NCBI GenBank assembly: GCA_000611775.1
Contig: KK106981.1
Location: 1,128,162 to 1,192,161 of the forward strand
Source of the DNA: Umbilicaria muhlenbergii
Taxonomy: Eukaryota; Ascomycota; Lecanoromycetes; Umbilicariales; Umbilicariaceae
Length of the DNA stretch: 64,000 bases
Reading direction: 5' to 3'
Positions 1-64,000 of this stretch are shown one piece after another (position 1 is the first letter of the stretch; every line of letters starts with the position of its first letter). The notes below the pieces were generated by a model that had not been told where the DNA came from, made no database searches, and was given only the letters and a program-made list of their open reading frames with translations. The position numbers were made by a program, and so were the translations under genes.

Positions 1-923
1 ATCTCGTGAATGCCCTCCTTGTTGATCTTATCGGCAGCTTCGCGAACTTCCTGTGGTGCACCATCTGTACGACCAAATCCGGTCTCAATCAACTGCTCGC
101 AGTACTTGTCCAACAAATTGAACGTGTCCAAGTGAGAGCACGTCGAGATCTTAATTAACTCTGCAAAGCCATTCCTGATCTGTGCCGTTGGCAGGGTACG
201 GAGGAAGGTGAAGTCGAGGAAGGTGTGCATAGGAGCATGGTAGGCGCCAAGTCGGTTCTTGTAGTTTCCGTAGTTAACAGCGACCTTGATAGATACCGAA
301 GCGTCGATCAGGCCTATGACAGTAGTCGGGACTCGGATGAAGTTGGTGTTCCTGCGATAGGCCGCACAAGCGAACCTGTAATGAGAAAACGTCAGCAACT
401 ATATGCGTTTGGATTCAACATTTTAGGAGAATGATGGGAGAGTGCCTTGATATAATCTCTGGCTAAAGGCGAGCTTTTATTACCCAGCAACATCGGTGAC
501 GAGTCCACCGCCAACGACCAGAACGGGCTCCTGTCAAGGTCAGTGAATATGGATGTCGAAATATCAGGGCCAACAGGGTGGTTTTGCGAGTACCTTTCGG
601 TAGATGCCAAATTCCGTCATGGAGTCCACAATGCTCAAGAACGTGGGAATGGTCTTTGCCTTCTCGCCAATCTTGGTCTTGTGGACCTTGAGATCGAGGT
701 TGTAGTGTTTGAAGTACTTTTCGATCTGCTCGCCATACACATTGTAGACATTGAGATCCGTGACGGCCAAGACACGGTTCCAGCGCTTGTAGCATTCGGC
801 CAATTGAGGGTTCTCAATATTGAAGACACCGTCGAGAAAGGTAAAGTCGTATGATATCTTTTCATAGCCATCCACGTGGAAGCCATCCTTGGTCTCAGTG
901 ACAGTCGCTGTGAGGTCGGACAT
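1..923 (-). CDS. Sugar-phosphate cyclase, DDGS/EEVS type (3' part off the window)
   Basis: Partial gene with exons 923-594, 530-484 and 375-1 (continuing past the left edge). Both introns are short with GT...AG ends and the frame is kept. The protein opens [15 protein letters not shown] and contains GVFNIENP, the glycine-rich [16 protein letters not shown] segment, [19 protein letters not shown] and [18 protein letters not shown]. These belong to the dehydroquinate-synthase-like cyclases that act on sedoheptulose 7-phosphate. In fungi the usual member is desmethyl-4-deoxygadusol synthase, the first step to mycosporines; 2-epi-5-epi-valiolone synthase is the close alternative and I cannot separate the two without the missing C-terminus. 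The divergent O-methyltransferase 1.6 kb away would fit the second mycosporine step, which is inference. Family is secure, exact product less so. Confidence 0.85.
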
Positions 924-2518
924 GTTGAATATGAAGTGGGGTATCCAGGCGTTGAGAAAGATAGACGGGTGTAGAAAGTAGTAGTACTTGGGAATGGGAC
1001 TCAACTACCGATGCGGGACTACAAGAAAATATAAAGAATTCAGGAGGGCACGCAGAAAGAACCACGAGCACGGACGACACGTCAAAAAGGATTGCGGGAC
1101 AAGTCTATTGCGACATGTACTTCGGAGTAGATGATACCTTGATCCACCAGGAGATCTAGGCCGAGACCAAGAAAGACAAGCAAATGGGGCACCTTTGCAT
1201 CATCGCCATCCACATCTTCCAGCTTGCTTTCGGGCCAGAGGGATGGCCAGCACTGCCGCCGAAGTATGGGTCAGGTAGGTAGCGACGGCGCACAACACTA
1301 AATGATGTGCAGGCCACAGTCGACGAGCCTTGTCGTGGCACTAATCGGCACTAATCGGGTCTAGGGATGGTTCGAAAGGCGGACAGCGCTCCGAAAATGC
1401 AGTGCGTGCGGGTAACCGCACGAGCACCGGCACCGGCGGTAGGTTCCCATTCTCGTTCGTTCTCGTGGTACAACATAGGCGAGAAGAAGGCAAGAAGTTA
1501 GTGGAGGAACGGGTGGGTGCTTTACATCACCACCGATGGTGGATATGGATGTGGGACGTTAGTATTGCGTTGTGGGTTAGCAGCAAAGGCTGCGATGTCC
1601 AAAGTAGGGAAGCCTTCGAGCTTCCACTCTTAGCGCCAGATCTACGGGTAAGGTTAGATTAGGTTCTTTTGACATATGCGCAGTTTGGCGGGGGGAAGGC
1701 GCCCGTCCTACTCGTACCACGCGTCCAGTGCCTGCCGTGCCTGCCTCGGCCCTCACACAGCACGTCATCCAGCGATGCCCTGTTTGTCCCTCATTAATAT
1801 CGATAGGCTCGACCGATGCCGCACCATACCCCTACATTACCTCACATGTGCATGGAACCAAATGTCACACATGCCTTACATTGCATTAACATCAACGCAT
1901 GAACACCTTACCCAATTCGCATGACCATCACGGTCAAACATCCTTGCAAAGTCGCAATCGATTTGTCCCCGATATTGTAAAATCCGTGCGGCCAGCCATG
2001 GCAAGTCTCGATCCCAGAGAGATGACCTCAGGATGCCGAAGGTAAAAGATGTTTGTTTTTGCTCAGCCTGGGGCCAAGACGCTGGCGCCGCTGTTGTTGG
2101 GAAACACTGGAAGGTAGCGCAATTGAGTTTTCGAATTGCTAAGCCCTATGAGGTTAAGTGAGGGGCAAAGATCAATCGATTAGATTGGCTTTGATGCTAT
2201 CCAAACTCCACCGCCCCACCATAATATAGTACTGTACGTATGAGGTAGTGGTAGTCTTGATTGCGGCCTAGCACCCGGCCAGCTCACCGCTCTCCCGTTT
2301 TTCAGATCGTTCAGTAGGGCCCACTATTCTCGACGCTCCACATAGCTCAGCATTACAGTTGGAGCAGGAAGCCCGCCGCATACGGAGCTCGCTGTGTTGA
2401 CACTAAGGACTCTACGCTGCGCTCTAGTCGAAATTTGAAGGATTTGCCAACTCGGAGTCTCGCTGCCGTTATTGCTTCATCTCGCGTACACTCTTCGTAG
2501 GCCTTACTTGCTTGAGAA
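924..2518. other. Intergenic, between divergent cyclase and methyltransferase genes
   Basis: About 1.6 kb with no convincing coding sequence; the short open frames here lack family similarity and intron logic. It probably holds the promoters of both flanking genes, since they point away from each other. No repeat or RNA gene seen. Confidence 0.5.
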
Positions 2519-3526
2519 ATGCAACTGCCAGAAAAAACAATGGCACAAGTAGGAGGAAACTTGTTTGATAAACAGAAAGCATACGTTCCCGAGCCGGAAG
2601 GCGTTTTCGTGAGTTGAAACTTTAGATTCGAGGATTGGCGGCCGGAGTTGACTGGTTCGATAGTTTGACGACGGTCGAGAAATCGAACTGCTGCACTTTG
2701 TTTACTCGCACCCGTCGATAGCGGAGATAAGAGGCTCTCCAACTGGAGTGTTGAAAGCCATCGACGAGTATGGGCGAACCAAGAATTACCTTATGAACGT
2801 GGGGGACGACAAAGGAAAGATCGTGGCGGACCTAATAGCAGAAGTAAAGCCGGAAACAATGGTGGAGCTGGGAGGATACGTTGGATACTCGGCCTTGCTG
2901 TTTGGAGACGCCGTCCGAAAAGCAGGCGGAAAACGCTACTTCAGCCTGGAGCGTAATCCGGAGTTCGCTGCCGTGATCATGTCTTTGGCTGATCTCGCTG
3001 GCCTGAGTGACATCGTGAAGGTGGTAGTAGGGTCCAGCTCCGACGCTATCAAACGACTGCATGCCGCTGGAACGCTGAAACACATCGACTTGATGTTTCT
3101 GGATCATTACAAGCCAGCGTACACTTCGGATCTGAAACTGTGCGAGCATCTAGGGCTTGTGAAGCCTGGATCGGTTCTGGCCGCGGACAATGTTATCAAA
3201 CCTGGAAATCCTCCATACCTTGAATACGTTCGAAGTAGCGTGGAGCAGAAGCGAGAACGATACGAGAAGAGTGAGACAAACGGTACGGAAGCTTCTGGGT
3301 TTGCAGAGCGAACAAAGAACCAGTACCGGTCAAGAGAAGGAGAGGAGAAATTGAGCACAGAGATCAAAGGCAATCCGAACCTAATATATGAGAGCAAGCT
3401 TGTGAACAGTTTCGAGCCAACAGGTGTCCCGGTAAGTTCATGTCAAAAGCTGAGCTGAGAATGCATACTGACACGAATTAGGATGGAATTGAGATAACAA
3501 GATGCGTAGGGGAAGAAAAGTGGTGA
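2519..3526 (+). CDS. Catechol-type O-methyltransferase
   Basis: Three exons, 2519-2608, 2664-3431 and 3482-3526, giving 300 residues. The start was placed at 2519 because exon 1 supplies the family N-terminus (FDKQKAYVPEPEGVF) and joins in frame to FDDGREIELL; an internal GTG at 2748 is not the start. The SAM-binding segment is MVELGGYVGYSALLFG, followed by the acidic FSLERNPEFAAV strand and the metal-site region LMFLDHYKPAY and AADNVIKPGNPPY. This is the soluble Mg-dependent class that methylates catechols and enediols. The C-terminus ends DGIEITRCVGEEKW as in fungal homologues. Next to a DDGS-type cyclase it could methylate deoxygadusol in a mycosporine pathway, but the family is widespread, so this link is inference. 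Confidence 0.9.
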
Positions 3527-4461
3527 ACTCAGTACGGAAACGAAAGGAACGATACTTTCAATGTCGGGTATGGGATTGAGAGACAGTACTCTTTTCTTTT
3601 TGACTCTCTATCTACTGTCTCAGATGCAGTATGGGGCATCTAGAAGGGCTCGAGACGACCCCAACAAACGCATTGTCATGGGAGCATCGAACTGGACAGG
3701 CACAAGAAACAAACTAATCATCATTACCAGCCAGGAACGCTTTCGATGAATTATCACAGTTGATAAATTTTGAGACTCTGGGAATGAAGAATGTAGAGAT
3801 TCGTGGCTTCAACATATTGATACGGTAAATTGGTTCAGTAACTGCTGGGCCTTGCAGGGAGGACTGCCACCTTTTGTATCCCTGCATCTGACGATTGTAG
3901 AGAGTGGAAGCATCTGCATTACTGGATCTTGGGGGGAGGTTCAGAAATGAGATGACTAGTTTACCAGATCGATGGACACAAGGTGTTAACGAAACGGAAA
4001 GTGTGAGGTAGATGCGAGACGTCCAAGGGAGAGAGACTGAATGGAGCATCGCGGCCCACCAAGCCTTCCAACGGTCAGGCAGCTTGATGCCACATGCATG
4101 TCCGTGTTTCGTTCTGTGTCTGTTTCGCCGGACATTGTAGTAGATGCATCATTCATGTGGGGTTGTATCCGCGATGGTCATTCGGATGAGCAAAGTTGCT
4201 GAGGAGTCTCGAGGCCTGCCTCAGCCCTAAAGTTCGGCAGAAGCAAGCCCGGCACCGAGTAACGTCACATACGGCGCTTCCCCATCAAACCTAAACTTTC
4301 TCACTTTCTCCCCAATGGCGGCAGAACGTTCCCTTTCACATATCTGCTACGGCGACAAATCAATTGCTTTCCTCGATCCAGGATAGACCAGCTTTCACTG
4401 AATCTGACAGGTATCCTTCCAGATCGCCCTTCCACCTCTCTGCTCACAAGATTGCAGAACA
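3527..4461. other. Intergenic
   Basis: About 0.9 kb without a supported gene. The stretch just before 4462 is pyrimidine-rich, as in many fungal 5' leaders, and probably belongs to the promoter of the oxidoreductase gene downstream. Nothing else seen. Confidence 0.5.
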
Positions 4462-5728
4462 ATGACTTCCAAATCCTACAACGTGGCCATTATTGGTTAC
4501 GGCCTCTCCGCCAAAGTCTTCCACATCCCCTTGATCGTAGCCGTACCCGAATTCAAACTCTACGCCATCGTCCAACGAAGCCCCAAACCAAACGATGATG
4601 CGGAGAAAGAACATCCCGGCGTGAAGGGCTTCAGGTCCAGTGAAGAGATGGTCAAAGATCCGCAAGTGGATGTGGTGGTGGTGTCGAGTACGCCAAGCAG
4701 CCACTTCGACTTGACGAAAATGGCCTTGGAGCATGGGAAGCATGGTCGGGGCGCAGAAACTTGATGCAAAGGCCGAATGCTGACTTGGGTTTAGTGGTGG
4801 TGGAGAAGCCGTTCACGCCTACGCATAAAGAGGCGGACGAGCTGATCGCAATCGCGCAGAAACACCAGCGACTAATCACGATCTACCAAAGTAGGGCTCT
4901 GCTTCTGAGAGCGCCAGTATTGTTACTTATATACAATTAGACCGACGATGGGACTCCGACTTTCTAACCCTCTCCGAATTGATCAAAAACAACAAGCTCG
5001 GCCGTATCACCGAATTTGAAACGCACTTCGACCGTCATAGCCCTAAGATAAGCCCAGGTCGCGAATGGAAGATAAAAGACATCGGTGGGACGGCGGAGTA
5101 TGACCTAGGAACACATCTCACAGATCAGGTGGTGACCCTGTTTGGTATGCCCAAGAGAATCACAGCTTTTATCGGAGCGCAACGAGAGGGTAGACCGGTC
5201 ACCGATGAGGATTCGTGTACGATATTGTTGCATTACGAAGGGATGATGGCTACAGTAAAGGCTTCGGTGATAAGTCCGGAAGTACAACAGTTGAGGTACT
5301 GGGTTCGAGGAGATAAAGGGAGCTTCAAGAAGGTAATAGTTCTTCCTCCGGCAAATGGAACGTCGTCTTACACGCTTAGTTCCATCTAGATGTTCAGGAG
5401 GACCAACTGAAAGCGGGGAAGAGGCCCGGTGATGTTGGCTTTGGAGTGGAATCAGAGGATAGGCACGGTACGTACTGATTGAACCAAAACCATGGATCTC
5501 ATTTGATTCTTCGCAGGTACTTTGACAACAATCAAGGATGGTAAACTATCCAGCGAGACTTGCCCAACAGTCGACCCTGTGACATACACTGCCTTCTATA
5601 CCGGCTTTGCCAAGGCTCTTGCGGGTCAAGGTGAGGTTCCAGTGAAGGCGGAGGAGGCCAGTGCTGTTATTCGATTGATCGAGCTAGCGCGGGAGAGTTC
5701 GCAGACCGGGAGGACTTTGGATGTATAG
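4462..5728 (+). CDS. Gfo/Idh/MocA-family oxidoreductase
   Basis: Five exons: 4462-4744, 4795-4890, 4941-5332, 5380-5467, 5517-5728, giving 356 residues. The N-terminal Rossmann fold shows NVAIIGYGLSAKVFHIPLI, then VDVVVVSSTPSSHFD and VVVEKPFTPT with the lysine typical of the family active site. The C-terminal half has GREWKIKDIGGTAEYDLGTHLTDQ, the GGxxxDxGxHxxD signature that binds substrate. Such enzymes are NAD(P)-dependent and act on sugars, inositols or related polyols; yeast and bacterial relatives are often of unknown substrate. The first donor (GTCGGG) is weak, but it is the only join I found that keeps the frame between GKH and VVEKPF. No metabolic partner is evident among the neighbours. 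Confidence 0.88.
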
Positions 5729-5849
5729 ATCAAATCTACGTATATGGTTCTTAAAGGCACCTCGAGCGTTGTAAAGAGTGGTTTTAAATGTAAATAACTT
5801 TAACATCTCCCCCTAGATATGCTGTTTAGAGGCCCCTCCGAACTCTGCT

Positions 5850-7300
5850 TTAAGATAAGTAACTATCTGAGGATCCCGAGGATACACTATCCAAAGGTTT
5901 ATTTGAGAACATCCGAGAGGTCGCGAGTTGAATTGGATGTAACACTGAGAGGACCTTCCTTAAAACAAATAAGCTGTTAAAGCTCATTGGGGAACATGAG
6001 TAAGAGCTAGAGCGCAGGATATCCCGCCGTGCACCCGCCATCTCATCGCATCCTGAGTACAACAAGATGAAATGAGACAAGTTACTAAGCTGCCAAGACG
6101 CACTGAGGAGCTTGATTCAGAGCTGCAAAAGCAGGCTCTCCCGCTGTGCACCCGACATCTCCTCCCATGCCAAGTACAAAGAGACGAAATGGCGCAAGAT
6201 CCTGCAGTTGAAGTCTGACCCAGATGACCGCAAACCGATGTGGATGGAAAGAACCGTAAAAGAAGTCGACTTGAAAGGCCCCTTGCCTCCGGCCCATAGC
6301 GCTCCCATACGCACGGCATCAGAGCCCGACCTCTGTGACCTCATCTTTTCTCTTGCAGCAAGTCAACCACTGCAGCGCGGGCTGGCATGACCTCATCCGT
6401 GGCAGCGTGACTGGCCCTAATGATTGGAAGCACATCGCGGTCTATCAGAGTCTGATGATAGAATAGGGTCGATCTGGCCTGGTTGGAGCCGGCATTGCGC
6501 AAGTGGGTGATAAGATCGATGGATGGCCATGTAGGAGGATCGCCATGATCAAAGACAAGACGTATTGGCTCCTCCATGTCTGTTGTATCCTCCATGTCAA
6601 CCACAATCACCATAGCTTTTTCACGCCTTGAAACAGACTCATAGTAGATCTATTTTATGCTTTCCCGATAACTCTTCCCATCCACAGTCTCAAGCTCCTG
6701 CAGATCCTCGTTGGCAACCTGACTTTTGTCGAGTGACTTTAGCTACGTAGCCGAGTAGCAATTAGCGCCACCTTAGTTCAGGACAAGCAGGGTCAAATTG
6801 GGGTGGTCCAATAACTCAGTTGATTGGTGTCTATTTGACTAAGAAAGCCTGCGGCGAAATGTTTAAAAAACAGTTTGTGTATCGCACTGGCTATTGATTG
6901 TAAGTATTAGGTTTATGCAAGTTGAGGTCAGTATTATGCCTACCTTTTGCTGTTCTGGTAGTAATGATTTCTGACCCTCGAGAAGCTTTAGCCATTGTGC
7001 AATGATGTGAAGCTGTTCCGTCCATCTCTTGACCGACTGCAACTTTACTTGATCCTGAATGAAACGAAATTCGAGCAAGGCACAATCTAGGATAAGTCTT
7101 CTTGCCATAGTGAAACTCCAGGTCAGTGGCTGGGCGGGACACCATGTCCCGAAAGATCGCTCATAAGCTCGTCGCCGTCGTCGGTGACCATGCGGGAGTC
7201 CTCCTGGGCTCTGTCACCGAAGGCGTTGTCACTTGGCCCTGGTGTAGTAGTGGAGTGAACGGTCGTGGCGGTGAAAGGAGGGCCTTATGTATATAAACAT
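5850..7300 (-). pseudogene. Decayed gene with an internal 117-bp duplication
   Basis: The minus strand holds several protein-like stretches in shifting frames: about 7290-7140 (acidic, DDGDELMSDLSGHG), 7110-6945 (MARRLILDCALLEFRFIQDQ, then KLLEGQKSLLPEQQ, ending at a good GTAGGC donor), about 6890-6800 (HKLFFKHFAAGFLSQID), 6640-6341 (EEPIRLVFDHGDPPTWPSID) and 6344-5850. Stops and frame changes interrupt them, too many for normal introns. Two segments, 6138-6198 and 6021-6081, are near copies 117 bases apart in the same frame, reading LRHFVSLYLAWEEMSGAQR and LSHFILLYSGCDEMAGARR. I do not recognise the family. It is likely a dead fungal protein gene, but a living gene with unusual introns is not excluded. 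Confidence 0.45.
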
Positions 7301-8254
7301 TGAAAAGATGTATTGAAAGACTAGAAAATAAATTAATTCAAGGGAGAGGCAGGAGCGCCTATATAATAGTGCAAGTGATGTGTAAAGAAGATGAAGAGTC
7401 AAGTGGGAGACCGTGGGTTATATAAGCATAAATAAAGAAATTCACTGCAGTTTGCAAACAGAGCAGGATTCAAAGTTCATTCCCTTGAACCTAGTGAAGC
7501 AAGGGTTAAGAAAAGGTGAATATTCAGTCAACAAGTGCGGAGCTTCTTTTGATGAAGCAAGGGCTCAGGAAAGATGAATATTCCGCCTCCAAAAGAACAT
7601 GTATGGAGGTTGTTTGAACATGTAATGAAGCACGCTGAGCGCATTTCACTTGTGAGAAAGAAGGATGAGGGGATTTGTAAAGGCAAGAGCAGGGCCGAAG
7701 AAACAAACTCATAGCCTCTCTTTGTATTGAGATCCTCCCGCGGATTAAAGATCATGATAGCAGTGACCATAAGGCACTTGCTTCGGTCTTCCTGTGCAGC
7801 CGAGGCCAGTGCGACAAGTAGATTGGTAAATCGGACCTAGTTTTGCGGCGTGAATGGCGTTTCACTTACCACTTCACAAGCTTACTGCCCTCTCTGCGCT
7901 GAATTCGTGCTTCTCGGGTCCCTGGTATTCATTGCACGTGAAGAGCTCAATGACGTCGCTCCGACGCTGTACTTTGCGGGCATCGAGCAGGTAACCGAGA
8001 CTTGATTTGAGTTTTCTATTGGTATCAAAATATGCTTCTAGCAAGCGCCTTTACTAAAAGACCATGATCCATCGCCAGCATGCCTATCATAGTCATCAAA
8101 CGAAAGACCGCGAATGTTCCACGACATACTGAAGAAACCTCCCAATGCCTTCTCCCTGCCTCCATTTTATTGCCAGAAACCGCCTCGCCCAGTCCCACGC
8201 TTGGCGGCGGTAGCATCCGACGTCAGATTTGTTATACCGAGTCCCTCCAATCCT
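7301..8254. other. Intergenic with a short direct repeat
   Basis: No supported gene. A short imperfect direct repeat of about 33 bases is seen at 7493-7527 and 7553-7588 (gaagcaaggg followed by a purine-rich stretch and atgaatatt or gtgaatatt). The last part lies downstream of the ARB1 stop codon and is its 3' flank. Confidence 0.4.
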
Positions 8255-10272
8255 CTAGACCTGACCCATCGTAACCATTTTCTTCCGCAAGTAATTCTTA
8301 TACTCTCCGATCGAGCCATCCCATCGCCTAATAGTCTTGTTTTCGCAGACCATGATGTCCTTGGCAATTTTGTCGAGCAACCTAGGGATCAAGTCAGCAA
8401 GCATATTCTTCCCTCTGAGCATCAAGTGATCACAAACCTGAAGTCGTGCGAGACAACGACTACACCACCACTGAACGCATTGATAGCGTCCGCCAAGGAG
8501 TCAATTGTTGGGATATCCAAACCGTTAGTCGGCTCGTCCAACAACAGCATGTTCGGACCGTCAATGGCCAGCAAGGCAAAGACAATTCTGCTTTTCTGAC
8601 CCTCGGACAGTGTGCCCATCAACGCGGTCTGTGACTCTCCGGAAAGGCCGTATCTACCTAGCTGCTGTCGCCAGTACTGATAATCCTGGCTTTTGTCGGC
8701 GTACTTGTCCCGCACAAAGTCCAGTGCCGACTTGGTGAGGTCGAGTTGCTCTGCGGAGTGCTGGCTGTACATTCCAAGCTTAAGATGCGTGTGGCGCGAG
8801 ACGACCCCGCCGGTTGGCGAGAGTTTACCTGTCATTAAGCGGAGGAGAGTAGATTTGCCGACACCATTGGGCCCCACAAGCGCGGTTCTGGAATCCATAT
8901 CGACACCAAGGTCAAGGTTCTCGTAAAGGTTGTCCTTGGCGTTACCCGAGTAAGAGAATGTCACATCGTCGAAAGAGAGAACTGGTGGAGGGAGTTTCTC
9001 CACATCTGCGAAGCGGAAAGTGAACACACGATCCTGAGCCACGGGTTGGATAAAACCATCTGCTTCCATCTTGTCCAGGATCTTTTGCCTCGACTTTGCT
9101 TGTCGCACCAAGTTGGCGTATGTACCTGCTGATGCGATGAACTTCTTGATGTGAGAAATCTCTTCCTGTTGCTTAGCATAAGCCTTCATTTGGTTCGTCT
9201 CCTGCTCCGAGCGAGTCTTTATGTACGAGTCGTAGTTACCACCGTAGTAGATAAGCTTCTGCATGCGCATGTCGATCATGTTCGTGCAAACACCGTTGAG
9301 GAAATCCATACTGTGGGATACGAGAATGAGCGTTCGATCCCACTTCTTTAGGTATTCTTCCAGCCACACACAAGCCTCCAGATCCAAATGGGCAGTGGGA
9401 TCGTCGAGGAGTAGTAAGGAAGGCTTCACGAATAATGCTTTCGCTAGTGCAACACGCATACGCCAACCACCAGACATATCCTTCGTTTGTTTGTGGATGG
9501 TTTTCTTATTGAAGCCGAGACCAGTCAAAATAAGAGATGCTCGAGTTGCGAATGTTGAAGGATCCATGGTTTCCATGCGCTAGAGAAAGTCAGTCACCGT
9601 TGTAGTCTCCCGCCAAAGCTTCCTTACCTCATATAGATCCTCCAAGATTGGGCTCTCTGGGCCATCCTTCTCCAGTATCTCCTCTGCAAGCTTGTCTAGA
9701 CGCTCCATCTCGTTCTCCGCTTCCTTAACGACCCACTCCAAAGCTCCAAGATCACTCGGTGGAGCACCCTCGTTCAATAGGTAAATGTCGATTTGGTCTG
9801 GTATGGGGTATTCTCGCTTGTCGATCGCTTTGAGGAGTGTAGACTTGCCACAACCGTTCTCTCCCAATAGACCATACCTTCGGCCGTAGTTAAGCTCCAA
9901 TGTGGTGTCTGTGATGAGGACCTTGCCGTGGAAGACGAGAGATACAGAGCTGATCTTTACGTCGCGGCTGGCAGCCAGTGATGCTAGAACTCCCGTGGTG
10001 ACCCGATCTGAGAGACCGTGCTTATCCATTTGATCCGTGAGCTTCTTGACCTCCACCGCTTTCTCTGCCGTTGTTGCTGGCTGTTCATCGTCGGGAAGAG
10101 CGTTACCGTCGCCGTCTAGCAAGGGCGGGGTGTCATCGCCGTTGACCGAGGATGCGGAAGAACCGGTTTTGGATGCTGCCTTAGAAGAGACTTTGGACGC
10201 TGCTGTCTTCTTCTTTTCCGTTCCGGCCTCAGCGCGCTTAGCCTGACGGGCAGCTTTCGATGCGGAAACCAT
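8255..10272 (-). CDS. ARB1: ABCF-type ATPase ARB1, ribosome biogenesis
   Basis: Exons 10272-9628, 9579-8438 and 8381-8255 encode 637 residues, the normal length. It is a soluble tandem ABC ATPase without membrane segments. The first ATPase domain has Walker [10 protein letters not shown], signature [10 protein letters not shown] and the family-specific [15 protein letters not shown]; the second has [23 protein letters not shown] and [11 protein letters not shown]. The Asp-Asp-Pro variant in the first Walker B region is what yeast ARB1 has, so it is not a defect. The stretch between the domains ([20 protein letters not shown]) matches the ARB1 linker. ARB1 (human ABCF2) shuttles between nucleus and cytoplasm and is needed for 40S and 60S maturation. 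The N-terminal 60 residues are Lys/Ala/Ser-rich and probably disordered. Housekeeping gene, high certainty. Confidence 0.97.
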
Positions 10273-11061
10273 GATGGCGACTGAACGATGCCAAAGAGGA
10301 GTGGATGAGTTGGAAGCGCTGGGAGTAGTCGCCGGTGAGGCTAAGCGTGTTTTCGTAACGCTTATCGAAGATTTTCACCTACTACAAGGCCAGAAGTCGC
10401 AGAGACAAGCGGGGATGAAAGATGGTATCACTGAGTGGCGGTAGTTATTGCCACAGTGATATCGCGATTCCAACGTCTCCGACGTGAAAGCAGAAATAGT
10501 GAAGACAAGTTACTCAGTTAAGAGCCTTGTCGGCTTGTGCGGTGCTCCTCAACTTTTTCGACGTCCGTGCTCTGCCACATTGGGTTAGTTCCAGACCACA
10601 GGCCTCAGCCCTACCAGCGCCTCGACACCAAGGTACTCCAATCGACATTTACAACGTTGTATGTTAGAGAGGTCCTTCAGGCCCACACGTAACGGCTGAA
10701 GGGAAATATAAAAGGAACAGGTGATATCTGGGTCTTGGTACTTCGAGATCAAGCGGACTCTCACTGGTGTCGAACAGGCCATTGGACGTCTCCTACGACT
10801 TCCGAGTTTATTGTACCGATTGGCGTGTGGATTAGGCTATCAGTACACGTTGAATTAGGTATCGAACAAATGGCGAACATGCTAATACATTGAAGTTGCC
10901 ACAATGCCGAATTCAGTTTGTTCGCACAAGACTCCTTGAGTGCTTCCCGTCCGTAACACCACCCGCTGTGCAAACTTAGAGCCAAATACTACCAACTCTA
11001 TTGACACCCGAACAGGCACCACTCCAGGCCCATTTCCATATCATCGGGGGCTCTGACAATA
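10273..11061. other. Intergenic
   Basis: About 0.8 kb between the ARB1 start and the end of the HPP gene. No open frame with family similarity, RNA gene or repeat was seen. The right third would hold the 3' UTR of the HPP gene and the left the ARB1 promoter. Confidence 0.45.
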
Positions 11062-12026
11062 TTAGTCCACTTGTGTTCGGCTGGTGCTTTGTGAGCTTGC
11101 ATCCTCGGATGAGGTCTGGCCTTCGCGCAACCTATCCCTAAGGACCTCCAAGACCCCTCTTTCCTCGGCTGCTAGGTAGGTATTCTCCGGAATGATAATC
11201 CGATCAGTTGTGATGATGATATCCTGTGACCGATTGTAGCCCTCGTCATGGCTCATCTTTCCATCCGTGGAGAATTTGCTGTCCTTTGGAGCAGCCTTTT
11301 CGATGTCACTCGATCGCCCTTTGTTCAGGTCTGCCGGTGTCCACCAATATATGGGCCATTGCCTCTGGATGTTGTTGATCATGAGAGCAGACACAGCGGT
11401 GAGAACGGAACTCAGAAGAACCAATGGTAGCAAGTACCAGCCGAGGTGCGATACGGTAGAGTCAACGGCTGCCAATAGGGCCGTTGCACCAGCAGGAGGG
11501 TGGATCGTCTTTGTCAGCACCATAACGGCAGAGGCTAGACCGACTGAGAAGGCACCGGCAAGCCATCGTAGTTGTTCAAAGTTCGAGTTCAGTTCAAAGA
11601 GCTTAGTGACGCAGACACCGACTAGAGCAGAAAGAAGGTGTCCGAGTATGGAGTTGCGAGGCTGTGCCAGCGGGCTTTCGATGGTGTTATATTCGAGAAT
11701 GGCAGCCGCGCCCTAGTCAGACGGTTAGCTGCATGTTCACCGGATCTTGAAAGTTCACGCACAAAACTGCCGATGATCAAAGGTGCTCCATGCGCGCGAA
11801 TTGAATCGGTCATAAACACGCCTTCGATGATGGCAACGCCACAGAAAGCCCCAATGAACGACCATGCTGCAATGATTACATTGCCTAGTTCTTTTCGCGG
11901 CTTTGCTCGGTAGCCCAGAAAATGTGATATAGGTGCAGGAAGTCTGTGTAATCGTGATCTGGGTATGAAGCGGTTTAGGTACTTGTCAATATCAATGTCA
12001 ACATCCTTGGCGGCCGGGACGTGCAT
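11062..12026 (-). CDS. HPP-family integral membrane protein
   Basis: Two exons, 12026-11763 and 11712-11062, give 304 residues. The protein has a run of hydrophobic segments (VIIAAWSFIGAFCGVAIIEG, LLSALVGVCVTKLF, WYLLPLVLLSSVLTAVSALM) and the diagnostic TIHPPAGATALL, with the His-Pro-Pro that names the family. HPP proteins have four or five membrane helices; plant plastid members transport nitrite, while fungal members are uncharacterised. The C-terminal 100 residues after IYWWTPADLN are hydrophilic, Ser/Asp/Glu-rich and likely cytosolic. The ATG at 12026 is the first in frame before the conserved HRLPAPISHFLGYR. Transport substrate unknown. Confidence 0.9.
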
Positions 12027-12580
12027 GCTTGCGGGAAAAGTCGTAGACCCGCCACCCCATTGCCCAGCAGGAGCAGATATACAACGAAAAATAGAGAGAA
12101 AGGCAATACTGGTAGGAAATCTGTATTTCGTGACGCCATTGGATTATGAGAACGAAAACAGTAATGAAGAGGAGTAGAGAGCCGTCGTCCCGGGTGTCCG
12201 CGGAGCCTGCTGTGTTCCATCATGCGCCAGTCCACAGACTTTTGCAACATGACGGGTGTGATCGTTGGAAGCGTTCGAGTTGCTGTGCAAAGGATTTCTA
12301 TTACCCAACAAGCGCAAGGCCTCAGACGCGATGACACCAAAAAACCTCAGGAGGGTTTGGTGCGGGAGTGTCTTAACTTTGTTTACTCGGCTTAACCATC
12401 TTAGTCAGCGCCTTAGCCTTGCCTTGTTCGTCACCGCCAAAATAAAACTCTCCAGGGTCAATTAGCCACATAACGACGTAAATTCTCTCGAATGTATTCG
12501 CATGTCGTAGAGTGGTCTTCGCTCCTAGGGCTTAGGCGCGGCAGCCGATCCACTGTCTTTCGCCGCATCATTCCCGCGCC
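12027..12580. other. Intergenic
   Basis: About 550 bases between the HPP start and the end of the methyltransferase gene. No supported feature. Confidence 0.4.
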
Positions 12581-13402
12581 TCAAGGTCTTCTTCCAACAG
12601 CAATATAGAGATGATTAGTATCCCTAACCACGCCTGTTGGCTCAGCGCGACTCTTCCACTTTTCAATAAACAAGCCCCTGGCTCGTTGTCTGGTCCCAGG
12701 CTTCCTTAGTCCCTCCAGCACTGGCAACTCTACCCACTTATCGAAAACAGCACCTCCGCCATTAAGCGGATGCTCGCCGCTGGACCCGTACTCCTCTGCT
12801 CTCCAACAACGCTCTGATTTCAGACCAGCTTCCCCCATCATCTTCTTCAGGGAATTCATATCCTTGACCCATAGCCGATCAAAGAGGACCTTGATACCCA
12901 ATTCTTGAGCAACTTCGTTCATGATAAAGCCCAGAAGCTGCGTATCCTCAGTCGGTACATCCGTTATGAACCTACCGCCCGGCCTGAGAAGCGTAGTCCA
13001 CTGCCTAACCGCGCTCGCTGCGTCCTCGAGCAGAACAAGCGCCGAACAGCAGGTTATGAGATCGTAGCCACCCTCACGTAGCCCCTTACAACTCTCCAAA
13101 TCAGCGATATCATGGTACAGCCAATTTATATCCAGCCCTTCCCGCTCCGCCTTCTCTTTTGCCAAGGCCATCATGCCCTCGCTGACATCTATTCCCGTAA
13201 CGGTACCTTCATCTCCAACAGTTTTCTTAGCCAGAAGGGATATCAGACCGGTACCGGATGCCAGGTCGAGCACGTGTTGGCCGGGCTGGAGGGATGCCAC
13301 GCTTATATACTCGGCGGCTAGGGCAGGGTGCCAAGAATCATCGTAACTGCTGCTACGAGCATCGTACATGCGTTGAGCGGAGAAGACTTGGTCAGAAGGC
13401 AT
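12581..13402 (-). CDS. Class I SAM-dependent methyltransferase
   Basis: Single-exon gene of 273 residues. After a Tyr-containing N-terminal helix (YDARSSSYDDSWHP), the SAM-binding motif I is HVLDLASGTGLISLLA, motif II is GTVTGIDVSEGMMALA, and later strands show YDLITCCSALVLL and LLRPGGRFITDVP. This layout is the UbiE/Methyltransf_11-25 type that methylates small molecules. No introns and no membrane segment are seen. Substrate unknown; the neighbours (HPP transporter-like gene, tRNA) give no hint. The start is fixed by MPSDQVFSAQRMYDARSSSYD, where homologues also begin near the YDxxA motif. Confidence 0.85.
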   Translation of the reverse strand: MPSDQVFSAQRMYDARSSSYDDSWHPALAAEYISVASLQPGQHVLDLASGTGLISLLAKKTVGDEGTVTGIDVSEGMMALAKEKAEREGLDINWLYHDIADLESCKGLREGGYDLITCCSALVLLEDAASAVRQWTTLLRPGGRFITDVPTEDTQLLGFIMNEVAQELGIKVLFDRLWVKDMNSLKKMMGEAGLKSERCWRAEEYGSSGEHPLNGGGAVFDKWVELPVLEGLRKPGTRQRARGLFIEKWKSRAEPTGVVRDTNHLYIAVGRRP

Positions 13403-13601
13403 CGTGAGTAGAATTGTGGCAGCTTAATCACTACCAATACTCGTACACGGTCAGATGGCGAATTAAATCAGGAGGTTCTGCGATCCTTCGTTTCCTTGCG
13501 CATTTCAGCCGATCAAGCTCCACCGCCCCCAAAAGGAAAACTCCAATCTTGTTGGATGATAAGACTCTTGGATACAGCATCTGTCAAAAGCAAAAGTGAA
13601 A

Positions 13602-13770
13602 TGCTCCCTGCCAGGATCGAACTGGCGACCTTGAGATATCTAGACTGTTTGAAGCAGCCAAGGCATATATAGAGCTATATGAGACTCACTTTTTACATTG
13701 TTAGTTAATAGATCACCAAGTGTCACAGAACAAGAACACTAACCGTGATAACCAACTACACCAAGGAAGC
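13602..13770 (-). tRNA. Elongator tRNA-Met (CAT) with two introns, one at the odd position 26/27
   Basis: Three pieces, 13770-13744, 13688-13678 and 13637-13602, join to a 74-nt tRNA. The acceptor pairs GCTTCCT with AGGGAGC, the D stem is GTGT/TCAC, the anticodon arm is TGAGT-CTCATAA-TCTCA as in fungal elongator Met, the T stem is GCCAG/CTGGC around TTCGATC, and the discriminator is A. The insert 13677-13638 (40 nt) sits after position 37, the usual site, and its CTATATATG can pair with the anticodon. The other insert, 13743-13689 (55 nt), lies between positions 26 and 27. It begins GTTAGT, has TTAACTAAC near its 3' end and ends AG, as a spliceosomal intron would. Boxes A and B are intact in the outer pieces, and T runs follow the 3' end. 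Confidence 0.85.
13689..13743 (-). other. Spliceosomal-type intron inside the tRNA-Met gene
   Basis: 55-nt insertion between tRNA positions 26 and 27. It starts GTTAGTG, carries the branch-like box TTAACTAAC with its last base 13 nt before the 3' end, and ends AAAAAG. Length and signals match the short mRNA introns in this window. Fungal tRNA introns removed by the tRNA endonuclease lie only at 37/38, so this one would need another route. Splicing is inferred from sequence alone. Confidence 0.7.
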
Positions 13771-15530
13771 TGTTGAGGGATTCGCGGATATTTAATTATA
13801 TAACTCATTTTTATCTCAGACGACGTTCCACGAAGAATTTTCCTGGCGAGCCCACGACGGCTATGTGCTGAAAGGCCACTTACTCCACAGCCCCACCTTG
13901 ATGTGAAACCCCCACGTCGACAACAGAGGGATGTCTAAGACGGAGGACTCCAAGTAGCTCATATCATGCGATGGTCAAAACAGAGTGCTCCGAGGGGTAC
14001 AAAGCTACCTTGCAGGACCATTGAAATACAACGGAAGGCCGGGTGTCACAGAATGTTCTGAAAGGTTCCCAAAGCGCCTCTGGATTCAACAACTACTACA
14101 ACGCCTGCTGTGTGTGAGAGTGACTCATATTCACCGCTCTGGGCTCCAACATTATAATACTTCCAAGAACGAAAACCATCTACATGAACTGAAGCGTCTG
14201 CTAGATATGGCAGGAGTTCGGAGCTCTTGTGCCTAGGAGCCTCCTTGGCAGTGCATCTCCCTAGATGCCAGCCTTCTGAGCAGCTTTCCCTCTTACGGAG
14301 GCGCTCCCGGGTGCTATACCAATCAGAGTTCCCTCAAGAATGTCTATGTGAGACCTTTCAAATAGTCCATAGAAGCGTAAACCTCTACTATGTCTGCTGA
14401 AATTCATAGGATACCCTAAATGTGGCGTATATTAGTTAATCTTTTCTACAAAAGCTCCGAGGCGCCTCAGGTTGCAGGTCTAGCGAAATAGGGATCCTAC
14501 GAATGACGTTTATATAAACAGAGTCGGGGGGGCACCCCTGAAGTCTTCTCCAACCAGTGAAGGATCTCAATATGAAGAGAGGTTATGAGTCCACTTCTCC
14601 GGCATTGTTCTTGTCACTACCACTTTCCAGTCCTTCTGATTCACCTCATGTTAAAGAGGTCCGGCGTGCTTCTTTGCTTATTCACCACCCTCGCACTTGC
14701 TGACTGGATATCCACCTTTCTTTAGCCCTTGCTTCATTGTTAAAAGCTCCACAAGCAGTCCAAGGGAATGCACTGTGAATCCTGCTCCGTTTGCAGATCA
14801 CAATGAACGTATTCATCCATGCCTATATAACCTGCAGTCTCGCTCTATAGTCTCCATCTTCTTTAAATACTACTTGCACAATACTACACAAGCGCTTCTG
14901 CCTCTTCCTCAAGACGATTTCTACTCATCTTCTTTTATATCTCTTTTCTATGTTTATATACATAACATCGAGACCTCCACGGCCAACAACGGCAAAGGGT
15001 ACCATAATTACCAGGTACAACCGAACAAGCAAGCCAAGAGCGCCAACGTAAAAGGCCTTCCGAGTGCCCTTCAATAAAGCCAAGACAACTGGGCTAAATC
15101 TCTCTCAAGCCCACTACAGCGTGTTCGAATGCTATTTTACGCTAGAAACATAAAAGGTGTATGATATCCACGCCGCAGAGCTCCCCCAAAAGCGGTTGAC
15201 ACGCCTGAAAACATTACCTCTGCTGATGACAGCAATGATCACGGCAACACAACTCAACACAAATCTCCTCCAGCTTCATGTCATGAGTCAAATCTACACA
15301 GACAAGCAAAGCCAGCGAACGCGTTAGAGTTTCATCGCATTCTCGCAGCCTTCACTGGCCTGTCTATGGGTACATTTCCCGTACATAGAGAGCAGGGTCA
15401 AGGCTGCAACCATGGCTACTTGGGCGGAAGATCCAACTTCATCTTCGAACGTACGAAAGGCAATCGAAACACGTGTACCTGGCTATAGGCACCAACCCGA
15501 GCCAACAGATGGACGATACTGACTGGACTA
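13771..15530. other. Long intergenic stretch with a promoter-like segment but no credible gene
   Basis: No open frame with recognisable family. At 14823-14830 a TATATAA-like box is followed by a pyrimidine-rich tract (about 14850-14950, ctcttcctc, catcttctttt), an arrangement typical of fungal promoters on the plus strand. The frames that follow are short (about 33 codons from the ATG near 14950) and not convincing, so either a non-coding RNA or a dead gene may lie here. Confidence 0.3.
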
Positions 15531-16390
15531 CGTGACGGATCTCCCGAACTCCGCGCGGTACTTCTATAACCAACGGGTGTCGTCCTCCGCAATGGAAAAG
15601 AAGGCCATATTCCAGTCAACATCCCCGGCCTCACGACTACTGCTTTCCAGAGCATTGCGCCTCCGAAACATCGATGCCGGCATCCTCTCCGCGAGTCTGG
15701 CCCCCCAACGCACGGTCAACGATAATCCGAGGACGGACTTCATCAACCGAAGCGATGACAGGCGATGGTGCTTGGTGCACCCTCTCGAGCTGGAAAGCTG
15801 CGGACGGAACTGGCAGTGCAAAAACCGGCACGTTTGCCCCTCTTCGGCGCACCACCAAATGAGCGCATGGATCCAACTCAAGCAAGCGGTCGTGGACGAA
15901 GATTCAACAAATCCAATTCCGCAACGAATCGACTACGGCGTCGGCATGGACGTCCAGCAGCCCTTCCACGATGGCTCAAATGATATGATCAAGAAAACGC
16001 CATCGACAGGGGTCAACATGCCCGACCCGGACCCCCCACTTCGCCTCCAGCGGCGGCGGCGGCGAAGGCGCAGTGCCGACCACGACGCTCACAACGCTCA
16101 CCCAACCAGACCTCCCAAGATCGCCTAGACGACAAGCTGGTAGAAGCCACTTCAGACCGCGTGCGGGGGCATTGGCTTATTCCCTCGAGTCTCGACGCAG
16201 AGCAGCCGCCCCACTGGCGCACCGCATTCCAAAGGACAAGCGCGAGCGAGCGAGCGAGCGAAATCAGATGGCTCGAAGAATACCTGGCATGGTGAGTATC
16301 ACGTGTTCCATGATCAAGTCTACATATACTGACACCGCTAGGTCTGGTGGAAGGGGCCAGGATGCAGCGACAGCATGGAGGAAGCAGTGA
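15531..16390 (+). other. Possible coding stretch, unassigned
   Basis: Open frames run through much of this segment on the plus strand. The best looking part reads DDKLVEATSDRVRGHWLIP from about 16120, continues through an Arg/Ser/Glu-rich low-complexity run caused by a gagc repeat near 16240-16260, and reaches IRWLEEYLAW before a good GTGAGT donor at about 16292 with a plausible CTAG acceptor near 16342. No start codon in a consistent frame and no family could be recognised, and a minus-strand frame is open over the same bases. Treat as a candidate only. Confidence 0.2.
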
Positions 16391-16958
16391 CGAGCGGAGG
16401 TAAGAAGATGTGGGTTGGGAATGATATCGACTACATCCGAGATCTGGGTTTTCATTTGGAGGAGTTTCTGTGGCGGGTTGTTTATTCATGGGAGGGTGCT
16501 GTTGGGAGTGTTTGTTGCAGTCGAGCTTAGAGCATTGCCGTTGTTTCTATATGCGAGTTCGGTGCTGGATTGCGGTATTGATAACTGCGCAATTCAGAGG
16601 CGCTTCGTACACGCGCCTGTTGCGGATGAGTGCGCAGAAGCCTTTTACAGGCAGTCCATTCGCCTAAAAGTTGCCCTTAAGGCCTCCGAGTTCTGCTTTC
16701 TCCTTTCCATTCGTTGTCAGTCTTTTTAAATGGCAATATACCACTTATTTACCCCCTATCAATCGCTTCTACTCAATACGTGCAAGAGGCCTGGGGGCAC
16801 ACTTGGTTAAACGGAGAACGTGAATATGTAAAGTTGAGAACTAACTTGAAGCCTCTTCCATCATATAACTACCCTTTACGCTCCACAGTCCCTATAAACA
16901 AATCTACATATCCCTAAACAAAATATCCTATACACACCCACCCCATTCCCTTGACCCC
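16391..16958. other. Intergenic
   Basis: About 570 bases before the end of the amine oxidase gene. No supported feature; it would include that gene's 3' UTR. Confidence 0.4.
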
Positions 16959-19191
16959 TCAAACCTCCCTGCTAGCCGCATCCGGCGCATTAACCGCCAC
17001 GCCCCCCAATCTCCTCGCCACCTGACTCGGCGTACTACAATAACTAGGCGGCACATCCAGGGCCGGATTCTTCAAAAAGAAATTCCTCGGCCTCAACAGC
17101 AAAGTAAACGGTTCGGCCGGCATGATAGGATAATCCTCGGGGGCGGGGAAATGCGTGATACCGAAAGTGTGCCAGAGGACGATGTCGGTGTTGTCGATGT
17201 TCTCGCTGGCGGATTGCTCGATCCACTCGGGGAGGCCGCGGGAGGGGTCGCCCGAGGTTTGGGGCACGTGGCGGCCGGCGGGGTGGAGTTGGTCGTCACG
17301 GTCTGGGGGGAAAAAGGGAGTTAGATCAACGTATCTTATGAACTGGGCTGGCCAGAGAGTGGAAAATGGGAAGGGGAACATACATTTAGTAACATGGATG
17401 GCGTGTCGTGCGAATCCAGCCCTCTTCCACACCAAACCCCCTTCCCTCGGCAACAAGCCAGGTACTTCCCTGCTGACGAGTTTGTAACTGACGGGCTTGT
17501 GGCTGTATGGATTGATTTTGTTCGTGTTGGCCATATCCCACGTGCGACTGGTGCTGCCATCATAGTCTGCAATCGCCTCCTTGGGGGTGGTATATTTGGT
17601 CTTGTGGGCATAGAAAGCATTGCCATGCTTGTTCTCTGCACTGCCCACCTCACCTGGTCCCCTTGCGGCATCGACTTGGAAAATTGTATTATTAGGGCCG
17701 TCAATGTTCGGATCAATACGCATGCAGAAGAGATGTTGGTGGTTGTGAGCGTTGACGCCTGGGTAGACTTCCGTGCCCCAGCCCAGGGTGTCCTCGCCGG
17801 GGTTCATGGCGTAGGTGTTTAGGATACCGGTAAGCTTGATCTCGAGCTGGACGGTACCATCCTGGTGGAAGACCCAGTACACGCAATATTCATAATTAGC
17901 AGCGGTGAAGACCTGGGAGATGAGGAGTTTGCGGCCGCGAGTGACGATAACGGAGTCGTCACGGAAGTCGGTGTGCTTGAAGAGGATGCCGGCGTCCTCT
18001 TCATGGATGCAGATGGCATTCTTGATGGTCGTACTGGCCCCGGCGCGGTTGACGAAGTTGGCGTCCATGTAGTGAATTGCGCCTTTGCAGTCGCAGCCTA
18101 AAGCTAAGCTGTTGGTCATATAGCCTCCACCGTATTCGCCGAGATCGAAGGCGTGTTTCCGTTGGTGTGGGTGTTCAGGATTGCCGTACGGAACGACCAT
18201 TTCTGCGAGCGATAGCCGGTAGAATACTCCTCTCTCGTTACCCTTGTCGTTGTAGGTTATGTTGTTCAAAACGATGCCCTCTTTGTAGTTGAAGCCGACG
18301 TGCACCTTCCAGTTTTGCCATTCGATTATCCTACCATCAACCTTGAAGGAGACACCCTCTGGCTGTGTGATGTTGATGGGCTTTATGTCCTTGCGGTATC
18401 CACCTTCGGCTTCAACTGCTGCAGGGGTGTAGTTGTTCGCCGGGGCTTGGTTCACGGGTCGTCGTACAGGGGGAACATCGATATGGATGATTTCCTGGGT
18501 GTCTGCGTTGAAAATAGGAGTAAAGTCGAGTGGGTATGTATACTGGCTGTCGTCGGGATGGGGCCTGTAGTACATCAAGGCTTGCTGTAGCCGGACCTTG
18601 CTGCCGAATCTCTCGTCGTAGCCGATTGTCCACGCTGTCCACGCGTCAACCCAGATATTTATGCCCACCAGGTCTGGTCACTTACGATCGCAGTAGACTT
18701 TATGCATGTCCTCCTTTGGAATGCCAATGATTCCACACTGCTCAATCACCTTGGGGTCTTCTCGCACCACATGCTCGACAATTTGAAGGTCCTCCATCGT
18801 AATCTAAGAGAGATCAGGACGGTCCACGAAGACGGATTGTACAACATAAGCTTACCAATGGCTGTACTCCATCAGTCAACTCCCAATTGACAATCTTCTT
18901 CTCCGTCAAGTCTACCCATCCATCGTAGACCTTGCTTCCCTTCCCAATCGCAACGACATCAGCTACCCGATGCGGCCGAACCGTGTGATCGGGGTCTGCC
19001 AGCCAGGCCTGCATCTCCGCCTTCCGAGGCTCCAACAATGAGATGGCATTGTAATAAAGGGATCCATGCTCCCTGCGGACCAGGTCTGCGGCAGTCTCAA
19101 TTTCCGAGGCGGAGAGAGGGTCGAATGGATGCGGAGGAGGGGCGGTGCCTGTGACATGTTGCGCCACCTGCTTTAGTCGGTCGAGGACCAT
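16959..19191 (-). CDS. Copper amine oxidase
   Basis: Four exons, 19191-18856, 18803-18686, 18634-17384 and 17302-16959, give 682 residues, normal for fungal members. The enzyme oxidises primary amines to aldehydes with release of ammonia and peroxide. Its cofactor is made from a tyrosine in the NYEY motif (AANYEYCVYW, about residue 397), present here. Copper ligands are visible in HNHQH (about residue 446) and the late His in ITHFPAPEDYPIMP. The N-terminal domain begins HPFDPLSASEIETAADLV, where homologues start. The joins VQPL-ITMED, YCD-PWTIGYDERFG and VTK-YRDDQLHP all rebuild conserved stretches. No signal peptide is seen, and the C-terminus (AASREV) lacks an obvious SKL-type peroxisome signal. 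Function in using amines as nitrogen source is known for the family. Confidence 0.95.
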
Positions 19192-20663
19192 GGTTGCCGT
19201 TTTGAGGGTGATCTGTGCGTGTGCGAAAGTGGTATTCGGAGGCCACGGGGCAGCGGTCAGAGAGTGAAGAGATTGGGATCCTTCTTCGAAGCGGGGAAGG
19301 GAAATGTGCTGTATATTGACCTTGCTGAAATGATGGGGTTATGAGTTCATTTGACAGCAGGGAGATGCGCTTTTATGTAAGCCAGCAGCAGACTCGAGAC
19401 GGAAAAGGCATGCCCCTCCCCGTCCCCACCAAGGTTCAAGGTTGGCCTATCTCTAGTTGTACATCTCTCTCGCCCACGACCGAAGGCCAAGGCCGGCGGG
19501 GTCGCTCCGCGCAGCCTGCGCTTGTGGCAGATAAGACCGCTCGACTGTCTGGATAGGATTGCCGCACGTGGTTAGCGCACCAGCGTGCCCCTCATCCGGC
19601 ATCGCGTTCCAGCCCTGCCCTGCTCTGCTCCAGACATTCTTTACCTAAGATTGATGAGCCGCCGCTGGAAATCCACTCGATAGATGGACAGCCATCAACA
19701 TGATTGCCTTGAGTGATGGGTCTGTGGTCGGTGCGTCTAAAGCACTGCTCACGTCTTGACCGCCACCTCCTGTCTCCGGTATGCTCGTATGCAGTTGCCT
19801 ACCCGTACTGCGACTGTAGAATAGAGGACGCCGCGCCTTGCTCCATGCCCGCTGGTACCTACATGGAAGCGGTGGAGATAAGCTGCCCGGTGGAAAGCAC
19901 CGGCATCTGCCGTTCACTGCGGGGCAGGCGTCGGTTCGAAATCGATCAACCAGGGGACCCTCAGCATCGCAAAGCACCAACCCCAGGCCTTAGGGATATA
20001 CATAATTCTGTCCATCTCTAAAAGCTGTTGAGCTCTGTAATCCGCAGCAGCAAGGTTTCCAGATATTGCAGTCGATTGCCAATTCTCTGCTGGGGGCCGC
20101 CTGGATCCTTTTACTTAGACTCGTTGCGAATCCCCTAGATTAGCTAACGGGCAAGCGTAAGGACAAAATGAACGGCAGTCACAACACGGGGACCCCCTAC
20201 TCAGCAAAAGTACTGACCTCTGACTTTAAGATTACGGATTTCTTAAATTTCTAGAAGCCGTCGAGCTCTCTATGATTATATATCCAGATCTTAATGTCGG
20301 TTATTCGTGCTTGAGGGCCGCCCGGATCCCTTTTACTTGGAAGTGTCACTTCGATCCGCTGCTCAGGCATAAAATGTTGCAAAACTACGATACGGTAGAG
20401 AACCAGATCAATGCACGCAAACATCAGATGGATTTTGCACGGTGAAGTCGGGAATAAGGACCGAGACACCTCTAGAAGCTGTTCCTATCATCTAATACCG
20501 GCCTCACCGACCCAACGCCTGGCAAAACAACTCCACGCTCAAATGCAACACAGCGAGATCAAGCCCGGGAGCTCAAGACGCCGTGGAAAGAGAAACAGCC
20601 CTCCGACCACGAGCCGCATTTTGTACAAGAGAGGAAAAATAGTAAACCCATGAAACCCCCGAA
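19192..20663. other. Intergenic with an imperfect direct repeat
   Basis: About 1.5 kb without a supported gene. It contains two related segments of about 100 bases described separately, and otherwise nothing recognised. The left end carries the amine oxidase promoter. Confidence 0.45.
20016..20340. repeat. Diverged direct repeat, two copies of about 100 bp
   Basis: Copy one spans about 20016-20118 and copy two about 20248-20340. The ends match best: aaaagctgttgagctct against agaagccgtcgagctct, and gggccgcctggatcctttt against gggccgcccggatccctttt. At the ends the differences are mostly C/T or A/G changes, while the middles have drifted. A short piece like the start recurs near 20470. Family unknown; it may be a remnant of a mobile element or an old local duplication altered by repeat-induced point mutation. 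Confidence 0.5.
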
Positions 20664-22250
20664 TTACCCCTTGCCAATACGAAAGTTGCCAAAGACGCCC
20701 CCTCCCCCTCCCGGCGTCAGTGGACCCATCCCTCCGGAATTACCTTGATTCGGTTGGTTAGGAGTGCCGGCTAAACCGGTGTGCGTCGTACTAGGCGTAC
20801 GAGGTGTTTCGCCATTGGAGTAAATAGTGGCACCGTTCAGGTTGGGCGTAGAAAACCCATCCACGCCCCCATGCGCGCTGGTAGTGAAGCCTGCAGAACC
20901 TCCTGGCGCCGGGTTGCCTACGCCGTTATTCAGGCCCCACACTTGACCCAAGTACTTGTCATCGTCGATGGTGCCGTTGAAAATGTTCTTCCGCACGTCC
21001 CAAAAGACCTTGCCCGTGAGCAGACTGTCGGACCCGGCAGTATGTGCAGTCCCGACCCTCTTGATGCCAAGCTCATCTGCGAGGTCCTGCAGCCCAGACT
21101 TCTGACCTAGGCTAGTGAGTATATTTGCGGCAGTTGCAGATAGAGGGGTGTTGTTGACGGTCTGATTCCGCTGAGCATGCTTGACCATGTACTTGATGTC
21201 GTAGATAGCGGGGAAGAAGATGCCGAGGAGTTTTCGATATTCTTCTTCGACCTCCGGTAATGGTTTGCAGAGCATGATCTTGACAAGATAGCCAAAGTCG
21301 TAGCCAGAGTGGAACGAAATCCACCGAACATCCTCCAGTAGTACAAGGCCTGAACTTATCATCAAAGCACCGAACTCTTGGGGATCTATCCCATTCTTCT
21401 CATGCATGTCCAGATCGAGACCAGCGTTCGCTAAGAAGTCGATCGAATCCTGGTTGTACATGTCCTCTTGTAACGAGAACCGAAAGTTGAATTGCCAGGT
21501 ACATGGACACGGGGTGAGGTTCTGGTATGTCGAGGGGTTGAGTCCAGAAGCATCTGGTGGATGTGCGGGAGGCATTTCGCCGTCTTCGTTGAAAAGTGTG
21601 ATGCCAAGTTGGATGACCGTAAGGAGATCAACATTGCATCGAAGGGTTTGGTAGTGGTAATCGGCTTTCGTAGTAAAGGCACCCATCGGTCGAGCAACGA
21701 TACCAGGAAATTCAGTATCCTAACATCAACTGTCAGCAATTATACCGAGCAAGGCTTGGAAGATCGCCAAACTGGCTCTACTCACCATGCTGATGAAAGG
21801 GTACTTCTCGACTAATGTCCGTAGTAGCTGCATCTCCTGGGCCAGATTCCCTCTCCATACATCTCGTATCCTACTCTTCAGTCCCTTGTTGCTGGTGCTA
21901 CTTCTTCGCATAGCTTCGCGAGCTTGCTGCTGTTGTATAGCTGCACCGTGAGCGAACCCCGTAATTGCGGCATGACTAGCCAGCCCAGTGCCTCCACCAC
22001 CCAGTCCACCACCACCGCCTCCGAACGCTCCCCCTAGATTGTTCGCACCGTTGGTAGGAGCGAAGAGGTTGATGTTAGAGTTGGGGTTTCCCTGAGCGAA
22101 GCCAGGATGTGCGTTGAAAGATGGTGGGGGAAGGCCAGCTGCGCCGGGAAGTTGGTGCTGGGATGAATGGTGTTGCAGGTGTGATTGTTGGAGATGTGAG
22201 AAAGGTCCGGTCAAAATCTGAGGGCCGAATCGGCTTACGGCTGGCGGCAT
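20664..22250 (-). CDS. POP2: CCR4-NOT complex deadenylase CAF1/POP2
   Basis: Two exons, 22250-21786 and 21719-20664, give 506 residues. The catalytic domain is a DEDD-type 3'-5' RNase that shortens poly(A) tails: DTEFPGIV after the intron, the second acidic site in RWISFHSGYDFGYL, and the last in HTAGSDSLLTG. The join PFISM-DTEFPG rebuilds the conserved first motif. The first 110 residues are rich in Gln, His, Gly and Asn (with a GGGGGG run), and the C-terminus is Gly/Pro/Asn/Thr-rich; such tails are common in filamentous fungi and likely disordered. RDVWRGNLAQEM marks the domain start and is the CCR4/NOT1-binding side in known structures. Housekeeping gene. Confidence 0.95.
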
Positions 22251-22690
22251 TGTTGACGGCGCAAGGCGGGTTATCTTGTGTGAGAGAGAGTTCGACTTGT
22301 CGAGCTTCGCAATAGAATCATGAGTGATTGGATAGTGACGTTTATGGCGTGAACGCTGCAGCGAAGTGAGCTTAGTCGTGCTAGCAGGTCTGAGACGTAG
22401 ATTGAGTACACGGTGTTATTGGCGTCGAGGTGATTCTGAGAGACAGATGATAGATGGATGGCAAGAGACTCGAAGTGAGGCTCCTAACTGCACCACCACC
22501 GCAAAGCGCTTAGCGGGGGATCTCGCTTAGCTCGATGTGGAGTCAGCGGGCTTTGTTTGACGCCAACCTCGAGCCTGACGACGGATGCTGATCGTACCAC
22601 GTCAAGGGGAAAGACACGATCACGGTAAGCTGAATGACGTCTGAAAATACTCAAACCGTATACTAACTGAGGCTCCCCTTATAGACGGCC
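22251..22690. promoter_or_regulatory. Divergent promoter region, CAF1 and NADH dehydrogenase subunit
   Basis: The two genes start 441 bases apart and point away from each other, so this segment must hold both promoters unless there are unseen 5' exons. No clear TATA box or known site was picked out. Confidence 0.5.
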
Positions 22691-23037
22691 ATGGCTCGCC
22701 CGCGTGGTAATCTTACAGGCTTTGATCCGAGCAAGTTCGCAGCCGCAGCAGGCACGCCAGCTAGAGATCCATGGGCACGAGCGTATGCAGCACTCCACTC
22801 TTTCTCTCTGCACTACGGGTATTGCACGTTGAAGTTTTGCTGATGTGACCTGTGTCGTTCAGGGAACAATGGCGATACACAGGACCCTTTACGAGATGGA
22901 ACCGTTTCAAGGGTAGCTTCCCCGGCCTAGGGATAGCAACAGTCGCATTTGCGGCATATTGTGGCTACGAATACTTGTTCATGAAGGATGATCACCATGC
23001 GCATGCGGAGGGCGGACACGGCGAGGGACACCAGTAG
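22691..23037 (+). CDS. Mitochondrial complex I subunit B12 (NDUFB3-like)
   Basis: Two exons, 22691-22782 and 22863-23037, encode 88 residues. The protein reads MARPRGNLTGFDPSKF, then DPWARAEQWRYTGPFTRW and a single hydrophobic helix (GLGIATVAFAAYCGYEYLFM) before a His-rich tail. This is the layout of the small accessory B12 subunit in the membrane arm of NADH:ubiquinone oxidoreductase: one helix, no cleaved presequence. The first exon is too short to stand out alone and was found from the conserved DPWxRxEAWR-like join. Confidence 0.9.
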
Positions 23038-23672
23038 TGATTACTGGGCGAGGAGCGACGCATGTACATACGTCGAGTTGGAGGCTTTAGGCCTCAATTG
23101 GCATCTTCTGACGCCTTTGATGAAGTTGCATAGAGCCACGAAGCTCGCGACAGGCGTTTGGGGAGGTAGCGATGAAGTCTTATTTCGGAGATGTATATAC
23201 TGGGCTTATAAATGGCCAGAATTGCATTCCACAGCAATTCACGGCAGCTCAGGAGAGCAGCATTCCTCAACGCTATTCATTTCTCTTTTCGCCGTCGATG
23301 CGAGTTTACCAGGCTGTCGACCTATCCGAGCCGAGTAAATGCTCCACTCACAGGGTCTTTGAACGAACTCTGCGGCACCGTAAACCAGCGCATGGAGCCT
23401 ACGGTGTACAACGTGCGTTCCTGTGCTTCAATGTAATGTCCGCTTATCCATAGTGCGACCGGTAGATATTTGCAATTGTTATTTTGTTCTCCAATACTGC
23501 ACAGAGACAGTGCAAGGATGGCGAGATGGCCCAGCTTCTGAACTCTTATGGCAAACATGCATAATCTAAGCTTTAAGCGAGCAAACAGTTCAGCCTCATC
23601 AGCCCTATGACGAGACTGATAAGATAGATCTTCAGGTCGTAATATCCGCGCCTTTGCACCTTGATCTCCAAA
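23038..23672. other. Intergenic
   Basis: About 630 bases between the complex I subunit and WDR70. No supported feature; short open frames here show no family similarity. Confidence 0.4.
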
Positions 23673-25412
23673 ATGGACGACGGTGATACAATCGTCGAAG
23701 AAGATGAAGGACTGAAGCAATTCCTGCCCAAAGGCTTTGGCAAGCAAACAAAAGAGGCTAATGTTGCAGCGCAAATAGAGAGGACCAAACGAGCAGCACC
23801 TGAACCAGCTGCCATCGGTTCAGGATCGCACTCAAGTGGAGAGGATGATAATCAAGACTCTGATGATGATTCCGATGAAGATGATGAGTTCCCAGTCTCG
23901 CACGAGCTGGTTCTCAAGACTCATGAGCGGGCAATAACCACCATTACGGTTGATCCATCAGGATCACGATTAATCACTGGCTCCACGGATTGCACGGTGA
24001 AGTTTCACGACTTTGCGTCGATGACCCCGACCACTCTTCGTGCTTTCAAGTCTGTCGACCCTACAGCCGCGAAAGCGTCCGCCAACACTGAGACTCACCC
24101 AGTTCATCACGTCGAATTTAACCCTATATCTCCGGCTCAGATCCTGGTAATATCTGCGACTCCTCAGGCTAAGATACTCAGTAGAGATGGTGAAATACTC
24201 ACGGAGTTCGTCAAAGGGGACATGTATCTTCGTGACATGCACAACACCAAAGGCCACATCTCTGAGATAACTACAGGAACATGGCATCCTACCAACAAGA
24301 ACTTGTGCGTTACTGCAGGGACGGATAGTACACTGCGGATTTGGGATGTCAATTTGAAACGCGAGCAGAGAGATGTCATTGTGCACAAGTCGAGGGTAGC
24401 TGGATCAGCGGGCAGGACGAGGATGACGGCCGTGGTGTGGGGTTCACCCATGCAAGGGGGTGCCAACCTGCTCGTGGGTGCCGCACTAGATGGTAGTCTT
24501 GTGATGTGGAGCGGTGACGGACCGTATACAAGACCTGCTGCAGAGATCAGGGATGCGCATAAAAGAGACACATGGACGGGCGGCATCGATATCAGTTCGG
24601 ACGGCCGAACCGTTGTAACCCGGGGCGGTGACGATACCATTAAATTATGGGACACTCGAAAGTTCAAACAGCCCATCAGCGTTGTTGAACATCCTTCGAC
24701 GTCAGGGCAATATACTACCTCCAACATCCGTTTCTCGCCAAATGCGTCTTCCATCCTCACAGGCTCGCAGACAGGCCATCTCCACATCTTGAATCCTGCG
24801 ACCTTGAAACCAGAGCTCGTCACTCCCGTTACCCTAGGGTCCCCACTCATCACACTTCTGTGGCACGAAAAGCTCAACCAGGTACTGACTGGCTCCGCAA
24901 ATGCAGAGACACATGTTCTTTACAACCCAAACACTTCTTCTCGTGGTGCGGCAATGGTCATGTCAAAGGCACCCAAACGCCGTCACATTGATGACGACCC
25001 AACACTCACCACTGATCTGTCTCAAGGCCTCAGTGGAGACAGCATTGTCAATCCTAACGGCCTTTTGACAGGAACAAATCAAGGATCAGCAAGTTACGCT
25101 GCACGGCATCCCAATGTAGGGTTAACGGCATCCGGGCGATCCCGTGACCCGAGAAGACCTCATATCCCCATGACGACACCTTTCGCGAAGAGCCAACCAG
25201 ACGAGAAACACATCAAAGATCATATACCGCTTAGTTCGATGCGCGACGAGGATCCGAGAGAAGCCTTGCTTAAGTATGCGGACAAAGCGAAGAATGATCC
25301 TTTGTTTACCAATGCCTGGAAGCATACGCAGCCGAAGACAATTTATGCCGAGCTCAGTGATGATGAGGAGGAAGAAGAGGGTCCTAACAAGAAGAGAGTG
25401 AAGCAGAAGTAG
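23673..25412 (+). CDS. WD40-repeat protein, WDR70 family
   Basis: Intronless gene of 579 residues. The start is the ATG at 23673 (MDDGDTIVEEDEGL); an upstream TTG in frame is unlikely to be used. An acidic linker (DSDDDSDEDDEFPVSHELVL) precedes WD repeats such as HERAITTITVDPSGSRLITG, LCVTAGTDSTLRIWDVNLK and TRGGDDTIKLWDTRKF. After the propeller comes the family mark AMVMSKAPKRRHIDDDPTL, and the tail contains DPREALLKYADKAKNDPLFT, typical of WDR70 (fission yeast Wdr70), which works with the CRL4 ubiquitin ligase in histone H2B ubiquitination and DNA repair. The C-terminus is acidic then basic (DDEEEEEGPNKKRVKQK), a likely nuclear signal. Confidence 0.92.
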   Translation: MDDGDTIVEEDEGLKQFLPKGFGKQTKEANVAAQIERTKRAAPEPAAIGSGSHSSGEDDNQDSDDDSDEDDEFPVSHELVLKTHERAITTITVDPSGSRLITGSTDCTVKFHDFASMTPTTLRAFKSVDPTAAKASANTETHPVHHVEFNPISPAQILVISATPQAKILSRDGEILTEFVKGDMYLRDMHNTKGHISEITTGTWHPTNKNLCVTAGTDSTLRIWDVNLKREQRDVIVHKSRVAGSAGRTRMTAVVWGSPMQGGANLLVGAALDGSLVMWSGDGPYTRPAAEIRDAHKRDTWTGGIDISSDGRTVVTRGGDDTIKLWDTRKFKQPISVVEHPSTSGQYTTSNIRFSPNASSILTGSQTGHLHILNPATLKPELVTPVTLGSPLITLLWHEKLNQVLTGSANAETHVLYNPNTSSRGAAMVMSKAPKRRHIDDDPTLTTDLSQGLSGDSIVNPNGLLTGTNQGSASYAARHPNVGLTASGRSRDPRRPHIPMTTPFAKSQPDEKHIKDHIPLSSMRDEDPREALLKYADKAKNDPLFTNAWKHTQPKTIYAELSDDEEEEEGPNKKRVKQK

Positions 25413-25868
25413 AGCAATATCTTGCTCTGTGTTGCTGTTATTTAGCGGGCGTATAGTTGGGCTATCAGGGTACCAGGACGCGGCTATAACTCAAATGGGA
25501 TTTTTTCTTGATGAATACGCAGCATTTGTAGTGTGCATGTAGTGATACGGTACTCGAAAGGGAAATCGTATAAGCTCAGATCGTGCTTGAGCATCTCCAT
25601 GTGCTGTCCAATCTGCATTGGGCTCCAGCGGCTGTATAGACGCCAAGCGTGGCGGTTGAGGCATCATCGACATTTTTTCGAGGCCATGTCAATCTTTCCA
25701 ACACCGCCGATGAACATGTCAACTTTGCTGGTCATGCTGTCACGTTTGCCTGAGGAGTCTTGTATATACATCTTCGCTTCCCTGCTATCTCGGTAGTCAT
25801 CCAAAGAGCTCCCTCCTATTGCCACCAAAGAGGGGACGCTCTCCGGCAAACAGGCACCACCCGCTGGC
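25413..25868. other. Intergenic
   Basis: About 450 bases between WDR70 and the NIPA-like gene. No supported feature. Confidence 0.4.
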
Positions 25869-28055
25869 ATGCACCTACCTGTGCATCCATCAGGTGCTTC
25901 ATCCGGCCTTTCTTTAGGAGACATCGCACTCAACAGCATCCAAGGCAACGATGCTGGCTCCAAGCTTCGAGAGTGGTCATCGTTGATCGGCATTGTCACT
26001 GCGATCGTCGGCAACATCTTCATCTCCTTTGCGCTGAACATCCAACGCTACGCCCACATACGCCTACACCAAGAGCGGGAGCGCGGAAACAAGTCTGGCA
26101 AGGGAAAGACAAACGGCCATAATGGCTACGGGACACAACAGGACAAGATCGCCGAAGAGCGGGCGCGGCTGAATCTCGACGCGCCAGCGCAGGACGAGGA
26201 GGACGCGGAACACCAGAAGCGCTATCATGGCGATCGGTCCGAGACTGAATCCGAGTCGGAAGATGATGAGACGACACCGCTCAAGAGACCTTTGCAAACG
26301 CGGAGCTCGTCCGAGTCGACGCTCAAGCAGTCTGAGAAGGGAAATGCGGCTGCAGAGGGCAAGACGTATCTCAGTTCGCCGTATTGGTGGGCTGGGATAC
26401 TCCTCATGACGGTGGGTGAAGCTGGTAACTTCCTGGCGTATGGATTTGCACCGGCTTCGATCGTGTCACCGCTCGGGGTGGTCGCCTTGGTGTCGAATTG
26501 CATCATCGCGCCGTGTCTGCTGAAGGAACGCTTTCGGCAGCGGGACTTTTGGGGCGTGGCGGTGGCCGTTGCCGGAGCGGTCACGGTGGTCCTCAGTGCG
26601 AAGACATCAGAGCCTAAGATGGGGCCGGATGATGTATGGTCTGCAATCACGCGCTGGGAGTTTGAGCTTTACTTGGGAATTACTGCGGCGTTGATAATTG
26701 GACTGATATGGGCCAGCGGGAAATATGGGCACAAGACGGTACTCATTGATTTAGGGCTTGTAGGACTATTCGGTAGGTCTAGTAGACGGTTGGATGCGTT
26801 TGCTTTGACGTCTGCTAACACGACAATAGGCGGCTACACTGCCCTATCCACCAAGGGCGTAGCATCTCTTTTCTCGGACACTCTCTGGCGAGCGCTTACT
26901 TTTCCCATCACCTACCTTTTGATCTTCATTCTCGTCGTAACGGCGCTGCTCCAGATACGATATGTCAACAAGGCCTTGCAGCGGTTCGACTCCACCCAGG
27001 TTATACCCACACAGTTTGTTTTGTTCACTCTATCGGTCATCATTGGAAGTGCCATCTTATACCGAGACTTCGAGTCCGCAACAGTGGACCGGGTTGGGAA
27101 GTTTGTCGGTGGTTGTGCGTTGACATTCCTCGGAGTATACCTGATTACTAGCGGGAGGGGACGAAACGATGGCGAAGAGGAAGATGACGATGACGATCCT
27201 GATGGCGAGCAAGACGCGATAGATCTCGTGGACGCGGAAGCACGCGAAGACGATATGGATAGGGCTCATGGCGACGATCCTGCTGCCCGACGGAAGTCAA
27301 TGGCTAGTTCCGTGTTCGATCCTAGTGCGAGTCCGACCAGGTCACGACGCTCTTCCCGTCGAGAGTCGAATCCGAGCTCCAGGCCGGAAAAGGCAACACA
27401 TTCTCAGTCGCATTCCTTTTCAGGGCCGTCGATGCCTGCCTTGTCAGTTACACGGAGTCGAGAATCAGACCCGGGTCTGACCGACAACCCATGGCTATCC
27501 AACGAAGGACTTCTCACGCCGACGAACAGCAGGCTTCGTCTGCAGAGTACTATCTCCTCTCCACAGTTGCCTACAGAGACGCACGGGGTGGAGAACGTCA
27601 ATCCACGCGCTCAAACGCAAAAACACTTGCCCACGTTGAAAGGCGAAAGACCGTCCACGCTCACAAGACGGTCGATGTCCCGGATGATGCCCGGACCGCT
27701 GGTATCACCGTTGTCCTCGTCGCTCAGTGGCGTGGTGGCAGACTCTCTGCGGCGCGGCGTGGAGACGCCCACACGAAGACGGCCCCGCGCGGCCGTCATG
27801 CGGAAATCGGTCTCACAGCGGGGCACAGGCGATGGATCCACGGGGGGAGAAGCAGCCTTCGAGGCCGGTACTTCTCCACTTCGCGGACCACCAACGCCTC
27901 TGCCTCTGCCCAGTGCACGTGCCGGCGACGAGGAAAGTCAGCAAAGAGACACTGCTGCCAAGGGCCGATCGCAGAGTTTAAGCGCCACGCTATCCGACTA
28001 CTTCCGCCACAAGCGGGCCAAAAGCCAAGGCGATGGGCAGGCCGATGACGCATGA
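25869..28055 (+). CDS. NIPA/DUF803-family magnesium transporter-like protein
   Basis: The frame is open throughout, but 26773-26829 looks like a 57-base in-frame intron: GTAGGT donor, CTAAC box and ATAG acceptor, and its removal restores the conserved VGLFGGYTALSTKG. The spliced protein has 709 residues. About nine hydrophobic segments span residues 35-430 (IGIVTAIVGNIFISFALN, WAGILLMTVGEAGNFLAYGF, PLGVVALVSNCIIAPCLL, GVAVAVAGAVTVVL). NIPA proteins carry Mg2+ and resemble the drug/metabolite transporter fold. An insert of about 100 charged residues separates helices one and two. The last 270 residues or so, after an acidic run (EEEDDDDDPDGEQD), are Ser/Arg/Pro-rich and likely disordered, with many possible phosphorylation sites. 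Much longer than animal NIPA, as in other filamentous fungi. Confidence 0.9.
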   Translation: MHLPVHPSGASSGLSLGDIALNSIQGNDAGSKLREWSSLIGIVTAIVGNIFISFALNIQRYAHIRLHQERERGNKSGKGKTNGHNGYGTQQDKIAEERARLNLDAPAQDEEDAEHQKRYHGDRSETESESEDDETTPLKRPLQTRSSSESTLKQSEKGNAAAEGKTYLSSPYWWAGILLMTVGEAGNFLAYGFAPASIVSPLGVVALVSNCIIAPCLLKERFRQRDFWGVAVAVAGAVTVVLSAKTSEPKMGPDDVWSAITRWEFELYLGITAALIIGLIWASGKYGHKTVLIDLGLVGLFGRSSRRLDAFALTSANTTIGGYTALSTKGVASLFSDTLWRALTFPITYLLIFILVVTALLQIRYVNKALQRFDSTQVIPTQFVLFTLSVIIGSAILYRDFESATVDRVGKFVGGCALTFLGVYLITSGRGRNDGEEEDDDDDPDGEQDAIDLVDAEAREDDMDRAHGDDPAARRKSMASSVFDPSASPTRSRRSSRRESNPSSRPEKATHSQSHSFSGPSMPALSVTRSRESDPGLTDNPWLSNEGLLTPTNSRLRLQSTISSPQLPTETHGVENVNPRAQTQKHLPTLKGERPSTLTRRSMSRMMPGPLVSPLSSSLSGVVADSLRRGVETPTRRRPRAAVMRKSVSQRGTGDGSTGGEAAFEAGTSPLRGPPTPLPLPSARAGDEESQQRDTAAKGRSQSLSATLSDYFRHKRAKSQGDGQADDA
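26773..26829 (+). other. In-frame intron within the NIPA-like gene
   Basis: 57 bases, a multiple of three without a stop, so retention would insert 19 residues into a loop next to GLFGGYTALS. Signals: GTAGGT donor, CTAAC about 14 bases before the end, ATAG acceptor. Splicing is inferred from family alignment. Confidence 0.8.
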
Positions 28056-28969
28056 CGCTGGAAGAGGCGGGCGTGGTGGGACTGGTCCCTACAACTCCGA
28101 GTACAGCGATGCATAAATCGGGGCCCGATGATGACATGGTGGGATGTATATTTCATGACTTTATGAACGGGGAACCACGATCCTTATCTTCTGTTGGACT
28201 ACTCCACTATAATCTCACCGGCCGCGCGGAGAGATGGCGCAGCTAATGGAAAGATTTATCTTTGGACTCTGACTGCGGATTCGGCTTTGGTGCTTGTGGA
28301 AATTGCCATCCCAACACGAGATTACCGCTACTCCGTACCACGTCCACAAATTCCGCAATAGGGTCCAACAGCTGCTTGGCCTCTCGGCCGTTGCGAAAAC
28401 GGCCGGGGCTGAATTTAGACGTCGCCTTGTCGCCCAACAGAGACGACGCCGCATTATCAGTCATCTCCCTTTCGAGCCTAGCCGCACGCACGAAGCCGAA
28501 GAGAGCTCCACCCCGGCCAATCAAGTGGCGCCAAGCCTGTTCCTGATCGATGGTACCTGTACTAGCGCAGCCGGGCGTATCAGCCCCGGCTCCACGCCAG
28601 CGCCGCGCCGGGGGGTTGCTTATACCTTATTAAGATTATGCAGCGCTCCAGGGAAATGACCCACCGGAAATGAGAATGCGAGCAGTGAGCCCTTTTCGCC
28701 TTTTCGCCTTTCGCCTTTCGCCCACCCGCACCAGCCCCCGGTCGGCATCCATCCAAATAAGAGTGCCCACCACCCCCCCTCGCCTTCTGCTGCATTCCTC
28801 ATCCCTCTCCAAACAATAACCCGATTGTACCAGTCATTCGTTAGGCGGACATTCCACGCTCGTTTCGAAAGCAAGACAACAACAAGACCCATTCTCTTCT
28901 AATACCCGCCTGCCCACCTCCGTACCCGCCAACTCTAACCCAAGCCAAGCAACCGAATCAGCTATCACC
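28056..28969. other. Intergenic, promoter of the wall-protein gene
   Basis: About 0.9 kb with no supported gene. A short tandem array of ccttttcg/cctttcg units lies at about 28690-28722. From 28740 on the sequence is C-rich (caccccccctcg, cccgccaactctaaccc), a usual leader for a highly expressed fungal gene. Confidence 0.45.
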
Positions 28970-29205
28970 ATGAAGTACTCGCTCGCAACCCTCGCCTTCG
29001 GCCTCGGCGCCCTCGTCGCCGCCAATGCCAACTCCACCTCCTCGGTGCTGATGACCACCAGCACCATCTACACCACCGTCGAAAAGACCATCACCTCCTG
29101 CGCCCCGACCGTGACCTCCTGCCCGGCCTCCAGCATGACCGTCATCACCGACACCATCGTCCTGTCCACGACCGTCTGCCCCGTCACTCCCACCCCAAGC
29201 GCAGT
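28970..29205 (+). CDS. Secreted Ser/Thr-rich wall protein, first exon only (cut by assembly gap)
   Basis: The first exon encodes 78 residues and ends at a GTAAGC donor at 29206. It starts with a signal peptide ([20 protein letters not shown]) followed by a Thr/Ser-rich stretch with paired cysteines: [18 protein letters not shown], then [13 protein letters not shown] and [13 protein letters not shown]. Fungal proteins of this pattern are often extracellular or GPI-anchored and found in the cell wall. The rest of the gene must lie in or beyond the N run, and no continuing exon was recognised after 29787. Codon use is strongly C-ending, suggesting high expression. Function unknown. Confidence 0.8.
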
Positions 29206-29348
29206 GTAAGCTCTCCCTCTCCGTCCCCAGTCCCCTCCTCTATTCCAGTCCCCTCCCCCTCTCTTCCGTCCCCTCCTCTGTTCCACTCCCATCCCCCCTC
29301 TCTTCCGTTCCCCATCCTCAAAAGAAGAACGCGCGACTAACACCCCCC
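29206..29348 (+). repeat. Pyrimidine-rich tandem repeat in the intron before the gap
   Basis: Nearly pure C/T on the plus strand. A unit of roughly 38 bases (gtcccctcctctattcca plus gtcccctccccctctcttcc) occurs about twice with small changes. It ends in a C run at the edge of the gap. Confidence 0.6.
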
Positions 29349-29787
29349 NNNNNNNNNNNNNNNNNNNNNNNNNNNNNNNNNNNNNNNNNNNNNNNNNNNN
29401 NNNNNNNNNNNNNNNNNNNNNNNNNNNNNNNNNNNNNNNNNNNNNNNNNNNNNNNNNNNNNNNNNNNNNNNNNNNNNNNNNNNNNNNNNNNNNNNNNNNN
29501 NNNNNNNNNNNNNNNNNNNNNNNNNNNNNNNNNNNNNNNNNNNNNNNNNNNNNNNNNNNNNNNNNNNNNNNNNNNNNNNNNNNNNNNNNNNNNNNNNNNN
29601 NNNNNNNNNNNNNNNNNNNNNNNNNNNNNNNNNNNNNNNNNNNNNNNNNNNNNNNNNNNNNNNNNNNNNNNNNNNNNNNNNNNNNNNNNNNNNNNNNNNN
29701 NNNNNNNNNNNNNNNNNNNNNNNNNNNNNNNNNNNNNNNNNNNNNNNNNNNNNNNNNNNNNNNNNNNNNNNNNNNNNNNNNNNNNNN
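29349..29787. other. Assembly gap (439 N)
   Basis: Unknown bases. The left edge is a C run and the right edge a G run, so the gap probably covers a homopolymer or repeat that stopped assembly. It hides the remainder of the wall-protein gene. Confidence 0.99.
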
Positions 29788-31024
29788 GGGGGGATATCTT
29801 AATGTTTACGAAAGGACTGACTGGGGGGGGGGCAGTGTCGGCGCGCTGCGAGCGTCACCGTGCGGGAGGTGGCTCTTCGGTTCGGAATGTATATATTTTG
29901 TAGTTGGGGGTGGGAGTAATTTCTAATCTACTGTGAGTTGGGTTTGGTGAATCTGTGTGCTTGGACAGATGGTGACTGGGGATTGTTCATTGTTGATGTG
30001 AGATGTAAGCTTGTTGTGTGGTTGATAGTCATGAATTGTGTGTGCTATGAAGCGAAAAATCTATGTGCTTGTAGGAGCGTAATCAGAGCAAGTTCAAAGT
30101 GAGCTTCTATTCTTGAAGTGAGCTTCCACTTCTCTGAGACGCTAATACACATTCATAAAGCAATAGAACTCACACTTGTGTCAGTGCTGTTGCTCATGAC
30201 GCGCGGTAGATCCCGTGGCTACGGCGTGACATTGGGGATGAGACAATGGTTGGAGACTCGGAGTCCTTGCAGGGAGGCTTAGTCTTGAGCGCTGATGTAG
30301 AAGTATGTCGCATCGACCATGCAGTAAAGGTGGACTTGTAGATCACACTTGTTCTATATTTCTTCAGTCCTTCTGTCCTTCAACTCTCCTACTCGTTTTC
30401 TATCCGTCTTCTGTCTGTCTTCTAATCCTCTTCTACTCTTCTTCTGCTGGCACAGAGCATAACCCGTATTCCATTAGATCAACTAAGGTATCGAATCGCA
30501 CAAAAGTGCAGCATCAGGGCAGACTCAAGGGCTAGATCTTCGCATCGAAGATGAGCTATGCAGATGGTGATGCGGCACTGCAGGGATACAATCACCTTAG
30601 TTCTATGTCTCATCTGATACCATCATGGCTTGAAAATAGCTGCAATGTAGGACCATCACGCCCTAAGATAGATCACCTCACGTACGATGTAGAGGCAGTA
30701 TTGGTGCTAGAGTGTAGTACTCCAGCGGGCCCGGGTGCTGATGTCACATGTACAGCCTCAAGATTTCCAGCAGACTTAAACAACGACCGGGGACTTGTCC
30801 TCACCCAAGATGCTAGTTATTTTTGTAGTTTGCTCTAGCAGCTCCTCCATGCTGTCCCGCATGGCCCTTACACCTGGCTCGCCGCAATGTCCCATGTATA
30901 CTTGAGCATCACCAGTAACGCCTCTCTCGACGCTAGAACCCCACAACCAACTTCCAAGTACACAATTTCCTAGTCCACAAGCGACATAAGCGGTTCCACT
31001 TCTCCCATTACCCAGTTATTCCCA
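29788..31024. other. Intergenic after the gap
   Basis: No supported gene. G runs lie at 29788-29793 and 29822-29831. A pyrimidine-rich tract (about 30353-30446, many cttct and tcttct words) could be a plus-strand leader, but no credible frame follows. The left part may include 3' sequence of the wall-protein gene. Confidence 0.4.
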
Positions 31025-31873
31025 TCACGACAGAGCTCCTCCCGGTAATTTCCCCGCAACATCCCCCACATCCGCCGTCTTCGTCACATTCCCCAGATCA
31101 GCCTTCTTCTTCACATCCGCCACCCCCCCAACATCCAACCCCGTACTCTTCCCCACATCCCCCACCTTATCCACCGCCGGCACTTTCCCCGCGACACCAT
31201 TCGGTTGTTTCTTCCCCGCCCCCTTCGACTCTTTATATTCCTTATGCCCCCCCTCCACCCTCTTCTGTTCACCCTTCGGTTCCCTAGCCTCCCCATTCCC
31301 CGTCGACTCCTCCCCCTCTGAAGACCCATTGCCCGCATCACTGAGACTAGTGTGGATGCCGGGAATCTCCTTTTGGTTGAACCATTTGACTAGGTAGTAT
31401 GCGCCGACACCCCACAGGAAGATAAAGGCGCCGGCGAAAGACGTGATGAAGAGGGTTGGTAGGAGTACTAGTAATGCTATCCCGACGCAGAACGCGGTGA
31501 ACAGGAGCGCGCCCAGCACGCCGATGAGGAGCGCGGCTACTAGCGCAAACACGAAGACAGTGATGGTCATCACGACGAATAGCGCGAGTGGTATGCCAGA
31601 AAGAGCGACTTGAGAGAGTATAAAAGCCTGTCAAGTCGTAGTCACTGGGTCAGCCAACAACGCGGGTGTAGAAGGCAGGGTGGAGATGAGAAATGGGGGT
31701 GAGGCGCTTACAGCAAGCTTCGGTCTCTCGGTCGCAAACTGCGAGAACTTGGCCCAAAGCTCCTCTCGTCTCTCGGGCGGAAAGAAACGATCCAGAAGGC
31801 TCTGCCCTTGATTCAACACGCCTGTGGCGGTGCCCTGAAGGGCTCCCGCCATGCCACCAACAACTCCGGCCAT
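31025..31873 (-). CDS. Promethin/LDAF1-like lipid-droplet membrane protein
   Basis: Two exons, 31873-31712 and 31627-31025, give 254 residues. An amphipathic N-terminus (LLDRFFPPERREELWAKF) leads into a long hydrophobic block: FILSQVALSGIPLALFVVM, then ALVAALLIGVLGALLFTAF and LLVLLPTLFITSFAGAFIFL. Such a double-hairpin block fits the promethin family, whose members sit with seipin at lipid-droplet assembly sites in the ER. The last 110 residues are hydrophilic with repeated VGDV, KADLG and KTADVG words, probably soluble and disordered. The exon join KLA-AFILSQVAL keeps frame and restores the first helix. Family call rests on pattern recognition, so moderate certainty. Confidence 0.7.
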
Positions 31874-32565
31874 GGTGCTGGAGGAAGAGGTGAACGGAGA
31901 GGAGGGGTGGACTTGGACGCGGTGAGCTGTAATAGAGTCCCTGTTCCTGTTGGTCTAGGGGTGGAGGAACGCTGGGCTCTCTACTTCCTGCGGGAGGTAG
32001 GTAATGTGAAGGATCTGAAGTTAAGGGACTGTGGGGAATCGTGGCTTGTACGAAACCAAGTTTCGGAGGGGGAAGGGAAATGACGTTTTTCCGTTGCCAA
32101 GACTTTCAGCACGCGCCACAGGCGACAACCACTCGTACAAGGTGTTTATATACTCTCTACTCCGTACACATGAAATCATGCCAAACATTGCACACGGCAG
32201 TGGAACAATTGTGCAGTACAAGAACCTGGGAAGAACGTGAGCGTTATTCAGATTATGGACTACTTTGCACAATCACCAATTAATCCGAATTCTAAGGCGG
32301 GTTTTGGAAATTTCTTGGCTTTAAAAAAGAACTGGAAGATGGACTCGCGCAGCATGAAACATCCACCAGATGATCCCACCAAGATGCTATGAAAGACTCA
32401 CACATAACTCCTCACAACGCAGAGACCCGATATTCCCGGCCTGCCCAACTCCAAAGAGCCCGCTTCACTATGCAGTACTCCATCCCAAACACCGAAGTAA
32501 AACCCGCACCATGACATGAGCAGCAACCCATAAGCATTACCCGCAATAAACGTCGATACTAACGT
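31874..32565. other. Intergenic
   Basis: About 690 bases. No supported feature; includes the promoter of the promethin-like gene. Confidence 0.4.
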
Positions 32566-32960
32566 TCACCACCACGAAGATTCTTGAACCTCACGAGGGT
32601 ACGTCTCCAAAGCGGCATTCTGATCCTCCAAGCTATACCCCGGTGCACTGGTGCTCGGAATGTGCGGACGAATGGTGATGTCGTCGGCGTCGGAGTCCTG
32701 ATCCCCATCCTCACTGCGCTTCTTATCCTCGTTTCCACCCTCGTTCGCTGCACGGTCTTCACTGGTCTGCGCCTGCTTGATCTCACCAGAATCTCCAGCA
32801 TGGCGGGCGGACAGCTTGCCCTCGCCAGGGTCGTTGTTGGAGGCGCCGTTGACCCCATCCACGACAGCGTTGTGCTCGCCCGATCCATTCTCCAGCAAAC
32901 TCACACCGCCGACCTCATCATCTGGCCCGTCTCCTGAACCTCTCCTTGCCCCTCTCCAAT
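32566..32960 (-). other. Acidic open frame overlapping the end of the coiled-coil gene
   Basis: A minus-strand frame, offset by one base from the coiled-coil gene, stays open from about 32960 to a stop at 32566. It reads GSGDGPDDEVGGVSLLENG, later KKRSEDGDQDSDADDITI, ending ETYPREVQESSWW. Its acidic, Ser/Gly-rich nature continues that of the coiled-coil protein's tail (DEDGSDDEAEGG). It may be the real C-terminus, reached by a missed intron or by a one-base length change in the ggcca-rich repeat near 32950-33000, or it may be a chance frame. Confidence 0.35.
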
Positions 32961-35881
32961 CCCGGCTCCTGGCCCATCTCCTGGCCCACCTTCTGCCTCA
33001 TCGTCTGACCCATCCTCATCCACACCAAACAGAGTCCGACACGCGGCATCGATACCTTCGCTCTCGTCAATCGCCTCGACAATGCTATGCCCATGTGCAT
33101 CCAGTGTGGCCTTTAGGTTTCTTGAGCGGGCCCACAGCAGATTACCCATAGCCTCCAGGGCCTCAATCTTCGCCGCGTACCGCTGGCGAACAAGTGCCGA
33201 TTCCTCCTTGAACTTATCCTCCAGTTCCCTACGATCCAACTTCTCCGTATCCAGAGCTTGCCGATATACCATAGCCTCCTTCAGGTGCAAAGGATTGCTA
33301 CCATCGAGCATCTTATCCTTGTCGGCCAGTTCCGCTTTGAGAGCAACGACGTCGGCCTCGGCGGCGAAGAGACGCTTCTTGTAAAGCTCGTACTCTCTAT
33401 CTTGTACTGCTGCAAACGTCGCATCACTTGCCATAGCTTCCATATAGACCCGCGAGCGCTCCAGTAAGTTTTCGGTTCGCTGCTCAGCGCGCCAGAGCCG
33501 ATTCCCCAACATCCCGATCTCCTCATCTTTTTCATCCAATTCGGATTTGGTGCGGTCGCTCGCCCCGAGTCGGATGATGATCCGGACTTTCTCGCCCAGA
33601 GTTTTATTCTGGGCGTTCGCCTGCTCCAACTGCTGCTCGTACTGCTCGATTTCCTGCTTTCGTTCCTGAGCGCCGATGACCGCTTCAGCTTCCAGACGGC
33701 CTAGCTCTACCTCCAGAGATCGGTTCGCTGACAGGAGTTCCGAGATGTTGAGAAATTGCTCGGCCGAGGTACGGGAAAGATCGCTGTATTGCAGGTCTTT
33801 ACGGGCAATTTCCTCTCTTGAGCGTTCCAGGTCGGCGGCTTGGAATTCGACCTTCTCGGCAAGGACTGCGTTGTCGCTACTAACGATGTTATAGTAGTAG
33901 CTAATGGCATCAATAATGTCGTCCTGACGCAATTTGCCCTTGAGCATTTCAAGCGTAACCTTGTAGCCCTGGTGGATGGATCGTTTGCTCTGTGTGACCA
34001 ATTCCAACGAAGCGGTCGTGGTATCGAGCTTTTCCTTCAGGTTAGCGATCTCCGCCTCCATATCCTCTTTCTCAAACCTCGACCGCTCTTTGGTTTCCGA
34101 CAGGGCCGTCATGCCCTTTTCAACACGCTTGCTGAGATCGATGAGGAGGCGGTCTTTATATACCAACTGCTGTTGGGTATCGCCTTTTATTTGGCGCTCC
34201 TCCTCTTCCTCGTATACCTCCCCACCGAACCACCAATCGCTCTCGGTCTTTGCTATTGCTGCAGCCGCGGCAAGTGCGTCTCGCTCGACGATAATCCTAT
34301 CAAGGTCGGCTTGGAGCATCTTGCATTGCTCGGCCGTCTCCAGGTAGCGTTCCTCAATGCTAAGGTCATGGCTTGGCTGCTCCCAATTAAAGCCCTCATT
34401 GACAGGCTGGGCATCCGCGTTGTCTTCCACATTGGTAATGAGAGCTGTGGGCTGGTCTCGCCCAGTTTCCGGATTACGAGCATGCCAATCGCTAGGCCCG
34501 TCCTTGGCTGCAGCGAGATCTTGGCAGGACTGGCTAACGCTGAAGAGATCATTGGTTGACTCAAGTACGCGTCCACGGAGCTCAAGGATGATCTTTTCCT
34601 TGTCCTTGAGCGCCTTTGCTGTCTGCAAGCCTTCCTTACATTTGGTGTCATGTTCCACCTGCAGATCATCGAAGCGTTGCTGGAGAGTCTGGTGCGTCCA
34701 GGTCATTTGCTTGATAATTTCATCCTTAGTTTGTATCTGGGCTTCTGCCCCCTTCTGCTTCTCGGTGAGAGTCTTGTGTTCGCTATCCAATATCTCCTTC
34801 TCATCTACCACCACTTTGAGACGGTTCTCCGCCAGTACCTTTTTCCAAGTAACTGTTTCGAGCTCATCGAGTGCAGCCTTGAGCTTGTTGCCGTGAATTA
34901 TCTTGAGCTCGGCAACAATGGTGGCATGGTTGTGGTCTTTTGTGTTGCATTTCTCCTCCAAAGTCTCCACCTTTGTCTTCAATTGCGACACGGTCTTGCA
35001 ATCTGCAATCCTTATAAGATCGCCCTTATCACCCAATGGAACGTGCTTGTCAATCGCGGCACCCGACTCTTCAAGGGACGCACGTAGGGCTCCCGGACGC
35101 GGCTGGAACTGTTCGACGTCGGCTAATAGGTTGGCCGATTGTGCCTTGGACTCTCGATCCTGCTCAGGAGTGGATTCTTGGACGTTCATGCCGCCTGATA
35201 ACTCATATCCATCACTTGACTTCGCCGGAGTCGCTGGTGTCGGGATTCTTGGGATGGAGGGCGTCCCTGGGATTAGAACCGTACTGAGCCAATTGCTATG
35301 GTCTACTACTGGAAAACTCGCGGTGCAGTATAAGTCGACGGTCTTATCGCCATCATGTTGTGCCTTCTCGCCGAACCTCTCAATCACCTCCTTTGTGTAT
35401 GTTAGTCACGCTTCCCGAGCTGAATTATAATTAGGGGTAACACTCACCTCCCTATCGGTACTATTCTCTTCCCCAGCCACCGGAGTGTCGTTGACATTTC
35501 CATCCGCCTCGCTTGTGTCGATCTGATCTAGAACCTCGGAGGATTTGGGTAGTGTAAGGACCTCGTCTACTGACAGGCTGACTTGCTGAACGTCGTCGTT
35601 GAGAATGGCGTTCTCTGCTGACAAGCTTATACGAACATTATCCTACAATACGTTAGGATGGCTGTGCAGATTTGGGTGGCAGTCCGCTCTTACCTTCTTC
35701 GCCTTGGTGAAAAGCTTCTTGGTCGCCTTAATCAGCCTCTTGGTTAGATGCAGAGACTTGTCGAGTTCTGGCTTGATCGTTGACTCCTCGAGCTATGTTA
35801 GTAGAGACTTACAGGGTGTAATAGAAGAACACTTACTTTAGGGTCCTTCCCTGTGTGAGGGAGTTTCGACAGCTTAGCCAT
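32901..35881 (-). CDS. Long coiled-coil protein of unknown function
   Basis: Exons 35881-35837, 35792-35694, 35642-35448 and 35390-32901 give 942 residues. The short first exons encode a basic start (MAKLSKLPHTGKDPK, then KRLIKATKKLFTKAKK). Residues about 115-210 are Pro/Thr/Ser-rich. From about 260 to 890 the protein is almost all heptad-like helix rich in Glu, Lys, Leu and Ala (KTKVETLEEKCNT, LEDKFKEESALVRQRYAAKI), so it should form long coiled coils, as in myosin tails or structural scaffold proteins. No motor, ATPase or other catalytic motif is visible. The tail is acidic. I do not recognise an orthologue. The stop at 32901 lies in a Gly/Pro repeat and may be an artefact (see the overlapping frame). 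Confidence 0.75.
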
Positions 35882-37198
35882 CGTCAGTGGGCGTATTCCT
35901 TCTCTGGTCACCCAAGGAGGAGGTAATGGTAGAAGATGTTAGTACGGTGGTAATGGTGAAACGAGAATGTCTCTATGAAAGAAGGCAACTCTTGTAATCC
36001 AATGTAAGATCTCAGACGAGTGAGGCACGATACCTTGATATAAGGAAATTCGTGGTTGTCGATACATATGGATTGTGTGACGTTGCACATGGGGGAGGAA
36101 GAAAGGAAAGAGAGACAAGGAAGCGGTTTATAAAGGTACGGATGAAAGGTTGACGATTTCATTCTCTAACACTCAAGCAGTATAACACTCCTCAGGGAGT
36201 GTGGATCATCCAACCAGATGAAATGAGAGAACTCTTTATGCTAACACTTCGAGCTGGATAACACCTCATTGCTGTGAATGAAACAGCGAACCAAGAGATC
36301 CTCTGTTTGCTATAGAGCGTCCGCCGCCGACGTGCCAGCACGAAGCTGGTTATATCATGGTAGTGTGTGCTGTCTATCAAAGTCTCGAGTAGGTTATCCA
36401 TTTTTTGAGCCAAGGAAAGACTCATCTTGAGACTGTCTTGTGCAAAGACCGCCGTAATCCTGGTTTAGCGTCTTATATCAGGGAAATGGTCGCTGTAATC
36501 ATACTCAGCAGGGCGGGCGAACGGATATACATCAAGTGAAACCGTAAGGTCTGGCAAGTCTGCCATTTGATTGCCCTCATTCCGTTGAGGCTAAGAGAAA
36601 TAAAATACGCATGAATGCAGAGTTAATGGGTAGATGTGATGCATGTGGACGTATATGCTGTCACCTGCTTGGAACTTCACGGAGTGATTTAGTCCCAGCT
36701 CGAAGTTAACGCAAGTGAAGCCTGACAGGTTATATGAATTCTACCAGCCCCGAAAACGGCCGTGGCTTTGGACCACTTGGAATCGCTGCAGAAGACCGGC
36801 GGTGGAGCGTGGTCTATCGCGGCGTTGAAGTAGTCGGAAAGCACTGCAACCTAGAGTCTTGATTTATATGAGCACTAATTGTAATCCGTGTAAAATGCCG
36901 CGGAACATGTCAAGTAGGGTATGAATAACGACGGCCTGCCGCCTTCTTCCTCTAACTTATTGAAGTTCGTTGCTGACTCGTTTGGATCTCCTAAAGGGGT
37001 TAGTGCAGGGTCGAGAGGATCTGGATCACGTCGGAGTGCCTGTACCCGCTCGGGTACATGCCCTGCGAGCCTGCCTCCCGCCATAAGAGGGGTGAGGGGG
37101 TGGAAGGATTCGTCCAGGTGACATTATATTTTAAGCTCAGCAGTAGCACTCCAATTCCATGACAGCACAGCAGATGGAGGTTTGTGTAACCTGCAAAA
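35882..37198. other. Intergenic between divergent genes
   Basis: About 1.3 kb between the coiled-coil gene and the Zn2Cys6 gene, which point apart. No supported gene or repeat was found. Confidence 0.45.
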
Positions 37199-39369
37199 AT
37201 GTCTCAAGCCCATGATCGGAATAGCAGAGCAAAGTCTTGCACAGCGTGCAGACAGGTCAAGGTAAGTCCCCCTTGGATATGTGCTTTCGAGGTAGTTGAC
37301 GAGTAACGTGTCGTCCTGTAGCTGAAGTGCGATGCAGCTGTCACTTTTCCTGCTGCCTGCTCGCGCTGTAAAACCAAAGGACTCGACTGCAGAAGGGACA
37401 ATACTTTCAAGAGAATTCCAACGCGACAGTGAGGGGCTTCCTCACGCTGATTTTTCTCGACATGCCATTGATATATATAATACAGTCGACTAGAGGAAGT
37501 AACAAGTAAACTATCAAACCTCGAGAAGGCGGTGAAGCTCGGTCATCTAACCACTGCTTCCAACGTTGCCGGAGAGGTACCGCCATTAAGTCGAGCCATT
37601 CTCCAACCACAATTAGGAGCGTCGGAGCATATAAGCTTCAATTCATTTGCGGGCGCTGGCAAGGGCTCGACTTACCATGGAAACCTTTCCGACAATGGCC
37701 AATGGATTGATCTGCAGGCGCTCGAGAAGGAAACACCTCCAGCGCAATACTGGACCCTCGGGGAAACCACGGTGACCTCTGAAACCCTCATATCTCTGTT
37801 CAAACAGTACGCCGTACCCTGTTCATCATAAGGACGCAGCGCTTACCCAGATCTAGCTTCGAGCGCCACTATTATCATCATCTGCCCATCTTAGAGAAGG
37901 TACATTCCGTCTCAACCCTTCACCAGTCAAGTCCTTTCCTGTTCTGGACCATCGTTATTTGCAGCGCCGGACGTCACCCCACGCACAAGCGCCTTGGAGC
38001 GCATCTGTTACCGTCTTACGAGGGATTGCTGTTTACGAATATCGGAAAACCGATTCATTCAATTCAGACCGTGCATGCAATCCTGCTACTTTGCCTTTGG
38101 CCTCTCCCTGTCTTTGACCAGTCCGACGACCCCAGCTGGAACTATGTCGGCCTTGCCATGAACGCTGCAATGCACCTGGGCTTACATCTCAATTGTAAAC
38201 AGGACCTTTTCGGGTACGAGGAGGCCATGGTCGACGACGCCAGTATGGATGTCAGGAACATGACGTGGATGGCATGTGCTCAGATCAGCACTCAGTAAGC
38301 CGCCTGATACGGCAGAGAGATGGCTCTGACAGGGTATAGAATCAGCTGTTTCGTGGGGCTCCCTCCTCATCTATCATCGACGCCACAACTTGACCATCTG
38401 GCTTTCCTTTGCAGGACTACTACAAGATCAAGAAGCTTTGCGGCCGAAACGGAGATTCAGCGTCATGTCACGCGTTACATGGGGGCATTGGACGGTCCCG
38501 TTGATCCCCTCACTCAGCAATCTCTGATTCATCTCTTTGATCAAGAATTGGAGGCTATACGATCGAATTTCCAGGACGGATGGTCATCAGAATTAGAGAT
38601 GAGCCTTCAAAGCGCCAAAATCTACCTGTATGCCTTGTGCTTCATCTACGAAGGTTCGCAGGTACTCGGAGATTTCGGTGTTCACAAAGTCTCGTATTCC
38701 ATGATCCTTCGCTCCGGACTGAGGGCGGCTGCGCGTTTGGTCCATTTGTTCGATGAAGTTACTACATTGCCCCAGGGTCATGGCTCGTTCGCAACCTGGC
38801 TACCTAAGTATCATTTCAGAAATCTGGCATTCTCGGCAACATTCTTACTCACCTTCGTTGCCGCCTTCCCAGACGCCGCCGAATCCGACAAGGACCTCGC
38901 GATAAACAGTGTTACACTTACTTATCAGATCTTCTGCCGTCTTTCGCCCAGCGGGCAATCCTCCCGTACGGGGCAGACGATTGAGCTTCTAGGTCGCATG
39001 CAGAGGTCTGGAGCTAGTCAAGTAACGCTCCATGTCAAGTCCCGATTTGGCGCCTCCCTTCTCTACAACGCCTTGCGGGCAGCGAAGAAGATACGCAACC
39101 GCCAAAAGAGTGCAAGTACCCAACCGTCCCCGAACGAGGAAGTCCTTTCACCTCGACTAGTGCAAGCACACGAGGCCCAGGTGCCCCAATTCACGGATAA
39201 CGGTGTCAGTCCGTTCGAACACAGTGGGCAGCCGGACCTCAGTCAAGAGTTCAGCTTCCCATGGGGTCTGTGGGACCGTTCGGCAGATGCGCTTTTCGAC
39301 ACCGTGATGCTTGGGGAGGCGTATGGAGGATATCAGAATGATATCCAGAACATGGCGGATATATCCTAA
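37199..39369 (+). CDS. Zn2Cys6 fungal transcription factor
   Basis: Five exons, 37199-37261, 37322-37428, 37486-37806, 37851-38294 and 38346-39369, give 652 residues in frame. The DNA-binding zinc cluster is split by intron one: KSCTACRQVK joined to LKCD, then CSRCKTKGLDC, matching CX2CX6C...CX2CX6C. A short coiled linker (LEEVTSKLSNLEKAV) follows. The middle region (YYHHLPILEKVHSV, FLFWTIVICSAGRH, AMNAAMHLGLHL) is the usual fungal-specific regulatory domain. The DNA-binding part resembles activators that read CGG half-sites. The fourth intron (38295-38345) is the least certain join. Lying at the left edge of the accessory region, it is a candidate regulator of nearby genes, but no direct evidence links it to the polyketide synthase. 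Confidence 0.88.
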
Positions 39370-40270
39370 CAGGAATTGCCCTTGTGTAGATCTGTGGAAT
39401 GGACTAGACCAGTTCTCTATACTCGTATGTTGGCAAGCCGGTGCGCACTCATCAAGACGCTAAGCAACAACAAGCCTGCCAAGGCACGTTTGCAACGGTA
39501 TCTACAATTGAAAGCAAACTGTTTGGCTACCAATGCAACCTCGCATACATCGCCGTTCGGAATTCCCGCCGTGTTAGAGCTGATAGGCCAATCTTACCGA
39601 GTCTATTCCGTACGCACTGCGCATTATGGGCGCTGGGCGCTGGGCTAGCTCATCCCAGCGTTGCAGCAAGATAAAATTGTGCGCGACGGAGGCAATGAGG
39701 CAATTTACCTGCTGGCGCGGCGTGCGCAATCTTCGCATACGCACGAGCCTCGTAATGCAGGCACGCCCTCCTGCAACTACACTTTCCACCGGATTTACTA
39801 TCTTACGCTCTAATGCGCAAACACATTTTCGTCCCTACCAGTGGACCAATAACGAAAGCGGATTGTCTGTTACGGGATGAAACAGCTGGCTTCACAAGTC
39901 AGCGTAGAGAATGGGGCGGAGCATAAGCGCGATTTTCGGAGTCAAAGTGCGACGTTCGCAACTCGGCCTCACTGGCCAATCAGAGAACAGAATTTATCGC
40001 AATACAAACGCGCGCCCACTACAATTCATATGTTGATTGCGGTCTGCCATTCACATATAAACAGTGGGACTGCCTTCAATATTGACAGCATCACATCAGA
40101 GACCGTCTTACAATTTCCACAGCGCGCAGTTCACTTGATACCTCAAGCCATTGCCCTTAGGGTTAAACTTCGAGAACATCTTCGCTCGCCTACTGCATTC
40201 CTACCAAAACACCCAACGCCTTCCAACGCCTCTTGTAACACCAGCTCCTTCCCCTGAAAACCCTCACAAG
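39370..40270. other. Intergenic with the RTA1-like promoter
   Basis: About 0.9 kb, no supported gene. The right end holds the promoter described separately. Confidence 0.45.
40054..40270 (+). promoter_or_regulatory. Core promoter and leader of the RTA1-like gene
   Basis: A TATA-like box (CATATAAA, 40054-40061) is followed by a C/T-rich leader (about 40180-40260) that runs to the ATG at 40271. Spacing of about 210 bases from box to start codon is normal for filamentous fungi. Confidence 0.5.
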
Positions 40271-41387
40271 ATGGGTCTCATCGCCAATCCCGTAATTCCA
40301 GATGCCCTATGCACGCTCAAAACATGCAGTCTTCTGCAGGCGCATTTCCAATATCTCCCTTCTCTCCCCGGAAATGCACTCTTCCTCGCCATATTTGCCT
40401 TTTACCTCGTGGCCCAGATAGGGCTCGGAGTCAGATATCGAACATGGGGTTTTATGGGTGGAATGGTCGGTGGGCTCATTCTTGAGGTTCTGGGATATGT
40501 AGCGAGGGTTCAGATGCACAGTGTACGTCATCGCAGCTCAGTCAAGACGGCGAGAACTTATTGACCTTGATTGACCTTGATGTAGAACCCGTTCACAGAC
40601 CCGATGTTCTTGATGTATCTCGTCGTCCTCACCATCGGTCCGGCCTTCCTCACAGCATCCATCTATCTCTGCCTTGCCCGCATCGTCATTGTGTACGGTG
40701 AACAACATTCGCGTTTCCGCCCTAGGACGTATACGATAACATTCATTACCTGTGATTTCATCTCGCTTCTACTGCAAGCAGCTGGAGGTGCCATCGCTTC
40801 CGGAGCAAATACTTATAAGACAGACCAGATGGGTATCCATATCATGGTTGCCGGTCTCTCGTTCCAGGTGTTTTCCCTCGCAGTCTTCGCCGTGCTCTGT
40901 GCCGAGTTTGCATGGCGTGTACGGAACTCCGGCCAGAACTACGAGGAGAAATTCTTTGCACTAAGAAACACCTTCATGTTCAAGGCTTTCCTCTTCTGTG
41001 AGTATCTTCACTGCCATTTATTCGGCCCTGGTGTTCTGTCCTCCGCCTAGCAATGAAAGCTAACTGTCCGCGCTCTCAGCCTTGGGAGGCGCCACCCTCA
41101 CCATCTTCATCCGGTCCTGCTACCGAGTTGCGGAATTGAGTCAGGGCTTCCACGGCAAGCTCGCCCAGTCGCAGATCACATTCATGGTCCTCGAAGGTTC
41201 TATGATCATCATCGCAGTCAGCCTCCTTACCGTCTTCCACCCTGGTATCGCGTTCGCGGGCAACTGGTCAGCGGCCGGCTGGTCGCTTCGCAAACCCAGA
41301 TCAACCACATATTCTGGCACTATGGAAGTGTCTGGTGGGCTTGAGGAAACGAAGGACAGGACTGTGGTAGAGACGTCACGAGTTTGA
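40271..41387 (+). CDS. RTA1-like seven-helix membrane protein
   Basis: Three exons, 40271-40522, 40586-40997 and 41080-41387, give 323 residues. About seven hydrophobic helices are visible, for example ALFLAIFAFYLVAQIGLG, GMVGGLILEVLGYVAR, MYLVVLTIGPAFLTASIYLC and FITCDFISLLLQAAGGAIAS. The last two contain the family marks: the GPAFxxAxxYxxL run and the FxxxDxxSxxxQxxGG run. RTA1/RTM1/RSB1 proteins are linked to lipid translocation and to resistance against sterol-acting or other toxic compounds. In the first intron, ttgaccttga is repeated twice in tandem. As a membrane protein beside a regulator and oxidative enzymes it could serve self-protection, which is only a guess. Confidence 0.9.
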
Positions 41388-42378
41388 GAAGTGGCTTGGC
41401 ACTATATGGAGGGGCAGATGAAGGGAGCAACATGAAAATATTTCTTATGGGTCTGACAGGTGCATGTAAGGTTAACGCATTTCTTTCTACCGACCATGGA
41501 CGGTATAGATCTACGTATTTCGCATTTCTAGATAGCGGTGTCATTGTTTGGAGATATACGCCTAATGCGGGTCAATTTATGCTGTTTATGCCTCTTATAT
41601 TCTCTCATGTCAAACTATTCAACCTCTGACTCTCTAGTGTCTCCAAACTCACTCTACGACTAATGGCTCGGTTCCAAACAGACACTGACTTCAAAGCCGC
41701 GGCCAGACCTCACAGTCACCTTCAACGAACTACTAGGCACCCCTCGGTATCACCCTCCGTCCTCCTTGAGATAGTTCGAATCATCCCAGTGGACAGTGGT
41801 TTGGGCAAGGCTCGATGAAAATTAACATACTGTAGGAATATCTCGACACCCAATAAGCCTATGCCAACGACACAAAACGTCCTAATCCAGCTCGTCTGTT
41901 CTTGTTAGTGCCTGAATAAGCATGCCCACAATGACGATCCCCGGCTGTGGCTAGGTCGATATTCCTTCGTTCAAACGTGCGATTGGTATTTGGGTCGAAT
42001 GCCAAGATTCAAGCAAAGTTTCGTTTGGCGGAGGATCGAGCACAACTGCAGCAGCGACGCAGGAGTGACGGAGCGGCGGCGGAGCAGTGAAGACCACAAC
42101 GGCAGCAGGGACGACGGCAGCAGAGGTGAGGATAGAGACAGGTAGGCGGAGACCAAGAACTGCGTTTATGACACAGTTAAGTTTCTCAAAAAACGTAGAC
42201 AAAAGCATAATTTTTAAATTACTTAAATTGTTCATTTCGAACATCTACTTTCTAACCTGGACATAAAAGAAAAGGGTGTAAAAGAAGTAGGGAAAGCGTA
42301 AGAAGGCAGACGTCTAAGCCGCGAGAAACCGAGTCGCTGGATCTAAAGAGAAGAAGGCTTTGATGCTTTAGATGGGGT

Positions 42379-42419
42379 GCTCCGGAGGGTTACGTCTGTT
42401 TGAGGCGTTGCTCCGGAGG
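42379..42419. promoter_or_regulatory. Paired CTCCGGAG palindromes
   Basis: The ten bases gctccggagg occur at 42379-42388 and again at 42410-42419, 31 bases apart, each centred on the palindrome CTCCGGAG. Inverted CGG-type half-sites are what Zn2Cys6 factors bind. They lie about 0.9 kb upstream of the GMC gene. Function is inference. Confidence 0.3.
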
Positions 42420-43151
42420 AATACGGCTTGTCTCCGGGCCGTCAGACAGCGAAGTCCACACCAAAACGACTCCAGTTACTCGGTACCACACCACAGATAG
42501 AACGAGCCCGCTTACATACCTTATTAATTCACTAGCGAGAAACTAGACTTCGCTGGGCAGCTAAATGTCAGCATTTTTAGGGGCGACGAAGGCCGACGCT
42601 TGCATATTGGTGATGAACTTTATAGGTAGAAGAGCTGTATCTATTATCTAAGTAATGCTATGCAGGGTCATTTGAGGCCCCTGAGTTCTATATAAGATAC
42701 CACAGTTTTTTTTATTTTCCCTGGGATACGACTACTATTTTACCGCTGAATCCCACAATACGACTAATCCCCCCTTTCAAGCCCGTCTTGGCAGGTAATC
42801 GAGCATGGGCGCCATCCGCTTGCCACTAGATCTTGGGGTGGCGGCGATGCAACGCGTGACGTACGCCCTACTGAGTTGCGCCTCCCGTTGATAGCGCTGC
42901 CTGACGGCCCAGAGACAAGCCGGGAGGAGTACATCAACTGGAGGGTTACTCCGTGGAATATCAGGAAGAAAGGTACTGCCGAGTCAAGCTCTTTAAGGGG
43001 GGTCCATCAGCTGGATTAGTACTCATCGTGGCTGGACCGGACAAGAGCCAGACAAGCTGAACAGGGATCGGAAGGGTTAGATTGCGGCTCAGCTGCTCAC
43101 TGAATGTACCCTTTCCCAAAAAGGCACAGCAAATCAATCCTCCAAAAATGC

Positions 43152-43322
43152 TTTATAAACAGCCAAAAGGTCGTAGACCAGTCAAAGATTATTAAAAAGT
43201 ATTAATACAGCTCAAGTTGTGTACCTCTATCATTGCTGCTCTCTTGTTTATTCTCTATCTCCCTTTCTTAGCATCTTTGTTTCCTCGCACAGACTAGAAT
43301 TTCCAAACGAGATATTCTCACC
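43152..43322 (+). promoter_or_regulatory. Core promoter and leader of the GMC oxidoreductase gene
   Basis: A TATA-like box (TTTATAAA, 43152-43159) is followed by a C/T-rich leader (about 43229-43275) and the ATG at 43323. Confidence 0.5.
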
Positions 43323-45859
43323 ATGATCATAGCAGCTTTATTGCTCCTCTCCCTGCCAATAGTATTTGGACAAGACTTTGGGTACGTATTTGAACAAAAT
43401 GGACGGGAGAAACTGCCAGGAAGTTCTTTTGGCACACCAGGTGTAAATATGACGTATGATTATGTTGTAAGCATTTCCTCCCACTCTTGATGATTCTTTA
43501 CAAGCTAGATCATCATTCTGTATGATAAATATTAAGCTAACCGGACCAATAATGGTGTAGGTCATTGGTGGAGGCACTGCAGGCCTCACAGTGGCCGCCC
43601 GCTTAGCAGAGAACCCAGAGAATGCGGTCGCTGTGGTGGAGGCAGGGTCGTTCTATGAGATAAGTGGCAATGGGAACCTGACGCAAATTCCGGCCTATGA
43701 GGCGCTCTATAATACTGTGCTTCCGACGCTTGATTGGGGCATCTTCACAACCCCACAACCGGTAATAAATGGAACTCCCATTGTCCGGGATTTTATGTGT
43801 GCTGACAACTCTGCAGCAATTGAATGGCCGATCCATCCACTACTCACAGGGCAGATGCTGGGGAGGCGGGTAATTATTCCTGGTCCTGAACCAGTCCTGC
43901 TATAAATGCTAAAGGCTCTTCAGATCTGCGCGAAATGGTATGGTATATCAACGGTAATTATCTTGAGACTTCACATTCGTTGCATTGTCCTAAAGCTACG
44001 CCAGGGGAACAATAGGCTCCTACAAGGTCTGGGCAGACACAGTGGGAGACTCAAGCTACGAATTCAACAACATCTTGCCCTTTTTCCAGAAGAGTTGTAA
44101 CTTTACGCCCCCAAACTATACACAAAGAGGAGGCCCTCCCATCAAATACAACTCGTCCGCTTACAGCCCCTCAGGAGGGCCTCTGAAAGTCGCTTACTGG
44201 AACTATTACCTTCCTCTCTCCCAATACATCCGCCGCGGCTTTGAGAAGATCGGTTTCTCAGAAATCGACGGTATCGAGACCGGCAATCTGCTCGGCTATG
44301 CGCAGTGGCCAGCGACCACGAATCCCGACACAGCCATCCGCGACTCTTCCGAGACATCTTTTGGTCGACTCGCCCTCGCACAGACCGATCTTCAATGGTA
44401 TCAGACGACGTTGGCCAAGCAGATCATCTTCGACGGCAAGACAGCTGCTGGCGTCAAATTGGAGACTGTCGGACTTGAATACAACCTGATGGCGAGGAAA
44501 GAAGTGGTGCTTGCTGCTGGAGCGGTAAGCAAGCTTGAAGCCCGTGATTCCTGATTAGTTCTCTGTTCTCATTACTTATGGCAGTTCCGGTCACCACAAT
44601 TACTTATGCTCTCAGGAGTCGGGCCCGCTGCTGAACTCCAACGTCTAGGTATCTCTGTGGTTGCAGATCTTCCAGGAGTGGGACAAGATATGTGGGTGAG
44701 TGGGCTCTCTTTACATGTTCTCTGATTCCACCGAGAGTCATGATATGCTCCTAGATCAAGCCAAAGCGAGAGCTATATGACGTCGACAATATCCATCTAC
44801 TTGCGATTGTTCTTTTCGAGGTATCTTTCCTGACATAGTACGTGCAGGACCAACCGGGATTCGCACTGATAGTTCCCGTCAATGTGACAGCAGGCAATCA
44901 GCTCTTCAGTAACGCTGCCTACCTTGCTGAAGCGAAGGACGCCTATCTGAATAATCAAACTGGGCCGCTTTCCGTGTTCACGTCGAACTATCTTGGTGGG
45001 TTCAGCCCGAGATTAGTTGTTTTCAGTCAAGAAATCTTGCTGGGTTCACGCAAAGTGGTTCTTGTGCTAACTCACACTTTCATACAGCCTGGGAGCACCT
45101 CCCCAACTCTAGCTTCAACCATCTCAGGCCCAGCGCACAAGCTGACTTAAACGCCTATCCGCCCGACTGGCCCGACATGCAATACGTCCCCGCAGACACC
45201 GGGGCCGATCTCTCCCCAAACGACACAAACAACTACCTTACTCTCGCAATGACGATACAGAAGACCACATCGCGCGGTAACGTAAGTATCAATTCCACAG
45301 ATGCGGCCGACAATCCGCTCGTTAACCCCAACTGGCTGGGTACATCGACAGACCAGCAACTGGCTATCCAAGGAATTCGGCGAGCGCGTGAGATAATGGC
45401 AGCGATAGGTATTCAGAATGGTCCAGAGGTACTACCGGGCCAGAACGTGACGACTGATGAGCAAATCCTGGAGTATTTGCGGGCTACGACCGCTACGATC
45501 CATCATGCGGTGGCGACTTGTAAGCTACCGATATTTTCCATATTGTGCGTATGTAACTGACCGCTCAACCTTGTACAGGCAAAATGGGCAATTCCACAGA
45601 CCCCAACGCGGTGGTTGACTCTCACGGCCGCGTCTTAGGCGGCGTTAAAGGTTTGCGCGTAGTTGATACCAGCGCCATTCCGATCCTTCCACCTGGCCAG
45701 ATTATGTCGACGGTTTGTACGTGCAAAGGCTTTTTCTTGCATCCTTTCCTGTGGCCTCTTTCAATCTTGTGTATTTGACTTGAAAAGACGCCCTACTTAC
45801 ACGCGGGAGTAGACATGCTAGCTGAGAAGCTCGCCGCCGATATCTTGAATGGACAATGA
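43323..45859 (+). CDS. Secreted GMC-family FAD oxidoreductase
   Basis: Nine exons: 43323-43466, 43561-43865, 43915-43953, 44005-44524, 44585-44695, 44848-44995, 45088-45519, 45579-45716, 45813-45859; 627 residues. A signal peptide ([16 protein letters not shown]) precedes the FAD-binding VIGGGTAGL (about residue 50) and later [12 protein letters not shown]. Family members oxidise alcohols or sugars (aryl-alcohol oxidase, glucose oxidase, choline dehydrogenase types). The frame across exons two to three holds only with a GC-AG intron (43866-43914), and the usual LGGSSARN motif reads [10 protein letters not shown]. The first catalytic His is in [10 protein letters not shown] (about 560), but the second, normally in PPGH, is Gln (LPPGQ, about 604). 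So activity may be changed or lost. Several NxS/T glycosylation sites suit secretion. Confidence 0.85.
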
Positions 45860-46295
45860 GTTGGTCGATGTTAGAGGTTGTAAGATGCGGTGTAGCTGAC
45901 TGGTGAGAAGGCGGAGGATGTGAAACATAGAAGAAAAGGGAGTGTGTCTGAGCATGTAAAAGATAACATGTGTTGTGCGGTGGATTCCTGAAAACAGGAC
46001 AATCTTTAAAGTTAGCGGGTGAGCACATTACTAGTAGAACAGTTGGTTGTTGTCTGATCTATCTTATCTTATTGAGATGGCTCCAGAGGCCTTTTAGACA
46101 GCGTATAGAAAATGTTTATTTGTAAGATATCTTCTATTTGATAGTATTATGATGTTGACGCTAATCATGAGGCTCACTTATCATTGATGGCAAGTTGCAA
46201 GATTTTGTATTGGTTCATGCTTCTATGTGAGTTCTATTATGTCGGAAAAGTCAGTCTTTTGTACATCACTTCTGTATTAAATAGATGGAAGCTGT
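45860..46295. other. Intergenic between convergent genes
   Basis: About 440 bases between the ends of the GMC gene and the Myb gene. No supported feature; 3' UTRs expected. Confidence 0.4.
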
Positions 46296-47966
46296 TCAGT
46301 AGGTACAAAGGCAAAATATTAAAGGCCACTCAAGGCTGTGCGTCTCTGAGTAACAAGGTAACGAAGTTGTTCTAGTATCAAGCATACCTGAATATGACTG
46401 CGAGTAAGTCATTGACTTCATACGAGATAACCTCTGCATCTCATCTACGCTCGTACCGGTGTTTTGGGATAAACAGCCTCCCATATCAGGCGTGAAAGTG
46501 CCGTCTGTGAAAAGTCCCAGTTGCGTTGCAGACGGAGCCATTCCAGTGTTTTGATCTGTCTCGATTGCTTGAAGCACTGGTGGTGTTAGATCTTGCTGAA
46601 AGATAGAATCACCTGATACTGAGGAGTAGTTGGGAGCAGCAGGTGCGAGTGATACATAGCGAGTGGATGTATCAAGCAGCGACTCATGAGTGGCTGGCGT
46701 TTTTGAAGTCTCTTGACTATGGTCTTGAATGTACCACAGAAGATCGTTGCCTACTGCTTGGTCTAGTTCTGAAGCCAGCGCAGTCGTCGTCGAATTATCG
46801 TTCGGTGCCCCAAGGCTGGGGATATTGAGCGAGGCGCTCGCCGAGGAATCCATAGAAAGACTGCGTCCATGGAAACGCTGTGCGTACCTAATATTGCAGG
46901 AGTATGTCAGACGGGAAAGCAGCACAACAAGCGCACTATGACATTCAGATATCGTTTCGATTAGATATTATCGTAACTCACTGTGATTGTTCTACAAGTT
47001 CCTTGACCAGTGCAGAGGCAGGCCGTAGGCCAGGGATGTTTAAATGGCAACATTAGAATAGAATGCACTTACCTATTTTTCGCCATGATGGGAGTTCTGT
47101 TGGGAAGAAATCTCTCAACGACTTCTGTCCATTTGCGCCCATACGTTTCGACTGCCCCTCTCAAAACCTCATCTTCTATGAGCGACCATCGTGCATGACT
47201 AATGTTCGGATTCAGTGTTTCGTGCCATCGTCGAGAACACTCTTTGAAAAGGTTTGGTGTTAGCCTAAATGCGTTTCGGGATTTTCTGCTAGTGAAATGC
47301 AGCCGGCTTCAGCAGACAACAATCTGCCAAGAATCGGACGTTGAAATCGGTCATGATACAAGATAGAGGTGGTAGCATACGATCTGGCTGCCGTGACCCA
47401 ACAGCTTGAGATACCATAGCCCATCTGTTGTTATTGCATCAGTACTCGATTCTTCCTGAAGTACAAAAGCTGAATGATCAAAACTGAACTAAGCGCATGG
47501 AATCTGAAGCATCGGATAGTACAGCTAGATGATGCTAAGATGCGATGGTGTACAGTGCGAGATTTGTGAAAAGAGTTTGGCATACAACTTACTTGAATCC
47601 ATACTTCCCGACTGCTTCAGCTAATAAGGTATCTTCAGTCCGATTCCAAGGACCCTTTCTGCTAGTTGGAGCTAACATGTAGACCCATCTCTTCCTGCAC
47701 TCTTTATTGTTCCGCGAGGGGACGCCCGAGGCAACCTCTAGCCAGTTGATGCTATTGTCATGACCTGTGGTAGATAATGAGTAATGAACGTTGAATGAGC
47801 TGCTGACCAAATTTATGCTTTATTTGAGCATCAACTGTGCAAGCTACCTGTAGTCATCGCACTGTGAGCTCTCTGTTGGCCATGCCTTACCAAATATAGC
47901 AACAGCCTCCCGGAGTAGATTGTCCTCTTCCTTTGTCCAACGGCGCGGATTTCGCCGAGGGCCCAT
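46296..47966 (-). CDS. Myb-like transcription factor with three SANT repeats
   Basis: Exons 47966-47891, 47764-47593, 47424-47381, 47241-47073 and 46887-46296 give 350 residues. The start MGPRRNPRRWTKEEDNLL opens repeat one; repeat two reads KGPWNRTEDTLLAEAV and repeat three HARWSLIEDEVLRGAV, each with regularly spaced Trp or its substitutes and the KxRxRW-type third helix (NNKECRKRWVYML; QCSRRWHETLNP; AKNRYAQRF). Such R1R2R3 proteins bind DNA in the nucleus. After the repeats the sequence is Ser/Thr/Gln-rich without known domain. A 42-base in-frame intron (GTATGC...CTCAG) may be removed near 46350, shortening the tail by 14 residues. Many accessory-region fungal Myb proteins regulate development or metabolism; target unknown. 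Confidence 0.8.
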
Positions 47967-48846
47967 TGTTGACGAAAAGTGGTGCGAATATATAGAGGGG
48001 GGATGCCAAGCCACTAAGCAGGCGACAGTGAAAACTCAACACCCGTGGTCTGAGATTGAATCGACAATAGTCTTATGGCCCAATTCAGGAACATGTTACA
48101 AATCATCAATTTAAAACCATACCTTATAACTCAATATGTCTTATAATCTAGTAGTACCTCATCGGTCAATTAATTCGGTGTACGCCTCGCCACTGCCGTA
48201 ACCCCGCATCGTCGTACTGCACTCGGGGCGGATTCTTTTCTTCGTGGCTCCTCTCACGTTAGCATCTGTTTGACGAATGCTTAGATTGCGGATGTTAGTT
48301 TGGTGGTGGTTTCTCTTAGTGGCTCGCAGCTCGGCAACAGAGCGTTCCGAATAGGATTCGGATCCTCCTGCCAGAGATTATAATCCTACGGATCCTTCAA
48401 AACACCGATCAGGTCTGAATTGGGCAGGACAAGTAGGACTGCAAACAGAATGTCTCTCCCTGCAGCTTGAAAGCTGACGACAGCCGTACGAGTAGCGCTG
48501 ATCGCCCAACGCAAGCCTGAGGATGCGGCAGATGTTTGATCGGCCGAGGAGATCGTGTGAGACAGCTATTAGAAGCGTAGGGAGCAAGCTGTAGTGTTAC
48601 CGGAGTTAGCTGTGCAATGCGTTGCACATGCCGGACTTAGCCACGCTGGCAATTTTATGTCCGAGTATGAGTGATATCCCTCATCCTTGCTCGTTCTGGT
48701 CATCCCATCCCACTACTCAGTATCACATAACATCATGTCATCAGGTTGTCTGCCGTACAGCCCTTCAAACCTCACCTCAAGCCTTAGAATCGCAATTTAT
48801 ACACTCAAGTTTGTAGTATTGTGGAAGGCTTGGGAAACCACGCATC
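47967..48846. other. Intergenic between divergent genes
   Basis: About 0.9 kb between the Myb start and the dehydrogenase start. No supported gene; promoter region for both. Confidence 0.45.
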
Positions 48847-49693
48847 ATGGATTCTACACAGCAGATCATAACCCTCATCACCGGTACGCTCTTAAAACGA
48901 AGCCCTTCACCAATCTCACAACATATATTGTATGCACTCTGTGACTAATCAATTTTACAAAATAGGAGCAAATCAAGGCGTCGGCTACGAATGTGCCAAG
49001 AACCTCCTCCTCTCATCCTCAGCGTACCACATTCTCCTCGGCAGCCGCTCACTAGACAGAGGCAAAGAAGCCGCATCCACCCTTCAAGCACTCCAAAACC
49101 TCAAAGGCACCGTCGAACCTATCCAAATCGACGTCACTGTTGACGACTCCGTTTTTGCTGCAGCCAGACACGTCGCCGAAAAGTACGGCCGACTCGATGT
49201 TCTCGTAAACAACGCTGGCATCGGCGAAACAATGCCCGATGCACCCTACATACGCCTTCAAAAAGTCCTGGCAGTCAACACGGTCGGCCCTGTCCTCGTC
49301 ACAGACGCCTTCGTTGACCTTTTACGCAAATCATCGAGCCCGCGCATTGTTTTCGTGAGCTCGAGCGCCGGTTCGCTCAGTCAGGCTGCGGATCCAAATT
49401 CGCCCTATTACGGCAGCAAAACAGGGTTAGTATTTAGTCGCTACCGTGCGAGTAAGGCGGCGTTGAATATGTTGATGATTGAATACCACAAAGTTCTGGA
49501 GGATGATGGGTTTAAGATCATGGGTGCAGATCCTGGGCTGGTGGCGACTAATTTCCTCAATGCGGAGAAGGTGAGAGCGGCTGGAGCTCCAGAAGCAGAC
49601 GTTGGTGGCGCGACTGTGGCGGAAGTAGTTAAAGGTGAGCGGGATGCGGATATGGGGAGGGTGGTTGGGAGGTATGGTGTGTCTCCTTGGTGA
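48847..49693 (+). CDS. Short-chain dehydrogenase/reductase
   Basis: Two exons, 48847-48883 and 48966-49693, give 254 residues. The intron splits the cofactor motif: ITLITG joins ANQGVGYECAKNLL to make TGANQGVGYE, the TGxxxGxG Rossmann loop. Further marks are LDVLVNNAGIGE (NNAG), IVFVSSSAGSLS with the catalytic Ser, and YRASKAALNML with the YxxxK pair. LGSRSLDRGKEA after beta-strand two has an Arg that favours NADP(H). The substrate is unknown; the carbonyl-reductase-like start is common in fungal accessory genes. Only 3.4 kb from the polyketide synthase, it may act as a tailoring reductase, with the MITE and oxygenase lying between. Confidence 0.92.
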
Positions 49694-49826
49694 GCGGCGA
49701 TTCATATGAAGTGATGATGTGCGCCGCACAGTCTCAATGCAGCGAAGTTGGGTATAACCTGCCTTGCCTTCAATCACGAATTATCAACTACCTTACTCTG
49801 ACATGTCTGAGTAGATTTTATGCTGT
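49694..49826. other. Short spacer before the MITE
   Basis: 3' flank of the dehydrogenase gene; nothing else seen. Confidence 0.4.
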
Positions 49827-50118
49827 CCGGTTTAGTATGTTTCTCGTAAAACGACACCCCTATTTCATACATTGACACGCCCACTCCCCTAAAATATAAG
49901 ACTCTCGGTTAAAGGCCTACAATGCTTTAACGCTCACTACACTGACGTACAACGCTGGATTCTGCGGATAACGTTGTGTTAACAGAGATCTGAGGCTATC
50001 TGTATGAGGGCTAGGCTTGGGGGTGAGCGCAGCGAGCGGTTTGATGGTTGTGGTTAGATATGTAAATATATGGGGTGTCAATGTATGAAATAGGCGTTTT
50101 ACGAGAACCCGGTTTAGT
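49827..50118. mobile_element. Mutator-like MITE with a 10-bp target duplication
   Basis: The ten bases ccggtttagt occur at 49827-49836 and 50109-50118 as a direct repeat. Between them lies a 272-base segment with inverted ends of about 35-40 bases: both ends read TTCTCGTAAAACG, then CCTATTTCATACATTGACAC, with an extra five bases in the left copy. A 9-10 bp target duplication is characteristic of Mutator-like DNA transposons. There is no coding frame, so the element is non-autonomous and would need a transposase from elsewhere. The clean duplication suggests a fairly recent insertion. It lies between the dehydrogenase and oxygenase genes without breaking either. Confidence 0.85.
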
Positions 50119-50300
50119 GGCCCCACTAGATCAATCCGCTAGATAGATTTAGGTAGACCGAAGAATCTTCTCAGCTAATGACCGCCGCGTACCCCCCCGG
50201 CATTAATCATCTACCACCGCATCGAATAGTGGTTATTACCCTATGTATTCAACATAATATCCCACTGTGGCCTAATGTCAGATGCCCTGCCTTTGATAGA

Positions 50301-51477
50301 CTACTTCCTCTCCATCACTGACAAGACTGCCTTCACTCGGCTTGCGCCCCATTGCTGCGCATTCATAACTTCCCCTCTCGATTGTTCCGGTCCATTCTCT
50401 GGAATAAGCGGACTTTCCAGTGCAGTCATAGGCGTGGCGTTGGCTGGTCTGATACCTAAGAGGACGCTATACCTGTCAAATTGAGCTTGTTCTCCCGGCG
50501 CTTTGACGATGCGATGCTTCCCAGATTTGAGTACGTTATTGGTGAGTATCTGCATGGCATCTCCAAGGTTCACTATAGCGTGGCCTGGCAAAGGCTTTAC
50601 CCATCGCCAACTATCCTCGGTTTCCGTGTCCTTGTCGATCATCTCTGCATTGGGCTTGGGAATCTGGAGACCGCCAAGCCAGGTGAACAGAATAGCGATT
50701 GAAACTGCGTCCCTATGTGCTGGGAATCCTGGACGATTGAGGCTTTTGCCAGGAATGAGCTTTGGGTATCTCAGGACTCGCAGAAAGTCGCTCGAACGGT
50801 CGGTCATTCGGTGCAGAGATGTAAGCGTACCCGTTGGCAGTTGGAGCTCGCGTTCCAGGACCCCGAGTATGATGTTAGCAACCGTATTCCCATCCCTCAT
50901 GGCATCGCGCCAGGTATCCTCGTCTTTGGAGAGCCACGGAGGTAACTTGAAATCCTCAGAGTCTTTCGAGAGGAGTTCATATTGAGGCAACTGCATAAAA
51001 GTAAGTATTCTCCGTCTCAGGAAACCATAGCGGCAACAAGAACAAGATCTTACATTGAATGCCTCAACTGTCTCCGGCTCCCCGTCCTCGTTGGTGAGTG
51101 TGCAACGATATCTGCAAAATCTTAGCTCTAGACCTTTCAAGGATCAGATTGTTTTTCTTGTCTTACCCGGTATCGAATATTCCAATTTGTTCTCGTCCCT
51201 CGAATCGCTTCTTTTCCTCCATAGAAATAGTACCAAGTGTCTCTTTCCCGGTCCGGCATGCCACGGAAGCAGCCTCGATCATCCTGAGGCCTTTGGGATG
51301 ATCCATCAAATTGAGATAGAAGAAGCCTTCACGAGTGCAAACATCGAACATCTTACGAGCTTCAATTTTGTCGTCGTCAAGCAATTTCGCCAGTGATATT
51401 CTTTCCAGCTCGATGGTTGGCAAGCCCTCCGGGAAGGGTACAGGGTAGAATTCTTGCATGTTAGTGAAAGCCATCAT
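50301..51477 (-). CDS. 2-oxoglutarate/Fe(II) oxygenase, isopenicillin N synthase-like
   Basis: Exons 51477-51167, 51111-51054 and 50990-50301 give 352 residues. The N-terminal DIOX_N-like part reads PTIELERISLAKLLDDD and CTREGFFYLNLMDHPKG. The catalytic double-stranded helix has PAHRDAVSIAILFTWLGGLQ, supplying the His-x-Asp iron ligands, then NLGDAMQILTNNVLKSGKHRI with the distal His, and RYSVLLGIRP, where the Arg-x-Ser pair binds 2-oxoglutarate. Such enzymes hydroxylate, desaturate or cyclise natural products. The start at 51477 (MMAFTNMQEF) is the first ATG before the conserved domain. It is transcribed away from the polyketide synthase, whose start is 778 bases off, so they may share a promoter region. 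A tailoring role is a reasonable inference. Confidence 0.9.
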
Positions 51478-52254
51478 GAAGCTATACGAGGTTATTAACT
51501 GTTCATAAATTATAGTGGACAGATGGAATACCTCCGTCAAGATAATTTTCAGCCATGCAGGACTGCGAGGGTTATTCATTAAGAACAACATCTGGGCCGG
51601 AGTTTCCCCCTCTCTTGCTACGTCTAACAACTACTCAAGTGAGAACTGCAGCTGACTATGCATGATCATCGGAGCAGCGGAGATTTCGCTGCTTGACGTT
51701 AGGACTTATTTGAGATTTGTCCGGCCTTTGTCCGGTCCCATGTCTACCATTACTATCCTGTTGGTACCATTTTGTAGTAAATAGACTGTACGTTCCTGGT
51801 CTTTCTTGCAGCTCTGCGCCCCACTACCCTGCATATCAGCATGCATCTTATCGTCGTATCTAATAGTTGCCAACTCCGATTTATCTACCTATTGTCAGCC
51901 CCATGTCCGGTCTTCTGTTTGATGGCGTACTAGCAGCAGGGTCTTTGTCTGGCTTTACGATGGTCCGAGTCTGGTTAACTTGTGCATTAGTGTTTCTGCA
52001 GCGATCATTGTATATCAAGATATTTGATTGGCCCGCACCGTATTGGCTACCAATCGAGCATAAATTGAGCCCTAACTTGGTGTCTCAAGTTTCGAACTTT
52101 AGGATGTCTGTATTAAAGTGATAAAGTCCTACGTATCTCTTGTATATCACTATTAATATCTTCGCTTCAAGGACGTACTCAGATTCTTAAAAGAAGACTT
52201 CATCGGCAAAAAAGAGGCTCGTATTCAACATCCTACCTTCCAGGTCTCATCACC
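51478..52254. promoter_or_regulatory. Divergent promoter region, oxygenase and polyketide synthase
   Basis: 777 bases between the two start codons, the genes pointing apart. Such shared spacing often goes with co-regulation in fungal clusters. No clear shared binding motif was picked out by eye. Confidence 0.5.
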
Positions 52255-55200
52255 ATGGACAGAGGTATGCGCTATCGAGAATATGCAGCTATTCAGCAGT
52301 TGGCTCACCATCTTTCAGGTGCTCTACCAGACGGGACTACAAACGGTCTTTCTAACGGCCATACAAATGGTCTCTCCAACGGCTACCATGACGGCTTGCC
52401 TGATAACCACCCCCATGATCCTTGGCCCATCAACGACGATATCGAAAACCGATCCGCACTCCTGAAGCCACTATCGGAACCTATCGCTATTTGCGGACTT
52501 GCAATACGTTTACCTAGCGGCATTCGCAGTGGCGAAGACTTCTGGGACCTATTGGTCAATGGCAAGGATGCGAGGTGCCCCACTCGCCCAGATCGATACA
52601 ATCACGGTGGTTTCGATGGGTCTCTGGGAAAGAAAGGTGTGATTAAGGCCCAGCATGGGTACTTCCTCGATGATGACCTCACATCTCTGGACACCTCATT
52701 CTTTACAATGAGTAAGAATGAGTTGGAGAGGACGGATCCACAACAGCGACAGCTCCTTGAGGTAACACGGGAGTGTTTGGAGAATGCCGGGGAGGTTAAC
52801 TACCGAGGCCAGCTAGTGGGATGCTATGTAGGGACTTTTGGCGAAGATTGGCTGCAGATGAGTGCAAGAGAGATGCAGCATTCTGGAGGCTACATTCTGA
52901 CGGGACACGGTGACCTGATGATAGCTAATCGCGTTTCTTACGAGTATGATTTTAGGGGTCCCAGGTAAGACAATGTCTTTAAGTGAAACCACTGATCTAG
53001 AATCAATGCTGAAAAAGACAAGCATGGTTATCAAAACAGGGTGCTCTGCTTCACTCGTCGCTCTGCACGAGGCTTGTCGGGCACTGCAAAACGGTGACTG
53101 CACATCCGCAGTTGTTGCGGGCACTAGCCTAATCATGGGACCGGCAACGACAGCAGCAATGACCCAAGAAGGTATAATCTCACCAGAGGCATCTTGCAAA
53201 ACGTTTGATGCTGCCGCAGACGGATTTGCTCGCGCAGAAGCTATTAATGCGGTCTACGTGAAGAAATTGAGCGATGCCCTTCGAGACGGCAATCCAATAC
53301 GGGCCATCATTCGGAATACCGGAACGAACAGCGACGGCAAAAGTCAAGGACTAATGACCCCAAGTAGTGAGAGTCATGAGTTGTTGATGAGGAAGGTGTA
53401 TCAAGATTCAGGCTTGGATCCAGGGGCAACAGGGTTTGTTGAGGTTAGCACATTTCCACAAAGATTTTATCAATCTTGGTCCCTCTGACAAACTTTCGTG
53501 CAGTGTCATGGGACCGGCACACCCATCGGTGATCCTCTGGAGACAGCAGCAGTAGGTAGAGTTTTTGGGAAGAAGGGCGTTTACATTGGCTCAGTATGTT
53601 GAAGCAACTAAGGAGTAGTGCGATAGGTAACAATTGATAGGTGAAACCAAATGTTGGTCATTCGGAAGGTGCATCAGGTATAACCAGCTTGATCAAGGTT
53701 ATACTCTCACTGGAACACAAAACAATTCCCCCTAACATTAAATTCACGACGCCAAACCCAAAGAGTAAGCTGTCAAATTCCTAGAAAAGGAGATTTACTG
53801 AATCTAATCTTTGCAGTTGCTTTCACGGAGAATGGTCTCACAGTACCGACAAAAGCTATGCCTTGGCCTGCAGACCGCCTGGAGCGCGCAAGTATCAACT
53901 CATTTGGTATAGGCGGGGCCAACGCCCATGTAAGTTCATGCCGTGTCTCTTTGTCATGCCTTATACATTGATTCCGAAACGAAGTTGAAAGGCTTACAAA
54001 TCTACTTCGATAGGTTATTGTGGATTCGCCTGATGGGTATCATTCTGGGATTTCCAGAGAAGCGGTACCAGAGTTGTTGCCCCAGGCTCCGCAGCTGCTT
54101 CTGTTCTCAGCGAATTCGCAAGAGTCTCTACGACGACAAGTTAGCAATCACCAGGATTACCTTAAACTGCATCATGGTTGTGCCGTAGATCTGGCCTACA
54201 CATTGAGTCAACACCGAGAACACTTACCTTACAGAGCCTTTTCAATCGTCCATGAAGACGGGTCGACCCCAGAAACTCAAACGGTGGGGAGGCTTCCGGC
54301 CTCAGTGCCAAAATTGGTGATGATATTCAGCGGACAAGGTGCTCAGTGGCCAACGATGGGACGAGAACTCATCCTCACGTATGCGAGATTTCGGGGGGTT
54401 ATTGAAGCTATGGATCTGGTACTTCAAGGTTTACAGTACCCTCCAGATTGGAAGATCGAAGGTACAACAGCTCATAACTTTTCTAAAGGCTTTCCTTCAC
54501 CTAACCTTCTATTAATTGCGACGGTTTCAATGTGCTAATAGCTCCCAGACGAGTTATTTAGAGTCAAAATGAGCCGTATCCATCGGGCAGAGCTGGCGCA
54601 GCCTCTGTGTACCGCTGTGCAGATTGGGTTGGTAGACTTGTTCCGTGACGCTGGCGTTCAGCCCACAGCTGTCGTAGGTCACTCAAGCGGTGAAATTGCT
54701 GCCGCTTATGCGAGTGGTGCAATGTCTGCCTCTGAAGCAATCATCACCGCATATTACAGAGGTTACGTTACAACGAAGCAGACCTGGATCGGTGGTATGG
54801 CAGCAGTTGGCCTAGGCGCACACGCAGCTTCGCGTTATCTCAAAGACGGTGTCGTAATCGCCTGCGAGAATAGTTCCCGGAGCATTACCTTATCTGGGGA
54901 TTTGGATCAGCTCAAAGAAGTATTACTATCCATTAAAGAAGATAATCCCGACGTCTTGACTCGCCAATTGAAGGTCGACATGGCATACCATTCACGTACG
55001 TACTGATCATGACTTGGAAAGCTGATTCTAACGATATTTGTCGCAGATCACATGAAGTCTCTTAGCAGCGAGTACCGCGGATTCCTTGAAGGCGAATTGC
55101 AAAAGGACGGCACTACTTGCAAGCCGCTGAAAGCTTTATTCTTCTCGAGTGTCAATTGTGAGATCATTGAAAACTCCTCAGCACTGGGGCCCAGGTACTG

Positions 55201-58200
55201 GCAATCCAACCTCACCTCCCCTGTTTTATTTGACTCCGCCGTACGCAATCTACTGCAAAACCAATCCAACAATGTGTTTCTTGAAATTGGCCCACATTCA
55301 AGTCTGGCGGGCCCCCTCAGGCAGATATGCGCTGACGTTGACTTGAAGTGTGTATATGTTCCAGCAATGCTTCGAAGTAAGAATTCTGCGGAAAGTTTGC
55401 TGTCTGCGTTCGGCCAGCTCTATCAGCAGGGAATCCACTACAACTCTCGGTCTTTGATAGGGGCTGGACGAATTCTGTCGGATCTGCCATTATATCCATG
55501 GGATCACAACGCTTCCTATTGGTACGAAAGTCGTTTATCAAAGGACTGGCGTTTCCGAAAGTACGGGTACCATGGCCTCCTCGGTCTACGGGTCTTAGAA
55601 AGCACGACTTCCGAACCTTGCTGGAGGAATGTCTTAGCTCTTGAGGATGAGTCATGGCTGTATGATCACAAGATTAGGGATGACATTGTGTTTCCCTTTG
55701 CTGGATATGTCGCTATGGCTGGTGAAGCTGTTCGACAAGTGACGGGAGTTGAGACAAGGTATAACCTGAGACATGTGATTGTCCACTCGGCATTGGTGCT
55801 CACAGACTCAAAGCCTGTCGAAATGATCACAGTCCTTCGTCCTCATCAACTAACAGACTCGATGGATTCGGAATGGTTTGATTTTACCATATCAACAAAT
55901 TCGGGCGCAACTTGGATAAAGAACTGTTCGGGCCTAGTCAAGTCCAGCCAAAAAAATATTGCAACGTCCGGGCACTTGATGCAGTATCCTCGCGTAGTCA
56001 ATCCCTCGCAATGGTACAAAGCTATGACAGAGATTGGCTTCAATTACGGACCTGAATTTTCCGGGCTCACTAGGATCACTTCATCTACAACCGAGCATCT
56101 TGCTATGGGGAACATCGAGAATCCTTATCAATCAGCACCGTACTTATTTCACCCCACGGCAATAGATGCTTGCTTGCAGCTTCTCCTCGTCGCTATGTCC
56201 AAGGGTATTGGCCGCAATTTTGGACATGTAGCGGTTCCTACGAGGATTGAAGAGATCGAAATTGCTCGCAGTGCTGCGAAGATGAGCGCTAAAGCGGGAA
56301 AGTTGACCATGACGGAAGACCCAGGCATCGATTGCGTTGCAGATGGCCAGACCTGCCTTCGTCTCCGTGGTGTCCACTTGACACCTATGGACGACGAAGG
56401 GTATGCGGACTCAGCAGGGGATCGGCACGCGGCGGCACGATTGGAATGGTACCCAGACTTCGATTTCATGGATGCCGCTCCGTTATTCAAACCTCCGGAG
56501 TCTAATGTTGAAGAGACAGTGCTCCAAGAAGAGATGACTTTACTCTGCATGATTGACTCCGCTGAGCGCCTTCAAGGACTCAAAACCGAGCAATGGCATT
56601 TCTTGAAATTTCGAGAGTGGCTTCAAAAGCAAGTTCAACGTGCTATAGATGGGTCCTATCCAGTACTGCAGAACACTCATGCTTTACTCAAAGCACCCCG
56701 CTCTGATCGCCTCGCGCTTATCAAAGAGCGGTTTACGCGACTTTCTTCAATGGGCTCCAAAGCCTCAGTGGCAACCGCAATAATGCGCATATGGGACAAA
56801 TGTGAAGCGCTTTTCACTGGCGAGGCGGACACCCTTGATATCCTTATGCGGGGTGATATCTTGACGAAGATCTATGATGCTGTCAGCTTTGGGCATGGGG
56901 ACTTTGTGCGAATGCTGTCTGTTGCAAAGCCAAACTTTCGGGTACTCGAGGTCGGTGCAGGCACTGGAGGAACAACGGCCTCCATTCTCCATGACATTAT
57001 CGACAAGGGAGGATACCCTTTATATTCATTGTACACTTTTACCGACATCTCCGCTGGGTTCTTTCCTCAAGCAAAAGAACGATTCTCATACGCTTCAAAC
57101 ATGGACTACAAGGTATTTGACATTTCTCAAGACCCTTTCAAGCAAGGCTTCGAAGCCGAAACATACGACCTCATTCTCGCCCCCAACGTCATCCATGCCA
57201 CGCCATCCTTAAAGGCAACTTTACGTAACCTCAGACCTTTACTGCGCCCTCATGGACACCTAGTGCTTACGGAGCTCTCTGCAGTTGTTCGGACGCCCAA
57301 TTATATATTCGGCAACTTCTCTGGATGGTGGCTTGGTGAAGGAGATGGCCGGCCAGACGAGCCATATGTCGCTGTCAGTCGCTGGGACTCGGAGCTTAAA
57401 GCTGCAAATTTCACAGGTGTCGACACAGTAGTCTACGATGCCCAAGAGCCATATCAATACTGCGCGGCGATTGTCACGCAGCCATGTCTAACGGTTGCTC
57501 CTGTTCCCTCGGCGAACAAGGCAGTCACAATCCTTTGCGACCAACCAGATAGTGAAATTGTCCTTAAGCTGGTAGCAGAGGTTACATCCTTGGGAATTGA
57601 CTATTCAGTTTGCACTTTCGGGCAGCCGCTGCAGCAAGGCCAAAAGATAATATCTACACTCGACTTGGAGTCGCACTTCTTTGAAAACATTACAGAAGAG
57701 AGATTGAATTGTTTCCAAGAGGTCATCCGCTCACAGGATATCCAAACGATCCTCTGGCTCACTTCACCGTCTCAAATTCGTTGTTCGGATCCTCGCGCCG
57801 CACAAGCAATCGGGTTGGCCAGGACCGTTCGCTCTGAGTTGGCCATATCATTCGTGACGCTTGAGATCGATGCAGCGGAGACGATATTCGGCCAACTAAT
57901 TATGAAAGTCTTTGGCAAGATCAGTAGTCGACAAGACAGCGAAGGCCTAGCTCCGGACATGGAATATGCCGTGGACAATAGTGTGATCAAGATTGGAAGA
58001 TATCATCCCTTTTCGCTTCAGAGGGAACGGGGTGAGAAAAGCACCACTGAAGCAGCAAGCGCCATGACTCTCGAGATCACGAAGCCTGGTCTAGTCGAGA
58101 CTCTTCAATGGACCGAGAAGCACCTGCCACCCATTATTGGGAGAGACGAGGTTGAGATTGAGACTCGAGCTGTTGGGTTGAACTTCAGGGTATGTTCATG

Positions 58201-60617
58201 GAACTATCTTTCTCCAAGCTATACGGTATTTAACATCTGCAGGACGTTCTTCTTGCAATGGGCATTTTGAGATATGGTGTTGAGGGGGTGCCTCTTGGCA
58301 TCGACACAACTGGTATCATTCGAAGAGTTGGGTCGAATGTCCGCAATGTTGCAGTAGGCGACAGAGTCTTTGGTCTTGCCCCGTACGGGTCTATCACCAC
58401 AAACTTGTTCCTTCCAGCCTCACTGGCTGTCAAAGTTCCGAACAGCTTGACCTTCGACGATGCCGCTACGATGCCTTGTTGTTTCGCGACCGCAATCTAC
58501 TCGTTGATTGATATTGGCAACTTAGAGGAGACTCAGGTAATATGCAATTCCATCCCCGCTCCTCTTCGGCTTTCCCGGGCTCTTTGGCCAAGGTCTGTTT
58601 ATCTCTCAATATGAGCTGACGTGCATTTCAAATAGAGCGTCCTTATCCATTCAGCTGCTGGTGGAGTTGGTTTCGCTGCCATACAAATCTGTAAGATGAT
58701 TGGGGCAGAAGTATGTGTGCTGCGACGCTGTACAAACAGTTTCTTTCCTCTGACTCTTATCAGGTCTATGCTACGGTTGGTAACGAAGAAAAAGCGGAAC
58801 ACCTTATGAAAACATTTGGCATACAGAGAGATCACATCTTCTACTCGCGGGACGAGTCATTCCTTTCTGATGTGATGCGTGCAACAAAAGGCCGTGGGGT
58901 CGACCTTGTTCTTAATTCGCTATCAGGAGAGCTTCTCCACGCATCATGGAAGTGCGTTGCTGAGTTTGGCAAGCTAGTCGAGCTTGGTAAACGCGATATT
59001 GTAGGGTTCGGCAAACTCGAAATGGATATCTTTGAAGCAAATCGATCCTATTGTTGCGTGGACATAGCACATTTGGTCCGAGACAAACCAGAGAGGATAG
59101 GACGGTAAGTCCAAGCCCTGTGAATTGTGGCTCACTGTGAGCGAAACTCCGCTGATCTTCTGCTTTAGAATACTGAAAAAATGTATGGAGCTATATCAAC
59201 AAGGTCATATCACACCTATCCGGCCTCTTACCACCTACCAAGCACATGAAGCAGAGGAGAGCTTCCGATGTCTTCAGAATGCCGATCACCTCGGAAAAGT
59301 TGTCTTGAGAATAGGCGAAGATATTTCGAAGATCTCAAGTTTTAGACCCGCCGCTTCTCTTGCTTTGGATCGTGAAGCCGCTTACCTTCTAGCCGGAGGC
59401 CTTGGGGGCCTTGGCAGATCCATCGCTACCTGGATGGTTGAGCGTGGAGCACGTTGTCTCATTTTCCTCTCTCGAAGTGCAGGTTTGAACGACAAAGACC
59501 AAGCCTTCTTCGCTGAATTGGAGAGCATGGGATGCACAGTCTCCGCTGTCGCTGGTAAAACGCAAATTGCAGGAGACGTGGCAAAAGCGGTATCCTCGTC
59601 CACAAAGCCAATCAAAGGCGTGGTGCAGCTTGCAATGGTTCTGAGGGTATATTTGGAGTTCATATTCTCTGAAAGACATGGTACTAATAAGAGGTATAGG
59701 ATAAGCCAATTGTCAACATCAGCCACGCGGAATGGACAACTGCGATTGAGCCAAAGGTAGATGGGACTTGGAACCTTCATAATCTTCTCATCAATCATCC
59801 CCTAGACTTTTTCTTCATGTCTAGCTCTACAGTTTCTGTGGTAAACCAGCCGGGACAAGGCAACTACAACGCCGCCAACACATTCCTTGAAGCATTCTGC
59901 CAGTACCGGCACAGCCTCGGGCTGCCCGCATCTGTGCTCAACATTTGTCCTATTGATGGAGTAGGCTTCGTCGCAGAGAATCCTACGGCTCGGAAGAATC
60001 TGAAAGCACAAGGCCACTATTTTCTTCGCGAGCAAGATTTCCTCGACTATTTTGAAGTTTCTATCTTAAACTCCAAGCAGCCGGCGAGCACCGAGAACCG
60101 AGGTGTGCTACAGCCTGACTTGGCTTCTACATGGGAGAACGCCGGTCAAATAGTCATGGGACTACGCTCTGAAGTACACCTCGACGACCCTAACAATCGC
60201 GCCCACTGGCGTCGCGATCGCCGCATGGGTGTTTATCACAATATTCACAACGCAAACGTTGCAGACCACTCTGCCAAGGGCAGCGACCTCGAGACTTTCC
60301 TCTCCCGCGCCACAGAAGATCCTGAAATGCTCGAACAGAGCGCCAGTGTTGGAATCCTTGCTCGGCAGATTGGACTGAAAGTGTTCAGCCTCATGCTGAG
60401 GAACGAAGAAGATATGGATGTATCTATGACTTTGAGTGCAGTTGGGGTGGATTCACTTATGGCTATCGAGCTAAGGAGATGGTGGAAGCAGGCATTTGGG
60501 TTGGAGATGAGCGTCTTGGAGATTATGGGATTGGGCACAATTCAGGAGTTGGGGAAGACAGCGGCTGAACGACTGAAGGTGAAGCTTGGTGCTAGCGAGA
60601 GCCGGGCCACATCATAA
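52255..60617 (+). CDS. Highly reducing type I polyketide synthase (KS-AT-DH-CMeT-ER-KR-ACP)
   Basis: Thirteen exons: 52255-52964, 53023-53443, 53504-53593, 53641-53764, 53817-53929, 54014-54461, 54549-54995, 55047-58189, 58243-58536, 58636-58710, 58761-59104, 59169-59646, 59700-60617; 2534 residues. KS: Cys in KTGCSASL (about 245), His in [11 protein letters not shown] and [19 protein letters not shown] and active Ser in GHSSGEIA (about 680). [16 protein letters not shown] (His about 988) and [10 protein letters not shown]. Methyltransferase: [12 protein letters not shown] (about 1416), intact. [13 protein letters not shown] (about 1931). [14 protein letters not shown] (about 2143) and Tyr in [11 protein letters not shown]: Ser in [10 protein letters not shown] (about 2479). 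No thioesterase or reductase domain follows, so release needs another enzyme. The product should be a reduced, possibly C-methylated chain. An Asn/Gly-rich repeat ([15 protein letters not shown]) precedes the KS. Confidence 0.97.
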
Positions 60618-61502
60618 ATGATCGTTTAGGCTTTGCGGATAGGAAAATATATGTCCAGTGTTCTAAACCACCCCCCAAGGGTTCTGGTGGGGGTGGGGGG
60701 AGTTGGGGTTCAGAACACTGTTCGTCACCAACTTTCATGTTCTGGCATGCGTAAGGGATGCCCCACCTATTTCCCGGGTCAACTTGACTGCTTCATCTCA
60801 GATTGTCAGTCTCAAAGTGCGCTATTGATCTCTTCCCCCCGCGCCTCAGGAGATGGTAGGGTAATTGCACTGCAGACATTTATGATGAGAGCATAGTATT
60901 TGGGTTGAGTGCTGCATGTCAAGCCTTGATCTACTCTGTACATGATGACTTCCGCCTTCTGAGTCCCCACGGGAAATGACAAATCTCTTGGCTCTGCCAA
61001 GGGCGCTCGGGACTATGCTGATAAAAGCTGTCAATCATGAGAATCCGCTTGATCATGATGACCTCTCAGGCTTACAAAAGAGGTTCTTGCTGCTGACTTG
61101 AGGATTCCTCATAATTGTTCATCAGGAGGTACAGGACGCATAGAGTGCACATGAAATGTGCATAACAGAACAAAGTAAGTAGCAGACTGTGCCTCAAATG
61201 ATGTGTCAGAATCAGCTGTTAAAGAATGTGTTGTCTGACTGAAATCTTAAGTCAAGAGGCAAGTCATGCAAGGTGAAAGAGCTTTCAAAAGAAGGTTACA
61301 GCTATAGTCTGATAAGATGAGAGGCCAGTCTGAGCACAGATTTAAGAGAGCATATGAGGATGTCACAGTGAATTGAGAATCTCAACGTCTGATTGCTGAA
61401 TGTGAAACAGAGGAATGACGAAATGTGAGAATCATTGATGATAGTTGATGAAAGTGAGGAGTCATAAGCTGCTCATTGACACGCACTAGAGCACAAATTG
61501 GG
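60618..61502. other. Intergenic after the polyketide synthase
   Basis: About 0.9 kb with no supported gene. It contains the G-rich inverted repeat described separately. Confidence 0.4.
60655..60722. repeat. Imperfect inverted repeat with four G runs
   Basis: The outer arms are CAGTGTTCT and AGAACACTG, and the inner part carries C-rich then G-rich sequence, so the strand can fold on itself. The plus strand has four G runs (GGG, GGGGG, GGGGGG, GGGG) with loops of about 7, 1 and 4 bases, which fits the G-quadruplex rule. It starts about 38 bases after the synthase stop codon and so lies within its expected 3' UTR. Confidence 0.6.
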
Positions 61503-63528
61503 TATAGCTAGATGAGATGAAGGAGTTGAGAGCTAGCAGCTGCAGTACACTGCAGTTTCCCTGGCAACTCATTCAGCTTGATGGCAATGCGATCACGTTT
61601 TGTTTTTTTGTCTGCCAATTGTTTGCTGAAATGATCAAATCCAGCCTCCTTTGACTGAATTTCGTGTCGGAGCTTATTCAGTTTCATCATGCAACATTCA
61701 AATATCTCCTTCAGCGAGGTCAGCACAGTAGTGAAGGCTCTTCAGGAGTCAAGTATCCTTTCAAGCTGTTCTTTAATCGGCGCAATGAGGCCTTCAGTCT
61801 GAAGGGGGGAGGTAGGTGAGCTGTAGGTGTTGATGATCACAGCATTCAACTCATAGATCTTTTTGACTTCGTTGAGGTCAACTTCACAGGACACGAGCTC
61901 TGTGCGTTTTGAGTTCAGCTCAAAAGCCAGCTTGCTATGCTTCTTATGAGAGGAGGCAATCCGAACCCCTGAGGATGTATAGCTTTGCGCTGAAGTACTC
62001 CCTTCACGATTTGAGCCTTTTGAGTGACTTGGCTAGCGCTTTGCTGGTAGTTGAAATTCCTTCCAGATCGTTGTCTATTGCTGAGAGATTATTGATGCTA
62101 GATACACCTTCACTCAGTCTGCTGTCACTGCTATAATCACGTCCATCCTCCCTGTTGCTATTAATGCCGTCGTCAACATTCTGCACTGCTTGCTCTTGAA
62201 GAATCTCTTCCTGCCCCGCTAGTAGATCGTTGATATTATCTGAGGCGTCTTTGCTACGGTCCTTCTAATCGTGAGTTTGATAGCCACTGGACCGGCGGTC
62301 TTCGGAAGGTTAACTGAGGCCGGAGGCTTCACGGCAAGTGATCTTGTCACCGCCGTTGAATCTCATCAATTGCTCCCCGCTATACGTCAAACACGCTCTC
62401 ATTGCGCCGTCACCATTCGCGCAGGAGGGAATACTCAGTGGGTGAAGGTAGGATTTCTGAAGAAGCCGTGCTTGAGTGAGACTGAGGATAATATCACATC
62501 CTATTGTGATTGGGACTGAGCATGCTCATATAGACCGGCGTATTTTGTCGCTGTATGTATGACGCACGGCCGCGAAGTTCAGCTGAGGAGGAAATTCTCA
62601 TGCCAGATCAGGTGAGCTGCCGTCCATGCAACATTCACCACAACTGGAGTCATTGTTCTGTGTCGGATGGTGCACGTCTTGCACATACTACCACGCACAA
62701 CCGCGAAGCGCAACATCGGTGGTGCAACCCCAGTTCATCAGGCTGTCAATTAGCTGTGTGCTGTCCTCATATACTCAATCCGGCTCGTGCGATTGGCCGG
62801 GTCGTAGCGCCGAATCAGCCGCTCATCGATTTTAGCCACACAGAGCGTCCAGTGCTCCAGATATGATGACTTGTTAGAATGGTGAAGAGGGAATATGAGT
62901 AACATCTTGCCGTGGAGATTTGAGGGGTTCTGGCTGCTGTTCAATTGCTGCGAAATCCATGCTCTGTCCCCACCCGCGTACAGGGCGGAAAAAGCTTTGC
63001 ATCATTTGAGCAAGTCTGTCAGATGAATAACGCTATCAATTGCGTCCTTAGTCAGATCTTGTCCGGGTTATAAAGCTGTAAGTACGTGGTTCTTATTAAG
63101 CGTTCCAGCTCGAAGTAGTAACACCCGGCGTAGTGTCTCAGGATTGAATCCGTGAATTCAATGAACGGCCTGTATCACAGTTAGCTCTCAGCTTTTTACT
63201 GATCTCCAGGGAAAGGTCCAGGGAAAGCATACTGTTTAGACGGGTGGTGGCACACCGCCAATAAAGCAGCAGTCCATAGTCACCGACTTGCAATCCGCTA
63301 TCATGCGATCTTTCTTCGAGAGGATGTCTCGTGTCATGGTTAGAACGTTGATCATCTTAGCTAACACTTCTCTCCACGTTGGTTGATTGAATTTGGAACC
63401 CGGAAGTACTTACCGTCGACAGCCTCTTCATCGATCGATGGGGCTTCTGCCCATACGTCACCTTCTCCATGGTCAGCTAGCGATGGCTCATCCTCGTGAT
63501 GTCGAGAAGCTTCTACAGTAAAATTCAT
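61503..63528 (-). pseudogene. Decayed Ulp1-like cysteine protease gene with a coiled-coil tail
   Basis: Read on the minus strand. It begins with a plausible exon 63528-63412 (MNFTVEASRHHEDEPSLADH) ending at a GTAAGT donor, then KMINVLTMTRDILSKKDRM, PFIEFTDSILRHYAGCYYF and, near 62990-62750, FPLHHSNKSSYLEHWTLCVA with YDPANRT: the catalytic His region of Ulp1/C48 SUMO-type proteases. NNDSSCGECCMDG near 62600 matches the catalytic Cys region. Downstream (62264-61503) come helical stretches such as SKRTELVSCEVDLNEVKKIY and KKTKRDRIAIKLNEL. In-frame TGA codons at 63004-63002 and 61744-61742 stand where CGA would fit, a TAG interrupts before the Cys motif, and the frame changes near 62750 and 62020. 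Probably dead. Fungi often carry such genes in many copies, some carried by DNA transposons. Confidence 0.65.
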
Positions 63529-63618
63529 TATAATGAAGCTCCTCTGAAAAACAAATAAGTGGCTCCACATCTAAAATGTAAAAATATATGATGCTCTCCA
63601 TCTGGGAATCGAGCCCAG

Positions 63619-63672
63619 CTGCGATAATGTTAGAGTGTACTCCAGGAAGCAAGGTTTTCTAAGAATCCTTAC
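63619..63672 (-). other. Spliceosomal-type intron 2 in the second tRNA gene
   Basis: 54-nt insertion between the variable loop and the T stem. Starts GTAAGG, has CACTCTAACATT near the end, and ends GCAG. Removal is needed to bring the T arm next to the anticodon arm. Splicing inferred. Confidence 0.7.
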
Positions 63673-63705
63673 GTCTCCCGCGCTTGACTTGATCTAACAA
63701 GCGGA

Positions 63706-63757
63706 CTTGAAGCAGTTAGTATCAGATCTTTCAGCAGGAGGGGAGAAATAAGCTTAC
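63706..63757 (-). other. Spliceosomal-type intron 1 in the second tRNA gene
   Basis: 52-nt insertion between tRNA positions 26 and 27, the same site as in the tRNA-Met gene. Starts GTAAGC, has GATACTAACTGC with the box ending about 9 bases before the end, and ends CAAG. Splicing inferred. Confidence 0.7.
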
Positions 63758-63783
63758 AATCATGACCACTAGACCAACGAAGA

Positions 63784-64000
63784 CAGTGCTAAGATGTCAA
63801 AAAGATTTGATGCAATGACACGTGATGAAAAACTTAGCGCATCAAATATACCTTCTGCAGTGCTTGAGTAAAAACACCACAGTGTGAGAATTATTTGAGC
63901 AAGTTTGGTGGCGTATTGATCGTCGGTCAGCCGCCGTCGTCTCCAACCTCCTTGCCAGCAGCACCATGCAAAGAGACAATGTATAAGATGTTCCGAATCA
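63784..64000. other. Right edge, nothing recognised
   Basis: About 210 bases upstream of the tRNA gene to the end of the window. No supported feature. Confidence 0.4.

Follow-up and report, generated by a model that had tools for sequence, protein, structure and literature searches.

Probable spliceosomal introns in more than half of the tRNA genes found in Umbilicaria muhlenbergii

Inserts with GT-AG or GC-AG ends interrupt 23 of the 41 tRNA genes that we counted in the 34.8-Mb, 7-contig genome assembly of Umbilicaria muhlenbergii. Sequence comparison makes it very probable that these inserts are spliceosomal introns residing in tRNA genes of Pol III; an insert at position 37/38 is present as well in 17 of the 23. 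Since many tRNA genes are cut by introns of the mRNA type, the cell probably needs the mRNA splicing machine for making tRNAs. Two of these genes lie in the window, i.e. the whole 64-kb stretch of DNA analysed here (C1:1128162-1192161).

Organisation of the two tRNA genes of the window

A tRNA-Asp-type gene occupies positions 63783..63594 of the minus strand, with nucleotide 1 at 63783 and the discriminator at 63594. Its parts, its terminator and its two paralogs (L062 and L075) are:

63758..63783, minus strand: exon 1, tRNA nucleotides 1-26, acceptor 5' strand and D arm with an intact A box; acceptor paired 7/7 with exon 4
63706..63757, minus strand: GT-AG intron 1, 52 nt, site 26/27, 5' GTAAGC, branch-like ACTAAC, 3' AAG (TTCAAG); site occupied in L062 (intron identity 22/52), empty in L075
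63695..63705, minus strand: exon 2, nucleotides 27-37, anticodon GTT at 34-36 (GTC in L062 and L075)
63683..63694, minus strand: 12-nt insert at 37/38, the ordinary site of TSEN-type tRNA introns; 10 nt at the equivalent place in L062
63673..63682, minus strand: exon 3, nucleotides 38-43 and variable loop AGAC
63619..63672, minus strand: GT-AG intron 2, 54 nt, junction of variable loop and T stem, 5' GTAAGG, branch-like CTCTAAC, 3' CAG (TCGCAG); uninterrupted in L062, single excision placement GT...AG
63594..63618, minus strand: exon 4, T arm, B box GGCTCGATTCC with C54 replacing T54, acceptor 3' strand, discriminator G73
63580..63584, minus strand: TTTTT, Pol III-type terminator, 9 nt beyond the gene
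C2, near 3815200: L062, Asp-type paralog (GTC), intron at 26/27 as in the window gene, no second GT-AG insert
C3, near 5412630: L075, Asp-type paralog (GTC), uninterrupted at 26/27, inserts at 31/32 and in the variable loop

Once spliced, the exons read TCTTCGT-TG-GTCT-AGTGGTCA-TGAT-T-TCCGC-TTGTTAC-GCGGG-AGAC-CTGGG-CTCGATT-CCCAG-ATGGAGA-G, with an acceptor stem paired at 7/7 positions (two wobbles), an anticodon stem at 5/5 (one wobble), a T stem at 5/5 and a D stem at 3/4 (one wobble). An earlier note on this DNA had described two inserts between 63594 and 63783 that start with GTAAG, carry ACTAAC or CTCTAAC and end with AG, and had stated that their removal gives paired acceptor, anticodon and T stems; coordinates and signals proved exact, on the minus strand, and the three stems pair as it said, wobbles included. 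Its count of two holds for the GT-AG inserts and overlooked the third insert, of 12 nt, which sits at 37/38 as expected for TSEN tRNA introns. CTAAC is found in both GT-AG introns, 10 and 11 nt before the 3' end. The gene has discriminator G73, G10-U25 and C38, which are Asp identity elements in yeast.

The second gene of the window is a tRNA-Met gene:

13602..13770, minus strand: tRNA-Met (CAT) gene
13770-13744, minus strand: exon
13743-13689, minus strand: GT-AG intron, 55 nt, site 26/27
13688-13678, minus strand: exon
13677-13638, minus strand: 40-nt insert at 37/38
13637-13602, minus strand: exon

This gene, about 50 kb away, had been credited with the same architecture of two GT-AG inserts; the GT-AG intron at 26/27 is retained here, and the other insert is best read as a 40-nt insert at 37/38. 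Note that the cut of the Met gene is the least certain of the set, with one U-U mismatch left in the anticodon stem and rival excisions scoring up to 3.8 points better. ARAGORN with default settings and Rfam, even at E up to 1, saw no tRNA anywhere in the 64-kb window, and ARAGORN with a wide intron range found there only the Met gene, which it called tRNA-SeC. A short ORF (69 aa) lies on the minus strand within 62300-63571, starting 23 bases past the Asp-type gene and spanning a GTAAGT; beyond it, the stretch (62300-63571, minus strand) is without a listed ORF of at least 220 aa and is possibly a decayed or intron-rich gene.

Survey of tRNA genes and signals of the inserts

We applied an intron-tolerant finder to the RF00005 loci, to all 76 B-box places (GGTTCGANTCC) and to the A-box places that were fetched (14/14, 20/23 and 25/62 examined). 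The RF00005 search scored 63 of 1258 candidates, yielded 29 matches at E up to 10 and is biased towards intronless genes; the B-box sample (76/76 places examined) sees only genes with an unsplit, unvaried B box and is intron-blind upstream of it. As the B-box pattern has 76 occurrences and its backwards version 67, most of its matches are due to chance and it is useful only together with the finder; we rejected it as a gene counter. The finder accepts only GT/GC-AG ends, rewards a branch-like motif (not its exact place) and demands mostly paired stems. Only the any-ends excision test and the paralog placement test, given below, are free of its bias towards GT/GC-AG ends. On reversed sequences, the highest scores were 35.9 (18/198 gave any match) and 26.8 (2/72), to be compared with at least 47.6 for the genes counted.

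The 41 genes comprise 40 from the finder, on which the tallies of intron cuts, flanks and inserts are based, and L006 (C1:4707656-4707737), a tRNA-Ala(TGC) with U53-A61 in place of the usual G53-C61, which was taken from ARAGORN because the finder excludes that pair. L075 was set by hand as a two-intron gene, the finder preferring a one-intron reading with anticodon ATG. Left out of all counts are L043, L095 (45.8), L053 (36.0), L018 and everything below 47. L043 (C1 near 5609920) and L095 (C6 near 1638420) are tRNA-like, with a common acceptor stem, an extended anticodon stem, a long anticodon-loop insert and no T33.

The 28 GT-AG or GC-AG introns fall in 23/41 genes, 18/41 having none; in the intron-blind B-box sample, GT-AG introns are present in 11 of 19 genes (L043, L053 and L095 left out). 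The suggestion, drawn from both tRNA genes of the window, that this architecture may be general in the genome stands as to wide occurrence and is too strong as to all genes. The intron-bearing genes are both Phe, Tyr (two introns), Cys, initiator Met (two), elongator Met, three Asp-type and two Ile-AAT; two Ala-AGC, Thr-AGT, Thr-TGT, Ser-AGA and Ser-GCT (two introns, one of them GC-AG); and Leu-AAG, Leu-CAG, Leu-CAA, Gln-TTG, Gly-CCC and Arg-ACG. By insert type, 17 of the 40 genes combine GT-AG and 37/38 inserts, 6 have GT-AG introns only, 14 a 37/38 insert only and 3 neither, so that 37/38 inserts are found in 31/40 genes.

The introns are 50-69 nt long (median 53.5, n=28). They start with GTAAGT (7), GTGAGT (6) or GTAAGC (4) among other sequences, once with GCAAGT, and end with CAG (15), TAG (8) or AAG (5). 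The GCAAGT, the usual GC-AG form of spliceosomal intron, opens the first insert of L025, a tRNA-Ser(GCT). A YTRAY branch-like motif places its A 8-13 nt from the intron end in 23/28 introns, 21 of them at 10-12, whereas 1000 first-order shuffles gave 1.9 on average and never more than 8; the motif is missing at 8-13 nt from 5/28. As a small yardstick, the window offers four mRNA introns whose positions were set with protein homologs:

18804..18855, minus strand: intron 1 of the copper amine oxidase gene, 52 nt, GTAAGC...CCTGATCTCTCTTAG
18635..18685, minus strand: intron 2 of the copper amine oxidase gene, 51 nt, GTAAGT...GGTTGACGCGTGGACAG
9580..9627, minus strand: intron of the Arb1 gene, 48 nt, GTAAGG...GTGACTGACTTTCTCTAG
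8382..8437, minus strand: second intron of the Arb1 gene, 56 nt, GTTTGT...GCTGACTTGATCCCTAG

With lengths of 48, 51, 52 and 56 nt (n=4), these introns carry signals resembling those in the tRNA genes. A fragment of Arb1 shares 99% identity with Lasallia pustulata, and the nearest named matches of a NIPA protein of the window (25869-28055) are in Umbilicaria vellea, at 81%, and Lasallia pustulata, at 86% over 73%; these affinities place the genome among the lichen fungi of the Umbilicariaceae. Group I introns, whose catalytic core takes some 200 nt or more, were ruled out for inserts of 50-69 nt with GT-AG ends; the window has no Rfam match.

In the any-ends excision test, every stretch of 45-75 nt was removed, one cut at a time, from 113 loci without an intact tRNA, the 18 loci with an intact tRNA being left out. 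GT-AG belonged to the best set in 11 of the 20 strand-loci rescued, any other pair of ends in at most 3. On the window genes, this one-cut test picks other ends: GC-CT is best for the Asp-type gene (50.7) and AG-GA for the Met gene (52.6), where a GT-AG cut also exceeds 50. Note that a single cut cannot resolve the Asp-type gene, which needs two; the paralog comparison is the decisive test there. With the other introns held fixed and up to 7371 cuts compared, no cut outscored the annotated one in 16/28 introns; each of the remaining 12, most of them in or beside loops, has a rival cut whose structure score is 0.2 to 3.8 points better, the largest excess being the 3.8 of the window Met gene, and 2.5 for L020, L025 and L079.

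Paralogs and the state of the intron-bearing genes

Comparison with paralogs that have empty sites needs no tRNA model. In the Asp family, each of four introns has one possible placement, GT...AG, and genome-wide this placement test leaves a single excision for 10/28 introns. The ends of intron 2 of the window gene are exactly GT...AG, since L062 is without that insert. The exons of the window gene and L062 are identical at 69/72 positions, the three differences being a pair-keeping acceptor change, C36 to T and T54 to C, the last two outside stems; the anticodon is therefore GTT in the window copy, where a working tRNA-Asp has GTC. In the 26/27 intron, only 22 of 52 letters are the same.

The anticodon GTT and C54 together indicate that the window gene is probably a diverging copy, and the comparison suggests a recently diverged one, decaying or switched towards Asn. 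A switch is possible because AsnRS recognises G34-U35-U36 and G73, and because L009 and L010, the two clear Asn genes found, both carry G73; decay seems to us the likelier course. As intron 1 has drifted to 22/52 with the exons still at 69/72, the gene has probably been long retained and lately altered, or its exons have been converted. The two other Asp genes found, L062 and L075, both have GT-AG introns and would be the ones to make tRNA-Asp(GTC).

In a rival reading, the intron-bearing genes as a whole would be dead copies, mRNA introns having landed in tRNA pseudogenes with intact genes elsewhere supplying the cell. The window gene speaks for it: two of its three differences from L062 hit the key positions 36 and 54, and the pattern used found no TATA-like element upstream of it, nor of 9 other intron-bearing genes. 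For the window gene alone this reading is rather likely. RF00005 also lists 16 genes without a GT-AG intron (L001-L016), together with L018 (C1:10594996-10595067), an uninterrupted CAT match of 40.5 bits. With an acceptor stem of 5/7 and a T stem of 3/5, L018 was taken for a degenerate copy and looks like that or a tRNA-derived repeat.

For the set as a whole, however, the idea of dead copies is improbable. L062 and L075 differ by four changes, which make two double, pair-keeping changes, and L023 and L079, like L116 and L118, differ by eleven, all of which keep pairing. None of the 26 exon differences in these three comparisons falls outside stems: they affect 14 base pairs, all still paired and 12 of them changed on both sides, a result partly selected for by a finder requiring mostly paired stems; the acceptor strands lie on separate exons in all six genes. 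Five pairs were compared in all, the Phe genes differing at one position (57) and the window gene and L062 at the three given above. A run of four or more T follows within 45 nt in 23/23 intron-bearing genes and 17/17 others, against 10.9% of random positions (n=2160), and within 15 nt in 20/23 and 15/17, respectively. TATA-like elements stand upstream of 13/23 intron-bearing genes and 8/17 others (control 2.4%). In the 26/27 intron, the splice signals were retained as the rest drifted.

The cell cannot live without initiator Met, Tyr, Phe, Asp and elongator Met tRNAs, and the earlier note had named intact copies of the same isotype as a finding that would speak against it. Spliced queries for initiator Met, Tyr and Phe matched nothing but intron-bearing genes in the genome. 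For Asp and elongator Met, the unspliced window genes as queries matched only themselves and L062; these are weak searches, as they missed the known paralog L075. No such intact copy thus came to light, the answer being firmer for the first three isotypes than for the last two.

Expression, known systems and origin of the introns

We infer the following course of expression. Pol III would start from an upstream TATA-like element and the remaining A and B boxes, read through exons and introns and halt at the T-run; the spliceosome would remove the 50-69-nt GT-AG introns via a branch A some 11 nt short of the 3' end; TSEN would next remove the 37/38 insert, and the cloverleaf would form. In its strongest form, the spliceosome would be an obligatory maker of tRNA: initiator Met, Phe and Tyr, and probably elongator Met, Asp, Cys and Ile, would exist only as genes with spliceosomal introns, genes whose A or B box is split by an intron would for that reason lean on the upstream TATA element, and one pre-tRNA would pass through both spliceosome and TSEN. 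We put the chance that all of this applies only slightly above even. The A box is broken by introns at 8/9, 10/11, 11/12 and 13/14 and by some in the D loop, the B box by introns at 53/54 (L118) and 57/58 (L029), and these split B boxes raise the question how TFIIIC recognises such genes.

TSEN acts at 37/38 in textbook eukaryotic tRNA splicing, and such canonical introns are matched by the inserts that 31/40 genes have at 37/38, among them the 12-nt one of the window Asp-type gene. Multiple ectopic tRNA introns are also known in Cyanidioschyzon merolae, as well as in archaea and the Guillardia theta nucleomorph, lying at non-canonical sites with several introns per gene in some, according to the parts of PMC3978253 that we drew on. 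Such cases, and the 37/38 inserts of 17/23 intron-bearing genes, would speak for a reading in which the GT-AG inserts here are ectopic TSEN introns excised at a bulge-helix-bulge (BHB), their GT-AG ends being incidental. This reading is very improbable. The introns of those organisms are BHB introns (in G. theta, many without a defined BHB), as described in that source, whereas the present ones have GT-AG ends and a branch-like site. GT-AG leads the any-ends excision test and is the sole placement for the Asp-family introns, the branch-like motif keeps a fixed distance, and the narrow range of lengths resembles that of mRNA introns. BHB structures show no clear excess, border pairing being 4.39 compared with 4.16 at shifted borders in a crude, rough test. 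The 28 listed GT-AG introns, unlike canonical ones, occupy 22 sites other than 37/38, a statement that holds for listed introns only since the finder sought GT-AG ends outside 37/38.

A further notion is that each tRNA gene sits in the 5' leader of a Pol II gene, with leader introns of mRNAs and any tRNA a by-product. It takes its cue from the same-strand ORFs downstream of both window genes (one of 69 aa starting after 23 nt, one of 273 aa after 199 nt) and is hardly credible: among the 31/40 genes with enough flank, same-strand ORFs of at least 100 aa within 500 nt downstream are as rare after intron-bearing genes (3/16) as after others (3/15), and a T-run follows within 45 nt of each of the 40 genes. 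We return to spliceosomal introns in Pol III genes as the preferred reading.

Bhattacharya et al. reportedly described spliceosomal introns in the rDNA of lichen-forming ascomycetes in 2000. Such introns (a 57-bp example) are removed by yeast from Pol I transcripts (PMC8527467, Armaleo and Chiou 2021). As far as the portions of that source at hand go, the two cases share lichen-forming fungi, short spliceosomal introns and a host gene not transcribed by Pol II, but there the host is rRNA, via Pol I, with few introns, and here the hosts are tRNAs, in over half of the genes found, with some introns in promoter boxes. The host of the window inserts folds as a tRNA and is not a nuclear rRNA. In the available text of PMC8527467 the word "tRNA" is absent, and in that of PMC6652019, also on lichen rDNA introns, it occurs once, in a table of organelle genomes. 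Among titles and abstract openings of the open-access literature, we found no paper on spliceosomal introns in tRNA genes.

The U6 snRNA gene of Schizosaccharomyces pombe contains an mRNA-type intron, for which reverse splicing was proposed as the origin (Tani and Ohshima 1989, in the parts of PMC10484740 used). It is likewise a spliceosomal intron in a Pol III transcript; U6 itself, however, meets the spliceosome, and tRNA does not. We dropped a U6 intron as a supporting case, since the one full U6 match of the genome (G000:C3:4304988-4305087, 92 bits) is intronless. In some plants and fungi, upstream TATA boxes have an important function in the transcription of tRNA genes, and TATA-like elements upstream of algal tRNA genes are suspected drivers of transcription, as stated in the sections of PMC3978253 used here.

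If the introns are what they appear to be, large-scale colonisation of Pol III genes by spliceosomal introns is possible, and very short transcripts can be substrates of the spliceosome. tRNA genes with such introns can escape standard tRNA finders, as both window genes did. If the spliceosome is also obligatory, the supply of translation components would be coupled to splicing capacity and may help keep growth slow, by analogy with what has been proposed for lichen rDNA introns. A genetic system exists for U. muhlenbergii, according to the part of PMC11386357 consulted.

The 28 introns lie at 22 distinct sites, spanning 8/9 to 64/65. Four sites are common to different isoacceptors, when 4.2 are expected by chance (P 0.69; the window GTT and L062 GTC genes taken separately), so the common 26/27 site, to which the earlier note had drawn attention, carries no weight and is no sign of a preferred target. 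The anticodon arm as its own exon, also proposed in that note, is not a general feature either. The note's further claim, that mRNA-type introns entered tRNA genes repeatedly, agrees with the number of sites and with presence and absence differing between paralogs. With the unspliced window Asp and Met genes as queries, copies of their introns were found nowhere in the genome outside L062, and a mobile intron family is not supported. The introns probably arose by gain, for which reverse splicing would be one fitting route that the present data do not tell apart from others. Lying outside coding sequence, and with empty sites in paralogs of three families, the 28 introns make a clean set for testing intron gain, and they allow a connection of splicing with translation to be tested in lichens, which grow slowly. 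On C1 (L121, 6091350-6092040), the A box TGGCCGAGTGGTTA occurs three times within 280 bases of a repeat-like stretch in which the finder saw no tRNA, possibly the remains of a tRNA-derived repeat.
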